Source of the DNA: Desulfovibrio sp. TomC
GTDB lineage: Bacteria > Desulfobacterota > Desulfovibrionia > Desulfovibrionales > Desulfovibrionaceae
Assembly (NCBI RefSeq): GCF_000801335.2
Contig: NZ_JSEH01000011.1
Location: 1-64,000, forward strand
DNA: 64,000 nt
Direction of reading: 5' to 3'
A program made the position numbers and the translations under genes. The notes under the pieces are model-generated. The model was not told where the DNA came from and searched no databases. It saw only the letters and a program-made list of their open reading frames with translations. Positions 1-64,000 of this stretch are shown piece by piece. How positions within the stretch are numbered: position 1 is the first letter of the stretch; the number at the start of each line of letters is the position of its first letter.

Positions 1-71
1 GTTAAAAGTTTTTGGGAAGGGGTCCGGGGAAACCTTTTTTTCAAAAAAAGGTTTCCCCGGCCGCCGGAGGC
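1..71 (-). repeat. Mosaic palindromic intergenic element, copy 1
   Basis: Positions 24-60 form a near-perfect palindrome (18-bp arms, A/T-rich centre), followed by the 11-bp end module CCGCCGGAGGC at 61-71. Read on the minus strand this gives the family order seen elsewhere: end module, hairpin, ACCCC, then a run like CCCAAAAACTTTTAAC. The GGAGG of the end module (66-70) lies 11 nt before the trpB start and probably is its ribosome-binding site. The A/T-rich hairpin could also end transcription from the gene upstream of the window. Confidence 0.7.
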
Positions 72-81
72 ACTCCTCATC

Positions 82-1266
82 ATGAAAAAAGGTTATTACG
101 GCGATTTTGGGGGACAGTTCGTGCCCGAACTGCTCATGCCGCCCCTGTTGGAACTGGAAGAGGCCATGCGCACCATTGTGCCGAGCGAGGCCTTTCAGAC
201 GGAATTGAAGGCGCTGCTGGCGGATTACGTCGGCCGGCCGTCGCCGCTCTATCGCTGCCCCAATCTGTCCAAGGAGCTGGGCTTTGATCTATGGCTCAAG
301 CGCGAGGATTTGAACCACACCGGCGCGCACAAGATCAACAACACCATGGGCCAGGGCTTACTCACCAAGTACATGGGCAAAAAAGTGCTGCTGGCTGAAA
401 CCGGGGCCGGCCAGCACGGCGTGGCCACGGCCACGGCTGCGGCCATGCTTGGCCTGGACTGCATCGTCTACATGGGGGCCGAGGACGTGGTGCGCCAGTC
501 CCACAACGTGCGGCGCATGAAGCTCCTTGGGGCCACGGTCGTGCCCATCGAGTCCGGCACCAAGACGCTGAAAGACGCCATCAACGCGGCGCTGCGCTAT
601 TGGATCGCCGAGCAAAACACCACCCATTACTGCTTTGGCACGGCGGCCGGGCCGCATCCGTTTCCGCTGCTGGTGCGCGAGTTCCAGGCGATTATTTCGC
701 TGGAGGCCCGGGCCCAGTGCCTGGGCAAGATGGGCCGGCTGCCGGATTACGTGGTGGCCTGCGTCGGCGGTGGTTCCAACGCCATCGGCATGTTCCACCA
801 TTTCGTGCCCGACGCCTCGGTCAAGCTGATCGGCGTCGAGGCCGGCGGCACGGGCGAGCCGGGCTGCTACCACAGCGCGCCCATCAGCCTGGGCACGCCC
901 GGCGTGCTCCACGGCATGCGCACCATGCTGCTGCAAACCACCGAGGGCCAGATCCAGCCGTCCCACTCGGTGTCGGCCGGCCTGGACTATCCCGGCGTCG
1001 GCCCGGAACACGCCGCGCTCGGGGCCTCGGGCCGGGTGCGCTACGACGTGGCCGTGGATAGCCAGGCCCTGGCCGCCTTTGAGGCCTTGTGCCGGCGCGA
1101 AGGCATCATCCCGGCCCTGGAAAGCTGCCACGCCGTGGCCTGGGCCTTGAATCCGGCCTCGGACATCCCCAAGGGATCGCAGGTGGTGGTCTGTCTGTCC
1201 GGGCGCGGCGACAAGGACCTCGACATCATCGAGTCTTATGCAAACAAGCCGGGAGGCGCGAAATGA
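82..1266 (+). CDS. trpB: Tryptophan synthase beta chain
   Basis: Condenses indole with L-serine to make tryptophan, using pyridoxal phosphate, in the cytosolic alpha2-beta2 complex. The 394-residue product has normal family length. The PLP lysine is K84 in GAHKINN and the phosphate-binding loop GGGSNAIG is at residues 229-236. The ATG at 82 follows a GGAGG that belongs to the upstream repeat element. The stop overlaps the trpA start (ATGA), so the two subunits are translationally coupled, as is usual for the distal end of a trp operon; earlier trp genes would lie before the window. Confidence 0.97.
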
Positions 1267-2033
1267 GCCAGTCTCTTCTGACCACCCGCATGCTGGAGGC
1301 GCTCTCCGCCGGGCGCAAGGCGCTCATTCCCTTCCTGCCGGGCGGCTTTCCGGACAAGGAGCGGTTTTTCGACGAGCTGGCGGCGCTTGATGCCGGCGGA
1401 GCCGACATCATCGAGATCGGCGTGCCCTTTTCCGACCCCGTGGCTGACGGGCCGGTGGTGGAGCAGGCCTCGCTTGATTGTTTGCTTAACGGCACCTGCC
1501 TGTCCTGGCTGCTCCACGAACTGGAGAAGCGCAAAGGCCAGTACCGGGCCGGACTCGTGCTCATGGGCTATTACAACCCGTTTTTGCAATACGGCCTGGA
1601 CCAGCTGGCCGAGGACGCCGCCGCCGCCGGGGTGTCCGGGTTTATTGTGCCCGACGTGCCCCTGGAGGAATCCGGTCCCTTGCGCGCCGCTTTGGACAAG
1701 CACAACCTGGACCTGATCCCGCTGGTTGGACTCAACACCTCCGAGGAACGGCTGGCCGCCTATGCCAAGGACGCGCGCGGCTACGTCTACTTTGTCTCGG
1801 TGCTCGGCACCACCGGCATGCGCGAATCCCTGCCGACCGAGATCAAGGAGCGCCTGACCGCCGTGCGCCGGCTTTTTAAGGTGCCCGTGGCCCTGGGCTT
1901 TGGCATCAAATCCCCGGACCAGTTGACCGCCTTCGGCGATCTCGTAGACGGTGTGGTTTTCGGTTCGGCCCTTATCGCCCACATCAAAGCCGGCGGCACG
2001 GCCGCCGAATTCATGCTCCGCTGGCGCAGCTGA
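1263..2033 (+). CDS. trpA: Tryptophan synthase alpha chain
   Basis: Cleaves indole-3-glycerol phosphate to indole, which is channelled to TrpB. The product is 256 residues, a TIM barrel of usual length. The catalytic acid pair is visible: E51 in EIGVPFSDP and D62 in ADGP. The glycine-rich phosphate site is seen near GFGIKSPDQ. The start ATG at 1263 overlaps the trpB stop by four bases. An open frame continues upstream to 1089, but that part is an out-of-frame shadow of trpB. It is the last gene of the operon; 137 nt separate it from the next gene. Confidence 0.97.
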
Positions 2034-2170
2034 CCGCCCCTGATGCAGGCGACCGCCTCCCTGCCGTCCCGTCCCCGGCCTTTCCTGGGGCGGGGCGCGG
2101 GCGGGCGGTCCAAGGCTCCCGGCCGGCATGCGACCCGGCCGGGCAGCCTTTCCTGTCGCGGGAAGCCGCC

Positions 2171-2782
2171 ATGACGACCAAAACCTATCTCGCCTATCTG
2201 CTGACCCTGGCCGCCAGTATGCCCACCCCTGGCCCGGCCATGTTGCAAGCCATGACCCTTGGCATGCGCCACGGCCCCCGGCCGGTGGCGGCGGCGGCCC
2301 TTGGCAACGCCTGCGCCACCGGCCTGCAAGTGACGGCCATCCTGTTTGGCCTGTCGCTCCTGGCCCGGGAACCGATCCTGTTGCGGCTGGTCCGCCTGAC
2401 CGGCACAGCCTACCTGGCCTGGCTGGGGCTGCGCTTGTGGCGCGCCCCGTGCCGGCTTGTCCTGCCGGCCGATGGTGTGCCCACCACCCGTCTGACCGGG
2501 CTTTTCGGCCAGGGGCTGCTCGTTGCGGCGGTCAACCCCAAGGCCTGGGGTTTTTTGTCGGCCATGCTGCCGCCGTTTGCCGCTGCCGGCATGCCGGATG
2601 CGGCCGGCGTGGCGTTGCTCGTTTCGCCGGTCTGCCTGATCGGCTTTGGCGGCATGATGGCCTACGCCGTGTTCGGGTCGTGGCTGGTCCGGGTTCTGGC
2701 TTCGCCAGTGGCCCTGCGGCGGGTGTTCCGGCTGATGGCCGTGGTCATCTGGATCTGCGCGGCCTTTTTCGCGGCCGGATAA
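2171..2782 (+). CDS. LysE/RhtB-family amino-acid exporter
   Basis: A 203-residue inner-membrane protein with about six hydrophobic segments. The N-terminal signature MPTPGPAMLQAMTLGMRHG matches the LysE/RhtB family (N-terminal P-GP motif followed by a G-R-G turn), whose members export amino acids or homoserine/threonine lactones by proton antiport. The substrate cannot be told from sequence. It stands alone, 137 nt after trpA and before a two-component gene; a link to tryptophan export is possible but only positional. Other LysE relatives exporting unrelated solutes cannot be excluded. Confidence 0.85.
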   Translation: MTTKTYLAYLLTLAASMPTPGPAMLQAMTLGMRHGPRPVAAAALGNACATGLQVTAILFGLSLLAREPILLRLVRLTGTAYLAWLGLRLWRAPCRLVLPADGVPTTRLTGLFGQGLLVAAVNPKAWGFLSAMLPPFAAAGMPDAAGVALLVSPVCLIGFGGMMAYAVFGSWLVRVLASPVALRRVFRLMAVVIWICAAFFAAG

Positions 2783-2835
2783 TTCCCCTCACCCGGGCTT
2801 TGAGGTATGGCTCAGGCAACATGCAAGGATGTGCC

Positions 2836-3936
2836 ATGCCCCAGTGCGCCAAAATCCTCTTTGTGGACGACGACCCTTCGGTGCTCGCTTCCCTGCGCCG
2901 CAGCCTGGGTCGTTGCTACGACCTGGACACGGCTCTTGGTCCTGAAGAGGGCCTGATCGCCCTGGCCGAAAAGGGTCCCTACGCCGTCATCATCTCCGAT
3001 CTGCGGATGCCGGGCCTGTCCGGCGTGGAATTTCTGCGCCGGGCCAAGGTCATAGCCCCGGACGCCGTCCCCCTCATGCTCACCGGCCACGGCGACCTTG
3101 ACGCGGCCATGGAAGCCATAAACGAAGGCCACATCTTCCGTTTTTTGACCAAACCCTGCCCGCCGCCCGTCCTTGCCCGTTCCCTGGACGCGGCGCTGAC
3201 CCAGTACCGGCTGGCCGCCGCCGACCGGGAACTGCTGCGGGTGACCCTGGAAAACGCCCGGCTCAAGGACGACGTCGAGCGCATCATGCGCCACGACCTC
3301 AAAACGCCGCTGACCACCATCATCAGCCTGCCGCAAGTCCTGCGGCTGGCCGAGAACCTCGACGACGACCAGCGCGACATGCTCTCGCTCATTGAAGACG
3401 CCGGCTACACCATGCTGTCCATGGTCAACCTCTCGGCCGCCCTGTTTCAGATGGAGCGCGGCCAGTACCGCCTTGCCCCGGTTGCCGTCGATCTCATCCC
3501 CACCGTGCGCAAGCTCTTTGCCGCCCACGCCGACACGGCCGAAACCCACGGCCTGGCCCTGGAACTGACCCTGGACGGCCGCCCGGCCGGCCCGGAAGAA
3601 CGCTTCATGGTGCGTGGGGAAGAGTTGTTGTGCTATTCCATGCTGGCCAATCTGCTGGCCAATGCCGTGGAGGCCTCGCCGGACGGCGGGCGGGTGGCGG
3701 TGGACCTGCGCCAGGCCGGCGACATGGCCGCCGTCGCCATAGCCAACCAGGGGGCGGTGCCGGAGTGCGTGCGGGAACGGTTTTTCGAGAAGTACGCCAC
3801 GGCCGGCAAGACCAAAGGCACGGGCCTTGGCACCTACTCGGCCCGGCGCATCGCCCTGGTCCACGGCGGCGACATCGCCATGACCACCAGCGAGGCCCAG
3901 GGCACGATGGTGACGGTCAGCCTACCGAAAGCTTGA
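2836..3936 (+). CDS. Receiver-histidine kinase hybrid (REC-HisKA-HATPase)
   Basis: A 366-residue cytosolic signalling protein without membrane segments. Residues 5-125 form a receiver domain with acidic pocket DDD (11-13), phospho-acceptor D55 in ISDLRMPG and conserved K106. A short coiled linker leads to a HisKA box with H153 in MRHDLKTPLT, then an ATPase domain with an N-box (NLLANAVEAS) and a GTGLGTYSA lid. I chose ATG 2836 because AAGGA lies 6 nt upstream; ATG 2821 is in frame but less well placed. It converges on the CheY-like gene with a 20-bp overlap, which suggests the two act together, though this is inferred. A phosphorylated receiver probably tunes kinase activity. Confidence 0.9.
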   Translation: MPQCAKILFVDDDPSVLASLRRSLGRCYDLDTALGPEEGLIALAEKGPYAVIISDLRMPGLSGVEFLRRAKVIAPDAVPLMLTGHGDLDAAMEAINEGHIFRFLTKPCPPPVLARSLDAALTQYRLAAADRELLRVTLENARLKDDVERIMRHDLKTPLTTIISLPQVLRLAENLDDDQRDMLSLIEDAGYTMLSMVNLSAALFQMERGQYRLAPVAVDLIPTVRKLFAAHADTAETHGLALELTLDGRPAGPEERFMVRGEELLCYSMLANLLANAVEASPDGGRVAVDLRQAGDMAAVAIANQGAVPECVRERFFEKYATAGKTKGTGLGTYSARRIALVHGGDIAMTTSEAQGTMVTVSLPKA

Positions 3937-4330
3937 TGAGGCTTGGACTGTGCGCGCAGACGTCTTCAAGTTTTTTAAGCAAGGTGTTGGGCGAAAACGG
4001 TTTGACCACGTAGTCGGTCACCCCGGCCTGCATGGCCGTGAGCACATGGTCGGTGTTGGCTTCGGCCGTGACCATGATCACCGGCAACTTGGCAAAGGTT
4101 TCGCTTTTGCGGATGCGTTCCAAAAGCGACAGCCCGGACAGGCGCGGCATGTTCCAGTCGAGCAGGACGAGGTCGACCCTGGTTTCATTGATATGTTTCC
4201 AGGCCGCGTCACCGTCTTCGGCGAACTGAATGTCTTTGATGCCCAGCTGGCGCAGGATATAGGCGATGGTCTTGCGCATGGGCTGCTGGTCGTCCACCAC
4301 GAGGATGGCTATCTTCTTGGGAACGCTCAC
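3917..4330 (-). CDS. CheY-like single-domain response regulator
   Basis: A 137-residue stand-alone receiver. The acidic pair VVDD (12-14), phospho-acceptor D58 in LLDWNMPRLSG, T88 in IMVTAEA and K110 in YVVKPFSP are all present, so it should be phosphorylatable. No output domain follows, as in CheY and other diffusible regulators. Its 3' end overlaps the 3' end of the receiver-kinase gene on the other strand by 20 bp. That kinase is a plausible phosphodonor. A role in chemotaxis is possible, but no chemotaxis gene is near. Confidence 0.92.
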   Translation of the reverse strand: MSVPKKIAILVVDDQQPMRKTIAYILRQLGIKDIQFAEDGDAAWKHINETRVDLVLLDWNMPRLSGLSLLERIRKSETFAKLPVIMVTAEANTDHVLTAMQAGVTDYVVKPFSPNTLLKKLEDVCAHSPSLIKLSVG

Positions 4331-4403
4331 GGGCCGCCTCCTTGGCTAGCAGGTACGGAGGATAGCCCGACGGCCGAAAAATTTCCATGCCCCGGACGGG
4401 TTG

Positions 4404-4440
4404 GCCGCACCCAGGCTGCTTCGGGCGGCCTGGGTGCGGC
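4404..4440. terminator. Strong hairpin downstream of phoU
   Basis: A perfect 13-bp GC-rich stem (4404-4416 with 4428-4440) around an 11-nt loop lies between the convergent ends of no genes: phoU ends at 4543 and the CheY-like gene begins at 4330, both on the minus strand. There is no T-run on either side, so it may be a Rho-dependent or structural mRNA end rather than a classic intrinsic terminator. Confidence 0.45.
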
Positions 4441-4542
4441 AGTGGCCCGCAAGCGGCTGCCCTGCCCTTGCCGCCAAACGCCGTCTGGTCCTTGTCGGTC
4501 CGCGCGACTCGCTTTCGCCGCGCCGGGGATGCCGACCCGGCG

Positions 4543-5211
4543 CTAGTCGCAGCGATGCCGGCTGCAGGCCCCTTCGCGGGTAAAGACCACGGATTCGGCG
4601 ATGTTGGTGCACTGGTCGCACACGCGCTTTAAGCCATGGGCGATGAAACTGATCTGTACGGCCCGCTCCACCGGCCGGGCAGCGTCGCGGATGATCTCGG
4701 TCATCTCTTTGAGGATGGCAACGTTGAGCTCCAGAATTTCGTCGGACTCCTCGCACAGCCGCTTGGCCATGACCATGTCGAGGTTGCTGAAGCACAGGGC
4801 GGTGTTGGCCAGGAAATCCCGGGTGGCCTCGGCCAGTTCTTCGAGCTTGGGCGGCGGCGGCACCGCGTCCAGCTCCAGCAGGATCAGCCCGCGTTCGGCG
4901 ATGTTGACCGCCTGATCGCCAATACGCTCGATGTCGCCCACGCAGCGCATACAGCCGACGATGGCCCGCAGATCGCTGGCCACGGGCTGATACAGGGCCA
5001 ACATGCGCAGGATTTCGGCGTCCAGGGCGCATTCCAGGACATCAATGGCGGCGTCGCCGGTCATCACGGCATCGGCCAGGGCCGGGTCACGCTCGAAAAC
5101 CGAACGCACAGCCTTGTCTACGGCGGCCTGGGCCATGTGAAAAGCGGTCAGGGTTTCGGTCTTCAGTCGCTGGAGATCGGCCTCGATAATACGTTCCACA
5201 CGCTCCCCCAT
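4543..5211 (-). CDS. phoU: Phosphate signalling complex protein PhoU
   Basis: A 222-residue all-helical protein with the two tandem PhoU repeats: the first around residues 5-115 and the second from 120 on. The pattern ERIGDQAVNIAE in repeat 1 and KRVCDQCTNIAES in repeat 2 corresponds to the metal-cluster helices of the family. PhoU acts at the membrane between the Pst transporter and PhoR to limit phosphate uptake. I start at ATG 5211 (MGERVERI) because the 50 upstream in-frame residues do not look like PhoU. No pst or phoR gene is adjacent, so this may be a free-standing paralogue. The carboxy end carries an extra Cys/His-containing tail (ACSRHRCD). Confidence 0.9.
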   Translation of the reverse strand: MGERVERIIEADLQRLKTETLTAFHMAQAAVDKAVRSVFERDPALADAVMTGDAAIDVLECALDAEILRMLALYQPVASDLRAIVGCMRCVGDIERIGDQAVNIAERGLILLELDAVPPPPKLEELAEATRDFLANTALCFSNLDMVMAKRLCEESDEILELNVAILKEMTEIIRDAARPVERAVQISFIAHGLKRVCDQCTNIAESVVFTREGACSRHRCD

Positions 5212-5387
5212 CAGTCGGCTGGTTGCCGGTCTGACCCAAAAGACTACCCGCCGCCAGGGAAACTGGCAAGGGGGGCGCCAAAATGTCACATACCCCCGCG
5301 CGGCAGTCCCCACGCCGGCCAGCCGCCGCTTGACGCCGGCTGCGGGAAAGCCCACACCCACCGAAAAATCGTGATGAGGATGCCCCT

Positions 5388-6770
5388 ATGTCCCGTGCCG
5401 CATCCGGCTCCCCGGCCATGGTCCTGGCCACTGTCTGCATCGCCCAGTTCATGGCCCCGTTTATGCTGACCGCCGTGGGCGTGGCCCTGCCGTCGCTTGG
5501 ACGCGACCTCGGGGCCTCGGCCATGCAGCTTGGGCTGGTCGAACAACTCTACGTCGTCTCCCTGGCCATGGCCATGCTCGCCTTCGGCCGCCTGGGCGAC
5601 ATCGTGGGCCAGCGCCGGGTCATGCTGCCGGGGCTGGTGCTCTTCACCGGGCTGACCTGCTCGCTCGGGTTTACCGAGTCCGTGGTCATGATCATGATCC
5701 AGCGGTTTTTCCAGGGCCTTGGCGCGGCCATGATGCTCTCGGGGTCCCTGGCCATGGTGGCGGCGGCCTATCCGCCCCAGATGCGCGGCCGCAAAATCGG
5801 CCTTGTCTCGGCCTTCACCTATGCCGGCCTGTCGGTCGGGCCGGTCCTTGGCGGCTACGTCACCGGCCATTTCGGCTGGCGCTCGGTCTTTCTCATGTCC
5901 GCCCCGCTGGGCCTGGCCGCCACGGCCATGTGCCTGTTTGGCGTCCGTCCCGAAGTCCGCGACGCCTCGGACGAAACCATGGACTGGCCCGGCGCCCTGG
6001 CCTACGCGGCCAGTGTCTGTCTGGTGATGCTTGGCGCGGCCCATGCCCGGGAACTGCCCCTGGGACCGGCCATGATCGCCGGAGGCGTCATCGGGCTGGC
6101 GGTCTTTTTGCGCTTGCAGGCCCGCACCCAAAGTCCGCTGCTCGATGTCGGGCTGCTGCGGCGCAACCGGTTTTTCACCCTGAGCTGCTTTGCCGCCCTT
6201 GGAAACTATGCCGCCACCTTCGGCATCACCTTTCTCATGAGCCTGTATCTGCAATACGCCAAAGGCCTGCCGCCGCGTCTGGCCGGGCTGGTGCTCCTGG
6301 CCCAGCCGGTCATGCAGGTACTGGCCTCGCCCCTGGCCGGCCGGCTGACCGAGCGCATGGCCCCGGCCCGGCTGGCCACCATCGGCGCGGGGATAAGCGC
6401 CGTCGGCCTGCTGGCCGCAGCCGCCAGCATCGGCCAGGAAACCCCGCTGTGGCTGCTCGTCCTGGAACTGGCCGTGATCGGCACGGGCTTTGGCGTCTTT
6501 GTCACGCCCAACTCCACCGCCATCATGGGCAGCGTGCAAAAACGCCAGTTCGGGCTGGCCTCGGGCATGGTGGCCAGCATGCGTACGCTTGGCATGGCTG
6601 TCTCCATGACCAGCGTCACCCTGGTTTTTGCCGTTTTCATGGGCGATGCGACCATCAACCCCGGGACGCTGCCGGCCTTTGTCGCCAGCATGCGGGTGGG
6701 GCTGATCGCCTTTGCCGCCTATTCCTGCCTGGGAGTGATCGTGTCGTTTTTGCGCGGGGGCGCGCGGTGA
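5388..6770 (+). CDS. Major facilitator superfamily transporter, DHA2-like
   Basis: A 460-residue inner-membrane protein with about 14 hydrophobic helices, the number seen in drug:H+ antiporter family 2. The MFS motif A appears after helix 2 as GRLGDIVGQRRV, and a motif-C-like stretch (GLSVGPVLGGYVTG) follows helix 4, the antiporter signature. Such proteins export drugs, dyes or metabolites with proton exchange; the substrate is not evident. The gene stands alone and is divergent from phoU. It is followed by a purine-rich stretch and a palindromic element. Confidence 0.88.
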   Translation: MSRAASGSPAMVLATVCIAQFMAPFMLTAVGVALPSLGRDLGASAMQLGLVEQLYVVSLAMAMLAFGRLGDIVGQRRVMLPGLVLFTGLTCSLGFTESVVMIMIQRFFQGLGAAMMLSGSLAMVAAAYPPQMRGRKIGLVSAFTYAGLSVGPVLGGYVTGHFGWRSVFLMSAPLGLAATAMCLFGVRPEVRDASDETMDWPGALAYAASVCLVMLGAAHARELPLGPAMIAGGVIGLAVFLRLQARTQSPLLDVGLLRRNRFFTLSCFAALGNYAATFGITFLMSLYLQYAKGLPPRLAGLVLLAQPVMQVLASPLAGRLTERMAPARLATIGAGISAVGLLAAAASIGQETPLWLLVLELAVIGTGFGVFVTPNSTAIMGSVQKRQFGLASGMVASMRTLGMAVSMTSVTLVFAVFMGDATINPGTLPAFVASMRVGLIAFAAYSCLGVIVSFLRGGAR

Positions 6771-7173
6771 GCGAGAGCGAGAGCGAGAGAAGAAAAGGCA
6801 GAAACGGAGACAGAGACAGAAGATGCCTCCGGCGGCCAAAGGGGTGACCCCTTTGGAATCCCACCTGGGGTTCGTTTGTTTTGACCGGGTGCGTTGTCAG
6901 GTCGATGCGCGAAAGTTGCGCAAGAGAAGACGAGAAGAGCCCGGGGTCGTGACAACTGGTCTTTGAGTTTGACGGGAACCACCGTTGCAGGGGTCCGGGG
7001 ATGATCCTCCCGGCCCCCTGCAACGGGAGAAGTTTGGAGAGGGGGGTTCTTGCCGTGGGTTGCTCGTGGCAACGTCGGGCAGCTTCTCATAACAATACGA
7101 GAATATTAAAAAAACAACTCTTCTCGGGTATTGTCCCGTGTCGTTGGAAAAAACGAACTTCGCTGATGCGAAA
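6771..7173. other. Intergenic region, 403 bp, with purine tract and palindromes
   Basis: No gene is visible. Immediately after the MFS stop lies a purine-rich stretch with a GAGAGC-type microsatellite (about 6770-6822). Two palindromes of the mosaic repeat family follow (6836-6856 and 6982-7026). Near the MarC stop, a 5-bp stem at 7159-7172 followed on the minus strand by six T residues (7153-7148) could be a weak terminator for the MarC-type gene. Confidence 0.6.
6824..7026 (+). repeat. Mosaic palindromic element, copy 2
   Basis: Begins with the family end module GCCTCCGGCGG (6824-6834), followed by a perfect 9-bp triloop hairpin (6836-6844 with 6848-6856, loop TGA). A second palindrome at 6982-7026 has 12-bp outer arms (6982-6993 with 7015-7026) and an inner GGATGATCC-like core, the same core seen in other copies. 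About 125 bp without obvious repeat character lies between them. Confidence 0.65.
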
Positions 7174-7794
7174 CTAATGCAGCGCCGGGAAGGCGGCCGC
7201 CAGCCCCGTGATGATGAACTGGATGCCCAGGGCCAGGGTAATGAGGCCAAAGATTTTGGTGAAAATATCCATGCCGGTGTGGCCGAGAAAACGGACAATG
7301 ACCGGGGAATAGAAAAACGTCAGGTAGTTGACCACGCTCACGCCGCCGATGGCCGCGGCGATTTTGAGCAGCCCGTTCATGGAGCCGGCGCTTTCGGCAA
7401 ACAGGATGATGGTGGACATGGTGCCGGCCCCGGTGGTCAGCGGGATGGCGATGGGCACCACGGCCAGCGGGATCATCTCGGACAGGGTGGCCGGAATGAA
7501 GCCCTCGGGCTCGTTGCACTTGCTTTTGAGCATGCCAAGACCGCTGGTGACCAGGAGCAGACCGCCGGCAATGCGGAAAGCGGCGATGGAGATGCCGAAA
7601 AATTCCAGCACGGCCGCGCCGATGACCAGGGAGACGACCATGGTGACAAACGAGCTGCCCGTGGCCACGGAGCACATGCGGTGCTGGCCCGGCACGTCGA
7701 TGCCCCGGCACAGGTTCATGTGCAGCGGCAAGGCCGGGATGTTGTTGGCCACGGCAAAAAGGCCGAGGAGATAGTGCTGGAAGGTCATTTCCAC
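7174..7794 (-). CDS. MarC/UPF0056-family membrane protein
   Basis: A 206-residue inner-membrane protein with about six hydrophobic helices. The conserved FRIAGGLLLVTSGLGML and PLAVVPIAIPLTTGAGTM segments are characteristic of the MarC (UPF0056) family; the second is the best conserved stretch of the family. Function is unsettled: MarC was once linked to multiple antibiotic resistance, a role later withdrawn, and small-molecule export has been suggested. It is downstream of pyruvate kinase on the same strand with 75 nt and a hairpin between them. The ATG at 7794 is the only start that preserves the first helix. Confidence 0.88.
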   Translation of the reverse strand: MEMTFQHYLLGLFAVANNIPALPLHMNLCRGIDVPGQHRMCSVATGSSFVTMVVSLVIGAAVLEFFGISIAAFRIAGGLLLVTSGLGMLKSKCNEPEGFIPATLSEMIPLAVVPIAIPLTTGAGTMSTIILFAESAGSMNGLLKIAAAIGGVSVVNYLTFFYSPVIVRFLGHTGMDIFTKIFGLITLALGIQFIITGLAAAFPALH

Positions 7795-7826
7795 AAAATG
7801 TCGCCGCCTTTGCGCTTGGCCTGGCC

Positions 7827-7862
7827 GGCCGGGAGAGGCTCCTGCTGACGCCTCCCCCGGCC
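7827..7862 (-). terminator. Hairpin between pyk and the MarC-type gene
   Basis: A 13-bp stem with one A/C mismatch (7827-7839 with 7850-7862) and a 10-nt loop lies just after the pyk stop. There is no U-tract, so it may only attenuate read-through into the downstream gene. Confidence 0.35.
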
Positions 7863-7869
7863 GCCTGCC

Positions 7870-9306
7870 TTATTTGCAATAAATCTTGATCTCGTTGGTG
7901 CCCGGCGCGGCATTGCCCGGGGTCGGCAGGCCGGCGGTAATGACCACCGACTCGCCCGGGGCGAAATCCGGACAATCATCCACGAACGCTTCCACCCGCT
8001 CCATGTGGTCGGCCTCGCCGTCCCGGCCGAACTCGATCAGCCGCGGTTTGACTCCCCAGGCGAAGTTCAAAAACCGCATGACCCGCGGATCGGGCGTCAT
8101 GGCGTAGATGTTCTGGCGCGGCCGGCGCGACGAGGTCAGCCGGGCGTTGGCTCCGCTGACCGTGTGGCACAGGATGGCCTTGGCTTCCAGGTTTTCAGCC
8201 AGCAGGCAGGCCGAATAGGCCACGAACTTGCGCGGATTCTTTTCGCGCTTGGGCGCGTACGGGGCCTGGATGCGCTCCAGATAATACTCCAGAGCGTTTT
8301 CCGAAATCTGCTGCATGACCTTGACCGCTTCCACGGCATAGTCGCCAACGGCCGTCTCTTCCGAAAGCATGACGCAGTCTGCCCCGTCCAAAATGGCATT
8401 GGCCACGTCCGTGGACTCGGCCCGGGTGGGGATGGGGTTTTTGACCATGGACAGAAGCATCTGGGTGGCCACGATGACCGGCCGCTGGGCATGGCGGCAG
8501 GCCCGGATGATCTTTTTCTGCATGATGGGCAGTTGCGGGATGGGACATTCCAGGCCCAGGTCGCCGCGAGCCACCATGACCGCGTCGGTCACGGCCAAAA
8601 TCTCGTCGAGATTGTCCACGGCGTTTTGCCGCTCAAGCTTGGACACCACCGGAGCCCAGACGCCATGGCGCTTGATCTCTTCCTTGGTCTGCACCACGTC
8701 GGCGGCATTCTGGACAAAGGAAATGGCCACGGCGTCCACGCCGACGTCGAGACCCTCGTGCAGGTCTTTGATGTCCTTGGGGGTGAGCGCCGGCATGGGA
8801 TGGTGTTTGCCCGGGAAGGCGATGCCCTTGTTCGAGGACAAAAGGCCGGCGTTTTGCGCCTCGATCTCATAGAGCCGGTCGGCCTTGAGTTCCCGGGTGA
8901 CGTGGAACTGCAGCAAGCCGTCGCTCAAATTGACCGGCATGCCGACCCGCAGCCCGGCCAGCAGTTCCGGCACGTCGAGGGACACGAACACGCGCTCGTC
9001 CCGGGCCGGATCCGGCCGCTCGTCAGGCAGCCCGAGGAGCAGGGCCTCGCCCTTGTCCACCGTGCGCGGCGAGGCGGCCACCTCGCCGATGCGGGTCTTG
9101 GGACCGCACAGATCGGCCATGGCCGTCAGCGGCACGCCGAGTTCGCTTTCCAGCGACCGGATGGTCTGAACGATGGGCGCGAAATAGGCTGCGCCGGCAT
9201 GGGAAAAATTCAGACGGAAAATGCGCACGCCATGGCGCACCATCTCGCGCATGGTGTCCGGCGCAAGGGATGCGGGTCCAAGGGTGGCGACAATCTTTGT
9301 CAGCAT
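7870..9306 (-). CDS. pyk: Pyruvate kinase
   Basis: Transfers phosphate from phosphoenolpyruvate to ADP, giving pyruvate and ATP in glycolysis. The 478 residues cover the (beta/alpha)8 barrel with an inserted B domain and the C-terminal allosteric domain. Visible motifs are KIVATLGPAS at the N terminus, LNFSHA, and the metal/phosphate region MVARGDLGLE. The helix with the signature MLLSMVKNPIPTRAE contains the usual active-site TRAE. The ATG at 9306 begins directly at the conserved first strand. The gene is divergent from the DUF1844-argC pair, sharing a 179-bp upstream region. Confidence 0.96.
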   Translation of the reverse strand: MLTKIVATLGPASLAPDTMREMVRHGVRIFRLNFSHAGAAYFAPIVQTIRSLESELGVPLTAMADLCGPKTRIGEVAASPRTVDKGEALLLGLPDERPDPARDERVFVSLDVPELLAGLRVGMPVNLSDGLLQFHVTRELKADRLYEIEAQNAGLLSSNKGIAFPGKHHPMPALTPKDIKDLHEGLDVGVDAVAISFVQNAADVVQTKEEIKRHGVWAPVVSKLERQNAVDNLDEILAVTDAVMVARGDLGLECPIPQLPIMQKKIIRACRHAQRPVIVATQMLLSMVKNPIPTRAESTDVANAILDGADCVMLSEETAVGDYAVEAVKVMQQISENALEYYLERIQAPYAPKREKNPRKFVAYSACLLAENLEAKAILCHTVSGANARLTSSRRPRQNIYAMTPDPRVMRFLNFAWGVKPRLIEFGRDGEADHMERVEAFVDDCPDFAPGESVVITAGLPTPGNAAPGTNEIKIYCK

Positions 9307-9401
9307 GTGTGCCTCCAGGTCATAAGCCGCATCCGCCCGGAGAAGCCGGGAAAAAGCGGATGCAAGCCGGACGGGTTTGGGGTAAGACTACCCCCGGCTG
9401 G

Positions 9402-9431
9402 TTGCCGTTTTGCGTCATCACCCTATGTAAT
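9402..9431 (+). promoter_or_regulatory. Candidate promoter of the DUF1844-argC unit, with dyad over the -10
   Basis: TTGCCG (9402-9407), an 18-bp spacer and TGTAAT (9426-9431) resemble a housekeeping promoter. A 6-bp dyad CCCTAT-GTA-ATAGGG (9421-9435) covers the -10 box and could be an operator. The start would fall near 9438, about 48 nt before the first gene. Confidence 0.45.
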
Positions 9432-9485
9432 AGGGAGCGCGGCGCAGGACAAGGCCCAATGCCCGCGCAAGGAGGACGTCGCCAC

Positions 9486-9797
9486 ATGAACATCGATTCC
9501 GACAACAAGGGAGAAGGGACCTGCAAGGGACACCGGCCCGGCCAGGAACCCTGCTTTCCCCCGGTCTCGTTTATCACGTTTGTCTTGTCCCTGGCCCAAT
9601 CGGCCATGGTCCTCATGGGCGAAGCCCCGGAGCCGGAAAGCGGCCAGTACATCAGCAATCTTTCCGAGGCCAAGCACACCATCGACATCCTGGCCATGCT
9701 CGATTGCAAGACGCGCGGCAACCTGACGGCCGAGGAAGGCGACATCCTGGCCAGCCTGCTGTGCGACCTGAGAATGATTTTCGTCAAAAAGCAATAG
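9486..9797 (+). CDS. DUF1844 domain protein
   Basis: A 103-residue cytosolic protein. After about 28 polar residues comes the DUF1844 core: FITFVLSLAQSAMVLMGE, then a stretch ending HTIDILAMLDCKTRGNL and the closing LLCDLRMIF. The family is widespread in deltaproteobacteria and Chlorobi and has no known function. I chose ATG 9486 because AAGGAGG lies 10 nt upstream; upstream in-frame codons are not conserved-looking. It is 13 nt before argC and probably co-transcribed, which hints at a housekeeping role but proves nothing. Confidence 0.85.
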   Translation: MNIDSDNKGEGTCKGHRPGQEPCFPPVSFITFVLSLAQSAMVLMGEAPEPESGQYISNLSEAKHTIDILAMLDCKTRGNLTAEEGDILASLLCDLRMIFVKKQ

Positions 9798-9810
9798 CCG
9801 GAGGTCCGCC

Positions 9811-10863
9811 ATGCAATCCATCCCCGTCGGTCTTGTCGGCGTCACCGGGTACACCGGCATGGAACTGGCCCGGATTCTGGCCGTCCATCCGGTCTTGAAA
9901 CTCACCCGGGCCACCTCCCGGGCCGAAGCCGGCAAGCCCTTAAAAGCCATCTATCCCTTTCTGGAAGGCTTCCCGGCCGGCGATGTGGGCATAAGCGCCC
10001 CGGACGCCGCTGATCTGGCCGCCTCCTGCAAGCTCGTCTTCCTGGCCGTGCCCCACGGCGCAGCCATGGACTACGCCGCCGAACTGCTGGCCGCCGGGCT
10101 GAAGGTGGTTGACCTGTCGGCCGATTTCCGCCTCCACGACGCCGGCGTCTACGCCGACTGGTACAACCAGGATCACCGCCACCCGCACCTGCTGCCCGAA
10201 GCGGTCTACGGCCTGCCGGAACTCAACAGCGACCGTCTCAAGACGGCCAAGCTCACGGCCAACCCGGGCTGCTACCCCACCTCGGTCATCCTGGGCCTGG
10301 CCCCGGCGCTCAAAAACGGCCTGATCGAATTGACCGACATCGTGGCCGACAGCAAATCCGGCGCATCCGGGGCCGGACGCAAAGCCGCGACAGCCATGCT
10401 GTTTTGCGAGGTCCACGACAGCTTCCGGGCCTATAACCTGGGCAAGCACCGCCACACCCCGGAAATCGAGCAGGAGCTGTCCAAACTGGCCGGCGCGGCC
10501 ATCACGCTGTCGTTTAATCCGCACCTGCTCCCCATTGACCGGGGGATCCTGTCCACCATCTATACCAAGCTGACCCGGGTGCTGGCCGTGGAAGACATCC
10601 ACGCCCTGTACGCCGCCCACTACGCCGACAAGCCCTGGGTGCGCGTCCTGCCCGTGGGCAAGCTGCCGGAAACGCGTTACGTTCGCGGCACGATGTTTTG
10701 CGACATCGGGCTGGTGGTCGATCCCCGCACGAACCGGCTCATCGTCGTTTCGGCCATCGACAACCTGTGCCGGGGCGCATCGGGCCAGGCCGTTGCCTGC
10801 GCCAACCTCATGTCCGGCCTGCCCGTGGACGCGGGACTTTTTCTCGCGCCCATGATGCCCTAG
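9811..10863 (+). CDS. argC: N-acetyl-gamma-glutamyl-phosphate reductase
   Basis: Third step of arginine synthesis: NADPH-dependent reduction of N-acetylglutamyl phosphate to the semialdehyde. The 350-residue product has the N-terminal dinucleotide fold with GVTGYTGMEL (residues 10-19), the catalytic cysteine C154 in NPGCYPTS, and the conserved HRHTPEIEQEL segment. SD-like GGAGG precedes the ATG (GCCGGAGGTCCGCC). It follows the DUF1844 gene by 13 nt and is not next to other arg genes here. A palindromic element lies just downstream and may end the transcript. Confidence 0.96.
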   Translation: MQSIPVGLVGVTGYTGMELARILAVHPVLKLTRATSRAEAGKPLKAIYPFLEGFPAGDVGISAPDAADLAASCKLVFLAVPHGAAMDYAAELLAAGLKVVDLSADFRLHDAGVYADWYNQDHRHPHLLPEAVYGLPELNSDRLKTAKLTANPGCYPTSVILGLAPALKNGLIELTDIVADSKSGASGAGRKAATAMLFCEVHDSFRAYNLGKHRHTPEIEQELSKLAGAAITLSFNPHLLPIDRGILSTIYTKLTRVLAVEDIHALYAAHYADKPWVRVLPVGKLPETRYVRGTMFCDIGLVVDPRTNRLIVVSAIDNLCRGASGQAVACANLMSGLPVDAGLFLAPMMP

Positions 10864-10876
10864 GCGGCGAAACAAT

Positions 10877-10955
10877 GCGGGGAGGGAAACCCTTTTTGAA
10901 AAAAGGGTTTCCCTCCCCGCGCCCCTCCCTTCCCCAAAACTTTCAAAGGGACGGT
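10877..10955 (+). repeat. Mosaic palindromic element, copy 3
   Basis: Positions 10877-10920 are a 20-bp perfect stem-loop whose centre is T5-GA-A5 and whose arms are GC-rich outside. It is followed by the family tail CCCCAAAACTTTCAAAGGG (10933-10951). Placed 14 nt after the argC stop, it probably acts as a terminator or mRNA stabiliser. Confidence 0.7.
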
Positions 10956-10980
10956 AGGGTTGCCAGGGGGATGTTCTGCC

Positions 10981-11226
10981 ATGACCATGGACAATGTGCG
11001 CCGGCTGTTTGAGGTCTTCGAGACCGACAAGGAACTGCGCAAAAATCTCTATCTGGCCGAAAGCAGCGAGGCTCGCGAGGCGGCGTTGCGCGAGGCCGGA
11101 CTGTTTTTCACGGACGACGAATTCGACGCCATGATCGATACCCTCCACGTCAAATGCCAGACCGTGGAAGAGGCCGAACGCTTTTTCGAGTTCCGCAACT
11201 GGTGGGATTTCCTGCGTCGGAGCTGA
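10981..11226 (+). CDS. Nif11-like small protein
   Basis: An 81-residue acidic helical protein. The arrangement DNVRRLFEVFETDKELRKNL followed by EAGLFFTDDEFDAMI resembles the Nif11 domain (helix, D-x-LR, then A-x-x-G-x-x-FT-x-x-E). Nif11 domains occur alone near nitrogenase genes and as leader regions of ribosomal peptides, but here no double-glycine cleavage site or core peptide follows, so a stand-alone role is more likely. The ATG 10981 is preceded by an AGGGGGA stretch. Four bases separate it from the DUF1847 gene, so the two are likely co-expressed. The family call rests on pattern only. Confidence 0.6.
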   Translation: MTMDNVRRLFEVFETDKELRKNLYLAESSEAREAALREAGLFFTDDEFDAMIDTLHVKCQTVEEAERFFEFRNWWDFLRRS

Positions 11227-11230
11227 CCCC

Positions 11231-11932
11231 ATGCCCGATACCCCGGAACCGACTCTGCCCCGTTGCGCCGCCTGTCCCTATGACTGGTCCGAACGCTGGT
11301 GCCGCAGCGCCAAGGGCAAGGCCCCGGCCGATTGCCCGTCGCTTCGGATGCGCGATCTGGCCGAAACCTCGGTGGCCTGCATGGCGGCCGAGCCCTGCGG
11401 CGAATTCGCCCGGCAGGCCTCGCTCCAGGAAGCGAGCTGCTATGGCGGCCGTGAGGCCGGCTACGGAGCGGTCGTGCCGCTCAAGCCCCGGATCGTCGAG
11501 ATCGTGGAGTTCGCCCGGCGCATGGGCTACCGCCGCCTCGGGCTGGCCTTTTGCATCGGCCTTCGGGCCGAGGCCGGCGTGGTCCATGAAATTTTGACCA
11601 CCAACGGCTTTGACGTCGCCTCGGTCGGCTGCAAGGTCGGCGGCAAGCCCAAGTCGCTCCTGGGCCTGGGGCCGGCCGATCAGGTCGATCCCGAGGCCAG
11701 CCACGAGACCATGTGCAATCCGGTCTTCCAGGCTTTGGCCCTTAACGAAGCGCGCGCCGAGTTCAATATCCTCCTTGGCCTGTGCGTGGGCCATGACTCG
11801 CTTTTTTTCAAGCACGCCACAGCCATGGGCACGGTGCTGGCGGTCAAGGACCGGCTGCTCGGCCACAACCCCCTGGCCGCGATCTACCACTACGACAGCT
11901 ATTATCGGTATCTCAAAAAACCCTTGCCCTAG
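11231..11932 (+). CDS. DUF1847 cysteine-rich protein
   Basis: A 233-residue cytosolic protein. An N-terminal metal-binding-like cysteine cluster (CAACPYDWSERWC and a following DCPS) precedes a core with GYRRLGLAFCIGLRAEA, SVGCKVGG, and a late GLCVGHDSLFFKH segment. These match DUF1847, a family common in anaerobes and methanogens with unknown function; the many conserved cysteines suggest a metal or iron-sulfur site. It directly follows the Nif11-like gene (4-nt gap). Nothing else in the area suggests a substrate. Confidence 0.82.
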   Translation: MPDTPEPTLPRCAACPYDWSERWCRSAKGKAPADCPSLRMRDLAETSVACMAAEPCGEFARQASLQEASCYGGREAGYGAVVPLKPRIVEIVEFARRMGYRRLGLAFCIGLRAEAGVVHEILTTNGFDVASVGCKVGGKPKSLLGLGPADQVDPEASHETMCNPVFQALALNEARAEFNILLGLCVGHDSLFFKHATAMGTVLAVKDRLLGHNPLAAIYHYDSYYRYLKKPLP

Positions 11933-12069
11933 GCGGGCTTTGATCCCGACGGGCGCACGGCTGCAGGACACGAAAACCGCTGTCCAGGCATGCGGCCCGC
12001 CCCGGGGTGGCCTTTTGCAACCGTTGCAGCCCCCCGGCGCATTGCCGGACGAGCGAGGACGCATCCGTC

Positions 12070-12843
12070 ATGTACAACCTCTTTTGGTCCAGCGAGACTG
12101 CCGTCATCGTCGTCCTTGGCCTGCCGACCCTGCTCTATCTCGTGGCCGCCTCCCGCAAAAAGACCCCCCCGATCCAGTATTTATCCGAAACCATTGCCAA
12201 TTACAGCCTGTTTAATTCCCTCTATTCCATTTTCCTCAGCATGGCGCTGGTCACCCTGCTCATCAATTTTTACACCGTCCAGGACGACACCCGCAAGGAA
12301 TCCGAGGCCATGATCTCCATGGCCCGGCTCCTAAACGGCCTTTCCGACGCCCAGGGCCTCAAAACACGGCTGGTCGCCTATGCCAAGGCTGTGGTCGAGT
12401 ACGACCTTCCGGCCCTCAAGGAAGGCCGGATGTCGCCGCAGGCGTCCGACGCCTTCGACGCCCTCTGGAATGCGGCCTACAAAGTCGCCCTGACCGCCAA
12501 AAACGAAGAGGCCATCCACCACCTGGTGCTTGAAGATTTAAGCGACATGACCAAATGCCGGCTGACCCGGCGGATCAAGGCCACGGAAAACCTGCACCCC
12601 ATGATTTTCAGCCTCATCGTCGTCGGCTACTATGTCATGCTCATAAAGACCTGGCTCACCCGGGTGCCCAACCGGAAAACCCAGCTCGCCTTTGAACTGC
12701 CCATGTTCGTCATGATTCTGCTGGTCATCACCGCCATCATCGATCTCAACACGCCCTTTGTGGGCATCGTCAATATCGACGTGTCCGCCTTTGATTTCGC
12801 CCTCCAGCGGGTCACGGCCCTGTCGGGCCAGCCCCGCCCCTGA
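12070..12843 (+). CDS. Membrane protein resembling DUF4239
   Basis: A 257-residue protein with a hydrophobic helix near residues 8-26, another at about 52-70, a long soluble middle domain, and two helices near the C terminus (about 180-200 and 210-230). The closing pattern DLNTPFVGIVNIDVSAFDFAL recalls the end of DUF4239 (bestrophin-like) proteins, where a D-x-PF-x-G motif follows the last helix. Function unknown. ATG 12070 is chosen because GAGGA lies 10 nt upstream. It stands between the DUF1847 gene and a TPR-methyltransferase gene, with no clear operon link. Confidence 0.6.
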   Translation: MYNLFWSSETAVIVVLGLPTLLYLVAASRKKTPPIQYLSETIANYSLFNSLYSIFLSMALVTLLINFYTVQDDTRKESEAMISMARLLNGLSDAQGLKTRLVAYAKAVVEYDLPALKEGRMSPQASDAFDALWNAAYKVALTAKNEEAIHHLVLEDLSDMTKCRLTRRIKATENLHPMIFSLIVVGYYVMLIKTWLTRVPNRKTQLAFELPMFVMILLVITAIIDLNTPFVGIVNIDVSAFDFALQRVTALSGQPRP

Positions 12844-13169
12844 CCGGGAGGGAGCGGGCGCTTGCCCCGCGCCAGTTTCCCGGGCAGCGTTCTCCCCGAC
12901 CGCACAGGCAAAGCCGCCCCGCCGCATGAAGGGTCCGGTCCCAGGCCGCGCCCGGCCGGGACAGCCGGGCGCATAAATGGCTTTTGACGAGGGCCGGTCC
13001 GGGAACGTATGCTGCCCCGCGCCAACAGCTCCCAAACGGCCCGACGCCCAACCGGTCTGCGGTCGCCGGCAAGCCGCCCCTGGCCCTCCTCCCCGAGGAA
13101 CCGGCAGCGGCACAATGGCCCAGGCGGCGCAGCGGGCCAAACGCAACCCCAAGACAGCATGGAGATTCA
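12844..13169. other. Intergenic region, 326 bp
   Basis: GC-rich and without a convincing gene. An in-frame extension of the following gene reaches back to 12984 but its residues look like non-coding translation. The only signal I can name is a candidate promoter at 12984-13013. Confidence 0.5.
12984..13013 (+). promoter_or_regulatory. Candidate promoter of the TPR-methyltransferase gene
   Basis: TTGACG (12984-12989), an 18-bp spacer and TATGCT (13008-13013). If used, it gives a leader of about 150 nt before the start at 13170. Confidence 0.35.
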
Positions 13170-14591
13170 ATGCGACAGGGTCACAAGGCATCCGGGCGCG
13201 CCCGCCACGATACGGTTGAGACGCTTTACGCCAAGGCGCTCACCCTTCACAAACGGGGCCAAAGCGAGCAGGCCGCCCCGCTGTACCGCAAAATTTTATC
13301 GAAAAACGCCAGCCACGACGGCGCGCTGCATCTCCTTGGCCTGTGCGCCCTGGAGGGCGGCGACCCGGAAAAGGCCGTCGGACTGATCGGCCGGGCCATT
13401 GCCGTGCGCCCGGATTATGCCGAGGCCCTGTTCGACCATGGCCGGGCCTGTCTGGCCTTGGGCCGCATCGAAGAGGCTGCCCGCGATTTCAGCCGCGCGA
13501 CAGCGTGTTCGCCGCAATACGCCGAACCCCGGCACGCCCTGGGCCTGCTCCACCTGGAGACGGGCAACCCGGAAGCGGCCCTCCAGTGTTTCTACGGAAC
13601 CCTGGCCATTGTGCCGGACGATCCGACCCTGTGGCTGCACACGGCCTGGGCGCTCAAATCCCTGGAGCGTCCCGAGGACGCCATCAAGGCCTGCACCCGG
13701 GCCGTGGAATTCGGGCCGGACACGGTCCCGGCCCGGTTGGAGCTGGCCGAGCTGCTCATCGAGGCCGGCCGGACGGACGCGGCGGCCGAACACCTGCAGG
13801 CGGTGCCGCAGTCGGCCTGGCAGTCCTTCCTCTGCGGCCGGGCGGCCCTGGCCGGGCAGGATATCCCGGCCGCCGAAAGGCATTTCCGGCGCTGCCTGGA
13901 GCTTGATCCCGAAGATGCCTTTGGCGCGGTAGCCCAGCTTGCCCTCCTTGGCCTGGAGCCGGCCCCGGAGCGCGCCCCCCTGGCCTGGGTGCGCCGGGTC
14001 TACGACGGGCAGGCCCGGCTCTGGGACCAGAGCGCTGCCGGGGAACGCGGCTACGCGGCCCCGGAGTTGCTGGCTGCGGCCCTGGCCGAGGTGCCGGGCG
14101 AACGCTCGGGGCTGGCGGTGCTCGACGCCGGCTGCGGCAGCGGCCTGTGCGCCCCCATGCTGCGCCCGATGGCCACGCGCCTGGACGGGGTGGACCTGTC
14201 CCCGGCCATGCTGGAGCTGGCCCGAGCCAAGGGCCTCTACGACCGCCTGGTCTGCGGCGACGTCGCGGAGTTTCTGGGCGGCGGCCGGGAGGAATACGAC
14301 CTGATCCTGGGGGCGGCGGTGTTTATTTACATCGGCGAACTGGCCCCGATCCTGGCTGCGGCCTTTGCCGCCCTGCGCCCGGGCGGCCTGCTTGCCTTGA
14401 CGCTCTTTCCCGGAACCGGGCAGGCCTACAGCCTGACGCCGGCCGCCTATTACCTGCACGACATCGACGCGGTCATCGACCGGGCCGGACAGGCCGGCTT
14501 CACCCTGGCGGCGCGCCATTTGGGCGTGCATGAATACCGCGATGACGCGCCCGTGACCGGCTGCGCCCTGGTCTTTGGCAAACCCGCTTAA
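13170..14591 (+). CDS. TPR repeat-methyltransferase fusion protein
   Basis: A 473-residue cytosolic protein. Residues from about 15 to 260 are tandem 34-residue TPR units (for example LYAKALTLHKRGQSEQAAPL and the repeats that follow). Residues from about 300 to the end form a class I SAM-dependent methyltransferase: motif I is VLDAGCGSGLCAP, followed by DGVDLSPAMLELAR. The fusion resembles proteins that methylate protein or small-molecule partners held by the TPR part; the substrate is unknown. I start at ATG 13170 because GGAG lies 6 nt before it and the region upstream does not look coded. A strong terminator follows. Confidence 0.85.
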   Translation: MRQGHKASGRARHDTVETLYAKALTLHKRGQSEQAAPLYRKILSKNASHDGALHLLGLCALEGGDPEKAVGLIGRAIAVRPDYAEALFDHGRACLALGRIEEAARDFSRATACSPQYAEPRHALGLLHLETGNPEAALQCFYGTLAIVPDDPTLWLHTAWALKSLERPEDAIKACTRAVEFGPDTVPARLELAELLIEAGRTDAAAEHLQAVPQSAWQSFLCGRAALAGQDIPAAERHFRRCLELDPEDAFGAVAQLALLGLEPAPERAPLAWVRRVYDGQARLWDQSAAGERGYAAPELLAAALAEVPGERSGLAVLDAGCGSGLCAPMLRPMATRLDGVDLSPAMLELARAKGLYDRLVCGDVAEFLGGGREEYDLILGAAVFIYIGELAPILAAAFAALRPGGLLALTLFPGTGQAYSLTPAAYYLHDIDAVIDRAGQAGFTLAARHLGVHEYRDDAPVTGCALVFGKPA

Positions 14592-14630
14592 GATCGTCCC
14601 GGCCACGCCCCAATTCCCACCCGCAGCCTC

Positions 14631-14671
14631 AAAAAAAGCCCCTGTCGAGCAACCGTCGACAGGGGCTTTTT
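14631..14671. terminator. Bidirectional intrinsic terminator
   Basis: An 11-bp GC-rich stem (14638-14648 with 14656-14666) with a 7-nt loop is flanked by seven A residues on the left and five T residues on the right. It can end both the plus-strand methyltransferase transcript and the minus-strand transcript of the CoA ligase. Confidence 0.85.
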
Positions 14672-14786
14672 CGCAGCGGGACACAGGCCTTGCCCATGCG
14701 GGAGGGGCCGGGGCCTCCCCGGCGGGTCCGGACAACACCCTGGCGGTCCAGGGCAAGGCCCAGCCCGCCCGTCGCGCTTCCGGGCC

Positions 14787-16088
14787 TTACTCTTCCTCGA
14801 TGCCGTTGCGGTCGTCGATGACCCGCCGGGTCTTGCCGAAGCTGCGGGGCAGCGCGCCCGGGGCCAGGATGTCGATCCAGCCGCGCACGAAGAGGTGCTT
14901 GCGCATCTCGATGGAAATGGCCTCGGACAGGTTTTGGTCCTGCTCCGGGTTCACGTCCGGCTTGCGCTCCACCCGCACCACCATCTGGTCGCGGCCGTCG
15001 CGGCGCACGAGGCGGATCTGGAATTCGCTGTCCACGTCCTTAAAGGTCGACAAGACACTGGCGATCTGGCCGGGATAGATATTGACCCCGCGAAAGACGA
15101 ACATGTCGTCGGAGCGCCCGAGAATCCGGTCGTGGCGCGGCAGGGTCAGGCCGCAGGGGCAGGGATCGGGCATAAGGCGGGTCAGGTCGCGGGTGCGGTA
15201 GCGGATAAGCGGCGCGGCCTCCTTGCAAAGCGAGGTCACCACCATTTCGCCGACTTCCCCGGGAGCCACCGGGGCCAGCGTCACCGGATCAAGCACCTCC
15301 AGGATGAACATATCGGCCCAATAGTGGATGCCGTCGTGGGCCGAGCATTCCAGACCCGCGCCGGGACCGTAGAGTTCGGTCATGCCGGTGATGTCAAAGC
15401 TCTCCTCGATGTCGAGCCACTTCTCAAAGCGCCGGCGCATCTTGTCGGTGTGGGTCTCGGCCCCGAAAATGACCTTTTTGAGCTTGATGCGCTTGCGCAG
15501 ATCGCGCTTGTGGACCTCTTCGGCCAAAAGGAGCGCCATGGAGGCCGTGGAGCACAGACAGGTCGCGCCCATGTCTTCCAGCAGTTGGAGATGAATCTCC
15601 ATGTTGCCCGGCCCGACCGGCAGGGCCATGGCCCCGAAATGCTCGCAGCCGAGCTGAAAGCCGGCCCCGGCCGTCCACAGGCCGTAGCCCACGGCGATCT
15701 GCACCCGGTCGAGCGTCGTCAGCCCGGCCAGCTCGTAGCAGCGAGCGAACATCTCCTTCCAGACGTCGATGTCGCGCTGGGTATAGGCCAGGATCTTGCG
15801 CTTGCCCGTGGTGCCGGAAGAGGCGTGGATGCGAACGACCTTCTCCTCGGGAACGGACAACAGCGGCAGCGGATAGCCCTGGCGCAGGTCCTCGACGGTG
15901 GTGACCGGCAGCCGGGTCAGGTCGTCCAGGGTCAGGGTCTGGCCCGGCTCGTACCCAACCGACGCCAGCCGTTCCCGATAGACGGGGTTGCCGGCAAAGG
16001 CGTGGCGGCAGGTCCAGTTGAGTCCGGCGGCCTGTTTTTCGGCCAGGGATTCCGGGGTCAGGTGCGGTAAAAAACGGTGTGCGGTCAT
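14787..16088 (-). CDS. Phenylacetate-CoA ligase family protein
   Basis: A 433-residue AMP-forming ligase, the normal length of the PaaK family. It activates an aryl-acetate (phenylacetate, or indoleacetate in sulfate reducers) with ATP and CoA. The AMP-binding P-loop is seen as SSGTTGKRKILAYT, the adenine region as FGAETHTDKMR and TGMTELYGPG, and the hinge as GRSDDMFVFRGVNIYP. A longer open frame continues upstream to 17294, but ATG 16088, preceded by a GGAG at about 7 nt, fits the family start. The EamA-type gene lies 35 nt upstream on the same strand. Such ligases in anaerobes often accompany indolepyruvate oxidoreductase, which is not seen here. Confidence 0.9.
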   Translation of the reverse strand: MTAHRFLPHLTPESLAEKQAAGLNWTCRHAFAGNPVYRERLASVGYEPGQTLTLDDLTRLPVTTVEDLRQGYPLPLLSVPEEKVVRIHASSGTTGKRKILAYTQRDIDVWKEMFARCYELAGLTTLDRVQIAVGYGLWTAGAGFQLGCEHFGAMALPVGPGNMEIHLQLLEDMGATCLCSTASMALLLAEEVHKRDLRKRIKLKKVIFGAETHTDKMRRRFEKWLDIEESFDITGMTELYGPGAGLECSAHDGIHYWADMFILEVLDPVTLAPVAPGEVGEMVVTSLCKEAAPLIRYRTRDLTRLMPDPCPCGLTLPRHDRILGRSDDMFVFRGVNIYPGQIASVLSTFKDVDSEFQIRLVRRDGRDQMVVRVERKPDVNPEQDQNLSEAISIEMRKHLFVRGWIDILAPGALPRSFGKTRRVIDDRNGIEEE

Positions 16089-16123
16089 GAACGGCTCCGG
16101 GGAAGCAAGATCGGTGGGGGCTT

Positions 16124-16990
16124 TTATCCGAAAACGGCAATAAAGAAAACGCCCACGACCATGACGGCTGCGCCGGGCAGGCGGTGGGCCAGATCTTGTT
16201 CGTGAAAAACCACTGCGCCAAGGAGCACGCCCAGGATGATGCTCAGGCGCTTGACGGCGATGACGTAGGACACCTGGGTCAGCGGCAGGGCGTGCATCTG
16301 GCAAAAAAGCCCGATTCCCTCCAGCAGCCCGGCCGTGGCTATGGCAAAGGGGAAACCGGGCAGTTCGCCCACAGACCGGCGCAGCCGCCTGGCGGCAAAA
16401 GGAATGAGGGCCAGGGCGCTGGCGGTATAGATGCTGGCGGCCCACACAGCCGGAGAGGAGGCCTGCAGGCCAAGCTTGTCGAGATTGGCCCCGATGCTCC
16501 AGACCACGGCCACAAGCAGCATCAGGCGCGTGCCGGTATTGGTCACCAGGGCCTTGATCGGCCCGAAAATGCCGTGGCGGCGTTCGCGCAGATTGAGCAC
16601 GTAGGCCCCGACCGCAACCAGGGCAATGCCGACCAGGCCGCCGGGGCGGGGAAATTCGTCCAGGGTCAGCGGCGAGGTGATGAGCAGAAACAGCGGGGTA
16701 AAGGCCAGCATGGGCAGGGCCAGGGACAGGTCGCCGCGGTTTAGGGCCAGCCCGTACAACCAGAAGGTGATGCCGCCAAACGCGCCGCCAATAAGGAGCA
16801 GCGGCCAGAAGGCCGGGGCGAAAACGACCTCGGGCGAGCCTATGGCAAAGACCCATAAAAAGGCGGCCGCCACGGAACTGTAGAGGAGCATGGCCAGGGT
16901 GGGGTCGGTGCGGCCCATGGCCGATTTGAGGAAGGTGTCTTTGACCGCCTGGGTCGTGGCCGTAACCAGAGACAGAAAAAACCAGTTCAT
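16124..16990 (-). CDS. EamA/DMT-family transporter
   Basis: A 288-residue inner-membrane protein with about ten hydrophobic helices arranged as two EamA halves (roughly residues 2-135 and 150-288). The second half ends with the usual RLSIILGVLLGAVVFHEQ-like segment followed by a G-A-x-x-M-V-x-G helix. DMT permeases move metabolites or drugs; the solute is unknown. ATG 16990 is used because the 50 in-frame residues upstream are not membrane-like. It is just upstream of the CoA ligase and likely in one transcript, so import or export of an aryl acid is a possible, unproven role. Confidence 0.85.
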   Translation of the reverse strand: MNWFFLSLVTATTQAVKDTFLKSAMGRTDPTLAMLLYSSVAAAFLWVFAIGSPEVVFAPAFWPLLLIGGAFGGITFWLYGLALNRGDLSLALPMLAFTPLFLLITSPLTLDEFPRPGGLVGIALVAVGAYVLNLRERRHGIFGPIKALVTNTGTRLMLLVAVVWSIGANLDKLGLQASSPAVWAASIYTASALALIPFAARRLRRSVGELPGFPFAIATAGLLEGIGLFCQMHALPLTQVSYVIAVKRLSIILGVLLGAVVFHEQDLAHRLPGAAVMVVGVFFIAVFG

Positions 16991-17175
16991 GCGCCGCCGT
17001 GCCGCCTTGTGCCCGGCCGCGCGGGCCGTTTTGGCGCACGGTACAGACGCGGGGCCTCCAGGGCAAGCGGCGCGGACCGGTTCGAGGCGCAGCAGCGGTT
17101 GCCAAACCATACGGCTTGGGCCACACATTAGGCAAAACACGCGGCGGACGGGCTCGCCGCCGCCCGGAGGCAGGC

Positions 17176-17667
17176 ATGGAATGGGGGCAGGTCTTTCCGC
17201 TGGCGCCGGCGGCGTTCAAAACCGGTTGGCTGACGGCGCTCTTTGGCGGGATGCTCATCCTGTGGGTGGGGCTTTTTTTCTTTCTTTCCCACATGATAAA
17301 CGGCGCTGCCGCCGCCGAGATTGCGCTGCGCCAGGGGATGCTGACCGCCCGGGGCGGGTTCTACGGCCGCGACATCCCGCTGGGCCAGGTGGACGTGGCC
17401 GGGGCCATGCGCCTCAATCTTGGGGCGGGTGGCCCCAAGGGCCTCAAATGGCGCACCAACGGCGTCGGGCTGCCGGGCTTGGCCGCCGGCTGGTACCGGC
17501 TCGTCGACGGGGAAAAGGCGCTGGTCTTCGTGACGGACAAGGCCCGGGCGGTCTATGTGCCCACCCGCCTGGGCTATGCCCTGGTCGTCAGCCCGGCCGA
17601 CCCGGATGGATTCTTAAGCGCCCTGCGCCAGGCCGAACCAAGCCCGACAGCGGCCCCTGGCGATTAA
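17176..17667 (+). CDS. Membrane-anchored protein with bacterial PH-like domain
   Basis: A 163-residue protein. One hydrophobic helix (TALFGGMLILWVGLFFFLS, about residues 16-36) is followed by a beta-rich domain with an alternating pattern ending in LVFVTDKARAVYVPTRLGYALVVSP, which looks like the bacterial pleckstrin-homology folds that sit on the cytoplasmic side of membranes. GGAGG lies 6 nt before ATG 17176. Function unknown. It is a single gene between the EamA-type gene (divergent) and an AT-rich stretch. The fold assignment is by pattern and is tentative. Confidence 0.6.
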   Translation: MEWGQVFPLAPAAFKTGWLTALFGGMLILWVGLFFFLSHMINGAAAAEIALRQGMLTARGGFYGRDIPLGQVDVAGAMRLNLGAGGPKGLKWRTNGVGLPGLAAGWYRLVDGEKALVFVTDKARAVYVPTRLGYALVVSPADPDGFLSALRQAEPSPTAAPGD

Positions 17668-18015
17668 ACGTCGGCAGGGCCGACGCTCTCGTGTGGCCTT
17701 TTTAGCCAACAGTTCTCTGGCGCCATGGTTGTGTACACGTGCGTGGCGACGAGCACTCTTCATTGTTACCATTAAAACAGTTAAACATGCAATAAGTTCA
17801 ATTAAAAAAACACTTGCCCGATCATGATTCCTGTGTGATGGAGGAAACCATCGGGGACTGTCCAGGCGTTGTATCCGGACAAGATGCAGTCACAATTCAA
17901 AGTGTCGTGCGCCAGACAATCTAACCAGAACAGAAACCCATGCTTCTCGGTGTTCGTATGATTCTGACGGACAAGCAACAGCATTACAAAACACTATTTC
18001 ATGGAGGCTTTTCAA
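17668..18015. other. Intergenic region, about 350 bp, AT-rich
   Basis: The GC content drops sharply from about 17700. A 6-bp stem (17669-17674 with 17680-17685) followed 13 nt later by TTTTT (17699-17703) may be a weak terminator for the PH-domain gene. Between 17830 and 17890 several short inverted repeats (GATGG/CCATC, GACTG/CAGTC) could fold into a leader structure, but I recognise no known riboswitch. A 60-codon minus-strand frame at 17802-17984 has no support. Confidence 0.45.
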
Positions 18016-18279
18016 TTGAAGAACGCATTGTTGACGCTCACCATTCTTGCTTCTCTTTGTGCGACCACCCTGGCCTTTGCCGGTTCGGACGACGCCAAAT
18101 GGGTGGCCAAATGTATTGCCGACAACAAGGATGAAAAAGTCTCCATTGAAGTCATCACCAAATACTGCACCTGCATGAACAACAAGATGGACGACAACGA
18201 AACCCTGTCCATTTCGGCCTGGGAAAAGACGCATCCGACCGAACAGGCCGCCTGCGACAAGGAATCAGGCTGGAAGTAA
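18016..18279 (+). CDS. Small exported protein with four cysteines
   Basis: A short protein (87 residues from TTG 18016). The N terminus is a clean signal peptide: KNALLTLTILASLCATTLAFA, with cleavage likely after AFA. The mature part of about 66 residues has four cysteines (AKCIADN, YCTCMNN, AACDKES) and many charged residues, which suggests a small periplasmic or secreted disulfide protein. GGAGG at 18003-18007 lies 8 nt before TTG 18016. ATG 18001 is in frame and gives five extra residues, but it has no ribosome-binding site. Function unknown. It lies in an AT-rich patch and is closed by a strong terminator. Confidence 0.7.
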   Translation: MKNALLTLTILASLCATTLAFAGSDDAKWVAKCIADNKDEKVSIEVITKYCTCMNNKMDDNETLSISAWEKTHPTEQAACDKESGWK

Positions 18280-18364
18280 CGGTCGCGCCTGACCGGGATG
18301 GCCTCATCCCGGTTTGAGGTCGTAGTGCCGAAGCGGTGCGGCGACAGGACAAAGACAGTGAACC

Positions 18365-18404
18365 ACCCGGGGCGGGACGCCATGTCCTGCCCCGGGTTTT
18401 GTTT
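18365..18404 (+). terminator. Intrinsic terminator of the small exported protein gene
   Basis: A 14-bp stem with one G-T pair (18365-18378 with 18384-18397), 5-nt loop and the tract TTTTGTTT. A smaller hairpin (18293-18300 with 18305-18312) precedes it. Confidence 0.8.
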
Positions 18405-18505
18405 GGCCAAGCGGTGGCGGCGTCATTTTTTGGAGGAGGCTGGCGGAGGGCACGAGAAAGCGGTGCGTGTGCTCCAGGAAAACAGTGACCCGCAGGGCCG
18501 CAGGG

Positions 18506-19474
18506 TCATGGTGCTGCGGCCGGGGGCGGGGCCGCCTCCAGGACCGCTGCCGCAGCGGCAAGGCCCCGGTCGCGGGCGGCCCCGGCCGGAGTTTTGCCCC
18601 CCTGGTCAAGGATGGCCGGATCGGCTCCGTAGGCCAAAAGCAGCCGGGCAATGGCCGCCGGATCGTCCCGGTCGAGCACGGTCTTGTCGAGCGGCTCCGG
18701 GTGGACTGGTTGCAGGCTGTGCAGGGCGGTGCGGCCTGCGGCGTCCTGGCGGTTTGGAGCAACGCCGGCTTCCAGCAAAAACCGCACAATCCGGATATCC
18801 CCCAGCCGAACCGCCGCCATAAGGGCCGTGCCGCCGCGAGCCGCCGCGTCCAGATCGGCACCCCAGGCACCAAGCAATCGCAGCGTGTTGACCGGATCGC
18901 CCCAGCCTGTGACGGCCTGGACGGCATAGGGGACGGCGTGGGGCGCGCGCGGGGCGGCCAATGCTCCGGCCGCCGCCAGTTCGGCCGCCCGGGCCAGATC
19001 GCCCCGATTGACGGCCTGCTCCAGGCTGGTCATGGGCGCTCCGAGCAGATGGGCAGGCCAGCGGGCGAAATCCCCGGCCAGGGTGAATACGCTCCAGGCC
19101 ACCCCGGCCAGCGGCACGACCACGACCAGGGCCGCCGTGGCAACAGGCCGGCGGCAGGCCAGCCGGGCCAGAGAGCAGGTGAGTGCGGCCAAAAGACCGG
19201 TCAGCCCGGTCAGGGCAATGAGCCCCTCACAGGCCGGGACCGGAAACCCCCGGTACAGGTTGAGCGGCACGAGCAGGGCCATGGCGGCAACAAAAGCCCG
19301 GCCCAGGCAGCGGACCAAGGAGCGGCCCTGGCGCGGCCAGCCGACCAGCAAGGCCACAGGCACAGCCCAAAAGCCGTAGCGGCAATCCCAATACAGGGCG
19401 TCAAAGGACGGATACCGGACCAGAAAGGTCAGATAATCGACGGCGCAGGACAGGCAGGGGGAGAGGTCGGACAT
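18506..19474 (-). CDS. Membrane protein with C-terminal ankyrin repeats
   Basis: A 322-residue protein. The first about 145 residues contain four hydrophobic helices with a cysteine-containing N terminus (SPCLSCAVDYL). From about residue 150 onward it has ankyrin-type repeats: NRGDLARAAELAAAGA, GGTALMAAVRLGDIRIVRF, GRTALHSLQ and ARLLLAYGADP are clear units. Ankyrin domains bind proteins; here they would face one side of the inner membrane. No partner is evident. It stands alone, convergent with the small exported protein gene and divergent from the collagen-like gene. It is GC-rich like the rest of the chromosome, unlike its flanks. Confidence 0.8.
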   Translation of the reverse strand: MSDLSPCLSCAVDYLTFLVRYPSFDALYWDCRYGFWAVPVALLVGWPRQGRSLVRCLGRAFVAAMALLVPLNLYRGFPVPACEGLIALTGLTGLLAALTCSLARLACRRPVATAALVVVVPLAGVAWSVFTLAGDFARWPAHLLGAPMTSLEQAVNRGDLARAAELAAAGALAAPRAPHAVPYAVQAVTGWGDPVNTLRLLGAWGADLDAAARGGTALMAAVRLGDIRIVRFLLEAGVAPNRQDAAGRTALHSLQPVHPEPLDKTVLDRDDPAAIARLLLAYGADPAILDQGGKTPAGAARDRGLAAAAAVLEAAPPPAAAP

Positions 19475-19572
19475 AAGCTCCTATCGGTGGATGGCTGAGT
19501 TCTGAACTCCAACCATTTCAGCGCATATTCCCGCCCACGCAGCTCACAAGTCAACATCCTCGGCGCAGCTGA

Positions 19573-19599
19573 TTGACAAAAACAAGGATAACCTATAAC
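19573..19599 (+). promoter_or_regulatory. Candidate promoter in the AT-rich region before the collagen-like gene
   Basis: A perfect TTGACA (19573-19578) is followed after 15 bp by TATAAC (19594-19599). A second TTGACA at 19613-19618 has GATTAC 17 bp downstream (19636-19641). Either could serve the gene starting at 19731. The 256-bp gap holds no gene. Confidence 0.4.
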
Positions 19600-19730
19600 C
19601 AACACCAAATGATTGACAGTTGCATATCAAAATACGATTACTTGCCGCAATCCTCTTGTGCTCCCTTCAGCGCTCTACTTTAAATATTTGCGATGCAACT
19701 AATTGATTTTATACATACATAAGGCCACTC

Positions 19731-20300
19731 ATGCAGACAGGTATACCTATGGAAACAACAAAAATAGCATCTTTGTCAATTATATTCACCCTTTTTCTCA
19801 CAATACTGATCGCAACTATGCCAAACAAAATCCATGCGACAGATGGATTCTATGTTATCAGCACGGCATTTATGACTTTCAAAGGAGACTGGAGCATCAG
19901 CCAAAAGTATTCAGCTCACGACGTTGTTTTCTATGCAGGCTCAAGTTGGTTTAGTCTGAAAAATGAGAACAAGGGCAATCAACCGAACACATACCCCCTC
20001 CAATGGACACTCCTGGCAAAGAAAGGCAACGATGGCAATGCTGGAGCCACAGGTCCGCAAGGTCCAACGGGAGCGACCGGACCACAAGGCCCAACAGGCC
20101 CAGCCGTGCAAACCGTTGCCGTTTGTTCTGACGGAGGGCAAACTGGAGCAGGAACCTGCTCGTGCAGTAACGGCAGACTCATCTCAAAAACAATAGCACA
20201 AGGGTATCAATATTGTAGGATAACCTCAGACACTGGACCCTGCATCGCATTTGGCGGATACAATAAAACGGGAGAATGCTGTATTTGCGCTCCAAACTAA
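19731..20300 (+). CDS. Secreted collagen-like protein with carbohydrate-binding-like module
   Basis: A 189-residue exported protein with low GC content. After a signal peptide (cleavage likely after NKIHA, about residue 36) comes a module with spaced aromatics (GDWSISQKYSAHDVVFYAG, then SSWFSLKNENKG and PLQWTLLAKKG) that resembles family 5/12 carbohydrate-binding modules. Next are about nine Gly-X-Y triplets (GPQGPTGATGPQGPTGP), a collagen-like stalk, and a C-terminal domain with eight cysteines. This order is typical of surface or tail-fibre-like adhesins. AAGG lies 7 nt before ATG 19731; ATG 19749 is an alternative. Base composition suggests horizontal origin. Confidence 0.75.
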   Translation: MQTGIPMETTKIASLSIIFTLFLTILIATMPNKIHATDGFYVISTAFMTFKGDWSISQKYSAHDVVFYAGSSWFSLKNENKGNQPNTYPLQWTLLAKKGNDGNAGATGPQGPTGATGPQGPTGPAVQTVAVCSDGGQTGAGTCSCSNGRLISKTIAQGYQYCRITSDTGPCIAFGGYNKTGECCICAPN

Positions 20301-20785
20301 AAATCAACAAATTCAGACAACTATTTGCGGCACATTTTCCCACCGTTACAAATTCCGGCAACAAAGCTAACTTCATCACTTTAAAGTATCATCCACTCCT
20401 TTGCCATTATCGTTGCCAGACCATTACTTTTGCAGTGCTTAACTAAATGAATAATTCAACTTACCACATTTTACCCAACAAAACAAACGGCCGGAACTTG
20501 CACAAGTTCCGGCCGCTGTCGTGGGGTTGGTTGGAGGGTTGTGGAGGTTGTGTGGGATGCGATCTATGGCTTGCCGGGAGAGGTCCCGGCCGGCTTGCCT
20601 GGGTATCGGGCCGGTGGCCGCGTCCAGACGCCACCGGTTGTGGCGGCCACCCGTACCGTCGGTTTGCGTCGACGTGTTGGAATCGCTTCTAGATCAATTG
20701 AAATTAAGAATCAAGATCAAAATTGAGATTGTCGCAATTTTCCCGCAAGACTGAGCCAACTCGCGAAGTTGAAAGGCTTTTTGCG
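20301..20785. other. Intergenic region, 485 bp
   Basis: No gene is supported. It holds a minus-strand terminator (20475-20515), a GC-rich middle part (20520-20690) without pattern I recognise, and an A/T-rich segment at 20693-20735 with repeated ATTGA/GAT words that loosely resembles Fur-type boxes. The position, downstream of the minus-strand gene and upstream of nothing on the plus strand, makes an operator unlikely. Confidence 0.5.
20475..20515 (-). terminator. Intrinsic terminator, minus strand
   Basis: A 12-bp stem (20488-20499 with 20504-20515) with a 4-nt loop is followed on the minus strand by TTTGTTTTGTTG. It would end the DUF4198 operon about 270 nt after its last gene. Confidence 0.7.
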
Positions 20786-21325
20786 CTAATAAGGAGAACA
20801 GGACGCCCGGCGTCGCCACCACCTCGCCCCGAGGGCCAGATTGGCCAACAGACTGAGGCCCAGGGCGACATCCCGCCAGCCCGGACCGATGCCGGCACTC
20901 GTCCCCAACGCGCCCGCCGCGCCAGCCCCGGCCACGCCCGCAGCCAAAGTCGCCGATGGCCCTCCCCGCGCCCCAACCGGCCCGGTCCCGTCGGCCTTCT
21001 CGGCCCCAAGCTCCACCGTCACGTTCCGCACGGCCCGATGCCCCTGGCCGTCGGAAGCGGCCACCTGCCACAGGCCACGCCCCGACGGCAGGAAGGCAAA
21101 GCCTCCCCGACCGTCGGTACGGGCGCTCTGGTAGACCGCCCCATCCGGGCCGGTCACCTGGACCTGGGCAAAAGCCATGGGGTCCCCATCGGCGTAGAGA
21201 AACACCATGGCCCGGGCCACACCCGGGTCCGCCTCGCGTGAGCCGACGCCATGGGCGGCCGCAGCAACCGGGTGCCAGACAGTCGCCGCCGCCGCCAACG
21301 TCAACACCACAAGCATCCGGAACAT
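20786..21325 (-). CDS. Periplasmic carboxypeptidase-regulatory-like protein with C-terminal anchor
   Basis: A 179-residue protein. A signal peptide ends near AAAAHG. Residues about 35-100 form a small beta-sandwich of the carboxypeptidase-regulatory type (AQVQVTGPDGAVYQSARTD, GGFAFLP). A Gly/Ala-rich linker leads to a C-terminal hydrophobic helix (LGLSLLANLALGARWW) with arginines after it, so the domain would face the periplasm. Genes of this kind often accompany DUF4198 proteins beside nickel/cobalt ECF transporters. Here it follows the DUF4198 gene by 9 nt, but the transporter itself is missing. Function inferred only from that context. Confidence 0.65.
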   Translation of the reverse strand: MFRMLVVLTLAAAATVWHPVAAAAHGVGSREADPGVARAMVFLYADGDPMAFAQVQVTGPDGAVYQSARTDGRGGFAFLPSGRGLWQVAASDGQGHRAVRNVTVELGAEKADGTGPVGARGGPSATLAAGVAGAGAAGALGTSAGIGPGWRDVALGLSLLANLALGARWWRRRASCSPY

Positions 21326-21334
21326 TGTTGCACC

Positions 21335-22108
21335 TTACTTCACAAAAAAGGTCAGGGTCGAACGCAACACTTCCTGATCGACCGCCCCATCAGCCGGCGC
21401 GCCTTTCATCTCGGTGCGCACCAGCCACAATCCCGGATGCGTGATGCGCACCTTGGCCGCCCCGGTATCGTCGGTCTCGGTGTAATAGGCGTAGGTGTTG
21501 GGGTTCTTGGTGAAGCCGTCATAGGTGGCGAGCACTGTGGCCGGGGTCGGCTGACCGTCGTAGAGCACCTTGACGGCCAGGTCCTGCCCGACCGCCACCG
21601 TGGCCGGATCGGTCAGAGGCACCAGTTCCAGACGCTGGCCGACCACCGTGTCGAACCCGGCCGTCTGGTCGCCAACCGCCACCAGGGCTTTGGCAAATTT
21701 CTCGTACAGATTGCTCCTGGTCGCGCCCGGCAATTCTTTTTTCGTTCCTTTCTTCATGCCCTCCGGCGTCAGGCTCCAGACCTGCGGCAGCCGGTTGACC
21801 AGGATAATCCCGGTTCCAGGCTTGGCAAAGGTCGCCTCACCAGTAAAGGTCAATGCCTTTTGATCGGCCGCCAACGACACCGGGACGGCCTTGCCATCGA
21901 CAAAGACAAACGCCTGGACATCCGCCGGCGTTTCCAACTCCTCGCTTTCAATGAACACATGGGCCGAATGCACCCCAAATGGCACCGCCTTGCCAGGAAC
22001 AGTCGACGCCGCCCCGGGCTTGATCACGGTTTCATGAGCCGTCGCCACTCCGACCAGGGCCAGGACCAGCGCCCCGGCGCACAGCGTAGCCGTCGTCAAT
22101 TTATTCAT
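21335..22108 (-). CDS. DUF4198 periplasmic protein
   Basis: A 257-residue exported protein with a signal peptide cleaved after VATA, leaving an N-terminal histidine (HETVIKPG), which is typical of DUF4198. These beta-rich periplasmic proteins are often linked to nickel or cobalt uptake, where the terminal histidine could bind metal. The body contains HSAHVFIESEE and ends with a HPGLWLVRTEMKG motif near the C terminus, also usual for the family. AGAGGA precedes the ATG. It is first in a two-gene unit and divergent from cbiC, which fits a cobalt-related role but does not prove it. Confidence 0.85.
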   Translation of the reverse strand: MNKLTTATLCAGALVLALVGVATAHETVIKPGAASTVPGKAVPFGVHSAHVFIESEELETPADVQAFVFVDGKAVPVSLAADQKALTFTGEATFAKPGTGIILVNRLPQVWSLTPEGMKKGTKKELPGATRSNLYEKFAKALVAVGDQTAGFDTVVGQRLELVPLTDPATVAVGQDLAVKVLYDGQPTPATVLATYDGFTKNPNTYAYYTETDDTGAAKVRITHPGLWLVRTEMKGAPADGAVDQEVLRSTLTFFVK

Positions 22109-22159
22109 GTCATCCTCTTTTCTCGATCTATTTATAAAATTACATAGTTGCTATTTCGT

Positions 22160-22188
22160 CTTAAATTAAATTTCGTGCTACTTGTCAA
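22160..22188 (-). promoter_or_regulatory. Candidate promoter of the DUF4198 unit
   Basis: On the minus strand TTGACA (22188-22183), a 17-bp spacer and TTTAAG (22165-22160) lie about 52 nt before the ATG. The surrounding 100 bp is very A/T-rich. No cobalamin or Ni/Co riboswitch fold is visible in this gap. Confidence 0.5.
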
Positions 22189-22258
22189 CTCAAAATATCC
22201 TGCTTCCCGGCTTGGCCCAACGGCCGATGCCGTCTATCATGCCCGCAAGAGGTGGCCC

Positions 22259-22924
22259 ATGCCCGAAACAACCCGCATCCTGCCCATTACCGCCCCGGAA
22301 GCCATAGAAGCCGCATCCCTGGCCATCATCGATGCCGAGGTCCCAGAGCCGCGGCCCTTTTCCGGCCCCCACTGGGCCATCGTGCGCCGGCTCATCCACA
22401 CCACCGCCGACTTTGAACTGCCAAGCCTCGTGCGGTTTTCCGACGGCGCGGTCGAAGCCGGCCTGACCGCCCTGGACCAGGGGGCGACGATCATCACCGA
22501 CACTGAAATGGCCCGCTGCGCCATCCCGCCGCGCCGTCTGGAACCCTTTGGCTGCACCGTGCGCTGCTTCATGAACGAACCGGCTGTCGTAGCGGCCGCC
22601 AAGGCCGCCAATTCCACCCGGGCCGCCCTGGCCGTGGACTTCGCCCTGGATCTGCCGGGACCGCTCATTTTCGTCATCGGCAATGCCCCGACCGCGCTTC
22701 TGCGCCTCCTAAAGCGCATCGACGGCGGCACGCCGGCCCCGGCCCTGGTCATCGGGATGCCCGTCGGCTTCGTCAATGCCGCCGAATCCAAGGCCCTGCT
22801 CCAGACCCGGGCGGATTTCCCCTGGATCACCATCAAAGGGCGCAAAGGCGGCTCGGCCCTGGCCGGGGCCACGGTCAATGCCTTGGCTATTTTGTTGCGT
22901 GAGGCGGGGGAAGAGAAGGCCTGA
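22259..22924 (+). CDS. cbiC: Precorrin-8X methylmutase (cobalt-precorrin-8 methylmutase)
   Basis: Moves a methyl group from C-11 to C-12 of the corrin ring, giving hydrogenobyrinate or cobyrinate, in cobalamin synthesis. The 221-residue product shows the family pattern: RRLIHTTADFE with the catalytic histidine, TALDQGATIITDTEMA, and VIGNAPTALLRLL, ending with PVGFVNAAESK. I use ATG 22259, preceded by GAGGTGG; upstream codons to 22148 lie in A/T-rich non-coding DNA. It is a lone cbi gene here; other cobalamin genes must be elsewhere. The divergent DUF4198 pair may be functionally linked through cobalt. Confidence 0.93.
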   Translation: MPETTRILPITAPEAIEAASLAIIDAEVPEPRPFSGPHWAIVRRLIHTTADFELPSLVRFSDGAVEAGLTALDQGATIITDTEMARCAIPPRRLEPFGCTVRCFMNEPAVVAAAKAANSTRAALAVDFALDLPGPLIFVIGNAPTALLRLLKRIDGGTPAPALVIGMPVGFVNAAESKALLQTRADFPWITIKGRKGGSALAGATVNALAILLREAGEEKA

Positions 22925-22950
22925 TCGGGGCGCTGGCCCGGACGCGCCGG

Positions 22951-22968
22951 GGGGAGGACGTCCTCCCC
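22951..22968. repeat. Short perfect palindrome after cbiC
   Basis: An 18-bp perfect palindrome (GGGGAGGACGTCCTCCCC) within a context (GCCCGGACGCGCC before it) resembling the GGGGATGATCCCC cores of the mosaic repeat family. Probably a degenerate copy. Confidence 0.5.
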
Positions 22969-23051
22969 TCGGCACCCGCCTGGGGAGACGTCATGCGGAT
23001 GGATCGTATCGTCTGGCCGTCAATTGCGCAGGAGTGCAACTCCCGGCCCCC

Positions 23052-23086
23052 AAAAAAAGCCCGTCCAACCCCATGGCTGGACGGGC
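23052..23086 (-). terminator. Intrinsic terminator of ychF
   Basis: A 9-bp GC-rich stem (23059-23067 with 23078-23086), 10-nt loop, and seven T residues on the minus strand (23058-23052). It lies 16 nt after the ychF stop. Confidence 0.85.
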
Positions 23087-23102
23087 GGCGGCATCGAACA
23101 AA

Positions 23103-24209
23103 CTAGACGTTAAACAGAAAGTGCACCACGTCGGCGTCGGCCATGACGTAGTCCTTGCCTTCCTGGCGCAGGACGCCGGCGGCCCGGCATTTGGCCTCGG
23201 TTAGGTGCTTGGTGTAGTCGTCAAAGGCGATGACCTCGGCCCGGATGAAACCGCGCTCGATGTCGGAATGAATCTCGCCGGCAGCGGCCGGGGCCTTGAC
23301 GCCGGCAGTGATGGTCCAGGCCCGGACCTCTTTGGGACCGGCGGTGAAAAAGCTGATCAGGCCAAGGGTGTGGTAGGCCAGCCGCACCACCCGGTCCAGG
23401 CCGGATTCGGTCAGCCCGTAGGAGGCGAGGAATTCCAGGCGCTCCTCGTCGGAAAGCCCGGCCAGATCCTCTTCCATCCGCGCGCACACCACCACCATCT
23501 CAGCGCCCCGCGACTCGGCCACGGCCCGCACCTTGTCCACCAGGGGATTGTCCTTCCCGATGTCGTTCTCGGCCACGTTGGCGCAATAGATGACGCGCTT
23601 GGCCGAAAGCGGACGAATCTCCTCAATGAGGGCGATCATGCCCGGGGTGTCCGCGCCCTCGACCGAAATGGCCGGTTTGCCGGCCATGAGGTGGTCCAGC
23701 AGGCGTTTGCCGGCCTCGACCTTCTCAAGCAGATCGCGGTCCTTGCTGGCCCTGGTCTGCTTGATCATCCGGTCGAGCCGGTTTTCCAGGATCTGGGCGT
23801 CGGCCAGAATCAGCTCGGTGTCGATGACGTCGATGTCCCGGGCCGGGTCCACCGAGCCGGAGACATGGACCACGTCCGGGTCTTCAAAGGCCCGGGCCAC
23901 GTGGATGATGACCTCGGTTTCGCGGATGTGGGCCAGAAACTTGTTGCCCAGACCCTCGCCCTTGCTGGCCCCGGCCACGAGGCCGGCGATGTCGGTGAAG
24001 CGCACCGTGGCCGGCAGCACCTGCTGCGGCTTGACCAGTTCGGCCAGGGCGGTCAGACGCGGATCGGGCACCGGGGCCACGGCCACGTTGGGTTCGATGG
24101 TGCAAAAGGGGTAGTTGGCGGCCTGGGCGTTCTGGGCTTTGGTCAGGGCGTTAAAAAGCGTGGATTTGCCGACGTTTGGCAGACCCACGATGCCGACGGA
24201 AAGGGCCAT
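23103..24209 (-). CDS. ychF: Redox-regulated ATPase YchF
   Basis: A 368-residue member of the Obg-related TRAFAC P-loop family that prefers ATP and binds ribosomes and, in E. coli, catalase; it helps control translation and oxidative stress response. The P-loop is GLPNVGKST (residues 8-16), the switch region is TDIAGLVAGASKGEGLGN, and a C-terminal TGS-like domain contains RAEVIAFDDY and ends KDYVMADADVVHFLFNV. Full length. It ends in a strong terminator and is 102 nt downstream of the YajG-like lipoprotein gene on the same strand. Confidence 0.96.
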   Translation of the reverse strand: MALSVGIVGLPNVGKSTLFNALTKAQNAQAANYPFCTIEPNVAVAPVPDPRLTALAELVKPQQVLPATVRFTDIAGLVAGASKGEGLGNKFLAHIRETEVIIHVARAFEDPDVVHVSGSVDPARDIDVIDTELILADAQILENRLDRMIKQTRASKDRDLLEKVEAGKRLLDHLMAGKPAISVEGADTPGMIALIEEIRPLSAKRVIYCANVAENDIGKDNPLVDKVRAVAESRGAEMVVVCARMEEDLAGLSDEERLEFLASYGLTESGLDRVVRLAYHTLGLISFFTAGPKEVRAWTITAGVKAPAAAGEIHSDIERGFIRAEVIAFDDYTKHLTEAKCRAAGVLRQEGKDYVMADADVVHFLFNV

Positions 24210-24311
24210 GGGGCGGTGATCCTTTTGCGGCGGAGGGAACCGCCGGATGGGGCCGTCTGGCGGCCGTTTGAAACGGAATAACCCGGACCGCGCGCGGCGG
24301 TCCGGGCCGGA

Positions 24312-24941
24312 TTACTTGATTTCCCGCGTGCGCAGGATGGTCTTTTCCATGAAATGGATCAGCTCGTAATCGGACGCCATGCGGCTTAAGGCCTTGGACA
24401 CGGTCATGCTCAACAGCTTGTCGAACTCCGGTTCGACCCCTTCGGCCGGCAGCTTCCAGACCGTTTCGGCCTCATAGCGCCGGGTCAGCTTCTGGCCGTT
24501 GTTATCCGCCGTGACATTGACCACGGCCACAGCCCGGGCCGCCAGCTGGGTCCCTTCCTGGCGGGGCTTGTAGGCCAGTTCGGCCAGTTCCACGGTGAGG
24601 GTGCGCACCACCGATTCCCGGGCCGGCGACGGGGTGAACCCCTTGTCGCGCAGGCCCTTTTCCACGGCAGTATGCATGGCCGGCGACGGATCGCAGGCCG
24701 TCGAGAGCTTGCCGCTCATGGACGAGGCCGGGTTGCACAACCCCACCTCGGCGCTTGGCCGGGCATCCTTGACCACGGTGGAGACTTCCACGCCGCGGCC
24801 CAGGGCTTCAGGTTCGACAACCACCGAGGGCGTCACCGTGGCCTGCTGGCCGGCACAGCCGGCAATCAGGACCACCAGGGCCAGAGCCGCAAAAAGGGCC
24901 GACGCCCGCAGGCGTCGGCACCGAGAGGAAACAGTATTCAT
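24312..24941 (-). CDS. YajG-like lipoprotein
   Basis: A 209-residue predicted lipoprotein. The signal peptide ends with the lipobox VLIAGC, so the mature protein starts with a lipid-modified cysteine. The body resembles the YajG family (VKDARPSAEVG, then a domain ending in LSMTVSKALSRMASD), lipoproteins of unknown function. ATG 24941 is used because it gives a normal signal peptide; the upstream 30 in-frame residues do not. It lies 40 nt downstream of tpx on the same strand. Confidence is high for the lipoprotein, moderate for the family. Confidence 0.75.
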   Translation of the reverse strand: MNTVSSRCRRLRASALFAALALVVLIAGCAGQQATVTPSVVVEPEALGRGVEVSTVVKDARPSAEVGLCNPASSMSGKLSTACDPSPAMHTAVEKGLRDKGFTPSPARESVVRTLTVELAELAYKPRQEGTQLAARAVAVVNVTADNNGQKLTRRYEAETVWKLPAEGVEPEFDKLLSMTVSKALSRMASDYELIHFMEKTILRTREIK

Positions 24942-24981
24942 GGTCGCACCTGCGACCGCCTCTTGGGCGGACAGGCCGTCT

Positions 24982-25497
24982 CTACAAGACCTTGCCCAAG
25001 GCCGCAAGGGCGGCGGCATAGTCCGGCTCATGGGTCACCTCGGGGACAAGCTCCATGTAGGCCACCTTGCGGTCGGCCCCAAGGACCAGCACGGCCCGGG
25101 CGAGCAGGCGCAGTTCCTTGATCAACAGGCCGTAGGCCAGGCCGAAGGAGGCGTCGCGGTGGTCGGACAGGGTCACGATGTTGGTGACGCCGGCCGCCTC
25201 GGCCCAGCGTTTCTGGGCAAAGGGCAGGTCCATGCTGATGACCAGGGCCTTGGCCTTGCCGGCAAGGCTGGCCATTTCCTTGTTGAATTTGCGGGCCTCA
25301 AGATCGCACACGGCCGTATCCAGGGACGGTACGGCAATGAGGATGAGTCCCTTTTCCGTGAAGTCGCCCAGCTTGGCCGGGGCCAGTTCGTTGGTCAGGA
25401 CGGTGAAATCCGGGGCTGCGGCTCCAACGCCGACCGGGGCGCCGGACAGGGTCAGGCCGCCGCCAAGAAAGGTAATAAGACCGGTGCGCTCGCTCAT
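24982..25497 (-). CDS. tpx: Thiol peroxidase (Tpx), resolving cysteine absent
   Basis: An atypical peroxiredoxin of 171 residues that reduces peroxides in the cytosol (Tpx lacks a signal here). The peroxidatic cysteine is C64 in VPSLDTAVCD. The usual second cysteine of Tpx, in the sequence FAQxRFC, is missing: this protein reads LPFAQKRWAEAAG, with alanine in that place, and C64 is its only cysteine. It therefore cannot form the normal intramolecular disulfide and would need an external thiol. AGGAGG lies about 9 nt before the ATG. The YajG-like gene follows by 40 nt. Confidence 0.92.
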   Translation of the reverse strand: MSERTGLITFLGGGLTLSGAPVGVGAAAPDFTVLTNELAPAKLGDFTEKGLILIAVPSLDTAVCDLEARKFNKEMASLAGKAKALVISMDLPFAQKRWAEAAGVTNIVTLSDHRDASFGLAYGLLIKELRLLARAVLVLGADRKVAYMELVPEVTHEPDYAAALAALGKVL

Positions 25498-25684
25498 AGG
25501 CGCGTTCCTCCTGGGTAATATGGGCCGCCGCAAAAGAGGTGACCTTAGGCTCTTATGGCCCCGCAAGGATTGAACGTCAACCCGATAGATCGGGCGGCAG
25601 TGAGACCACGCAGGAAAATATGCCTCCCACGATATTGACACCAGTCGGGCAGCAGGCATTGTACCCCCCAAAAGGAGTCCTCCC

Positions 25685-26344
25685 ATGCCCACCTGCCGCC
25701 TTTCCCGTTGGCTGCTGGCCGCCCTTGCGGCCACCGCCCTCCTCGCCCCGGCTGTCCCGGCCATGGCCCAGGCCACGCCGGCCGAGGCCGGCCTGGTCGA
25801 CATCACCGCCATTGCCCCGGATATCAAGCTCGACATCCGCTACGCCACCCCGGACAATTTCACCCATGTGGCCGTGTATCCGGCCCCGCGCTGCTTCCTG
25901 CGCGCCGACGTGGCCAAACGGCTGGTCGCGGCCCAGGCCGATCTCAAGGCCCAAGGCCTGGGACTCAAAGTCTACGACTGCTATCGGCCTTTTTCCATCC
26001 AGAAGAAGTTCTGGGCCTTGGTGCCAAACGAGGACTGGGTGGCCAAGCCGGTGGAAAAAGACGGCAAGCCGGCCACAGGTTCCAAGCACAACCGGGGCGC
26101 GGCCGTGGACCTGACCCTGGTGGACGCCGCCGGCCAGGAACTGCCCATGCCGTCCGGCTTTGACGACTTCACCGACAAGGCCCGGCGCGACTATGCCGGC
26201 GGCGACCCGGCGGCCCGGGCCAATGCCAAGCGCCTGGAAGCGGCCATGGCCAAGGCCGGATTCGATCCGCTGCCGAGCGAATGGTGGCATTTCGACGGCC
26301 CGGGCTGGCAAGGCTACGAGCTCCTGGACGTGCCGCTCAACTAA
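25685..26344 (+). CDS. Secreted D-alanyl-D-alanine dipeptidase (M15D, VanX/DdpX type)
   Basis: A zinc peptidase that hydrolyses D-Ala-D-Ala. The 219-residue protein has a signal peptide (cleavage after AMAQA), so it acts in the periplasm, unlike cytosolic VanX. The zinc and catalytic residues are all visible: H135 and D142 in SKHNRGAAVD, E199 and H202 in SEWWHFD, and the structural arginine in YDCYRPF (R101). Periplasmic location favours recycling of wall peptides over glycopeptide resistance. An SD-like AAAGGAG lies before the ATG. It stands alone between the divergent tpx gene and a convergent histidine kinase gene. Confidence 0.92.
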   Translation: MPTCRLSRWLLAALAATALLAPAVPAMAQATPAEAGLVDITAIAPDIKLDIRYATPDNFTHVAVYPAPRCFLRADVAKRLVAAQADLKAQGLGLKVYDCYRPFSIQKKFWALVPNEDWVAKPVEKDGKPATGSKHNRGAAVDLTLVDAAGQELPMPSGFDDFTDKARRDYAGGDPAARANAKRLEAAMAKAGFDPLPSEWWHFDGPGWQGYELLDVPLN

Positions 26345-26402
26345 GCTGAACTATTTCAAGGTGCTGCCCCAAATACCCGCGCCATAAATCATGGACCCAG
26401 CC

Positions 26403-28976
26403 CTAGGCCGGGCGGGTAACGAGGGGCAGGTACACCGTAAACTGGCTGCCCTGGCCGGGCGTGCTCGAAAGCAGCACCGCACCGCCACAGCTTTTGACAA
26501 TGCCGTGGACGGCAGCCAGGCCCATGCCGGTGCCCTGGCCGGGCTTTTTGGTGGTGAAAAACGGCTCGAACACGCGCTCGGCGATGTCCGGGGCCAGGCC
26601 GTAGCCGGTATCGGCCACCCAGACCCGCACGTAGGGGCCGGGACTGAGGCGGGCCAGGGGCATCCCGGCGGCAATGACGCCGCTTTCGGGCCGGGGCGGC
26701 GCGGGCACGGCAGCCAACCCGACGTGCATGACGCCGCCTTCGGGCATGGACTGGGCGGCGTTCAGGCACAGGTTGACCAGCACCTGATGGATCTGGGCCG
26801 GATCGGCCCGCACGCAAAGCGGTGCGTCAGGCGCAATCTGGCGCACCTCCACCCGGGCGTCCACCATGCCCCGGATGAGCTTGACCGTTTCCTTGACCAG
26901 CGGCCCGATGGGCAGTTCCGACACCGTGATTTCTCCCTGGCGGCTGAACATCAACAGTTGGCGCACCAGATCCCTGGCCCGCTCCGAGGCCCGCACCACA
27001 TCGCTAAGCGGGCTAAAGAGCGGGTGGTCGGGGACGATATCGGACAGGATCATTTCGGTATTGAGCAGTATCGGCGTCAGGATGTTGTTGAAATCGTGGG
27101 CCACGCCGGCGGCCAGCACGCCGATGGCTTCGAGCTTTTCCGACTGCCGCAGCCGCCGTTCGAGTTCCAACTCGTAGGTCATGTCGCGCACCAGAAGGAT
27201 ATGGTTGACCACCTCCCCGTCGCTGTCGCGCACCGGCGAGATCAGGCCTTCGGCCACAACCTCGGCCTCATCCGGCCGCGTCAGGCGAAGCCGCCCCGAC
27301 CAGCGCAGCCCCAAGGCCAGCATCTTGCGCACGGATTCGCTCAAAAACGGGGCAAGGAGTCCTTCCAACTCCTCGCGCCCAACCGCCCCCTGGCCGCCGG
27401 CCACGATCTGGGCAAAGGCCGGATTGGCATACTCCAACCGAAAATCCCGGCTGACAATGACCAAGCCCTCGGCGCTCTGGTCCACGGCCGAAACCAGGAG
27501 CATCCGTTCCCCCTCGGCCCGCTTGCGGTCGGTGATGTCCCGGGCCGCTCCCTCCACCCGGTCCAGCCGGCCGGCCTCGTCGAGGACAGCCCGGGCGTTG
27601 AGGGACAACCAGGCCGTGCGGCCGTCGCGCCGCATGACCGGCAGCTCGAAATCATAGACCCGGCCGTTTCTGGCCAACAGCCGCAAAAACTCCAACCGAT
27701 CTTCCTGCCGAAGCAATATCCGCTGGAAAAAATCACCCTGCTCCCGCACCACATCCCCGGGTGAGAGATAGCCCAGGATGCGGGCCAGGGCCGGGTTGCA
27801 GGCCGCCATGGCCCCGCTTGGCTCAAACTGGAAAATGCCCTCGGCGGAGTGCTCGAAAATGTCGCGGTACTTGGCCTCGCTGCGAAGCAGCTCCCGCTCC
27901 ATGTGCCAGTAGGCCGACACATCCCGGCCCATGGCCTGATATTCACCGATGCGCCCGGCCTCGTCAAAGATGGCCCGCACCGTCCAGCTCAACCGGCGCA
28001 CCTCGCCCGAGGGCAGCATCAACGCATGGCGCAGTTCACACACCGGCTTGCGGGGAGTCAGGGCCAGCAGGCGGCGACGCATGATGCCGGCCTCGGCCGG
28101 GGGCAACTGCTCGTCAAAACTCCTCCCCACAAGCGCTTCCACCGGCATCCCCGCCAGTGCGGCCAGATTCCTGTTGACGAACACCTGGCGAAGCTCCGGA
28201 TCAAGGCGCAGCACCAGCTCGGTCTGGTCCTCGACCATGGCCTGATACCGCCGCCGGCTTTCACTCAATTCCCGCTCGGTCGTTTTATGATCGGTGATGT
28301 CGGTGAGCATCCCGCACAACCCTTGCACCACCCCGCCCAGGGACAAGGGAATGCGGGCAGCCAGAAAAAAGCCTTCCCGGCCGTCCAGGCAAAGCTGTAT
28401 CTCCTCCTCGCTGACGATGCCTGTGGCCATGGCCCCAAGCGCCGATGTTTGGAACCGGGCAAATACTTTCGAATCAATGCATTGGCTCAGAGGGCGACCG
28501 AGAAAATCGGCGGCGCTGCAGCCATGCAGCCGCACAAAGGCCCGGTTGACGTAGCGCACCACAAATTCCCGATCCACCAGATAAACGGCTGTCGGCGTGT
28601 GCTCTAGAACCTGCATGACATCAAGGTCCATCCCAGACGGCGCAGGCATCTCAAACACGCTCACCACGCCCCCCCAGCCTTCCTCTCCCAACCCCACGCA
28701 GGCCACCGCTGCCGTGGCGGCCGGTTGGCCGGTGGCCAGAGGGCAATCAGGGCAGGGGTCGGCATAGCCGCGCAACAGCCGGTGGCAGCTCTTCTCGGCG
28801 CCGCGCGAGAGGACTTCCCGGGCCAGGCTGTTGCCGCGCAACAACCGTCGCCTTGCATCAAAGACCGCCACGCCCACAGCCAGCCCTTCGACCAGGGTAC
28901 GCGACGGCTCCCGGGTCAGAACCAGACTGCCTTCCTGGGCCAGGGACGCAGCCAGATGGATGGGGGAAACCGGCAT
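26403..28976 (-). CDS. Soluble multi-PAS sensor histidine kinase
   Basis: An 857-residue kinase without membrane segments. The N-terminal about 110 residues hold a PAS-like region with the cysteine motif CHRLLRGYADPCPDCP, possibly a metal or redox site. Three or four further PAS domains follow (e.g. LEHTPTAVYLVDREFVVRYV and IFEHSAEGIFQFEPSG), with connecting ITD-K-E helices. The HisKA box is GVAHDFNNILTPI with H about 627, followed by N-box NLCLNAAQS, DTGYGL and GTGMGLAAV. I chose ATG 28976; an in-frame ATG at 29048 adds 24 residues. It is divergent from a dual-receiver diguanylate cyclase gene, a likely signalling partner. Confidence 0.9.
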   Translation of the reverse strand: MPVSPIHLAASLAQEGSLVLTREPSRTLVEGLAVGVAVFDARRRLLRGNSLAREVLSRGAEKSCHRLLRGYADPCPDCPLATGQPAATAAVACVGLGEEGWGGVVSVFEMPAPSGMDLDVMQVLEHTPTAVYLVDREFVVRYVNRAFVRLHGCSAADFLGRPLSQCIDSKVFARFQTSALGAMATGIVSEEEIQLCLDGREGFFLAARIPLSLGGVVQGLCGMLTDITDHKTTERELSESRRRYQAMVEDQTELVLRLDPELRQVFVNRNLAALAGMPVEALVGRSFDEQLPPAEAGIMRRRLLALTPRKPVCELRHALMLPSGEVRRLSWTVRAIFDEAGRIGEYQAMGRDVSAYWHMERELLRSEAKYRDIFEHSAEGIFQFEPSGAMAACNPALARILGYLSPGDVVREQGDFFQRILLRQEDRLEFLRLLARNGRVYDFELPVMRRDGRTAWLSLNARAVLDEAGRLDRVEGAARDITDRKRAEGERMLLVSAVDQSAEGLVIVSRDFRLEYANPAFAQIVAGGQGAVGREELEGLLAPFLSESVRKMLALGLRWSGRLRLTRPDEAEVVAEGLISPVRDSDGEVVNHILLVRDMTYELELERRLRQSEKLEAIGVLAAGVAHDFNNILTPILLNTEMILSDIVPDHPLFSPLSDVVRASERARDLVRQLLMFSRQGEITVSELPIGPLVKETVKLIRGMVDARVEVRQIAPDAPLCVRADPAQIHQVLVNLCLNAAQSMPEGGVMHVGLAAVPAPPRPESGVIAAGMPLARLSPGPYVRVWVADTGYGLAPDIAERVFEPFFTTKKPGQGTGMGLAAVHGIVKSCGGAVLLSSTPGQGSQFTVYLPLVTRPA

Positions 28977-29183
28977 CACGGCATCATTCCTTGCGAGTTC
29001 GTGTTCATCCGCGACATCCGCATACGCAACGAGACAGCCAACCGTCAAAAAAAAGACACCGCCAGCCCGGCCGGGACGCCCACCTGCTCCGGATCAATAG
29101 AAAATACCATCGTCTGTCTCTGGCCTTTTCTCCGGGATCAGATTAAGCTCACGAGTGTCCAGCCTTTCCATTGGTTGTAGCAC

Positions 29184-30440
29184 ATGGAAAAAGTCCTCAT
29201 TGTTGAAGACAGCAAGGTCTTTGCCCGCATTCTCATCCGCAAGATTGAGGACGAACTTTTCTTTGATGCCTGTTGGGCCTCCAACTTTGAAGAAGCCCGT
29301 TACCTTATCGAAGAGAATCCCGACAACCACAACTACTTCGTCGCCCTGCTCGACCTGCACCTGCCTGACGCCGCCGATGGCCGCATTGTGGATTACGTTA
29401 TACAAAAGGGCATCCCGTCCATCGTTTTCACCGGCGATGTCCAATCCGAGGTGCGCGACCGCATCTGGTCAAAAAAGGTCGTGGACTACGTCTCCAAGGA
29501 ATCCCCGGACAGCCTCGACTACCTGTGCTCCCTGGTCCGCCGGATTTCACTGAATAAATTCATCCAGGTCCTGGTGGTGGACGACTCCTCCACCGTGCGC
29601 CGCCATCTCATGCGCCTGCTTGAGGCCCATGAATTCATCGTCCACGAGGCCGACACCGGCGACCGGGCCATTGACGTCCTCACCCGCCATCCGGAAATCC
29701 GGGTGGTCATCACCGACTACTTCATGCCCGGCATGGACGGCGTGGAACTGACCCGGCGCATCCGGCGGCTGCACCGCAAGGACGAACTGGCCGTCATCGG
29801 CATCTCCGCCTACGGCAACACCATCCTGTCGGCCCGCTTCATCAAAAACGGAGCCAACGACTTTCTCAACAAGCCGTTTTCCAGCGAGGAATTCTATTGC
29901 CGGGTGACGCAGAACCTGGAGATGCTCGAATACATCCAAAAGCTGCGCGAAACCTCCATCCGCGACCCCCTGACCGGCCTGTACAACCGCCGCCATTTCT
30001 TCGACGCGGCCAAGGCGCTCCACGATCAACTTTGCCGGGGCGAGTCGCCCATGACCCTGGCCATGATCGACATCGACCATTTCAAGAAAGTCAACGACAC
30101 CTACGGCCATGGCGTGGGCGACGAGGTGCTCAAGCACGTGGCCCAAGGTCTGGCCAACCGGTTCCGGGGACATGACGTGGTGGCCCGCCTGGGCGGCGAG
30201 GAATTCTGCGTCCTGGCCCGGGGGCTGGCCGGCGAGCAGGCCATGGACGTCTTTAACGATCTGCGAAACAGCATCGAACGCTCCAAGGCCAAGGCCGGCA
30301 AGGCTTCCGTCGGCGTCACCATCAGCCTTGGCATCTGCGACAAACCCCACGCCTCGGTGGACGCCATGCTGGCCGCTGCCGACGCCGCCCTGTACAAGGC
30401 CAAACGAAGCGGCCGCAATCGCGTCCTCTGGGCTGAATAA
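29184..30440 (+). CDS. Dual-receiver diguanylate cyclase
   Basis: A 418-residue response regulator making cyclic di-GMP from GTP. Receiver 1 (residues 3-120) has acceptor D57; receiver 2 (residues 127-245) has acceptor D178 in ITDYFMPGMDG and K230. The GGDEF domain (about 255-418) carries the active motif GGEEF at 337-341 and an inhibitory I-site RGHD (328-331) at the correct five-residue distance. This is the PleD layout. It starts at the ATG after an A-T-rich gap and is divergent from the PAS kinase, which may phosphorylate it; that link is inferred from position. Confidence 0.95.
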   Translation: MEKVLIVEDSKVFARILIRKIEDELFFDACWASNFEEARYLIEENPDNHNYFVALLDLHLPDAADGRIVDYVIQKGIPSIVFTGDVQSEVRDRIWSKKVVDYVSKESPDSLDYLCSLVRRISLNKFIQVLVVDDSSTVRRHLMRLLEAHEFIVHEADTGDRAIDVLTRHPEIRVVITDYFMPGMDGVELTRRIRRLHRKDELAVIGISAYGNTILSARFIKNGANDFLNKPFSSEEFYCRVTQNLEMLEYIQKLRETSIRDPLTGLYNRRHFFDAAKALHDQLCRGESPMTLAMIDIDHFKKVNDTYGHGVGDEVLKHVAQGLANRFRGHDVVARLGGEEFCVLARGLAGEQAMDVFNDLRNSIERSKAKAGKASVGVTISLGICDKPHASVDAMLAAADAALYKAKRSGRNRVLWAE

Positions 30441-30460
30441 TTTCGCCTGAAAGGGAAGAG

Positions 30461-30546
30461 GCCTCCGGCGGCCGGGGCTTTGCCCCGGACCCCACCGGGG
30501 GGATGATCCCCCCGGACCCCTCAACGGGAGAACTTTTTCAAGGGGT
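30461..30546 (+). repeat. Mosaic palindromic element, copy 4 (full length)
   Basis: This copy shows all modules in order: end module GCCTCCGGCGG (30461-30471), triloop hairpin (7-bp arms 30472-30478 and 30482-30488, loop TTT), spacer ACCCCA, palindrome CCGGGGGG-ATGAT-CCCCCCGG (30495-30515), spacer, and tail AACTTTTTCAAGGGG (30531-30545). It starts 20 nt after the diguanylate cyclase stop. Confidence 0.75.
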
Positions 30547-30728
30547 TCATGGCGCTGGCAGGCTGTCCGGTCGACTCGTGCGGCGTCCCAGAAAACATAC
30601 GATAGTCTAGTTTAAAACGTTACTATTCTTGCGTGTTGTCCTGTGTATCGCACAAACGCATTTCGTGACCCGACACACGCCAACCCCGATACTCGGACAG
30701 CACCCGCTCCGGCCGCCGGGTCGCACGG

Positions 30729-31298
30729 TCACCCCTTCCAGCCAAGCTTTGGCAATCCGACCAACTCCCGAAACCGGGCCTCCAGCCGCTGCAAATAGCC
30801 CGTTGCGGCTGCGTCGCCCTCGGCCGGGGCAAAGACGGCGAAATCCTTGTCGTCAACCGCCAGATACGGACCGGGCTTGACTTCAAAGACCGCCGTGTCC
30901 GGAACCAGGGCAAACACGGTATGCCAGACCCCGGGACGGATATCGATGGCCAGGAGGCCGGACTCCCGGGACAACACCACGCAGTCCGCGGCCCCAAAGC
31001 TGCCGTCGTCGGCAAAAGCCACATGCCCCAGGCTCCCGGCCAGCAACACAAAAGACTCGGACTTGGCCGGCGACAGATGCCGGTGGGGACGCACATAGCT
31101 GCCGGGTTGCAGCGTGTTGACCATGCGATGGGGATTGTCGGCGTCGGTTGCGTGGAAGCGGTGCATCGCCCGCAGCCGGGGACTTTCAGCCGCATCCCGG
31201 GCCTTTTGGGCCAGCAAGGCCGCATCGACCACGGCAAACCGGTCGTGGCCCGACTCGGTGGCCCCGGGGCCGATGCGGCGATAATGCGGCAGGGTCAC
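30729..31298 (-). CDS. WbuC-family cupin protein
   Basis: A 189-residue cytosolic protein. The central cupin barrel has the metal-binding-like histidine pattern PHRHLSPAKSESFVLLAGS and a later GVWHTVFALVP, the two cupin motifs of WbuC. WbuC genes sit in O-antigen and capsule clusters of several bacteria but their reaction is not known. Here the gene is followed upstream on the same strand by a small membrane protein, a glycosyltransferase and a WecA-like transferase, which supports a surface-glycan role. Family length is normal. Confidence 0.85.
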   Translation of the reverse strand: MTLPHYRRIGPGATESGHDRFAVVDAALLAQKARDAAESPRLRAMHRFHATDADNPHRMVNTLQPGSYVRPHRHLSPAKSESFVLLAGSLGHVAFADDGSFGAADCVVLSRESGLLAIDIRPGVWHTVFALVPDTAVFEVKPGPYLAVDDKDFAVFAPAEGDAAATGYLQRLEARFRELVGLPKLGWKG

Positions 31299-31308
31299 AG
31301 CGGCTCCG

Positions 31309-31632
31309 CTAGCCGTGCAGCGGCAGACCAGCCGCAGTCAGGCGGCAATAGGCGGCCACAAGCTGGCCGGACAGGCACATGTCGCGCAGCACAACGGCCG
31401 CGATGACCAGCCAGAAACCCCAGCAGCAGGCGCTTTTCTCGCAACCGGAGGTCTGGCCGCGCTGCACGTGGAACAGATACAGGCTGATGATGGCGATGGG
31501 CAGCATGATCCACCAGCGGATGGTGGTGGCCTCGAAGAACATGAAAAGGACAAACAAAGCGCCAAGCGCGCCGGCAATCCAGGTCATGGGGGCATACGAC
31601 GCGCACGGGCAGGCGCATTTCTGGTCGGACAT
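31309..31632 (-). CDS. Small cysteine-rich membrane protein
   Basis: A 107-residue protein with three hydrophobic helices (about 16-34, 38-56 and 70-88). It has a cysteine cluster at the N terminus (KCACPC, residues 5-10) and more near the middle (GCEKSACCWGF), suggesting metal or redox chemistry at the membrane face, but no family is recognised. AAGGAG lies 7 nt before ATG 31632. It is 28 nt from the glycosyltransferase gene and 10 nt from wbuC-like, so the four genes look like one transcript. Confidence 0.7.
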   Translation of the reverse strand: MSDQKCACPCASYAPMTWIAGALGALFVLFMFFEATTIRWWIMLPIAIISLYLFHVQRGQTSGCEKSACCWGFWLVIAAVVLRDMCLSGQLVAAYCRLTAAGLPLHG

Positions 31633-31660
31633 GGCAGACTCCTTTAGGGGTTTGCCCGCC

Positions 31661-32803
31661 TTATAGCCCTGGCGACGCGCCCCTGTCCAGACAGGCATAG
31701 GCCTGGCCCAGGGCCTGGGCCACGGCGGCCGGGGAATAGGGTCCGGCCACGGCGGCCAGCCCCCCCGCGCCCAACTGTCGGCAAAGGGCCGCATCGCCAA
31801 CGAGCCGGACCAACGCAGCGCCCAAGGCCGCAGCGTCGCCCGGCGGCACGAGAAGCCCGGTCACCCCGTCGCGGTTGACCGCCGGCACGCCCGACCGGGC
31901 AATGGCCGTGGACACCACCGGCTTGCCAAAGGCCATGGCCTCCAGCTGGACAATACCGAACATCTCGGCCCGCGCAACCGACGGCAGGCAAAATATATCG
32001 CAGGCGGCAAACCAATCGGAGAGCGCCGCATCCGGGATGCGCCCGGCCAGGACCACCCGCTCGCCAAGCCCGGCCGATTCGATCTGCCGGGCAAGCGCCC
32101 CGGCCAGGGGACCGCCGCCGCCGATGACCACCACCGCCTCCTCAGGCAAGGACTTGGCCGCCTCCACCAGTACGGCAAAGCCCTTGTAGGGCACCAGCCG
32201 GCCCAGGGCGAAAATGAGGCGACGTCCGCCAAAACGCGCCCGGATGGCGGCCACGCCGGCCGGATCGGCGAGCTTCGGCCCGGCCATGGTCTCGTCCACG
32301 CAAAACGGCGCCACCGCCCCCTTGCCAACAAACTCCCCGGCCCGGTCGGAGGCCGTCAAATGGACGGCCGTGGGGCCGATGACCAGATCGGCCCGACGGC
32401 ACAGCCAGGTCTCCAAGGGGCGGACCAGGGCCAAAAGCGCCTTCTTGCCGATGACGTCGCTGTGCCAGTGGAGCACGACCTTGCCCCGGGGACGGACCAG
32501 ATACAGGGCCAGGGCGGCCAAAATATTGGGGCAATGGACGTGGAACACGTCAAAGTGCGGGGCCATGGCCCGAAGCGCCGTGATATAGGCCAGGGAAACC
32601 GGCTGGGAAGACAGGGTGGCCAGCACCGGAGCCCGGGTCACCGGCACCAGCCCGCCGGCGTCGTCATAGGGTCCCGGCCCGGCAAAACAGAGCACTTCGC
32701 TGGCTATGCCCAGGCTGGCCAGGGCCACCGCCGTCTGCCGGCTGGCCGTCTCCACCCCGCCCGGGTCCGGCGGATAAAACTTGCCGACCTGGAGCACCCT
32801 CAT
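31661..32803 (-). CDS. GT4-family glycosyltransferase
   Basis: A 380-residue cytosolic or membrane-associated transferase with the two-Rossmann GT-B fold. The N-terminal domain begins LQVGKFYPPDPGGVETA, the glycine-rich loop typical of GT4. The C-terminal domain shows FALGRLVPYKGFAVLVEA and the donor-binding E-x7-E region RAEMFGIVQLEAMAFGKPVV. It would transfer a sugar from a nucleotide donor to a lipid-linked or surface glycan. The start overlaps the stop of the WecA-like gene by four bases (ATGA), a strong sign of joint action on the same lipid carrier. Sugar specificity is unknown. Confidence 0.9.
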   Translation of the reverse strand: MRVLQVGKFYPPDPGGVETASRQTAVALASLGIASEVLCFAGPGPYDDAGGLVPVTRAPVLATLSSQPVSLAYITALRAMAPHFDVFHVHCPNILAALALYLVRPRGKVVLHWHSDVIGKKALLALVRPLETWLCRRADLVIGPTAVHLTASDRAGEFVGKGAVAPFCVDETMAGPKLADPAGVAAIRARFGGRRLIFALGRLVPYKGFAVLVEAAKSLPEEAVVVIGGGGPLAGALARQIESAGLGERVVLAGRIPDAALSDWFAACDIFCLPSVARAEMFGIVQLEAMAFGKPVVSTAIARSGVPAVNRDGVTGLLVPPGDAAALGAALVRLVGDAALCRQLGAGGLAAVAGPYSPAAVAQALGQAYACLDRGASPGL

Positions 32804-34326
32804 GGCGAGACAGCCAGCCCCTCCAGGGCAGCGGTCACGGTGCGGCGCAGATTCTCCACCCGGCGCAGGGTGAATTCATTGAGCGGATCGGCTGCCACGT
32901 CCTTGACCAGCCACAAAGCCCCCAGCGGCTGGCCGGACTTGGCCAGAAGCGGCAGTTCAAGCTTCATCACCGCCGGCGAACACAACAGCTCCCGGTCCGA
33001 GGCGGCCGCGCCCTCGCGTCGCCACCGGAACACCGGGACCCCATCCGTGCCGGCCGCTCCAGGCAGGTCCGGCGCAATCCGGCACGACCCGGTCCCGGCC
33101 CCGGACAGCACCATCTCGGCCAGGTCAAAGCGCAGATGCTCCAGCGCCTCGGTCATGCGCGTCCACAACTCGGCCAGATCCCGGGACTGGGAAATTTCGA
33201 TCTGATAGTGCAGAAACGTCCGCCGACCTCGGGCAATGCCGGTGTCATCAGACACGTCGCGCAGCCAGCCGAAAATCTTGTCCACGGCAAAATAGCTGAA
33301 ATAGCCGGCTTTTCGCACCAAGAGCACCAGGGCCGCGCCGACAACCAGCAAAAAGACGCCGGCTGGGGCATTGCGCAAATTGACCAGCACCAGGGCGGAC
33401 AAGGCCAGAAAAATGGTGATGCCGTACAAAAACAGCACGACCTTCCGCTGGGACCAACCCCGGCTCAAAAGCTTGTGATGCACATGGCGCTTGTCCGGCT
33501 CAAACATGTCCCGGCCGCGCATGAACCGCCGCAAGGGGGCGGTGATGGTGTCGAGCAGCGGCACGCCAAGGGCAATGACCGGCATAAGGAGCGTGGCCCC
33601 GACCTGGCTCTTGACCGAACCGGACACCGACAAGGCCGCCAGCATATAGCCGAGAAAATAACTGCCGCCGTCGCCAAGAAACAGGCTGGCCGGATTGAAA
33701 TTGTAGCGCAAAAACCCAAGCGTCGCCCCGGACAAGACCGCAAAAAGCGCCGCCGTATGCGGTTCGCCGCGCATCAGCGCCAAGACGGCCTGGACGCCGC
33801 TGCCAAAAAAGACCACCCCGGCCGCCAAACCGTCCAAGCCGTCAATAAGATTGATGGCGTTTATCAGCAGCACAAACCAGAAGACCGTCACCAGATAGGA
33901 CGAGATGTCGAACTGGATGACGAACAAGCCCGGCAGGGCAAACGACGCAATGCGCGCGCCGCCATAATAGGCGATGGACGCCGCCGCCACCTGGACCGCG
34001 AGCTTCAACTTGGAGGGCAGCGTCCATTTGTCGTCGGCAAAGCCCACGGCAAAAATCAGACACGCGCCCGCCAGGACAAAACACATGGTGCGATCAAAAA
34101 GCACCGCTGTCGCGGCCTCGGGCAACACCCAGCCAGCCAGGGCCAGACAGGCGAAAAAAGTCAGGAACAAGGCCAGCCCGCCGCTTCGGGGCATGGGCGA
34201 GGCGTGAATATTGCGCGCTTCGGGCATGGCCAGAACGCCAAAACGCCGCCCCACCCACCGGGCCACGGGGGTGAGAAACAGCGACAGGCCCAACGCGGCC
34301 ATAAAAAGCACGATAATCGGCGTCAT
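32800..34326 (-). CDS. WecA/MraY-family glycosyl-1-phosphate transferase with extra C-terminal domain
   Basis: An inner-membrane enzyme that moves a sugar-1-phosphate, probably GlcNAc-1-P, to undecaprenyl phosphate to start a surface glycan. Residues 1-345 are the polytopic catalytic part: GFADDKW, NAINLIDGLDGLAAG, FLGDGGSYFLGY and KRHVHHKLL are the conserved family motifs. The remaining about 160 residues are a soluble domain of GAF-like pattern (LAELWTRMTEALEHLRFDLA, LELPLLAKSGQPLGALWL) not present in standard WecA. The total of 508 residues compares with about 350 for WecA. ATG 34326 fits the first helix; upstream in-frame residues are repeat-derived. Confidence 0.88.
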   Translation of the reverse strand: MTPIIVLFMAALGLSLFLTPVARWVGRRFGVLAMPEARNIHASPMPRSGGLALFLTFFACLALAGWVLPEAATAVLFDRTMCFVLAGACLIFAVGFADDKWTLPSKLKLAVQVAAASIAYYGGARIASFALPGLFVIQFDISSYLVTVFWFVLLINAINLIDGLDGLAAGVVFFGSGVQAVLALMRGEPHTAALFAVLSGATLGFLRYNFNPASLFLGDGGSYFLGYMLAALSVSGSVKSQVGATLLMPVIALGVPLLDTITAPLRRFMRGRDMFEPDKRHVHHKLLSRGWSQRKVVLFLYGITIFLALSALVLVNLRNAPAGVFLLVVGAALVLLVRKAGYFSYFAVDKIFGWLRDVSDDTGIARGRRTFLHYQIEISQSRDLAELWTRMTEALEHLRFDLAEMVLSGAGTGSCRIAPDLPGAAGTDGVPVFRWRREGAAASDRELLCSPAVMKLELPLLAKSGQPLGALWLVKDVAADPLNEFTLRRVENLRRTVTAALEGLAVSP

Positions 34327-34392
34327 AACTCTTAGAGCGGCTTCCCGGCCGCCGGGCGCACCATAGGCCAACCCCGCCCGCCCGTCCACAGG

Positions 34393-34505
34393 CTGGGGCG
34401 TTGCCCCAGACCCCAGCAGGAGAGGCACTGCCTCTCCTGCACCTCTCCGCCAGGGCGCTGCCCTGGACCCGCCGGGGGGATGATCCCCCCGGACCCCTCG
34501 ACAGG
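34393..34505 (+). repeat. Mosaic palindromic element, copy 5 (hairpin array)
   Basis: Four perfect palindromes in a row: 34393-34409 (7-bp arms, loop GTT), 34416-34440 (11-bp arms, loop ACT), 34450-34466 (7-bp arms, loop GCT) and 34472-34492 (the GGGGATGATCCCC core). They fill most of the gap between the rhodanese gene and the WecA-like gene, upstream of the latter. Confidence 0.75.
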
Positions 34506-34525
34506 GCAAAAGGGAGGCGGCATTG

Positions 34526-34915
34526 CTAGGGGGTGGAGCCGGCGGTGGTTTTGCCAAAGGAGGCAAACCAGCCAAGCATGCCCCAGGTCAGGTTGGAGGC
34601 GTCAAAGCCCTCTTTCGCCAGTTTTTGAGCCACAAAGGGCGAGCGATGGCCGGTCATGCAGACCACCACCACCGGACGGTTCGGATCAAGCCCCAGGGCC
34701 GCCGGGGGGACGACCAGGGCGTCGGGCCGGTTTATGGCCCCGGGGATGTGAAACAGGGCGTATTCCCCGGCAGTGCGCACGTCCAGGAGCTGCGGCGACT
34801 TCTCCCCCATTTGCCGGCGAAGCCGCCACGGCGGCGTCTGGACCACGCCGGCCAGCAGCCAGACCAGATCCCAGACACCGAAAAACAGGACGAGAAAGAG
34901 CACCAGTCCCTTCAT
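34526..34915 (-). CDS. Membrane-anchored rhodanese-like protein
   Basis: A 129-residue protein. A hydrophobic N-terminal helix (GLVLFLVLFFGVWDLVWLLAG) anchors a single rhodanese domain. The active-site loop VVVCMTGHRS has the catalytic cysteine, and LLDVRTAGEYALFHIPGAIN is the family start motif. Single-domain rhodaneses bind and move persulfide sulfur; the location suggests the domain acts in the periplasm or at the membrane surface. It is 9 nt downstream of the prenyltransferase on the same strand. Confidence 0.9.
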   Translation of the reverse strand: MKGLVLFLVLFFGVWDLVWLLAGVVQTPPWRLRRQMGEKSPQLLDVRTAGEYALFHIPGAINRPDALVVPPAALGLDPNRPVVVVCMTGHRSPFVAQKLAKEGFDASNLTWGMLGWFASFGKTTAGSTP

Positions 34916-34924
34916 GCCAGCCTC

Positions 34925-35770
34925 CTACCGTAAAAAAACCGCCAACAGCGTCCCAACCCCCAACAGCGCCGCGATAATGCCGTTTAGGGTGAAAAAAGCC
35001 ACATTGATCCGGGACAGGTCGTGCTCGGAAATGAGCCGGTGCTCAACGAGCAACACGGCCGAACACACGCCCCAGAACACATAGTACACCCAGGACAGCC
35101 CGGCGGCATAGCCGGCCAGCAGATAAAACAACGCCGCATCCACATGGGCAAAGGCGGCCAGGGCCAGGGCCGTGCCGACGCCGAACTTTGCCGGTATGGA
35201 ATGCAGCCCCTGGCTGCGGTCAAAGTCCACATCCTGGCAGGCATACAGGACGTCGAACCCGGCCACCCAGCAGGTCACGCCGCAGCCGAACAACAGCGCC
35301 GGCAAGGCAAATTCCGGCCGGACCGCCAGCCAGCCGGCAATCGGGGCCAGACCCAGCACCGAACCCAAAACGAAATGGCACAGCCAGGTGAAACGCTTGG
35401 TCAGACTGTACAACGCGCCCCAGACCAGGGCCACCGGAGCCAACGCCAGACACAGCGTATTCAAGCCGGCGCAGGACGCCACAAAGACCACGGCCGAGCC
35501 TGCCGTGAACGCCCAGGCCGCCCGGAAGCCAACCTCGCCCGTGACCAGTTCTCGGCCCGCCGTTCGCGGGTTGATCCGGTCATAGCGCACATCGGCCAAG
35601 CGATTGACCGCCATGGCATAGGACCGCATGGCCACCATGGCCACGGTCAGCAGCACAAACGGACGCCAGCCCGGCCAGCCGCCGGCCGCAACAAACAGGC
35701 CAATATACGCAAACGGCAAGGCAAATACCGAATGCTCAATCTTCACCAACCGCGCTAAGGCCCCGATCAT
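34925..35770 (-). CDS. UbiA-type polyprenyltransferase (probable MqnP)
   Basis: A 281-residue inner-membrane enzyme with about eight hydrophobic helices that joins a polyprenyl chain to an aromatic acid. The two aspartate-rich Mg-diphosphate motifs are NRLADVRYD in the first half and YACQDVDFDRSQGLHSIPA in the second. In sulfate reducers, which make menaquinone by the futalosine route, this type of UbiA protein corresponds to MqnP; 4-hydroxybenzoate transferase is the general alternative. ATG 35770 is preceded by AGGAGC. The rhodanese gene follows by 9 nt. Confidence 0.88.
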   Translation of the reverse strand: MIGALARLVKIEHSVFALPFAYIGLFVAAGGWPGWRPFVLLTVAMVAMRSYAMAVNRLADVRYDRINPRTAGRELVTGEVGFRAAWAFTAGSAVVFVASCAGLNTLCLALAPVALVWGALYSLTKRFTWLCHFVLGSVLGLAPIAGWLAVRPEFALPALLFGCGVTCWVAGFDVLYACQDVDFDRSQGLHSIPAKFGVGTALALAAFAHVDAALFYLLAGYAAGLSWVYYVFWGVCSAVLLVEHRLISEHDLSRINVAFFTLNGIIAALLGVGTLLAVFLR

Positions 35771-35804
35771 ATGCAATGCTCCTGTGGAGTGGAGGGAGGA
35801 AGAC

Positions 35805-35890
35805 CTGGGGGAGGGGACCCCTTTTTGGAAAAAAGGGGTCCCCTCCCCCAGACCCCCACCCTCCCCAAAAACTTTCAAGGGGTTGCAAGG
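35805..35890 (+). repeat. Mosaic palindromic element, copy 6
   Basis: A 22-bp perfect stem (35805-35826 with 35830-35851), T5/A5 centre, followed by the family tail CCCCAAAAACTTTCAAGGGG (35863-35882). It lies 34 nt upstream of the prenyltransferase start, so it could form in the leader or mark the upstream transcript end. Confidence 0.75.
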
Positions 35891-36140
35891 GGAAGCTCTG
35901 TTTCACCTGCATTTCGTATAACGCTTCGAAACACCTTGCCGGGCAAGCGCCCAAGATGTTGCCGGAGTGCCGCCTGCCAAAACCTCGCCCCGTTTGCTGG
36001 GCCTTCCAGCCAACCCAGGCCCCGGGTGTTGCATCCAATCCCCGTACCCAAGGCGTTGCGTCCGCCTTCCTGTCCCGGGCAACCCTGTCTGGTTGTTCTT
36101 CCTCGAACCTGTCGGCCCCGTTTCGGGGCCGAGGGCAGGT

Positions 36141-36210
36141 TGGGGGCGGAATTTGGCCTGATGAGCCTGCCGCGCCAGCGGCGGCATCATCGGGCCAAAT
36201 TCCGCCCCCA
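36141..36210. repeat. Long inverted repeat (18-bp perfect arms extended to 24 bp)
   Basis: Arms 36141-36158 and 36193-36210 pair perfectly over 18 bp (GGGGGCGGAATTTGGCC-type), then continue through one G-T and five more pairs, an internal loop and a further 5-bp GC stem. The arm sequence is unlike the other palindromes of this window. It is preceded by an independent 8-bp hairpin at 36113-36131. Confidence 0.7.
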
Positions 36211-36282
36211 TCTTCGGCAGCTTCCCGCCGCCGTCTTCTCTCCCGGCCCACTTCCCCCACTCCCGCCACCCCATCCGGGGGT

Positions 36283-36371
36283 CCGGGGGGATGATCCCCC
36301 CGGCGGGTGCAGGGCAGCGCCCTGCCAGGGTCCGGGACAGCGTCCCGGCGGGGTCCGGGGCAGCGCCCCGG
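36283..36371 (-). repeat. Mosaic palindromic element, copy 7 (periodic triloop array)
   Basis: A GGGGATGATCCCC-type palindrome (36283-36303) is followed by three 7-bp triloop hairpins, all with loop AGC, at 36309-36325, 36332-36348 and 36355-36371: an exact 23-bp period with different stem sequences. It lies 26 nt beyond the tyrS stop and may end tyrS transcription. Confidence 0.75.
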
Positions 36372-36407
36372 CTATGCGCCCCAGCGCAGCGCCCCGGCTA
36401 TGCGCCC
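36361..36407. repeat. 26-bp-period duplication overlapping the tyrS 3' end
   Basis: The 21 bases at 36361-36381 recur exactly at 36387-36407. The second copy contains the tyrS stop (36398-36400) and its last two to three codons; the first copy overlaps the last triloop hairpin. This suggests a local tandem duplication. Confidence 0.7.
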
Positions 36408-37672
36408 AGCGTCACGACGCCGTAGTTCTTTTTCCCTTTGCGCAAAAGCAGGATGTTGCCGCCGAGGCAGTCGGCGGCGGTGATGGCCTGGGTTTCGGCC
36501 ACGCGGGTATTATTGAGGTAGATGCCGCCGGCTTTGATGTCTTTGCGGGCCTGTCCAAGCGACGGGCACAGGCCGAGATCGACCAAGAGGTTGGGCAATT
36601 GCGGCAGTTCGGCCAGGGCCGGATAGTTCTTGCCGGGCGCGGCTTCCAGGGCGGCGCGCAGGGTGGCGGCATCCACGGCGTGCAGGTCGCCGCCGCCGAA
36701 CAGGGCGTCGGTAACGGCTTCGACCTTGGCCAGTTCGTCTGGGCCGTGGATCATGATGGTGGTTTCCCGGGCCAGGGTTTTCTGGGCGGCGCGCAGATGC
36801 GGGCGTTCGGCGATCTCGACGGCCAGGGCGTCGATGGCGTCTTTCTCGAGGAAAGTGAAATAGCGCAGGAAGTTTAGGACGTCGCGGTCGTCGGCGTTGA
36901 TCCAGTATTGGTAGAAGGCATAGGGCGAGGTCAGGGCGGTATTTAAGTAGATGGCCCCTTTTTCGCTTTTGCCGAATTTGGCTCCGGAGGCGGTGGTAAT
37001 GAGCGGAAAGGTGAGGGCAAAGGCTTGAGCGCCTGTCTTGCGACGAATGAGTTCCAGGCCGGCGGTGATGTTGCCGAATTGGTCGCCGCCGCCGATTTGC
37101 AAGGTGCAGCCCATGGCTCGGTTCAAATGCCCGAAGTCCATGGATTGCAGGATCATGTAGCTGAATTCGGTGTAGGAGATGCCGGTATCTTCGCGGCCGA
37201 TGCGCGATTTCACGGAATCCTTGGCCAGCATATAGTTGATGGTGAAGTGCTTGCCGGTATCGCGCAAAAACTCGATGACGGACATGGCCTGGGTCCAGTC
37301 GAGATTATTGACCGGAGTGACGCGGTCGGCCACGCCCTGGCGTTCGAAGAAAGCCATGGCCTGGGCCCGGATTTTTTCGGCCGAGGCAGCGACCATGTCG
37401 GCGGTGCGCAACTGGCGTTCCTTGTCCTTGCCGCTGGGGTCGCCGATGAGTCCGGTGGCTCCGCCAAGGAGAAACAGCGGCTTGTGCCCGGCTTTGGCGA
37501 AGCGGGCCAGGGCCAAAAGCGGCACGAGATTGCCGATGTGCAGGCTGTCGGCGGTCGGGTCGAAGCCGCAGTACATGACGCGGCCGGGGGTGTTGAGGTG
37601 TTGGCGCAGTTCGGCCTCGTCGGAGGATTGATGGACGAGGCCGCGCCAGGAGAGTTCGTCGAAGATGTTCAC
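36398..37672 (-). CDS. tyrS: Tyrosyl-tRNA synthetase
   Basis: Charges tRNA-Tyr. The 424-residue class Ic synthetase has the HIGH-type motif HIGN (residues 45-48) after the FDPTADSLH sequence, the KMSKS-type motif KFGKSEKG, and a C-terminal S4 RNA-binding domain (DIKAGGIYLNNTRV) near residues 365-415. Full length. It lies 37 nt downstream of the SPOR lipoprotein gene on the same strand. Its last codons and stop sit inside a short tandem duplication joined to an intergenic hairpin array. Confidence 0.96.
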   Translation of the reverse strand: MNIFDELSWRGLVHQSSDEAELRQHLNTPGRVMYCGFDPTADSLHIGNLVPLLALARFAKAGHKPLFLLGGATGLIGDPSGKDKERQLRTADMVAASAEKIRAQAMAFFERQGVADRVTPVNNLDWTQAMSVIEFLRDTGKHFTINYMLAKDSVKSRIGREDTGISYTEFSYMILQSMDFGHLNRAMGCTLQIGGGDQFGNITAGLELIRRKTGAQAFALTFPLITTASGAKFGKSEKGAIYLNTALTSPYAFYQYWINADDRDVLNFLRYFTFLEKDAIDALAVEIAERPHLRAAQKTLARETTIMIHGPDELAKVEAVTDALFGGGDLHAVDAATLRAALEAAPGKNYPALAELPQLPNLLVDLGLCPSLGQARKDIKAGGIYLNNTRVAETQAITAADCLGGNILLLRKGKKNYGVVTLGA

Positions 37673-37709
37673 GGCGATTCCTTTAGGCGGTCAGGTGGTT
37701 AGGCGAAGA

Positions 37710-38087
37710 TCAGAGGCCCGAGGCCGGCGCCGTTCCCGGCTTTGCAGCAGGCGTTCCTGGCGAGGTGGTCTTGGACGGCGTTTTACCGCGCAGCAGCGGC
37801 TTGGTCCCGGTGATAGTCTCCAGGCGCGACACGGTGTCGGGCTGGGCGTTGTAGACGTCGACCAGGACATTGAGGGCAAACTGGCCGTTTTTGATGTCGG
37901 TTTCAATGCGGCTGTCAAAGCCGTTCTGGACCAGCTTGGCCTTGAGCGCGTCGGCCTTCTGGGCGTGGCTAAACGAGCCGACCTGATAGGTGTCGTGGGG
38001 TTTTTGCCAGTCGTAAACGGTTTCATCGGCACAGCCGCCAAGGGCGAGCGCGGCCAGCAAGACAAGGGAAGCGAGGATACCGCGCAT
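37710..38087 (-). CDS. SPOR-like lipoprotein
   Basis: A 125-residue predicted lipoprotein: the signal peptide ends in the lipobox ALGGC. The mature part contains a short SPOR-like domain (DTYQVGSFSHAQKADALKAK with FDSRIETDIKNGQFALNVLV), a fold that binds denuded peptidoglycan at division sites. The C-terminal about 35 residues are Pro/Thr/Ala-rich linker. It is 11 nt downstream of the next exported protein gene and 37 nt before tyrS, so these genes may share a transcript. Confidence 0.8.
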   Translation of the reverse strand: MRGILASLVLLAALALGGCADETVYDWQKPHDTYQVGSFSHAQKADALKAKLVQNGFDSRIETDIKNGQFALNVLVDVYNAQPDTVSRLETITGTKPLLRGKTPSKTTSPGTPAAKPGTAPASGL

Positions 38088-38098
38088 GGGCAGACCGC

Positions 38099-38575
38099 CT
38101 AGGGTTTGGCGTCGGGGCGACGACGCTGCTTGTCATTGTACTCAATGATCTCGGTGCGGCCGTTTTGCCGCTCGGTCACAATCATGAGCCGGTCGCCGTC
38201 CACATTGATGTTGAGGATGCGCGAGCACTTGGTGATGTCTGGAATGACGGCGTAGGTTTTGTCCCGGCCAACGGCCACCAGATCATAGGTGATGGGACAT
38301 TCGGCGTTGCCCACGCCATGGCGGATAAGCACGGCGTCGTAGCCGTCGGCGAGGTCGCCCACGCTCATGTAGGACTGGGCGGTGAGCGCCGCGCCGGTGG
38401 CCTGATGGATGGTGCGTCCGCCAAGGAGCACGGTCGAGGCTGCGCCGTCGCGCACCACTTCCAGGGGGCCGGCCACGGTCATATAGATGGCCGTGCGCTC
38501 AGGCGCGGCCTGGGCGGCTTGGGCGGCCAGACCAATGCAGGCAAGGGCAAGAATCAGACGGGTGGCGATGCGCAT
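38099..38575 (-). CDS. Exported protein of unknown function
   Basis: A 158-residue protein with a signal peptide (cleavage probably after AAQAA). The mature beta-rich domain has two cysteines (NAECPITYDLV and TKCSRILN) that could form a disulfide, then a strongly polar tail (DKQRRRPDAKP). I recognise no family. The ATG 38575 is followed by a normal signal peptide; 18 in-frame residues upstream do not fit. It sits between ymdB and the SPOR lipoprotein, with 34 and 11 nt gaps, suggesting co-expression with envelope genes. Confidence 0.7.
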   Translation of the reverse strand: MRIATRLILALACIGLAAQAAQAAPERTAIYMTVAGPLEVVRDGAASTVLLGGRTIHQATGAALTAQSYMSVGDLADGYDAVLIRHGVGNAECPITYDLVAVGRDKTYAVIPDITKCSRILNINVDGDRLMIVTERQNGRTEIIEYNDKQRRRPDAKP

Positions 38576-38609
38576 GGGGAAATCCTCCAGTCGGGAGCTT
38601 GTGTGGCCC

Positions 38610-39386
38610 TCAGGCCAGCCGCCAACCACTGATAGTTACGACCTTGCCCGTGGCCGCGTCAATATCCAGCAACGCGCCCTGCATTTCCGGCGCGGCCCTG
38701 GAGACGACAAAACGGCGCGGCAGGCCGGTGCGAAAGCGGGCAATGACTTCCTCGGGGTCCATGCCGAGGCATGAGGCGGCCGGGCCGGTCATGCCGATGT
38801 CGGTCATATAGGCGGTTCCCCGGGGCAGATGCTGGGCATCGGCCGTCTGGACGTGGGTGTGGGTTCCAAGGACCGCGCTGACCCGGCCGTCGAGATAATA
38901 GCCCATGGCTTTTTTTTCACTGGTGGCTTCGGCGTGAAAATCCACCAGCCGCAGGGTCACGTCGCCGGGCAAACCGGCCAGGATGGCGTCGGCCGAGGCA
39001 AAGGGGCAGTCCACGGCCGGCATGAAGGTGCGGCCAAGGAGGTTGATGACGGCATAGGGCGGTCCGTCTTTGGGGCGATAGACGGCCCATCCGGCTCCCG
39101 GCGCACCGGCGGGATAGTTGGCCGGACGCAAGAGGCGGTCGGTGGTCTCCAGAAAAGGGGTGATGTCGGCGTTGCGAAAGATGTGGTTGCCGCCGGTCAT
39201 GACGTCGATGCCGGCGTCGAGGAGTTGGCGCGCAGCCTTGGCGTTGAGGCCGATCCCACCCGAGGCGTTCTCGGCGTTGGCCACCACCCGGGCCACATTC
39301 CAGTCGCGGCGGACCTGGCGCAGGCGCTCAAAGACGATGGAACGGCCCGGCCGGCCGAAGATGTCGCCCAGAAACAGCATGCGCAT
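38610..39386 (-). CDS. ymdB: YmdB/TIGR00282-family metallophosphoesterase
   Basis: A 258-residue dinuclear-metal phosphodiesterase. The metal-binding motifs are FLGDIFGRPGR, NAENASGGIG, GGNHIF, DFHAEATSEK and LGTHTHVQTAD, a complete family set. In Bacillus, YmdB hydrolyses 2',3'-cyclic nucleotides and controls biofilm and motility choice; the gene is classically next to rny, as it nearly is here, with only the DnaJ-type gene between. Full length; ATG at 39386 is preceded by no closer alternative except Met3. Confidence 0.92.
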   Translation of the reverse strand: MRMLFLGDIFGRPGRSIVFERLRQVRRDWNVARVVANAENASGGIGLNAKAARQLLDAGIDVMTGGNHIFRNADITPFLETTDRLLRPANYPAGAPGAGWAVYRPKDGPPYAVINLLGRTFMPAVDCPFASADAILAGLPGDVTLRLVDFHAEATSEKKAMGYYLDGRVSAVLGTHTHVQTADAQHLPRGTAYMTDIGMTGPAASCLGMDPEEVIARFRTGLPRRFVVSRAAPEMQGALLDIDAATGKVVTISGWRLA

Positions 39387-39411
39387 GGTCCAAACCGGTC
39401 CTTGGCTGGGG

Positions 39412-40152
39412 TTAGACGGCCCAATCGGACGCCAGGGCCGGAAACAGGCGGATGGTCACCAGGAGATCGCCGGCCGGCCGGCCGCCCGTTCCGGGCTGCC
39501 CGGCTCCGCAAACGCGCAGTTGCGCCCCATCCGGGGTACCCGGGGCGATGATGAGACTCCCGCGCCGGGGCTGGTCGTTGCGCCCCCGGCCGAGACAGGC
39601 CGGGCAGGGGCTGCGGGCCACCCCCTGGCCGTTGCAGGCCGGACAGGCCCTGGCCGCCCGACCGGGACCGGCCGGCTGCCAGATACTGCCCCGGCCGTCG
39701 CACACCCAGCAGGTCCGCAGCCGGTTGCCCGTCCCCCGGCAGGCCGGGCAGGCCGCCCCCGGACCGAGGTTCAGGAGCAATTGGCCACCGGTCCGGGCCA
39801 GCGAGTCGGGGATGTCAAGGGCCAGGGCGACATCGTCGCCCTGCCTGGGCACAGCTTCGGTCTGGGAAACGGCCACGACCCAGGACCCGACAGTGGACGG
39901 GGATGGAGCCGGACCGTTTGCGTTGGCGGCCCGGGCCAGCCGGCGCTGCCCGTCGTAGGCCGCCCGCCTGGCCGGATCGTGGAGCACGCCGTAGGCTGCG
40001 CTGACAGCCAGAAACAACGCGGCAGCGGCCGGGTCGTTGGGAGCGGCATCGGGGTGGCAGGTCCGAACCAACCGGCGATACGCCTGTTGCAGCTGCCCGG
40101 CGTCGGCGTCCTGGGGCACGTTGAGGACAGCGTAGAAGTCGGGCTGGTTCAT
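39412..40152 (-). CDS. DnaJ-domain protein with four CxxCxGxG motifs
   Basis: A 246-residue co-chaperone-like protein. The J domain (residues 4-70) has the essential HPD in RTCHPDAAP. A zinc-finger region follows with four motifs: CPACRGTG, CWVCDGRG, CPACNGQG and CPACLGRG, as in type I DnaJ. A single C-terminal substrate-binding domain comes after them, so the protein is about two-thirds of the length of canonical DnaJ (near 375). It would stimulate DnaK at selected substrates. ATG 40152 (MNQPDFY) is the family-like start. It lies between rny and ymdB on the same strand. Confidence 0.87.
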   Translation of the reverse strand: MNQPDFYAVLNVPQDADAGQLQQAYRRLVRTCHPDAAPNDPAAAALFLAVSAAYGVLHDPARRAAYDGQRRLARAANANGPAPSPSTVGSWVVAVSQTEAVPRQGDDVALALDIPDSLARTGGQLLLNLGPGAACPACRGTGNRLRTCWVCDGRGSIWQPAGPGRAARACPACNGQGVARSPCPACLGRGRNDQPRRGSLIIAPGTPDGAQLRVCGAGQPGTGGRPAGDLLVTIRLFPALASDWAV

Positions 40153-40226
40153 GGCCCCCTCAGACGGCCCGCCGGGCCATTTGGGCAGGCCCCCGGAGGA
40201 CACGTCCGGGGGCCTTGCAAGCGGTG

Positions 40227-41786
40227 CTACTTGGCGATGCCGACGGCCCGGCGTTCGCGGATGACCGTGACCCGGATCTGGCCGGGATAGGTCAGGTTGT
40301 CCTCAATGCGTTTGGCGATGTCCTTGCAGAGGATAAACGTCTTGTCGTCGTCGACGTTTTCCGAATCCACCATGACCCGGACTTCACGGCCGGCCTGGAT
40401 GGCGTAGGCCTTGGACACGCCCTCGAAATCAAGAGCCAGATTCTCAAGCTCTTCCAGACGCTTGACGTAGCTCTCCAGCAGTTCCTTGCGCGCGCCGGGA
40501 CGGGCTCCGGACAGGCTGTCGGCGGCCTGGACCAGGGTGGCCAGGATGGACTTGGGCGGCACGTCCTCATGGTGGGCCATGATGGCGTGGAGAATGTCGC
40601 CGGATTCGCCGAACTTCTTGGCCAGATCCGCGCCGATGACGGCATGGGGGCCTTCGATTTCGTGGTCCACGGCCTTGCCGATGTCGTGGAGCAGCCCGGC
40701 GCGTTTGGCCCGCTTGATGTCCACGCCCAGTTCGGCGGCCATGATGCCGGCCAGGGAGGCCACTTCCAGGGAGTGCTGGAGCACGTTTTGAGAATAGCTG
40801 GTCCGGTATTGCAGCTGGCCTAAAAGGCGCACGAGCTCGGGATGGATGCCGTGGACGCCGGAGTCGAAGGTGGCCTGCTCGCCGATCTCGCGGATCTTGA
40901 CGTCGAGTTCCTGCTCGCACTTCTTGACGATGTCTTCGATGCGGGCGGGGTGGATGCGGCCATCGGTGATGAGGCGCTCCAGGGCCATCTTGGCGATCTG
41001 GCGCTTGAGCGGCGAAAAGGCTGAGAGGATGACGGTTTCCGGGGTGTCGTCGATGATGAGATCGACGCCGGTGGCGGCTTCCAGGGCGCGGATGTTGCGA
41101 CCTTCGCGGCCGATGATGCGGCCCTTCATTTCTTCGGAAGGCAGGGCCACGGCGGTCACGGTCTGTTCGCCCACGAAATCGCCGGCATAGCGCTGGATGG
41201 CCAGGGCCAGGATCTTCTTGCCGCTTTTATCTGCGGTTTCCTTGGCTTCCATCTCGATCTGGCGGACCATGCGGGCGGCTTCGTGGCGGGTCTTGGACTC
41301 GATCTCGTCCATGAGCCGCTTTTTGGCCTCTTCCATGGTCAGGCCGGACACTTCCTGGAGGCGCTTGTCGTGTTCGTCGGCCAGGCGCGAGAGTTCCTCG
41401 CTCTTTTCCTCGAGGTCGCGCTCCTTGGCGGTCAGGCGCTTTTCAACGGCGAGCAGCTCGGTTTCCTTGACAACAACCAGCTCCTGCTTTTCCTCCAGGC
41501 GTTCGCGGCGTTTGCGCACCTGTTCTTCCCGGTCGTCCAGGGACTGGGTCTTGTCGCGGAACTCTTTTTCCAGTTCCTGTTTTTGCCGGTACAGATCGTC
41601 CTGGGCAGCCAGGACAACTTCTTTCTTGTGGGCCGAGGCCTCTTTACGGGCTTCGTCGAGAATCCGCTCGGCCAGGGTTTTGGCCTCGTTGAGCGTTTTC
41701 TGGGAAATCCATTTATCGAGGTAATAGCCGGCCGGCACGCCCAGGCCGATGCCCACGAGGCCCATGAAGATGGTCGAAAATTCCAT
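40227..41786 (-). CDS. rny: Ribonuclease Y
   Basis: A membrane-anchored endoribonuclease of 519 residues that starts mRNA decay. An N-terminal helix ([19 protein letters not shown]) is followed by a long coiled coil (about 25-200), a KH domain with [15 protein letters not shown], and an HD domain with [12 protein letters not shown]. Full length. ATG 41786 is used, preceded by GGGAG; longer in-frame extension into the 6S RNA region is not real. The 6S RNA gene lies just upstream on the same strand, then zapA. The pairing rny-ymdB nearby is common in bacteria. Confidence 0.96.
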
Positions 41787-41947
41787 GGCTTCTCCCGAAG
41801 CGGGGAGAACACGGGCAAAGCCCAAGGGCAAGGGATCGGACGAATCACAATCCGGAAGATGCATGGCCCAGGCCGCGTGAGGTGTGGCAAAAGTCTGGTT
41901 GGGGATGCCGCTTGGGACAACAGCGGCACTCCGCATTCCAGTTTATA

Positions 41948-42130
41948 GCAAAGCCCCAGAGAGCCGTGTCGTCAGTTCTTTTGAACCTTGGCAACCAAGG
42001 CGGACGCCGCTGTTTGACCTTCAGGCCACCCGGTCGAAGCCGGGCACGCACACCAGCCACGCGTCGCGGCATCCAATTTTTGAGTATCGGCTCAAAAACA
42101 AACGAACGATCACGCACACCCCAGGGAACT
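41948..42130 (-). ncRNA. ssrS: 6S RNA
   Basis: Regulatory RNA that mimics an open promoter and binds sigma-70 RNA polymerase. On the minus strand the sequence keeps the diagnostic GAGCCGATA (42093-42085), as in E. coli 6S, a GUGGCUGGUGUGC stretch, an apical hairpin with arms CCCGG/CCGGG (42044-42029), a second hairpin CCTTGG-TTG-CCAAGG (42000-41986) and an ACGACAC 3' strand. The ends pair as GGUGUGCGU... with ...ACGACAC to close the rod. It sits directly between zapA and rny, the usual place after zapA. The ends are estimates from promoter and pairing. A 7-bp hairpin at 41906-41928 may be its terminator. Confidence 0.85.
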
Positions 42131-42132
42131 TT

Positions 42133-42161
42133 TTATCAAGGCTCGCCGCCACGCGGCGCAA
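42133..42161 (-). promoter_or_regulatory. Promoter of the 6S RNA gene
   Basis: On the minus strand TTGCGC (42161-42156), a 17-bp spacer and TGATAA (42138-42133). It lies just after the zapA stop and predicts a start at about 42126-42130, which matches the start of the closing stem of the RNA. Confidence 0.65.
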
Positions 42162-42165
42162 CCGA

Positions 42166-42420
42166 TCAATCTATCTTATGCAGCAGATTGTCCACCCGAT
42201 CATGCAGATGGTCAAGTTGCTGGTTCGACATCAACATATCGTCAGCCAGACCTAAAGCGACAAAGGCCAGCAATTTCTCCTTGCCGAGCGTTTTCCCGCC
42301 CGCTTTAAGCAAGTTATATCGTTGCTCCACCAATTCCTTGGCGGCACTTACGCGCTCCGGTCCGGCATCTGTCTTAAACGACAGCTCAAGGCCCATTATG
42401 GACAGTGAATAACTGGGCAT
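42166..42420 (-). CDS. zapA: Cell division protein ZapA
   Basis: A small FtsZ-ring stabiliser of 84 residues. It shows the ZapA layout: an N-terminal strand-rich part (SLSIMGLELSFKTDAGPERV) followed by long helices ending in QQLDHLHDRVDNLLHK, the dimer and tetramer coiled coil. Length agrees with short ZapA types. It is 45 nt downstream of a ZapB-like coiled-coil gene and 36 nt before the 6S RNA start, the same neighbourhood as in many proteobacteria. Confidence 0.92.
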   Translation of the reverse strand: MPSYSLSIMGLELSFKTDAGPERVSAAKELVEQRYNLLKAGGKTLGKEKLLAFVALGLADDMLMSNQQLDHLHDRVDNLLHKID

Positions 42421-42465
42421 CGAAGGACCGAAGATTCCCCGCCAGTCTCAAGACCGGCCGGAGTG

Positions 42466-42645
42466 TTAGGGTTCAAGCTCCTCCTGAAGCTTTTCCAGAA
42501 GACCGTCTATGCGCTCGGCGACGGCCTTTTTCTCTTCGGCATAACGGGCCACTTCGGCCCGAAGCGCCGCATTTTCTTCTTCCAGAGTCTTTTTACGCGC
42601 AACGAGTTGTTCGACCCGTTGTTCGAGGGCGTCGAAAATGTCCAT
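42466..42645 (-). CDS. ZapB-like short coiled-coil protein
   Basis: A 59-residue, almost wholly helical protein: MDIFDALEQRVEQLVARKK, then a heptad-rich core (LEEENAALRAEVARYAEEKK) and a C-terminal LLEKLQEELEP. The heptads predict a continuous dimeric coiled coil, like ZapB, the ZapA partner at the division ring. The start has AGGAAG 4 nt upstream (caggaagccATG). Coupled position directly upstream of zapA on the same strand supports the role. It is short and similarity to ZapB is structural, so the name is not certain. Confidence 0.8.
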   Translation of the reverse strand: MDIFDALEQRVEQLVARKKTLEEENAALRAEVARYAEEKKAVAERIDGLLEKLQEELEP

Positions 42646-42689
42646 GGCTTCCTGCTAGCCTGATTTTCGTCGGAAAGCAAGCCGGGGCC

Positions 42690-44051
42690 TCATTTTCGGG
42701 CTTTGGTCACCTGCCGGCCCCGGCCCAGGGCCAACATCCCGTCCGCTACATCGGAAGTAATCACGGAACCGGCCCCGACAAGGGCGTCGTTGCCGATGGT
42801 CACCGGCGCAACCAGGGCGGAGTTGGAACCGATGAAGGCCCGCTCGCCAATGACCGTCTGGTGCTTGTGCACTCCGTCGTAATTGCAGGTAATGGTGCCG
42901 GCTCCGATATTGGACCCGGCCCCGATCACGGCGTCGCCCAGATAGGTCAGATGATTGGCCTTGGCTCCGGGACCAAGCACGGATTTCTTCATCTCGACGA
43001 AATTGCCGACCCGCGCCCGTTCTTCCATGACCGCCCCCGGGCGCAGCCGGGCATAGGGGCCGACCTGGCAGCCGGCGTCCACCCGGGCCTTTTCCAGATG
43101 GCAAAAGGAATGGATCACGACGTCTTCGCCAACCTCGGCGTCAAGGAGCACGCCGTGGGAGGCCAGCGTCGCTCCGGCCTTGATGCGGGTTTCACCGGAG
43201 AGTTCCAACGGCCCGCACAGCTCCACGCCCGGGGCAATGGCGACCTCCGGACCGATGCGCACGCTGTCGGCCGCCCGCACCACCACCCCGGCGTCGATAT
43301 GGGCGTCGACAATGCGCCGGCGTAAAATTTCTTCGGCCCCGACCAGTTCCCGCGGGCTGTTGATGCCAAGATAGGCCTCGTCCGCCCCCCGGTTGACCGG
43401 CAGCACCCGCAGCCCGGCGGCCTGGGCCAGCCCGATCAGGTCGGTGATGTAGTATTCGCCGCTCTTGTTGTCGTTAGACAGCTCGGCCAGAAGCGGCGCG
43501 ACAACGGCCAGACGCACAAGGTAGACCCCGGCGTTGATTTCGCCCGTGGCCGGTCCGTGGAGCGCCGGGTCAAAATCCTTGGCCTCGACAATCCGTACCG
43601 CGTCCCCCTGGCGCACCACCCGGCCGTAGGCGGCAGGATCGGGCAGCTCGATGGAGACAAAGGCGACGTCGGCCTTGGCAGCCAGGGCGGCGTCACGAAA
43701 CCGTTGCAGACTCTCGGCCGTCACCAGCGGCGCATCGCCGTTGACCACCAGCACATGGTCAAGGCCGGCGGCGGCCAGAACCGGCAGGGCCGTGGCCAGG
43801 GCATGGCCGGTGCCGAGCTGTTCGGTCTGGCGCACGAAGCGGCCGGCCAGTTCCGGAAAGACGGCTTCCACGGACTCGGCCCGGTGGCCGACCACCGTAT
43901 AGACCGCTTGGCCGCACAAAATCGCCAGGGCCTGCTCGACATACCAGAGCATGGGTTTGCCAAGCAGGGTTTTGAGCACCTTGGGGGCGTCGCTTTTCAT
44001 ACGGGTGCCCTTGCCGGCGGCCAGGACCAATGCTCCGATACGCTGTGCCAT
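42690..44051 (-). CDS. glmU: Bifunctional GlmU (UDP-GlcNAc pyrophosphorylase/GlcN-1-P acetyltransferase)
   Basis: Makes UDP-N-acetylglucosamine in two steps for peptidoglycan and lipopolysaccharide. The 453 residues comprise an N-terminal uridyltransferase domain with LVLAAGKGTRMKS (residues 9-21), and a C-terminal left-handed beta-helix acetyltransferase with hexapeptide repeats (for example KANHLTYLGDAVIGAGSNIG and GAGTITCNYDG, which includes the catalytic region). Full length. It is co-oriented with atpC2 upstream (88 nt) and the ZapB-like gene downstream (44 nt). Confidence 0.97.
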   Translation of the reverse strand: MAQRIGALVLAAGKGTRMKSDAPKVLKTLLGKPMLWYVEQALAILCGQAVYTVVGHRAESVEAVFPELAGRFVRQTEQLGTGHALATALPVLAAAGLDHVLVVNGDAPLVTAESLQRFRDAALAAKADVAFVSIELPDPAAYGRVVRQGDAVRIVEAKDFDPALHGPATGEINAGVYLVRLAVVAPLLAELSNDNKSGEYYITDLIGLAQAAGLRVLPVNRGADEAYLGINSPRELVGAEEILRRRIVDAHIDAGVVVRAADSVRIGPEVAIAPGVELCGPLELSGETRIKAGATLASHGVLLDAEVGEDVVIHSFCHLEKARVDAGCQVGPYARLRPGAVMEERARVGNFVEMKKSVLGPGAKANHLTYLGDAVIGAGSNIGAGTITCNYDGVHKHQTVIGERAFIGSNSALVAPVTIGNDALVGAGSVITSDVADGMLALGRGRQVTKARK

Positions 44052-44139
44052 GAGGTCTTCTCCGATCCGTCAGAAGTGTCCGCCCGGCCAGGGGCCGGGC
44101 GGCGTCTTGGAAGTGTTGCCGCCAGGTCGGCGGCGGGGT

Positions 44140-44580
44140 CTAGCGCCCGCCGGACGGGGCCGAGCCGGGCAACCGGGCCACCTGGTGCAGTTTCATACGG
44201 GCCATGGCCCGCTGCAGGGCCGCTTTGGCCCGGGTATAATCCACGGCCTCCTGCCGCTCGACCGCCAATCGGGCTTCGGCCCGATCCCTGGCTTTACGCG
44301 CCCGGTCCAAATCAATCTCTTCAGGCAGTTCAGCCGCTTCAGCCAAAATCAACACCTTTTCCGGCGACACATCGGCAAAGCCGCCGCTGACAAACACGTA
44401 CTCTGTTTTGCCGGCCACGCGGTAGCCAAACGATCCAATGCTCAGGGCGGTCAGAAAGGGAACGTGCAACGGCAGGGCGGTAAATTCGCCGGCCACGCCT
44501 GTGGCCGTGACCGATTCAACGGTCTTGGCCAGCACCAGCCGGTCCGGGGTGACAATCTCAAGGGCAAAGGTCCGGGCCAT
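44140..44580 (-). CDS. Second ATP synthase epsilon subunit (paralogue)
   Basis: A 146-residue protein that aligns along its length with the epsilon subunit encoded just upstream; both share LEIVTPD, the GGFADVS/GGFAEVS motif and a helical tail ([19 protein letters not shown]). Epsilon inhibits and couples F1. The Asp-x-x-Arg-Ala ATP-binding-like motif is kept, so the protein looks functional. AAGGA lies 8 nt before ATG 44580. A strong terminator separates it from atpC, so its expression would need its own promoter or read-through. Two epsilon genes in tandem are unusual; which one assembles with F1 cannot be told. Confidence 0.88.
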
Positions 44581-44667
44581 AGTGGATCCTTGGCAAAGGG
44601 TTTCACGGACTGCTTCCGGGGTGCTACCAGAAACACCCCGGGTCCGACAATGCAGACCAGGACGCAT

Positions 44668-44698
44668 AAAAAAAAGGCGGCTCCTTTCGGAGCCGCCT
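44668..44698 (-). terminator. Terminator between the two epsilon genes
   Basis: A perfect 10-bp GC-rich stem (44675-44684 with 44689-44698), tetraloop, and eight T residues on the minus strand (44675-44668). It is 25 nt after the atpC stop and is the expected end of the ATP synthase transcript. Confidence 0.9.
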
Positions 44699-44722
44699 GG
44701 GGTTCACATGTCCGAGGCGTGT

Positions 44723-45148
44723 TTAGTGCGTCGAAGCGGCAATGGTCCCGGCGTTTTCGCGCACGCGCATGCGGTAGAACGCACGCTGCATGGCGGCCTG
44801 GGCCCGGGCGAAGTCAACCTTGTCGCGTTCACGCTCGACGCGCTGTTTGGCCCGATCCTGGGCCTTGCGGGCGCGCTCGATGTCGATGTCCTCGGGGCGT
44901 TCGGCAACCTCGGCCAGAATGGTGACCTTGTTCCCGGACACTTCGGCAAACCCGCCGGCAATGAAGACGTAGTGCGCCTTCCCGTCGAGCTTGTACATCA
45001 GGCTGCCGATGCCAAGGGCCGACAGAAACGGGATGTGGTTTGCCATGATGCCGAATTCACCGAGCAGACCCGGAGCGCCCACGTAGTCAACATCCTGGGA
45101 CAAGACAAGCTTGTCCGGGGTGACGATTTCAAGGCGGAGTTGGGCCAT
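44723..45148 (-). CDS. atpC: ATP synthase F1 epsilon subunit
   Basis: A 141-residue subunit of the F1 stalk. The N-terminal beta-sandwich ([20 protein letters not shown]) and C-terminal helical hairpin ([19 protein letters not shown]) are complete. It acts as an inhibitor of ATP hydrolysis and part of the rotor. It is the last gene of the atp operon: 5 nt after atpD and closed by a strong terminator. A diverged paralogue lies just beyond the terminator. Confidence 0.95.
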
Positions 45149-45153
45149 GATCG

Positions 45154-46584
<1,431 letters not shown>

Positions 46585-47469
46585 TTATCCCTTGAGTGCT
46601 TCGGAACCGCCGACGATGTCCATCAGTTCCTTGGTAATGGCCGTTTGCCGGGCCTTGTTGTAGACCAGGGTAAGCGAGCTGACGAGGTCGTCGCAGTTCC
46701 TGGTGGCATTGTCCATGGATCGCATACGGGCAGCGTGTTCGCTGGCCGAAGTGTCAAGCAGCCCGCGGTAGATCTGGACATTGATGAACCGGGGAAGCAA
46801 CTCGGCGAGCAAGCCTTCCACAGACGGTTCGTAGATGTACTCGGCCTTGGCTCCGCCATCCGCCTTGACTTCCTCGCCGGCTTCGGCAGGGGACAGGGGC
46901 AGCACGGGCAAAAGCGTCGGTTCCTGACGGGCGAGGCTGGCAAACTTCCCGAAGGCCATGATCACTTCATCGTAGGAGCCGCCGACGTAGCCGCCGATGA
47001 CTTCGGAACCGATGCGTGTGGCCAGGGAGAAGTCGAAGGCTGCCATTTCGTTGACGTAGGCGGCAACGATCTCGAAGCTCGAGCGGCGGAAGCTGTCGCG
47101 GGCCTTGCGGCCCACGCACATGATCTTGACTTCCTTGCCTTCGGCGGCCTTGACCCGGGCTACTTTCAGGGCCGCGTTAATGATGTTGTTGTTAAAAGCG
47201 CCGCACAGACCGCGATCGGACGTGATGACGACCATAAGGACGGTCTTCACTTCGGCCCGGGCCTCCAGCAGCGGATGGATCGAGGAGTCGGCGCCCTTGG
47301 CCAGTTCTCCGAGCATCTCGTAGAACTTGTCGGCGTAGGGGCGAAACCGCTCGATGCGCGACTGGGCGTGGCGCAGCTTGGCCGAGGCCACCATGTTCAT
47401 GGCCTTGGTGATCTGCTTGGTCTTTGTGACCCCGTTGATCTTGTTCTTGACGTCTTTGAGCGCAGGCAT
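46585..47469 (-). CDS. atpG: ATP synthase F1 gamma subunit
   Basis: The central rotor shaft, 294 residues. The N-terminal helix (LKDVKNKINGVTKTKQITKAMNMVASAKL) and the C-terminal helix ending in YNKARQTAITKELMDIVGG form the coiled coil inside the alpha3-beta3 ring. The middle Rossmann-like part has SDRGLCGAFN. Full length. It lies 91 nt after atpA and 18 nt before atpD. Confidence 0.97.
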   Translation of the reverse strand: MPALKDVKNKINGVTKTKQITKAMNMVASAKLRHAQSRIERFRPYADKFYEMLGELAKGADSSIHPLLEARAEVKTVLMVVITSDRGLCGAFNNNIINAALKVARVKAAEGKEVKIMCVGRKARDSFRRSSFEIVAAYVNEMAAFDFSLATRIGSEVIGGYVGGSYDEVIMAFGKFASLARQEPTLLPVLPLSPAEAGEEVKADGGAKAEYIYEPSVEGLLAELLPRFINVQIYRGLLDTSASEHAARMRSMDNATRNCDDLVSSLTLVYNKARQTAITKELMDIVGGSEALKG

Positions 47470-47560
47470 GGCTCCCCCTTTAGGCCTGTGTCAGCGTTGC
47501 GCGGCAGCCGCTTGCGGCCGCCTTTTTGCAAAAACCCTTCATGGTTTTTAAGCGCGACGC

Positions 47561-49069
47561 TTAGGCCTTGAAGCCCTTTTTGAACTCGTCGATGGCCGCG
47601 CCAAGCTTGGCGATAAGCCCATCGTCGAGCGCCTTTTTCTCCCGAATTTCGTTCAGGATGTCGCTCTTGGCGTTGGCAAAGTACTCCTGCAGGCCTTCTT
47701 CGAACTTGCGCACGGACTCGACCGGCACGTCGTCCATGAAGCCGCGGGTACCGGCGAACAGGGAGATGACCTGCTCGGCCACGCTCATGGGCTTGTACTG
47801 GGGCTGCTTGAGCAGTTCCACCATGCGCATGCCGCGATTGAGCTTCAACTGGGTGCCCTTGTCCAGATCGGAACCGAACTGGGCAAATGCGGCCAGTTCG
47901 CGGTACTGGGCGAGGTCGAGACGCAGCGTGCCGGCGACCTGCTTCATGGCCTTGACCTGGGCGGCGCCGCCGACGCGGGAGACCGACAGACCGACGTTGA
48001 TGGCCGGACGGATACCGGCGTTAAACAGGTTCGGCTCGAGGTAAACCTGTCCGTCGGTGATGGAGATGACGTTGGTCGGGATGTAGGCCGACACGTCGCC
48101 CGCCTGGGTCTCGATGATGGGCAGAGCGGTCAGCGAACCGGCTCCCAGGGCATCGGACAACTTGGCGGCGCGCTCCAGCAAACGGGAGTGGAGGTAGAAA
48201 ACGTCGCCGGGGTAGGCTTCACGTCCGGGGGGACGACGAAGCAGCAGGGCCATCTGGCGGTAGCTGACGGCCTGCTTGGAAAGATCGTCATAGATGATCA
48301 GGGCGTGGCGGCCGTTGTCGCGGTGGAACTCCGCCATGGTGCAACCGGAGTAGGCGGCCATGAACTGGAGCGAGGCCGGCTCGGAAGCGGTGGCCGAGAT
48401 GATGGTGGTGTATTCCATGGCGCCGTAACGACGCAGGGTTTCGGCAACCAGGGCAACCGTGGACTTCTTCTGGCCGATGGCGACGTAGAAGCAGAACACG
48501 CCCTGTCCCTTCTGGGCCAGGATGGCGTCGATGCAGACAGCGGTCTTGCCGGTCTGGCGGTCGCCGATGATCAGTTCGCGCTGGCCGCGACCGATGGGGG
48601 TCATGGCGTCGACGGCTTTGAGGCCGGTGTACATCGGCTCGTGGACCGACTTACGGGCGATGATGCCGGGGGCCTTGATTTCGACGTTGCGGACTTCCTT
48701 GGCTTCAATGGGGCCAAGACCGTCGATGGGGCTTCCCAGGGGATCGATGACGCGGCCGGTGACGGCGTCGCCGACGGGCACCGAGAAGATCTTGCCGGTA
48801 CGCTTGACCGGGTCGCCTTCTTTAATGTGGGTGTCTTCACCAAGAAGGGCCACACCGACGTTGTCCTCTTCCAGGTTGAGCACCAGACCCATGACGCCGC
48901 CCGGGAATTCCAGAAGCTCCATGGCCATGGCGTTCTGGACGCCGTAGACGCGGGCGATCTGGTCGCCGACGGACAGCACAGTGCCAGTCTCGCTCATCTC
49001 GACGCGAGACTCATAGTGCTGAATCTGCTGTTCGATGATCTGGCTGATCTCTTCCGCTTTGATTTGCAT
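47561..49069 (-). CDS. atpA: ATP synthase F1 alpha subunit
   Basis: The non-catalytic nucleotide-binding F1 subunit, 502 residues. The Walker A motif is [14 protein letters not shown]; the family signature [13 protein letters not shown] lies near residue 365. ATG 49069 (MQIKAEEIS) is chosen over a GTG/ATG twelve bases earlier because it is the family start. It begins 4 nt after atpH ends. Full length. Confidence 0.97.
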
Positions 49070-49073
49070 GGCC

Positions 49074-49625
49074 CTACTCACCCCTCTTGATTTGTTCTTT
49101 CAATATTTCAAGTTGGGCGCGAAGGCTCGCGTCCAACACCTTGTCGCCGACCTTGAGGACCACGCCGCCAATGATGGCGGGGTCGACGGCAAAAGACAGC
49201 ACCAGCTTTTTGCCGGACTGTTTCTCAAGCTTGGACTTGATCTGATCCTGGCGGGCATCGGCAAGGACAAAAGCAGTGAGCAGCTGTCCGCGCATAACGC
49301 CTTCGGCTTCGTCCAAAAGGGTCCGGTAGTAGGCGGACACTTCAAGGACGAAAGGCAGGCGTTCCTTGTCAGCCAGAAGCGACAGGAAGTTAACGACCAT
49401 GGGCTTAAGGGCCAGCTTGCCGACCACCCCGGAGAGCACCGCTTTCTTCAGATCGGCGCTGATGATGGGGTTGGCGAACACCTTAAGCAGATCCGGAGAC
49501 GCCTCAAGGACGGAAGCAAATGCCTCCAGATCCTTGCCGTATTCCGCCGGGGCCTTCTTGCCGGCCTTCTTGGCCAGCGCGAAGAGCGCCTTGGCGTAAC
49601 GGCGCGCGACGATGTTGCCGGTCAA
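49074..49625 (-). CDS. atpH: ATP synthase F1 delta subunit
   Basis: The peripheral-stalk subunit on top of F1, 183 residues. The N-terminal helical bundle has the signature [19 protein letters not shown], and the C-terminal beta part ends [23 protein letters not shown], a well conserved segment. Overlaps atpF by four bases. Full length. Confidence 0.95.
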
Positions 49626-50215
49626 TTGAACACCACCTTGGTTAAGTATTCATCCACAAGCTTGTCCTGGTCTTTGGCGGTCAGCTTCTTTTCCAGCGAA
49701 GCCTTGGCGGCGGCGACCACGGAATCGGCCAGCTCGGACCGAAGTTCCTGCATGGCCACCCGGGCTTCGGCTGCGGCGGCGGTAGCGGCCTGCTCTTTGA
49801 TCTGGACGGCCTTGGCCTCGGCAGCGGCAACGATGGCGTCGCGAAGGGCCTCGCCCTGACGACGATACTCGTCTTCGATGCGGGCCTTCTCGGCGGCCAG
49901 ATCGCTGATCGAAGCCTCGATCTCGGCCAGACGCTTGGCCGCGTCGAGCTTGCGGCTGTCGAGGTCGGCCAACTGGTTCTCAATGGCCTGGCCGCGGCCA
50001 CGGAAAAACCCGACCATCTTTTTGCCGGCCAGCTTGGCAATGACGCCGAACACCAGCACGAAGTTGACCACGCGGAACAGGAAATCCTTCCAGTTCAGTT
50101 CGTGGTGGGCCTCCGCGCCCCCGGCATCGCCCGACGCATACGCCAGGGCGGCCACGCCAAGCACCAGGGCCACTGTGGCGATGAGGTGGAGCCTTTTCAG
50201 GTGGAGCCTTTTCAA
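49622..50215 (-). CDS. atpF: ATP synthase F0 b subunit, TTG start
   Basis: The 197-residue peripheral stalk subunit. A hydrophobic N-terminal stretch (LIATVALVLGVAALAYAS, signal-like) precedes the membrane helix (DFLFRVVNFVLVFGVIAKLAG) and a long charged helix that dimerises. I choose TTG 50215 because AGGGAGG sits 5 nt upstream; an ATG at 50245 is in frame without such a site. The first codons are duplicated (LKRLH repeated), from a 15-bp tandem repeat. The b' gene lies 45 nt upstream; the alternate gene order with b and b' fits the sulfate-reducer atp operon. Confidence 0.9.
   Translation of the reverse strand: MKRLHLKRLHLIATVALVLGVAALAYASGDAGGAEAHHELNWKDFLFRVVNFVLVFGVIAKLAGKKMVGFFRGRGQAIENQLADLDSRKLDAAKRLAEIEASISDLAAEKARIEDEYRRQGEALRDAIVAAAEAKAVQIKEQAATAAAAEARVAMQELRSELADSVVAAAKASLEKKLTAKDQDKLVDEYLTKVVFN
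50185..50214. repeat. 15-bp tandem duplication at the atpF 5' end
   Basis: Two exact 15-bp copies (50185-50199 and 50200-50214) encode the repeated residues KRLHL at the start of atpF. The duplication preserves the frame. Confidence 0.9.
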
Positions 50216-50260
50216 TTGAACCCTCCCTTTCCTTGAGAAATCCACGAAAATCTTCGGGCC

Positions 50261-50680
50261 TTAAGCCGCCAGCACCCTGGCCACGGCCTTGGAAGCCAAC
50301 CCCGACACCTTGCCCTCAAGGGCCTTTTTCGCCGCAGCGGACTGCGACGCGATCTCCGCCTTGGCGGCCTGCAGCTTGGCGACGGCGTCAGCGCCGGCAG
50401 CGTCGAGCAGTTCCTTTTCCTTGGCCTGCCCCTCGGCCTTCATGGCCATACGGCCGGCCGTGGCGGCCACCCGGGCAGCGTCCAGAGCCGACTCGTAGTC
50501 TTTGAGCTTGGTGTTGGCCGTGGCAGTGAAGGATTCAATGCCGTCCATCTGGGAGGCCATGAATTCAGCCCGCTTTTTGAGCACCCGGCGAATGGGTCCG
50601 ATGAGAATGACATTGAGCAGGAACAGGATGAGCACAAAATTGACGAGTTGGACAAAAAACGTTGCGTTTAAGTCAATCAT
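50261..50680 (-). CDS. ATP synthase F0 b' subunit
   Basis: A 139-residue second peripheral-stalk subunit: one membrane helix near the N terminus (FFVQLVNFVLILFLLNVILIG) and a long alanine/charged helix. It pairs with AtpF to make a b/b' heterodimer, as in other Desulfovibrio-type operons. ATG 50680 is the family-like start (MIDLNATFF). It is first in the atp operon; the a and c subunit genes are not in this window. A 123-bp gap separates it from the bactofilin gene. Confidence 0.93.
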   Translation of the reverse strand: MIDLNATFFVQLVNFVLILFLLNVILIGPIRRVLKKRAEFMASQMDGIESFTATANTKLKDYESALDAARVAATAGRMAMKAEGQAKEKELLDAAGADAVAKLQAAKAEIASQSAAAKKALEGKVSGLASKAVARVLAA

Positions 50681-50803
50681 CGTCGCCCTCCGGGAGGTTG
50701 TGAAAATTTTTGCAAAGTCAGCAAGCGGCTGTAGCCGATTTGAGCCGGCCTGTCCAGCCCTTTTTGACAAAAATCGTACTGCCCCAAAGCCCTTGAATCC
50801 GCT

Positions 50804-51211
50804 CTACGACTCACTATCCGGGGTTTGTGAAGGTTCGGTCAAACTCCCCGCCGTCAAGGCGACCGGGGCCGCTTCCCCCGCTATCGCATCGCCCATGGAC
50901 ACCGTCCCGTCCAGACAGCCCCCCTCGTTGACCGACAGCACCGGTGTGCGCACCCTTCCGGCCAGCCGGCCCCGGGCGTGGATGGTCACCGAGGACGCAG
51001 CCGTCACCTCGGCCGACACCGACCCGTCGCACACCAAATGCCCCACCGCGACCCGGCCTTGGACCCGGGCCTCGCGGCCGACGACAAGGGTTCCCGACGA
51101 AACGATCTCGCCCTCAAATTCGCCGTCAATGCGCACCACCCCAGCAAAGGTCAGCCGTCCGACAAAGGACGTGCCGGCCCCCAGGAAGGCGTTGATGTCG
51201 TGCTTGCCCAC
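50804..51211 (-). CDS. Bactofilin (polymer-forming cytoskeletal protein), GTG start
   Basis: A 135-residue protein of the bactofilin family, which polymerises without nucleotide into filaments that organise the cell wall. The beta-helix core has the characteristic short repeats: DGEFEGEIVSSGTLVVGREA, then ARVQGRVAVGHLVCDG and HARGRLAGRVRTPVL. I choose GTG 51211 because GGAGG lies 4-5 nt upstream and the product begins GKHDINAFLGAGTSF, the usual family start. It is the last gene of the mre-type cluster. Confidence 0.88.
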   Translation of the reverse strand: MGKHDINAFLGAGTSFVGRLTFAGVVRIDGEFEGEIVSSGTLVVGREARVQGRVAVGHLVCDGSVSAEVTAASSVTIHARGRLAGRVRTPVLSVNEGGCLDGTVSMGDAIAGEAAPVALTAGSLTEPSQTPDSES

Positions 51212-51268
51212 AAAGCCCTCCGACCGCCGGGAAACGTGTCGCCCCGGGGGTCGCAAGACTCGGCCACG

Positions 51269-52381
51269 CTAGCTTTTCTTGAAAAGAAAGCGCCGCATCG
51301 AGACGTTGACGACGATGCCCACAAGGGTGAAATTCACGATGGTGGCGCTCCCCCCGTAGCTGATAAACGGCAGGGGGATGCCAACGACCGGCATGATGCC
51401 GAGCACCATACCCATATTGATGAGGATTTGCCAGAAGAAATAGAAGAATACGCCCGCCGCCAGGTAACTGCCAAAACGGTCTTTGGCATTTTTGGCCGTT
51501 GCGTAAAACTGAAGCAAAAACAGACAGAAAAGCGTCAGCAGCAAAATGCCGCCGATAAATCCCCACTCCTCGGCAAACACGGCCACGGCAAAGTCGGTGT
51601 GCTTTTCCGGCAGGTAGCGCAACTGGCTCTGGGTCCCCTCCAGAAAGCCCTTGCCCCACATTTGTCCGGAACCAATGGCGATCTGGGACTGGATGATGTG
51701 GTAGCCGGCCCCGAGCGGATCGCGCTGGGGATCAAACAGGGTCAGGATGCGCCCCTGCTGGTAGGGTTTGAGAAAAAACCAGCCGCACGGGACGAGGATG
51801 GGGCCGGCAATGGCCAGGGTCTTGAAAACCGGCGCGGTCAGCCCCCGGTAGAGGATCAGCCCGCACACGAGCAGCAGCACGTTAAGCCCCGTCCCCAGGT
51901 CCGGCTCGACGATGATGAGCAGGGCCACCGGCAGCGACACGGCCAGGATGGCGGCCAGATCCAGCCAGCCCATCCGCTCGGACCGCTTGGACAGGATCTT
52001 GGCCGTCAGCAGCAGCATGGCGATTTTGGCGATCTCGCTTGGCTGGAAGGAATAGCCGCCGATGGGCAGCCAGCGTTTGGCTCCGGCCACGGTCTTGCCA
52101 AAAAGCAGGACCAGCACCAGCATGACGGCCATGGCGATGAAAAGCGGCCAGGCGATGGTCCCCAGGTGCTTGTAGTCAAAGAGCACCATGGCCAGCATAC
52201 AGCCCAGTCCGGCCAGCCCCCAGATGAGCTGGCGGTTGTAGAACGGCTGCATGGCCAGCTCGTCGCCCATGCGAAAGCCGCTGGCCGAATAGAGGTTGAG
52301 CACTCCCACGCCGAATAAAAGCGCTGTCAGGCCGAGCAGCGGCCAGTTCACGCACTGGATGAGACGTCTGTCAAAAGGCAT
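51269..52381 (-). CDS. rodA: Rod shape-determining glycosyltransferase RodA
   Basis: The SEDS-family peptidoglycan polymerase of the elongasome, 370 residues with about ten hydrophobic helices. Conserved segments are VAGAKRWLPIGGYSFQPSE, the catalytic-type VEPDLGTG and PFISYGGSA, all typical of SEDS proteins. It works with PBP2 (mrdA), 28 nt upstream. Full length. Confidence 0.97.
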   Translation of the reverse strand: MPFDRRLIQCVNWPLLGLTALLFGVGVLNLYSASGFRMGDELAMQPFYNRQLIWGLAGLGCMLAMVLFDYKHLGTIAWPLFIAMAVMLVLVLLFGKTVAGAKRWLPIGGYSFQPSEIAKIAMLLLTAKILSKRSERMGWLDLAAILAVSLPVALLIIVEPDLGTGLNVLLLVCGLILYRGLTAPVFKTLAIAGPILVPCGWFFLKPYQQGRILTLFDPQRDPLGAGYHIIQSQIAIGSGQMWGKGFLEGTQSQLRYLPEKHTDFAVAVFAEEWGFIGGILLLTLFCLFLLQFYATAKNAKDRFGSYLAAGVFFYFFWQILINMGMVLGIMPVVGIPLPFISYGGSATIVNFTLVGIVVNVSMRRFLFKKS

Positions 52382-52409
52382 GGCTTCCCCGGTTGCGGAT
52401 CGGTTGGGG

Positions 52410-54257
52410 CTAATCCCCGGCGTCGACCGGATCGACGGCCGGCACTGCCGGCGCAGCCGTCCGCGGCCCCCGGGCCGGAGCTGGCCCGAAAAGCTGTTCG
52501 TAGACCTTGCGCACGATGGGTCCGCTGACCTCGCCGCCATGGCCGCCGTGTTCCACCAGACAGACCACGACGTAGGTTTTGCCGTCTTTTCGGCCCCAGC
52601 TGGCGACCCAGGCATGGTCGCGCTGCTCGTAGGGCATCTGGTTGGCCTTGCGCCGGACATCGGCGTTGATGAGCTTGACCACCTGGGCCGTGCCGGTCTT
52701 GGCCCCGGTGACCACATCGGAACGCAACAGCGACTTGCCTGTGCCTTGCTCGACGGTGGTCACCATGGCGTCGAGGATGATCTGACGGTCCGAGTCCTTG
52801 ACCGGCAACTCGGCATCCACCTGGGGGGGCTCGGTCTCCACCAGCTCCGGCTTCATGAGCTTGCCGCCGCCGACCAGGGCCGAAAGATAGCGGGCAATCT
52901 GCAGGGGCGAGGCCAGCACATAGCCCTGGCCGATGGAGGCGATGACTGTTTCGCCCTTGGACCAGGCCGCCCCGAAACGCTTGCGTTTCCATTCCTTGGA
53001 CGGGATCAGTCCGGCCTTTTCATGGGGCAGTTCGATGCCGGTGCGCACCCCGAACCCGCTGGCCGTGGCGTAGTCGTGCAGGCGGTCGATGCCCATGCGG
53101 TCGCCGAGCTTGTAAAAATAGATGTCGCAGGAATGCACCAACGCCCCGCGCAGATCCAGGGCGCCGTGCCCGCCCTTTTTCCAGTCGTGGAAATCCCGGT
53201 TGCCGACCTTGTAGACGCCCGGGCAGGCGACGATGTCGCCGGGCTTGATCAATCCTTCGGACAGGCCGGCTGCGGCCATGAGGAGCTTGAAGACCGACCC
53301 CGGCGGATAGACGCCCTGGGTCACCCGGTTCTGGATGGGATGGCGGGGATTGTCGCGCAGCTCCCGCCACTTCTCGGCCGGCACGCCCAGCACGAACATG
53401 TTGTTGTCAAAGCTTGGTTCGCTGACCATGGCCAGCAGTTTGCCCGTCTCCGGCTCCATGACCACGATGGCCCCGGCCTGGCCTTCGAGCAGTTTGGAGC
53501 ATTCGCGCTGCAGGTTGGTGTCGATGGACAGCTTGAGGTCCTTGCCGGCCTGGGGCGGCTCCAGGATGAACTCGTTGTGCTGCCGGCCAAAGGCGTCCAC
53601 CTCGACCTGCTTGCGGCCCTTGGCCCCCCGCAGTTCATCTTCGTGGGTCAGTTCAAGACCCTGCTTGCCCACCGAATCGCCAAGCGAGAGTTGGGGGTTT
53701 TTCTCCAGCTCGTCCTCGTTGGCTTCGGCCACGTACCCCAGCACATGGGACATGAGCGCGCCGGTTGGATACGAGCGTTTCTGGCGGATGACGATCTCCA
53801 GGCCCGGATAGAGGATGGAATTGGCTTCGACCCGAGCCAGGGCCTCGAAGGGCAGATCCGTGATCAGGATCAATGGTTCGAACGGTTTGACCCGTTTCTT
53901 GCCGCGTTTGAGCGTCTCGGCCAGGACATGCTTGTCCACGCCCGTCCACTCCGACACCTTGGCCAGGGTGGCGTCCACGTCCTCGCAGTCCTCGCGCACC
54001 AGGCCCAGGGCAAAGGAGGGTTCGCTCACCGCCAGGGGCACGCCGTTCTTGTCGACAATGCGGCCCCGGGCCGAGCCGATGAGCACTTGGCGCAGCTGGT
54101 TGTCCCGGGCCAAATCGGCGAATTTGCCGCCCTTGTGGACCTGCAGATACCACAGGCGCAGGGTGAACAGACAAAAAAGCCCCAGCACCAGGGCCTGGAG
54201 CAGAATCAGGCCGGAACGCGGGCCGTGTTGTTGCGGAGCTTCGGTTTCAAGCCGCAT
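52410..54257 (-). CDS. mrdA: Penicillin-binding protein 2
   Basis: The transpeptidase of the elongasome, 615 residues. A single N-terminal membrane helix (SGLILLQALVLGLFCLFTL) is followed by the pedestal and transpeptidase domain. The active-site serine is in PPGSVFKLLM (SxxK), the SxN-type motif is HSCD (SCD), and the KTG is in GAKTGTAQVV. It overlaps mreD by 11 nt, so the two are translationally coupled. The C-terminal 20 residues are Pro/Ala-rich. Confidence 0.97.
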   Translation of the reverse strand: MRLETEAPQQHGPRSGLILLQALVLGLFCLFTLRLWYLQVHKGGKFADLARDNQLRQVLIGSARGRIVDKNGVPLAVSEPSFALGLVREDCEDVDATLAKVSEWTGVDKHVLAETLKRGKKRVKPFEPLILITDLPFEALARVEANSILYPGLEIVIRQKRSYPTGALMSHVLGYVAEANEDELEKNPQLSLGDSVGKQGLELTHEDELRGAKGRKQVEVDAFGRQHNEFILEPPQAGKDLKLSIDTNLQRECSKLLEGQAGAIVVMEPETGKLLAMVSEPSFDNNMFVLGVPAEKWRELRDNPRHPIQNRVTQGVYPPGSVFKLLMAAAGLSEGLIKPGDIVACPGVYKVGNRDFHDWKKGGHGALDLRGALVHSCDIYFYKLGDRMGIDRLHDYATASGFGVRTGIELPHEKAGLIPSKEWKRKRFGAAWSKGETVIASIGQGYVLASPLQIARYLSALVGGGKLMKPELVETEPPQVDAELPVKDSDRQIILDAMVTTVEQGTGKSLLRSDVVTGAKTGTAQVVKLINADVRRKANQMPYEQRDHAWVASWGRKDGKTYVVVCLVEHGGHGGEVSGPIVRKVYEQLFGPAPARGPRTAAPAVPAVDPVDAGD

Positions 54258-54713
54258 GGCGATTGTCCGGGAGATAATGGTGAATCAGGTAGAGCAGCCC
54301 CCACTCGATGGGAAAAATAAGGGTCTGCTGAGCGCACTCCACAAGCAGTCGGTCCATGGGCAGCGACCAGTCCTGCAGCAGGGCCATGATGTTTATGAGC
54401 AGAAAATGCATGGAGCCAAGGCTTGCCCCCAGGATGAACATGAAGAGAAAATTGCGGGCCTCAAAAAGCCAATGCCCGAAAAAATAAATCCCGGCCAACG
54501 CGCCGTACCACAAAATGCCGGCCCCGAAGGGCATGGAACCGGTGCCTTCGTGGATAAAGAGCCAGATAAAGGCCAGCCAGACCGACACGGGCCAGCGCTC
54601 TTCCTGCATGGCCAGGATAAGGCCGGGGGCCAGGAAGTCCACCCCGGGCACGAGGTTTTGCAGCCACACCCCGCCGAAGGTCACGCACACCCAAAAGACA
54701 ATGTGGGCCGGTC

Positions 54714-54717
<4 letters not shown>
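54247..54717 (-). CDS. mreD: Rod shape-determining membrane protein MreD
   Basis: A 156-residue inner-membrane protein with about five hydrophobic helices that links MreC to the elongasome. Weakly conserved family; the call rests on helix pattern and order mreC-mreD-mrdA. Start overlaps the mreC stop by four bases (ATGA) and its end overlaps mrdA. Confidence 0.88.
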
Positions 54718-56934
<2,217 letters not shown>

Positions 56935-56968
56935 TCAACGGTTGATTTGACACCCCGGAAAACCTGCC

Positions 56969-57922
56969 ATGCCGCCCCGCGTCAGAACACTTTCCCAGGC
57001 CTTCCGAGCCATATTCGGCCGTCGGGCCAAAAAGATTCCGCTTGATGCCGGGAGTTCCTGTCCCAACCGGGACGGGGCACTGTCCCAAAACGGCTGTCTG
57101 TTTTGTAACGCGGCCGGATCGGGGACGGGATTGCACCTTAAAGGCTTCGGCCTCCGGGCGCAATGGGCTGTGCTGTCCCAACCGGCCAGAAGACGCAATG
57201 AGGCCCTTTTGGCCTACCTCCAGTCCTTCTCCAACACCTACGGACCGCCCGAACGCCTGGCCGCGCTCCTGGCCGAAATGGCCCAACTCCCTGACATTGA
57301 AGGGATTTGCCTGGGGACCCGGCCAGACTGCTTAAATAATAAAAAAATAAAGCTCCTGGCCGCCGCGCCGGTCGCCCACGTCCGCCTGGAACTGGGCCTG
57401 CAATCGGCCAACGACGCCACGCTCACCCGCATCAACCGGGGCCATACCGCCGCCGACTTCGCCCGGGCCACGATCGACGCCGCCGCCGCCGGCCTGTCCG
57501 TCACCGCCCACGTCATGGCCGGATTGCCCGGCGAGTCCGTGGCCGATTTCCTGGCCACCGTCGATTTCGTCGCCGCCCTGCCCATTGCCGGCGTCAAACT
57601 CCACAACACCCTGGTCGTGGCCGGCTCGCCCCTGGCCGCCCTCTACGCCGCCGGCGGCTACGTCCCCATGGCCCGGGAAGACTATGTTACGGCCGTCTGC
57701 CGGGCCATCGCCCGCCTGCCCGTCCAGGTCGCCATCGAACGCCAGAACGCCGACCCCGCCCCCGGCGAACTCCTCGCCCCGGCCTGGGCCGCCGACAAAC
57801 AGGGAATCTTGCGCGATATTGCCGAGCGCCTGGAGCGTGAGGATATTTGGCAGGGGATGGAGAGGAAGACGGGGAAATGCCTCCGGCGGCCGGGGGGGAT
57901 AATCCCCCCCGGACCCCCTTGA
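56969..57922 (+). CDS. TIGR01212/YhcC-family radical SAM protein
   Basis: A 317-residue iron-sulfur enzyme. The cluster-binding cysteines are C31, C43 and C46 (SCPNRDGALSQNGCLFCN; CX11CX2C), the spacing of YhcC-type proteins. Other motifs are DCLNNKKIKLL, LELGLQSANDATLTRINRGH and GLPGE. The family reaction is unknown; tRNA or redox modification has been suggested. The last 14 residues (CLRRPGGIIPPG-type) are encoded inside a mosaic repeat element that also provides the stop codon. This tail is probably an acquired extension. Confidence 0.9.
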   Translation: MPPRVRTLSQAFRAIFGRRAKKIPLDAGSSCPNRDGALSQNGCLFCNAAGSGTGLHLKGFGLRAQWAVLSQPARRRNEALLAYLQSFSNTYGPPERLAALLAEMAQLPDIEGICLGTRPDCLNNKKIKLLAAAPVAHVRLELGLQSANDATLTRINRGHTAADFARATIDAAAAGLSVTAHVMAGLPGESVADFLATVDFVAALPIAGVKLHNTLVVAGSPLAALYAAGGYVPMAREDYVTAVCRAIARLPVQVAIERQNADPAPGELLAPAWAADKQGILRDIAERLEREDIWQGMERKTGKCLRRPGGIIPPGPP

Positions 57923-57930
57923 TGGGAAAC
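57879..57930 (+). repeat. Mosaic palindromic element, copy 8, inside a gene end
   Basis: Starts with GCCTCCGGCGG (57879-57889) then a palindrome with 9-bp arms (CCGGGGGGG and its complement, 57890-57912) around the ATAAT core. It codes the last residues of the radical SAM protein and its TGA stop (57920-57922). Confidence 0.75.
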
Positions 57931-58015
57931 CTTGTTGGCGTTGGCTGACAATCTGCAATGAGCAATTTCACCTGGAACCGCAGCAAGCAATCGGCACCAC
58001 AACAAGGCAACACCC

Positions 58016-58825
58016 ATGCGACACGCCACCCTGCTCCTTACCCTTTTCCTGCTGGCCGTCCCGGCCGCCCAGGCCGGCGACGCGCCAGCCCTGGTCGAAC
58101 GCCCGGACTGGCAGGCCCACTTCGCTGCCGCCGGCGTCGCCGGAACCATGGCGCTCCAAAAAGACGGCGCGCCTGAAATCCTGGTCTACGACGCCAAACG
58201 CGCCGCCACGCCCTTCCTTCCCGCCTCCACCTTCAAGATCCTCAATTCGCTCATCGCCCTGGAAACCGGCGTCGTCTCCGGACCGGAAGAAGTCTTTCCC
58301 TACGACGGCCAGCCCCGGTTTCTGCCAGCCTGGAACGCCGACCTGACCCTGCGCCAAGCCTTTGCCCTGTCCTGCGTGCCGATCTACCAGGACATCGCCC
58401 GGCGCATCGGTCCCGAGCGCATGGCCTGGTACGTGGTCGCCTGCAACTACGGCAATGCCTCAATTGCCGGCGGCATCGACCAGTTCTGGTTAAGCGGCGG
58501 GCTGCGCATCTCGGCCCTTGAGCAAATCGAGTTCCTCAAACGGCTCCACCATCGCCAGCTCCCCTTTGGCAACGCCGCCATCGACGCCGTCCTTGACATC
58601 ATGATCGTCGGGCAAACCGGCCAGACTACCCTTCGGGCCAAGACCGGCCTGACCGCCCGCATCCAGCCCGGCACAGCCTGGTACGTCGGCCTGGTCAACC
58701 GCGGCCCGGACACCTGGTACTTCGCCCTGAACCTCGCCGTCCCCCACCCCGACGCCGCCGCCCCGCTAGCCGCCCGCAAAGACGTGGCCATGGCCATTTT
58801 GCGTGGCGAGGGGATCATGCAATGA
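58016..58825 (+). CDS. Class D beta-lactamase (OXA-type)
   Basis: A 269-residue periplasmic serine beta-lactamase with signal peptide (cleavage after AAQA). All class D motifs are visible: S71-T-F-K74, S119-C-V, Y145-G-N, W158, K209-T-G and W222-Y-V-G. K74 would be the carbamylated lysine. The product hydrolyses penicillins and possibly carbapenems; the spectrum cannot be read from sequence. It follows a radical SAM gene with a 93-nt gap and is followed by hairpins, with no integrase or IS near, so it looks chromosomal and resident. Confidence 0.92.
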   Translation: MRHATLLLTLFLLAVPAAQAGDAPALVERPDWQAHFAAAGVAGTMALQKDGAPEILVYDAKRAATPFLPASTFKILNSLIALETGVVSGPEEVFPYDGQPRFLPAWNADLTLRQAFALSCVPIYQDIARRIGPERMAWYVVACNYGNASIAGGIDQFWLSGGLRISALEQIEFLKRLHHRQLPFGNAAIDAVLDIMIVGQTGQTTLRAKTGLTARIQPGTAWYVGLVNRGPDTWYFALNLAVPHPDAAAPLAARKDVAMAILRGEGIMQ

Positions 58826-58835
58826 AATAGAGATG

Positions 58836-58928
58836 CTGGGAGGGGGTCACCCCCTCCCAGACCCTCCCGTCCTGGGGCGTCGTTTGGGGCCGGACGAAGC
58901 GTCCGGCCCTAAAAGCCGCCCCAAGCCA
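58836..58928 (+). repeat. Mosaic palindromic element, copy 9
   Basis: An 11-bp triloop hairpin (58836-58846 with 58850-58860, loop TCA) sits 10 nt after the beta-lactamase stop. A second palindrome with 9-bp arms (58887-58895 with 58901-58909) is flanked by a GGGGCG/CGCCCC outer pairing, together making a cruciform-like structure to about 58928. Confidence 0.65.
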
Positions 58929-58977
58929 GGTGGATCCGGGAAGATGGCAAGGCGGGATAAAATATCGTACAAGCACC

Positions 58978-59055
58978 CCAACGATCCCCCATTGCGGGGT
59001 CCGGGGGAATCATTCCCCCGGTGGGGTCCGGGGCAAAGCCCCGGCCGCCGGAGGC
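58978..59055 (-). repeat. Mosaic palindromic element, copy 10
   Basis: Reverse orientation of the full-length copy at 30461: palindrome CCGGGGGAATCATTCCCCCGG (59001-59021), triloop hairpin with loop AAA (59028-59044), then end module CCGCCGGAGGC (59045-59055). GGAGG at 59050-59054 is 8 nt before the ATG of the alkyltransferase gene. Confidence 0.8.
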
Positions 59056-59062
59056 GCACACC

Positions 59063-59539
59063 ATGTCCACATCCACTTCCACCATTGAGACCTGTCTGGC
59101 CGGGCCGTTGGCCCTGGAAATCGTTTGGAATGGCGACACGGTTGCGGGGCTGAAGCTGTCCTGGGCCGAGGGTAAGAGCCTGGAGCTGCGCACCCCGGCC
59201 GGCGAGGCCGTGCAGGCGGCGCTGGCCCGGTATGTGGCCGGCGAAGGCTGCCACTGGCCGGAGCTGCCCTATGCCTGGGACGGGACGACGGAATTTACGC
59301 GGCAGGTGCTGACGGAACTGGCCAAGGTGCCGGCCGGGCAGAAGGTCAGCTACGGATGGCTGGCCGCCCGGGTCGGACGCCCCAAAGCAGCCCGGGCCAT
59401 CGGCCGGGTCATGGCCAACAACCGGTTTCCGCTGATCTTCCCCTGCCACCGGGTGGTCGGAACCAGCGGCGCGCTCACCGGCTTCGGGCCGGGCATCGAC
59501 ATGAAACAATATCTGCTGGAACTCGAAGGGGCGGCCTGA
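59063..59539 (+). CDS. Methylated-DNA-protein cysteine methyltransferase
   Basis: A suicide repair protein (O6-alkylguanine-DNA alkyltransferase), 158 residues. The active-site cysteine is C128 in FPCHRVVG. The upstream helix-turn-helix-type segment GQKVSYGWLAARVGRPKAAR binds DNA, and GRVMANNRFPLI precedes the cysteine. ATG 59063 has its ribosome-binding site GGAGG inside the adjacent repeat element. It stands alone, with an A/T-rich hairpin after it. Confidence 0.93.
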   Translation: MSTSTSTIETCLAGPLALEIVWNGDTVAGLKLSWAEGKSLELRTPAGEAVQAALARYVAGEGCHWPELPYAWDGTTEFTRQVLTELAKVPAGQKVSYGWLAARVGRPKAARAIGRVMANNRFPLIFPCHRVVGTSGALTGFGPGIDMKQYLLELEGAA

Positions 59540-59542
59540 ACC

Positions 59543-59568
59543 ATAAAAAATACGGTAGTATTTTTTAT
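59543..59568 (+). terminator. A/T-rich hairpin after the alkyltransferase gene
   Basis: An 11-bp stem of mostly A-T pairs (59543-59553 with 59558-59568), 4-nt loop. The T6 tract is inside the right arm. Weak as a terminator but placed 4 nt after the stop. Confidence 0.4.
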
Positions 59569-59645
59569 AAAAAACGCTGGTTTTCAGGCTGTTGGCATGC
59601 GGACTTGTCGTTTTCCCTTGCGCGGATGCGGCACGCGGCCAAAGA

Positions 59646-59702
59646 CCGGGCGCTGCCCGGACCCGCCGGGGCTACTCACCCCCGGACCCCTGCAAAGGGG
59701 AA
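59646..59702 (+). repeat. Mosaic palindromic element, copy 11
   Basis: A 6-bp triloop hairpin (59646-59651 with 59655-59660, loop GCT) and an imperfect CCGGGG...CCCCGG palindrome (59666-59685) followed by GACCCCTGCAAAGGGGA. It ends about 30 nt before the ribE start. Confidence 0.6.
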
Positions 59703-59733
59703 GAGAGACGGGTGATAAGGATAGGATTTTTCT

Positions 59734-60387
59734 ATGTTTACGGGACTGGTTATGGGGTTGGGCCGGATTGCGGCCGTTGAGGCGCGCGGCGATGAGACGC
59801 GGTTTCGCATCAAGGCGCTCTTTGCGCTGGACAACATTGTTTTGGGCGAATCCATTGCCGTCAATGGCACCTGCCTGACCGTGGAGACGGCCGGCCAACG
59901 GGAATTTACCGCCTATGCCTCGGGCGAGACGCTGTCGTGCTCCAATCTGGGCGCTCTGAAAATTGGCGGCACGGTCAATCTGGAGCGCGCCCTGGCCCTT
60001 GGCGACCGTCTGGGCGGGCATCTGGTGTCCGGCCACGTCGATTGTCTGGCCGAAGTGGAATCCGTGACCCCGGCTGGCCAGTCCGTTCAATACAAAATTA
60101 CGTTTCCCGAAGAAAATTCGATGTTCGTGGTCCCCAAAGGGTCCGTGGCCCTGGACGGCATTAGCCTCACGGTCAACGAGTGCGGCGACGGTTTTTTAAC
60201 CGTCAACATCATCCCGTCCACCCAGGGAGCCACGACCATTGCCGGCTGGAAGCCCGGCGTCGTGGTCAACCTGGAGACGGACATGCTCGGCAAGTACGTG
60301 CTGCGCATGCTTGGGCCGTGGAAGGACGCCAAGAACGGCAAAGCGTCGAAGATTTCCGAGGCGTTTTTGCGGGAGCACGGATTTTAG
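59734..60387 (+). CDS. ribE: Riboflavin synthase, alpha chain
   Basis: Dismutates two molecules of 6,7-dimethyl-8-ribityllumazine to riboflavin. The 217-residue protein has two lumazine-binding halves: MFTGLVMGLGRI at the N terminus and the second half around VSGHVDCLAEVES. NGTCLTVE and DGISLTVNE are the repeated substrate motifs. Full length. It lies ahead of ribBA and ribH but two unrelated genes intervene, so the riboflavin genes are clustered but not a single operon. Confidence 0.96.
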   Translation: MFTGLVMGLGRIAAVEARGDETRFRIKALFALDNIVLGESIAVNGTCLTVETAGQREFTAYASGETLSCSNLGALKIGGTVNLERALALGDRLGGHLVSGHVDCLAEVESVTPAGQSVQYKITFPEENSMFVVPKGSVALDGISLTVNECGDGFLTVNIIPSTQGATTIAGWKPGVVVNLETDMLGKYVLRMLGPWKDAKNGKASKISEAFLREHGF

Positions 60388-60429
60388 CGGGCGCGTCGCC
60401 ACGCCGGTTCTGACCGAGAGGGGAATGCC

Positions 60430-60852
60430 ATGAAAATGTTGTTTCTCGCCTTTTTTCTTGCGGCAGCGTTGAATTCGGGTCTGGCCTTCGCCCAAACGCC
60501 CGCAGACCAAGACAATGCGGCCCTGGCTGCGGCCACCAAATGGTTGGCCCTGTGCGATGCCGGCCGCTATCCTGAAAGCTGGCAGAACGCTTCGAGCTTT
60601 TTTCGCGGCGCCGTTGCCGAAAAAGACTGGGACGCCGCCCTGGCCGGCGTCCGCACGCCCCTGGGCGCGGCGACCTCCCGGACCGTGAAGTCGGCCAAGA
60701 GCGCAACCTCGCTGCCCGGCGCTCCGGACGGCAACTATGTGGTGATGACCTTCGACACGGTCTTTGCCAACAAGAAAGCCGCCGTCGAAACCGTGACCTT
60801 CATGCAGGACAAGGACGGCTCCTGGCGCGCCGCCGGCTATTTTATCCGCTAA
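60430..60852 (+). CDS. DUF4019 exported protein
   Basis: A 140-residue protein with signal peptide (cleavage after AFAQ). The mature domain matches DUF4019: WLALCDAGRYPESWQNASSFF, then a region ending GNYVVMTFDTVFANKKAAVE. Function unknown; the fold is NTF2-like in relatives. It follows ribE by 42 nt on the same strand. Confidence 0.85.
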   Translation: MKMLFLAFFLAAALNSGLAFAQTPADQDNAALAAATKWLALCDAGRYPESWQNASSFFRGAVAEKDWDAALAGVRTPLGAATSRTVKSAKSATSLPGAPDGNYVVMTFDTVFANKKAAVETVTFMQDKDGSWRAAGYFIR

Positions 60853-60931
60853 CGCGCGCTCGGCGCGACCGGGCCGGGCGATCACCCCCGCATCGCCCGC
60901 CTTGGGACGTTTGAGTACGAGGATTTCGCCC

Positions 60932-61408
60932 ATGCCCATCGACTACCGCAGCGTGTGCCTTTTTGTGGCCGATATGGACCGCGCCCGGCTTTTTTACGAA
61001 GAAGTGCTCGGCCAGAGTCCGGTCCATGTGCTGGCCGGCTATGTCGCCTATCCGCACTTCTGCCTGTGGGCCACGGCCACGGCCCGGCGCATCGTTTTCG
61101 ACGAGGACGCCGCCGCCCCGCACGGTCCCATGGGCCGCGACAATCTGGAGCTCTATTTCGAGGACGCCGCCATCGAAGACGCCTTTGAGCGCGTCATGAC
61201 CCGGGCCGAAGTCATCCATCCCTTGAAAAAGGCCCCCTGGGGCCAGCGCGCCTTTCGCCTGCGCGACCCGGACGGCCATATCGTCGAGGTGGCCGAACCC
61301 ATGGACGCCGTCATTTTGCGCCTCCATGACACCGGCCTTGGCCCGGTGGAGATCGCCGGGGCCACCATGATGCCCGAGGGATTTGTCCGCATGGTGCTGG
61401 GCGGCTGA
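60932..61408 (+). CDS. VOC-family (glyoxalase/dioxygenase-like) protein
   Basis: A 158-residue protein with two beta-alpha-beta-beta-beta modules of the vicinal-oxygen-chelate fold. The first begins VCLFVADMDRARLFYEEVLG and the second ends RAFRLRDPDGHIVEVAEP with a metal-binding-like glutamate. The likely metal site is incomplete in what I can see, so the reaction (lyase, isomerase or binding) is undetermined. ATG 60932 is preceded by GAGGA 9 nt upstream. Confidence 0.85.
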   Translation: MPIDYRSVCLFVADMDRARLFYEEVLGQSPVHVLAGYVAYPHFCLWATATARRIVFDEDAAAPHGPMGRDNLELYFEDAAIEDAFERVMTRAEVIHPLKKAPWGQRAFRLRDPDGHIVEVAEPMDAVILRLHDTGLGPVEIAGATMMPEGFVRMVLGG

Positions 61409-61443
61409 GTCTGCCGACGTTTTCTCCTGCTATTTCCGACTGC

Positions 61444-61472
61444 TTGCCTTGCCAGCGTCCCTGAAGTAGATT
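61444..61472 (+). promoter_or_regulatory. Candidate promoter of ribBA
   Basis: TTGCCT (61444-61449), 17-bp spacer, TAGATT (61467-61472), about 90 nt before the ribBA start. The leader does not contain a recognisable FMN riboswitch. Confidence 0.4.
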
Positions 61473-61563
61473 GCCTCCCCTTTGCCCCGGCCCAAACCGG
61501 GTCTTTGGTCTTTCCCCCATGGAGCCGGTCGCCCCAGGCCGGCCCAAACGAGGTATACGCAAG

Positions 61564-62787
61564 ATGCACATCACCCCCATCGATGAAGCCATCGAGGAAA
61601 TCCGCGCCGGCCGGATGATCATCCTCGTCGACGACGAAGACCGCGAAAACGAAGGCGACCTCACCGTTGCCGCCGAAAAGGTCACCCCGGAACTCATCAA
61701 TTTCATGGCCACCCACGGCCGGGGCCTCATCTGCCTGTCGCTGGCCCCCAACCTCGTGGACCAGCTCGGCCTGCCCATGATGACCGAGGACAACAAGTCG
61801 CCCTTTGGCACCGGCTTTACCGTGTCCATCGAGGCCAAGGTCGGCGTCTCCACCGGCATTTCCGCCTTTGACCGGGCAACGACCATTCTTTCGGCCGTGG
61901 CCGACGGGGCCGTGCCCGAGGATCTGGTCACCCCGGGCCACATTTTTCCGCTGCGCGCCCGGGAAGGCGGCGTCCTTGACCGCGCCGGCCAGACCGAAGG
62001 CAGCGTGGACCTGGCTCGTCTGGCCGGACTCAAGCCGGCTGCGGTCATCTGCGAAATCATGCGCGAAGACGGCAACATGGCCCGCATGCCGGACCTGGTC
62101 GAATTCGCCGAGAAGCACAATATCAAGATCGCAACCGTGGCCGATCTCATCCGCTACCGGATGCGCTTTGGCCACACGGCCGTCACCAAGGTGGCCGACG
62201 CCGCCCTGCCCACGGCCTTTGGCTCGTTTCGGGCCATCGCCTTTGAGGCCAGTTCGGATAAAAAGACCCACATCGCCCTGGTCAAGGGCGACATCGCCCC
62301 GGGCGAAGAGGTGCTGGTGCGCGTCCACAGCGAATGTTTGACCGGCGACGTGTTCGGATCGCTGCGCTGCGACTGCGGCAACCAGCTGCATCAGGCCATG
62401 CGCATGATCGAGGACGAGGGCAAGGGCGTCATCCTCTACATGCGCCAGGAAGGCCGGGGCATCGGTCTTGGCAACAAGATCAAGGCCTACGCCCTCCAGG
62501 ACCAGGGACTCGACACCGTGGAAGCCAACCTCAAGCTCGGCTTCAAGGCCGATCTGCGGGAATACGGCACCGGCGCGCAGATCCTGGTGGAACTGGGCGT
62601 GCGCAAGATGCGCCTTATGACCAACAATCCCAAAAAGATCGTTGGTCTGGAAGGTTACGGCCTGGAAGTGGTGGACCGGGTGCCCATCGAGACCTGCCCC
62701 TGCTCCGAAAATACCTGCTATCTGACCACCAAGCGCGACCGCATGGGCCACATCCTGACCCTGCCGGACTGCGCCCCGGCCAAATAA
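61564..62787 (+). CDS. ribBA: Bifunctional DHBP synthase/GTP cyclohydrolase II
   Basis: Two early riboflavin enzymes in one chain of 407 residues. The RibB half (1-200) makes dihydroxybutanone phosphate; its acid loop is [11 protein letters not shown]. The RibA half (about 205-407) opens GTP; its zinc cysteines are in [18 protein letters not shown] and the [13 protein letters not shown] motif follows. ATG 61564 is preceded by GAGG; an in-frame upstream extension is not family-like. It is 49 nt before ribH. Confidence 0.97.
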
Positions 62788-62836
62788 CGACCTAACGCCA
62801 GCAAGAAACGACGGGCAACCGTCCGGGAGAATCGCC

Positions 62837-63307
62837 ATGCAGCACGTGAGCACCATCGAGGGACAGCTCGACGCCAAGGGACTCAAGTTCGCCCTGGTGG
62901 CCGGGCGCTTTAACGATTTCATCACCGACCGCCTCGTCGGCGGGGCCGTGGATTACCTGACCCGCCACGGCGGCGACCGGGCCGGCATCACCATCGTGCG
63001 CGTGCCCGGCGCGTTCGAGATTCCCCTGGCCGCCAAGAAGCTGGCCGCCTCGGGGGCCTACCACGGCGTCATCTGCCTGGGCGCGGTCATCCGCGGAGCC
63101 ACGCCGCATTTTGACTACGTGGCCAACGAGTGCGTCAAGGGTCTGGCCCATGTCATGCTCGAGACCAACGTGCCGGTCGGGTTTGGCGTACTCACCGTCG
63201 ACACCCTGGAACAGGCCATCGAGCGGGCCGGCAGCAAGGCCGGCAACAAAGGCGTTGAGGCGGCAGCCGCCGTGCTGGAAATGGTCCGTGTCCTGGAGCA
63301 AATCTAA
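62837..63307 (+). CDS. ribH: 6,7-dimethyl-8-ribityllumazine synthase
   Basis: Joins the RibB and pyrimidine products to the lumazine. The 156-residue subunit carries [33 protein letters not shown], and the [14 protein letters not shown] phosphate site. These assemble into icosahedral or pentameric shells in relatives. It precedes nusB by 12 nt, a common pairing. Confidence 0.97.
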
Positions 63308-63319
63308 CCGAAGCCCACT

Positions 63320-63796
63320 ATGCCAGAACCTGAAGAGAAAAAGCCGGCTTCCCGCCGCAAGGCCCGCAAGCAGGCCTTCGAGTGCCTCTACGGCCTGATT
63401 TTCGAGTCCGCTGTTGATGAACGGTCGCTTCTGCGCGTCTTTCGCCACTGCCCCCACGACGTGGCCGAGGGCGACGATCCCGCCGGCCAGCAGTTCGCCT
63501 GGGAGCTGGTCCAGGGCGTGTGGCAAAACCAGACCGACATCGACGCCTTGATCGTGCGCTTTTCCAAGAACTGGAAAATCGCCCGCATCGCCAAGGTGGA
63601 GCTGACCATCCTGCGGCTGGCCGTGTACGAAATCCTCAAACGGCCCGATATACCGCTGCGGGTGTCGCTCAACGAAGGCATCGAACTGGCCAAACGCTAT
63701 GGCGACGAAAACTCGCGCAACTTCATAAACGGCATCCTCGACGCCATTGCCAAGGCCGTTGACAGCGGCGAGTTCGAGATCCAAAAAGACTTGTAA
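63320..63796 (+). CDS. nusB: Transcription antitermination factor NusB
   Basis: A 158-residue all-helical protein that binds boxA RNA with NusE (S10) in rRNA antitermination. The signature is ILRLAVYEILKRPDIPLRVSLNEGIELAKRYGDENSRNFINGILD, read in pieces: ILRLAVYEI and NEGIELAK and GDENSRNFINGIL. Full length. Placed after ribH, as in many bacteria, and before leuS. Confidence 0.95.
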   Translation: MPEPEEKKPASRRKARKQAFECLYGLIFESAVDERSLLRVFRHCPHDVAEGDDPAGQQFAWELVQGVWQNQTDIDALIVRFSKNWKIARIAKVELTILRLAVYEILKRPDIPLRVSLNEGIELAKRYGDENSRNFINGILDAIAKAVDSGEFEIQKDL

Positions 63797-63866
63797 TCGG
63801 TTCCCGCGTCACGAAAAACGACTGGAGCCGGTCGCTGCCGACCGTATCGCCAAGGAGCATTTCCCC

Positions 63867-64000
63867 ATGAGCAGATATGTGCCCGAGGACGTCGAAACCA
63901 AATGGCAACGCATCTGGGAGGACGGCGGCCACTTCCACGTGGAAGCCGATCCGTCCCGGCCCAAGTACTACGTCCTGGAAATGTTCCCCTACCCCTCGGG
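63867..64000 (+). CDS. leuS: Leucyl-tRNA synthetase, N-terminal part
   Basis: Starts MSRYVPEDVETKWQRIWED and continues to YYVLEMFPYPSG, the beginning of the LeuS catalytic fold just before the HIGH motif (not yet reached at the window edge). AAGGAG lies 9 nt before ATG 63867. Partial: the gene runs off the window after about 44 codons. Confidence 0.9.
   Translation, partial: MSRYVPEDVETKWQRIWEDGGHFHVEADPSRPKYYVLEMFPYPS

Follow-up and report, generated by a model that had tools for sequence, protein, structure and literature searches.

The element between zapA and rny on the minus strand of the window, by which we mean the whole 64-kb stretch of DNA that was analysed, is almost certainly the single, ordinary gene for 6S RNA (SsrS) in a sulfate reducer resembling Solidesulfovibrio, set in a glmU-zapB-zapA-ssrS-rny run; the source genus is by inference Solidesulfovibrio. 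The analysis establishes the gene, its covarying structure, the number of copies and the order of the genes around it. 6S RNA, a small RNA, serves RNA polymerase as a decoy promoter, and members of the class are abundant, stable RNAs of about 180-200 nt that increase in stationary phase. When the window was compared with Rfam 15, the sole match at gathering thresholds was 6S RNA (RF00013), which scores 89.5 bits at 41949-42130 (minus strand) against a cut-off of 46.4 (E 2.1e-16); it covers model positions 1-187 of 187, i.e. the full length, and the matched element is 182 nt long. An earlier note on this DNA had placed a 6S RNA at 41948-42161 and proposed the minus-strand RF00013 comparison; that match bears out the identity and all but the outer end of the range, as the 31 nt beyond 42130 lie outside it. 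The hallmark 6S sequence which the note had invoked is likewise there, as GAGCCGATA, read on the minus strand from 42093 to 42085; judging from its E. coli counterpart, we take this site to be where the product RNA starts. The predicted fold is more stable than all of 200 dinucleotide shuffles (z -3.63), and a search of the own genome found no second 6S copy. The gene resembles RF00013 members in score, length, rod structure and single copy number. The gene and its neighbours are as follows.

41949..42130, minus strand: 6S RNA (ssrS); RF00013, 89.5 bits, full length, with covariation in 57 relatives
42085..42093, minus strand: GAGCCGATA motif, presumed product-RNA start; from the sequence, aligned in the RF00013 match
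42166..42420, minus strand: zapA; PF05164, 43.7 bits
42466..42645, minus strand: zapB-like gene; PF06005, 36.6 bits against 31.5
40227..41786, minus strand: rny (RNase Y); TIGR03319, 751.1 bits

The 6S gene lies 35 nt past the zapA stop codon and 162 nt ahead of rny, all on the minus strand, with the zapB-like gene and glmU further upstream of zapA. This placement was compared across a set of 59 related genomes, own included, of which 57 carry 6S in one copy each and thus provide the 57 order loci; 13 of these loci, own included, belong to the genus and are called genus members below, and the other relatives number 44. The assemblies of the two genomes that returned no 6S match (G007 and G031) have a completeness of 89% and 74%. 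At every one of the 57 order loci, zapA stands upstream and rny downstream of 6S on one strand, while the zapA-6S gap ranges from -21 to 417 nt and the 6S-rny gap, measured to the likely rny start, from 97 to 749 nt. The 6S gene is well explained, because it is placed where its relatives have theirs. Among eight order loci with long 6S-rny gaps, five hold reading frames of at least 110 aa in the gap, none of them fau-like by eye, and the fau gene of the own genome is on a different contig from 6S.

Beyond the order, a phylum draw of 118 genomes gave a 6S match in at least 75, above the cut-off in at least 73. The count of 75 of 118 is a lower bound, as the whole-genome scan used stricter filters and two zapA loci from genomes scored without 6S do hold RF00013 matches. 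Eighteen genomes of that kind were queried and 16 had zapA, which gave 16 loci for inspection; two of them carry 6S between zapA and rny, at 1224-1406 on the minus strand of locus L112 (63.4 bits) and at 1759-1942 on the plus strand of L110 (57.5 bits). A third locus, L109, has a stretch ahead of rny that overlaps the zapA end and may be a divergent 6S, though its score is weak (1282-1464, minus strand; 15.3 bits, E 0.0015 with our own model) and it is absent from the Rfam results. A similar candidate in L105 was rejected as a chance-like match (8.1 bits, E 0.21, 47 nt), also absent from the Rfam results. The zapA-rny gap of L103 contains an apparent fau-like reading frame by eye, and no 6S was found in that gap. 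Among the phylum loci with 6S, the best-scoring 30 were inspected: rny is downstream on the 6S strand in all 30, zapA is recognised by our own profile in 18, and fau (PF01812) lies between 6S and rny in nine of the 16 examined for it.

The zapA-ssrS order, which the earlier note had likened to proteobacterial practice, is thus confirmed by the 57 order loci and by the zapA-ssrS-fau locus of E. coli K-12, where zapA precedes ssrS on one strand at a distance of 41 nt, whereas the gene after ssrS is fau there and rny here. The sections of PMC7641849 available to us describe ZapB-ZapA-SsrS-(FAU1)-EVE arrays in beta- and gamma-proteobacteria, which share the order zapB, zapA, 6S with our locus but continue with EVE instead of rny; the own locus is this common layout with rny in the place of EVE. 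The main text of that paper mentions neither deltaproteobacteria nor RNase Y. For Oleidesulfovibrio alaskensis G20, likewise a sulfate reducer with a single 6S RNA found computationally, the accessible part of PMC11124144 gives a prediction without experiment, and zapA is absent from its main text. In the portion of the open-licence PMC literature covered, we found neither an experimental study of 6S in sulfate reducers nor a paper on the 6S-rny gene order.

The window holds another feature, two tandem atpC genes for ATP synthase subunit epsilon (44140-44667 and 44723-45148, minus strand), the products of which are 57% identical over 129 residues. Two atpC matches were obtained in 14 of 14 genus genomes searched and one in 17 of 17 other order genomes searched, hence this duplication appears to be characteristic of the genus. 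One TAG is present in each of five atpC-matched stretches, four of them in the genus.

An alignment of the 57 6S RNAs, 56 of them distinct, was used for the analysis of covariation. Covariation backs the rod, which consists of a closing stem, a central bubble and an apical stem: the canonical Rfam structure is paired in 82.0% of cells, compared with 72.7% in shuffles and 40.4-51.4% when the structure is slid along the alignment, and its covariation score is 0.329, where shuffles give 0.171 and slid positions no more than 0.130. Thirty-eight of the 51 canonical pairs changed on both sides among the 57 sequences. The notion that the gene is a decayed remnant, neither made nor used any more, has next to no likelihood in our view, given the full-length RF00013 match well above the cut-off, the single copy in 13 of 14 genus genomes searched, and the paired changes retained across the order. 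Within the canonical rod, the inner part of helix P2, in which GAGCC pairs with GGUUC, is paired in 93.8% of cells across the order and the outer part in just 66.1%, and plain folding of the own 6S sequence yields no P2. The elements around the central bubble are the following.

42089..42099, minus strand: helix P2, 5' strand; Rfam structure on the own sequence
41977..41987, minus strand: helix P2, 3' strand; Rfam structure on the own sequence
42077..42098, minus strand: 5' central-bubble hairpin, overlapping P2, found in the genus; folding
41986..42000, minus strand: 3' central-bubble hairpin, overlapping P2; folding and covariation

The newest detail of the finding is that the free 6S RNA of this genus is predicted to favour the two central-bubble hairpins over P2, and this predicted preference sets it apart from the RF00013 family. 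The computed probability of P2 is 0-0.08 in all 13 genus members, that of the 3' hairpin is at least 0.94 in all 13, and forcing P2 costs 2.7-4.7 kcal/mol, while the same program places the GAGC of GAGCC in P2 at about 0.86 for E. coli 6S. Two G columns belong to both P2 and the 3' hairpin, which therefore exclude each other. Across the order, 85.1% of the cells of the 3' hairpin are paired, compared with 69.6% in shuffles, and 49 cells are changed on both sides, where shuffles give 18.4 and slid positions no more than 18, although two of its five measures, the number of pairs changed on both sides and the number of pair types, are not above shuffles, being reached by 204 and 138 of 500, respectively. 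As for the 5' hairpin, the segment UUUUUGAGCCGAUACUCAAAAA can form it in the genus, taking in part of GAGCC. Its stem is predicted with 8-11 pairs in the genus, 11 of them in 11 of the 13 members, and a stem of at least 8 pairs occurs in 6 of the 44 other relatives. Shuffle rates, which cover 9 of the 57 loci, show the own stem of 9 pairs to be matched by 9.1% of shuffles and the 11-pair stem of locus L015 by 0.2%. Order-wide it is paired in 58.7% of cells compared with 56.0% in shuffles, of which 4 of 500 are as high, and it shows almost no covariation, the other four measures being not above shuffles. Within the genus, 153 of 182 alignment columns are invariant, so the 22 invariant columns of 24 in the 5' hairpin represent no clear excess, and selection on this hairpin was rejected as unsupported, with neither covariation nor a clear excess of invariance in its favour.

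According to the sections of PMC8876501 available to us, a switch of the P2/3'-hairpin kind operates when E. coli 6S leaves the polymerase, and the free 6S-1 RNA of B. subtilis already has a hairpin on the 3' side of its central bubble. Our prediction of this hairpin in the free RNA agrees with 6S-1, whereas the 5' bubble pairing predicted for 6S-1 is weak and unconfirmed by probing in the same sections, and a stem of 8-11 pairs is predicted in our genus. The free 6S of the genus may sit in a released-like fold: P2 would then form only once polymerase had opened two hairpins, and these would power the release; the product-RNA template would be kept in the 5' hairpin, and pRNA synthesis would let the hairpins re-form and eject the polymerase. 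The contrast with E. coli in the computed P2 probabilities speaks for this reading, as does the fact that P2 and the P2-excluding 3' hairpin, although mutually exclusive, both show paired changes across the order, which would be expected of a two-state switch that is kept. Nevertheless we consider it unlikely, since covariation is almost nil for the 5' hairpin and a stem as good as the own one is not rare in shuffles, the 3' hairpin fails to exceed shuffles in two measures, and the genus is too uniform to reveal selection. In addition, the P2 probability is at least 0.5 in 25 of the 44 other relatives and below 0.5 in the remaining 19, which suggests that the folding program may simply undercount P2, and folding programs leave the polymerase out. 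We thus keep to an ordinary 6S RNA, the working of which would follow from E. coli and B. subtilis by analogy. By homology, the RNA would fold as a rod whose central bubble mimics an open promoter, and would bind RNA polymerase with the housekeeping sigma factor as growth slows. The polymerase would then use the 5' bubble as template for a short product RNA that begins at GAGCCGAU, the motif of the E. coli product-RNA start, upon which 6S would be released; product RNAs would begin with AUCGGCUC.

How the RNA is transcribed was considered on both sides of the gene, where three further features are found.

42168..42173, minus strand: TAGATT where zapA ends, putative -10 box of the 6S precursor; conserved ATA codon
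42140..42163, minus strand: hairpin between zapA and 6S, a leader if transcription begins upstream; predicted in 13 of 13 genus members
41942..41947, minus strand: TATAAA directly beyond the 3' end of 6S, putative -10 box for rny; this or CATAAA occurs in 12 of 13 genus members

The earlier note had given 6S its own sigma-70-like promoter, a claim that found no support: the single sigma-70 consensus match, TTGACC-17-GACAAT from 42215 to 42187, falls inside zapA, and shuffles would yield 0.3 such matches. In an alignment judged by eye, just 2 of the 13 genus members, own included, have the whole site, and no conserved -35 was seen by eye upstream of 6S in the 13 members. A better candidate for the 6S promoter than this consensus match may be the zapA tail aagatagattga. 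The zapA end aagATAgat(t)ga is conserved, and its rare ATA codon is present in all 13 genus members, where 0.25 would be expected from glmU and rny; the same ATA recurs in 23 of the 30 other loci having such a codon (of 44), where 3.86 would be expected. Seven genes of the window contain 119 Ile codons, and both ATA codons among them fall in zapA. Against a promoter in the zapA tail, ATA is common elsewhere in zapA (37 of 98 other Ile codons), the distance from the ATA tail to 6S varies, and the codon is retained in two species with 6S as far as 202 and 417 nt away. The zapA tails of the genomes scored without 6S are by eye too divergent in protein for a comparison of one codon. The hairpin between zapA and 6S is predicted in the genus members with differing sequences, at -10.5 to -18.5 kcal/mol. 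The 6S precursor most likely would start within or just after zapA, have this leader hairpin and be trimmed to the mature RNA.

On the downstream side, an intrinsic terminator scan of 41700-42700 found none, compared with 1.2 expected, and terminator-like sites occur in the first 100 nt past 6S at 6 of the 57 order loci and at none of the 13 genus members. Their absence from all 13 makes read-through from 6S into rny possible, and with it the link to RNA decay that the earlier note had raised. The 12 genus members noted above have TATAAA or CATAAA in roughly the same position beyond 6S, and a -10-like match is found in 4.8% of shuffles of the genus stretches and 8.5% of shuffles of all 57 loci; since the genus members are close kin, however, the 12 boxes are not 12 independent events. 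Outside the genus such a box is present at 5 of 44 loci, and it was rejected as an order-wide trait. It is most likely that rny would be reached via read-through, from its own start at the 6S 3' end, or by both. What remains of the 6S-rny link proposed in the earlier note is the gene order, seen at all order loci and at the 30 best-scoring phylum loci. The adjacency looks like inherited gene order rather than a dedicated coupling, because fau intervenes in nine of the 16 phylum loci examined and follows ssrS in E. coli, and because 15 of the 16 loci from genomes scored without 6S also have rny after zapA, so that the order is independent of the RNA.

These observations also bear on the idea that, besides its 6S role, the element acts in cis, with zapA, 6S and rny in one transcript and the making or trimming of 6S setting the level of rny mRNA. 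The lack of terminator-like sites within 100 nt of 6S in the genus and the constant position of rny, downstream on the same strand, would fit such an arrangement, and the sections of PMC7641849 available to us report that E. coli ssrS-fau is a dicistronic transcript processed to 6S. Even so, we regard action in cis as quite unlikely: the boxes past 6S could be a separate rny start, the 6S-rny gap varies over the range given above, fau intervenes in nine of the 16 phylum loci examined, and rny follows zapA in loci that were scored without 6S. An ordinary 6S gene within an inherited gene order is the reading that we prefer.

The analysis adds a well-placed 6S member in sulfate reducers, where the literature found, as far as its accessible sections go, gave prediction without experiment. 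The conserved zapA-6S-rny order is also a simple place to seek missed 6S genes, and the zapA-rny interval is useful for this because two genomes scored without 6S hold an above-cut-off match there. If the genus-specific fold is real, these bacteria would offer a natural variant for testing which central-bubble pairing drives polymerase release.

Follow-up and report, generated by a model that had tools for sequence, protein, structure and literature searches.

A second, diverged epsilon subunit gene between the atp operon and glmU in Solidesulfovibrio

The atp locus and its two epsilon genes

The window analysed here is the whole stretch of 64,000 nucleotides at the start of contig NZ_JSEH01000011.1 of Desulfovibrio sp. 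TomC, a genome that is that of a Solidesulfovibrio. It holds an F1 operon on the minus strand, downstream of which come a second epsilon gene and glmU (Table 1). Both epsilon genes, eps1 and eps2, start with ATG and their products share 57% identity over 129 aa (BLAST). The curated cut-offs of PF02823, PF00401, TIGR01216 and NF009980 are cleared by the two proteins alike, and the scores of eps2 are 84.4 bits for the N-terminal beta-sandwich (PF02823, cut-off 27), 47.3 bits for the C-terminal helical domain (PF00401, cut-off 24.6) and 104 and 165.5 for the full-length equivalog models TIGR01216 and NF009980 (cut-offs 67.25 and 129, respectively). These results bear out the first-pass annotation of this DNA, which had described two tandem, diverged and complete epsilon genes. 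A PF02823 search of the whole 5.07-Mb genome (99.95% complete) returned eps1 and eps2 and no third epsilon.

Table 1. Coordinates of the features at the locus, numbered along the window
Feature	Position	Strand	Basis or remark
atpF', atpF, atpH, atpA, atpG, atpD, atpC, then eps2, then glmU		(-)	gene order in the window
eps1, canonical atpC (141 aa), last gene of the F1 operon	44723..45148	(-)	ORF, profile matches, position in e1 clade
Intrinsic terminator of the atp operon	44667..44698	(-)	10-bp stem at 44675-44698, then T run; folding, terminator call
Conserved promoter-like element before eps2	44621..44650	(-)	conservation across relatives
Approximate RBS of eps2	44585..44592	(-)	AAGGA just 5' of the eps2 ATG
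eps2, second, diverged epsilon gene (146 aa)	44140..44580	(-)	ORF, profiles, position in e2 clade, purifying selection, AlphaFold model
glmU, probably co-transcribed with eps2	42690..44051	(-)	88-nt spacer without intrinsic terminator

From a structural perspective, the AlphaFold model of eps2 (pLDDT 83, pTM 0.55) has the epsilon fold, with matches in the PDB to 2e5y, 8yh8 and 5hkk at E below 1e-8, the best fold match being the epsilon subunit in an integrative AbrB-AtpE model (9a4b). Further along the same strand, downstream of the glmU unit, a 6S RNA (RF00013, 89.5 bits) lies at 41949-42130 (-) and adjoins rny.

A probable transcription unit of eps2 and glmU

The atp operon is closed after atpC, as the first-pass annotation had it, by a hairpin whose stem is perfect over 10 bp (AGGCGGCTCC/GGAGCCGCCT) and by eight T, one of which is paired in the stem. 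The 63-nt stretch with the hairpin folds at -30.7 kcal/mol versus -15.2 in shuffles (z -5.8) and is called as a terminator, which is kept in 16/16 tandem loci examined. Because the order in single-copy relatives is commonly atpC, terminator, glmU, this terminator is, on comparative grounds, the ordinary and ancestral end of the atp operon. The idea that it could be a special device set between two epsilon copies was rejected, since relatives with a single epsilon gene have it at the end of their atp operon as well. With the atp operon ending there, eps2 would head the glmU unit, having apparently been inserted between the atp terminator and glmU. The search for an RNA element or riboswitch in the region between eps1 and eps2 gave no Rfam match.

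Upstream of eps2 lies an element composed of TTGTCG (44645-44650), an 18-nt spacer and the extended -10-like sequence CTGGTA (44625-44630), and across relatives it takes the form of TTGTCG or CTTTTG, 18 nt, and then an extended -10-like CTGNTA. The latter is found 38-50 nt upstream of the eps2 ATG in 14/14 Solidesulfovibrio, and its presence in 8/8 chosen lineages compares with a mean of 0.035 and a maximum of 2 over 2000 shuffles; the genomes of the related genus g41 have TGNTA alone, further upstream. It is by conservation alone that a promoter of eps2 is proposed and that the element is termed promoter-like: a consensus promoter scan made no call before eps2, and the -10 and -35 hexamers are weak. 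An inverted repeat (CCGGGGTG..CACCCCGG) surrounding the element in this window was set aside, as it is not conserved in relatives. The ribosome-binding site that had been assigned to the second gene is indeed present, with AAGGA just upstream of the start codon (CCAAGGATCCACT-ATG), and a purine-rich site precedes eps2 in nearly all relatives.

The spacer from eps2 to glmU measures 32-103 nt in 13/16 loci and mostly has no terminator, and thus eps2 probably heads the glmU transcript, in a transcription unit separate from the atp operon. In two pairs of genomes, G025/G133 (L196/L195) and G109/G160 (L088/L085), a strong conserved hairpin (CCGCCTCG..CGAGGCGG) with no T run stands directly before glmU, and the spacer of G109 and G160 has grown to ~190 nt, with an additional predicted stem structure. 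The codon adaptation index is 0.47 for eps2 versus 0.61 for eps1, a measure that is noisy on 141-146 codons and is weakly suggestive of a lower expression of eps2.

Distribution, origin and selection

The adjacent pair occurs throughout the Solidesulfovibrio genomes searched (14/14) and the members found of g41 (3/3), a genus of the same family; where relatives that share the pair are named, they are species of Solidesulfovibrio. No other adjacent epsilon pair was seen in the order (199 genomes at the level of the family, 297 at that of the order). Elsewhere in the family and order, few genomes have two epsilon matches, and the second copies that could be placed are unlinked (on another contig or far off), usually low-scoring and N-ATPase-like (the second match of G248, which was not listed, was left out of the placement). 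Unlinked low-scoring second epsilons of this kind are scattered over several genera (G016, G032, G036, G037, G048, G104, G178, G191, G197 and others) and, in other Desulfovibrionaceae, may belong to N-ATPase operons.

Besides the identity of the two proteins, the first-pass annotation had called for their phylogeny. In a tree of 84 epsilons, all eps1 sequences form one clade, e1 (99/95), and all eps2 sequences another, e2 (96/74). Among the outcomes that it had named as speaking against its claim are a second copy that is a pseudogene in relatives and a recent duplication with no divergence, and both of these are rejected: eps2 is intact across the relatives, with no pseudogene among the 17 genomes that have the pair, and the 57% BLAST identity and the separate clades indicate that the copies are old and diverged. 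As a side observation, the eps1 frame looks broken in one metagenome-assembled genome among the 14 Solidesulfovibrio, G160 (L085/L045, 39-447), where the break coincides with ambiguous bases and is probably an assembly artefact.

The best-supported origin, although not a proven one, is a single tandem duplication of atpC before the split of Solidesulfovibrio and g41, with both copies intact since. Two independent duplications, one in each genus, are not rejected by the AU test (p=0.14) and would suit the large differences between the N-terminal domains of the Solidesulfovibrio and g41 e2 proteins, the latter of which retain ancestral residues. However, 96% of the bootstrap trees contain the e2 clade, and the e2 genes of both genera occupy the same site before glmU and encode the same C-terminal segments ELPEEID and RAKAALQR, which makes two events distinctly improbable; the question concerns origin only and is compatible with any function.

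A duplication of this kind has been known since 2014, when an in-locus duplication of ATPF1E was reported in Desulfovibrio magneticus and Desulfovibrio sp. FW1012B (Koumandou and Kossida, 2014; PMC4154653); the two epsilon genes sit side by side in the F1 locus there, and their duplication predates the divergence of those species. The adjacent pair described here is also seen in records titled Solidesulfovibrio magneticus and is very probably the outcome of the same event. The earlier remark that atpC duplications are uncommon is therefore fair, with the qualification that the one in this lineage was already published. The same study described ectopic epsilon duplications in Acidithiobacillus, Thiobacillus denitrificans and Mariprofundus with no function given, and assigned none to the in-locus duplication (PMC4154653); those bacteria likewise have a normal F1Fo and one epsilon gene more than it needs, but the additional gene is elsewhere in the genome. 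In the literature searched, neither a functional study nor, for Solidesulfovibrio, any expression literature was found. What is added to the 2014 report is the distribution across the genus and in g41, the layout of terminator and promoter-like element, the link to glmU, and the analyses of selection and of residues.

The eps2 gene evolves several times faster than eps1. Its NG86 dN/dS values are about 0.06-0.40, mostly 0.15-0.30, and those of most eps1 pairs are about 0.1; since the values are well below 1, eps2 is, by this estimate, under purifying selection. The faster evolution of e2 is also consistent with a partial relaxation. Mean identity in the N-terminal domain is 0.95 within eps1 and 0.69 within eps2, and in the C-terminal domain 0.87 and 0.70, respectively, so that the extra constraint usually placed on the N-terminal domain is, in these alignments, lowered in eps2.

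A single F1Fo and the possible role of eps2

A single gamma and a single c subunit came out of the genome search, which gave no further F/V-type catalytic subunit, two other PF00006 matches being read as FliI and Rho; one gamma is likewise found in 10/10 related genomes checked. The Fo genes (atpZ/I-like, atpB and atpE) stand in a separate cluster (G000:C9, ~27-29 kb, L207), and the N-terminus of the c subunit bears an extended hydrophobic stretch resembling a leader. With one gamma and one c subunit, one F1Fo would serve two epsilons, and each F1Fo complex has one epsilon site.

It had been suggested that the second epsilon might serve a different rotary complex, and this part of the first-pass annotation is not supported: a second such complex is very unlikely in the source genome, and the assignment of eps2 to one is extremely improbable. 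The unlinked low-scoring second epsilons of some Desulfovibrionaceae genera would suit an N-ATPase, but eps2 scores 29.2 bits with the N-ATPase epsilon model TIGR03166, far below its cut-off of 100.1, and is rejected as an N-ATPase epsilon also because no second gamma or c subunit accompanies it. The N-ATPase epsilon also provides a second epsilon homologue per genome, but within a whole second operon. The rest of that proposal, an isoform beyond the terminator, is retained: eps2 is real, conserved and diverged, and probably belongs to a separate unit with a promoter-like element.

In the epsilon subunit, the N-terminal domain docks onto gamma and the c-ring. The changes that are fixed in Solidesulfovibrio eps2 (G24>T, G33>T, E69>D and T76>L, plus Y22>S/A) all fall in this beta-sandwich. 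As for the residues considered for docking onto gamma and c, conservation is complete (14/14) for H38 and the following PFL segment and reaches 11/14 for E31, and G24, G33 and Y22 are changed. In a structure paper, the N-terminal domain is assigned to the coupling of the gamma-epsilon-c rotor and the C-terminal helices to regulation (PMC12796488). The ATP contacts known from the Bacillus PS3 and C. thermarum epsilons are E83, D89, R92, R99, R122/123 and R126/127 (PMC10010621). In PS3 numbering, E83, I88, D89, R92, A93, R99, R103, R115, R122 and R126 are invariant in 14/14 Solidesulfovibrio eps2, a set that includes the six ATP-sensing positions E83, D89, R92, R99, R122 and R126, and eps2 retains, as read from the alignment, the full set of ATP-contact residues of the C-terminal sensor helices. 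In its two-domain make-up and its ATP-binding residues eps2 is therefore the same as canonical epsilon (Bacillus PS3, 2E5Y; C. thermarum, 5HKK), from which it differs in being an extra gene that is probably not part of the atp transcript and in its fixed N-terminal-domain changes.

We consider, with a probability of roughly 0.5, that eps2 is a second, separately expressed epsilon isoform that competes with eps1 on the only F1Fo of the cell. Specifically, glmU and not the atp operon would be the expression partner of eps2, whose level would probably stay below that of eps1, and the two proteins would compete for the one epsilon site that gamma offers; the complexes that take up eps2 would differ in their coupling to the rotor foot and in the ATP threshold at which the hydrolysis brake acts. 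The net effect would be that ATP hydrolysis is tuned in certain states of growth or energy. A conserved and diverged isoform in a probably separate unit fits the conditional isoform suggested by the first-pass annotation, and eps2 may thus exert a conditional control of ATP hydrolysis. The stronger proposal of a switchable brake, where the separately transcribed eps2, expressed with the cell-wall precursor gene glmU, would swap into F1Fo conditionally and so shift both coupling and the hydrolysis threshold, is put forward tentatively and is rather doubtful.

Two other explanations have been weighed against the competing isoform. The faster evolution of e2 and the loss of the usual extra conservation in its N-terminal domain would also be expected of a redundant or dosage paralogue that fills the epsilon site with no distinct role and drifts under relaxed selection. 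This is unlikely, given that the 17 genomes hold no pseudogene, that dN/dS is well below 1, that the changes at G24, G33 and T76 are fixed rather than random while the ATP-site residues are invariant, and that the promoter-like element and the RBS are conserved. Alternatively, eps2 could be a free, moonlighting ATP-sensing protein whose changed N-terminal face binds a non-F1 partner, e.g., a regulator. The ATP-site residues are kept whereas the rotor-docking domain has changed, the fold match to 9a4b offers a precedent for an epsilon with a non-ATPase partner, and eps2 sits before glmU; the conservation of H38, the PFL segment and, mostly, E31 argues on the other side that docking onto gamma and c is probably not lost, and the moonlighting role appears quite unlikely.

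The in vivo regulatory role of epsilon is itself debated (PMC10010621), which counts against the competing isoform, and it is for this debate, on whether epsilon regulates ATP hydrolysis in living bacteria, that the pair is of interest. A natural experiment on this question is provided by a genus whose two epsilon isoforms both retain the ATP-sensor residues but differ in the rotor-docking domain, which has diverged in one of them. If true, the switchable brake would represent a case, in bacteria, of isoforms being exchanged in the central rotor.
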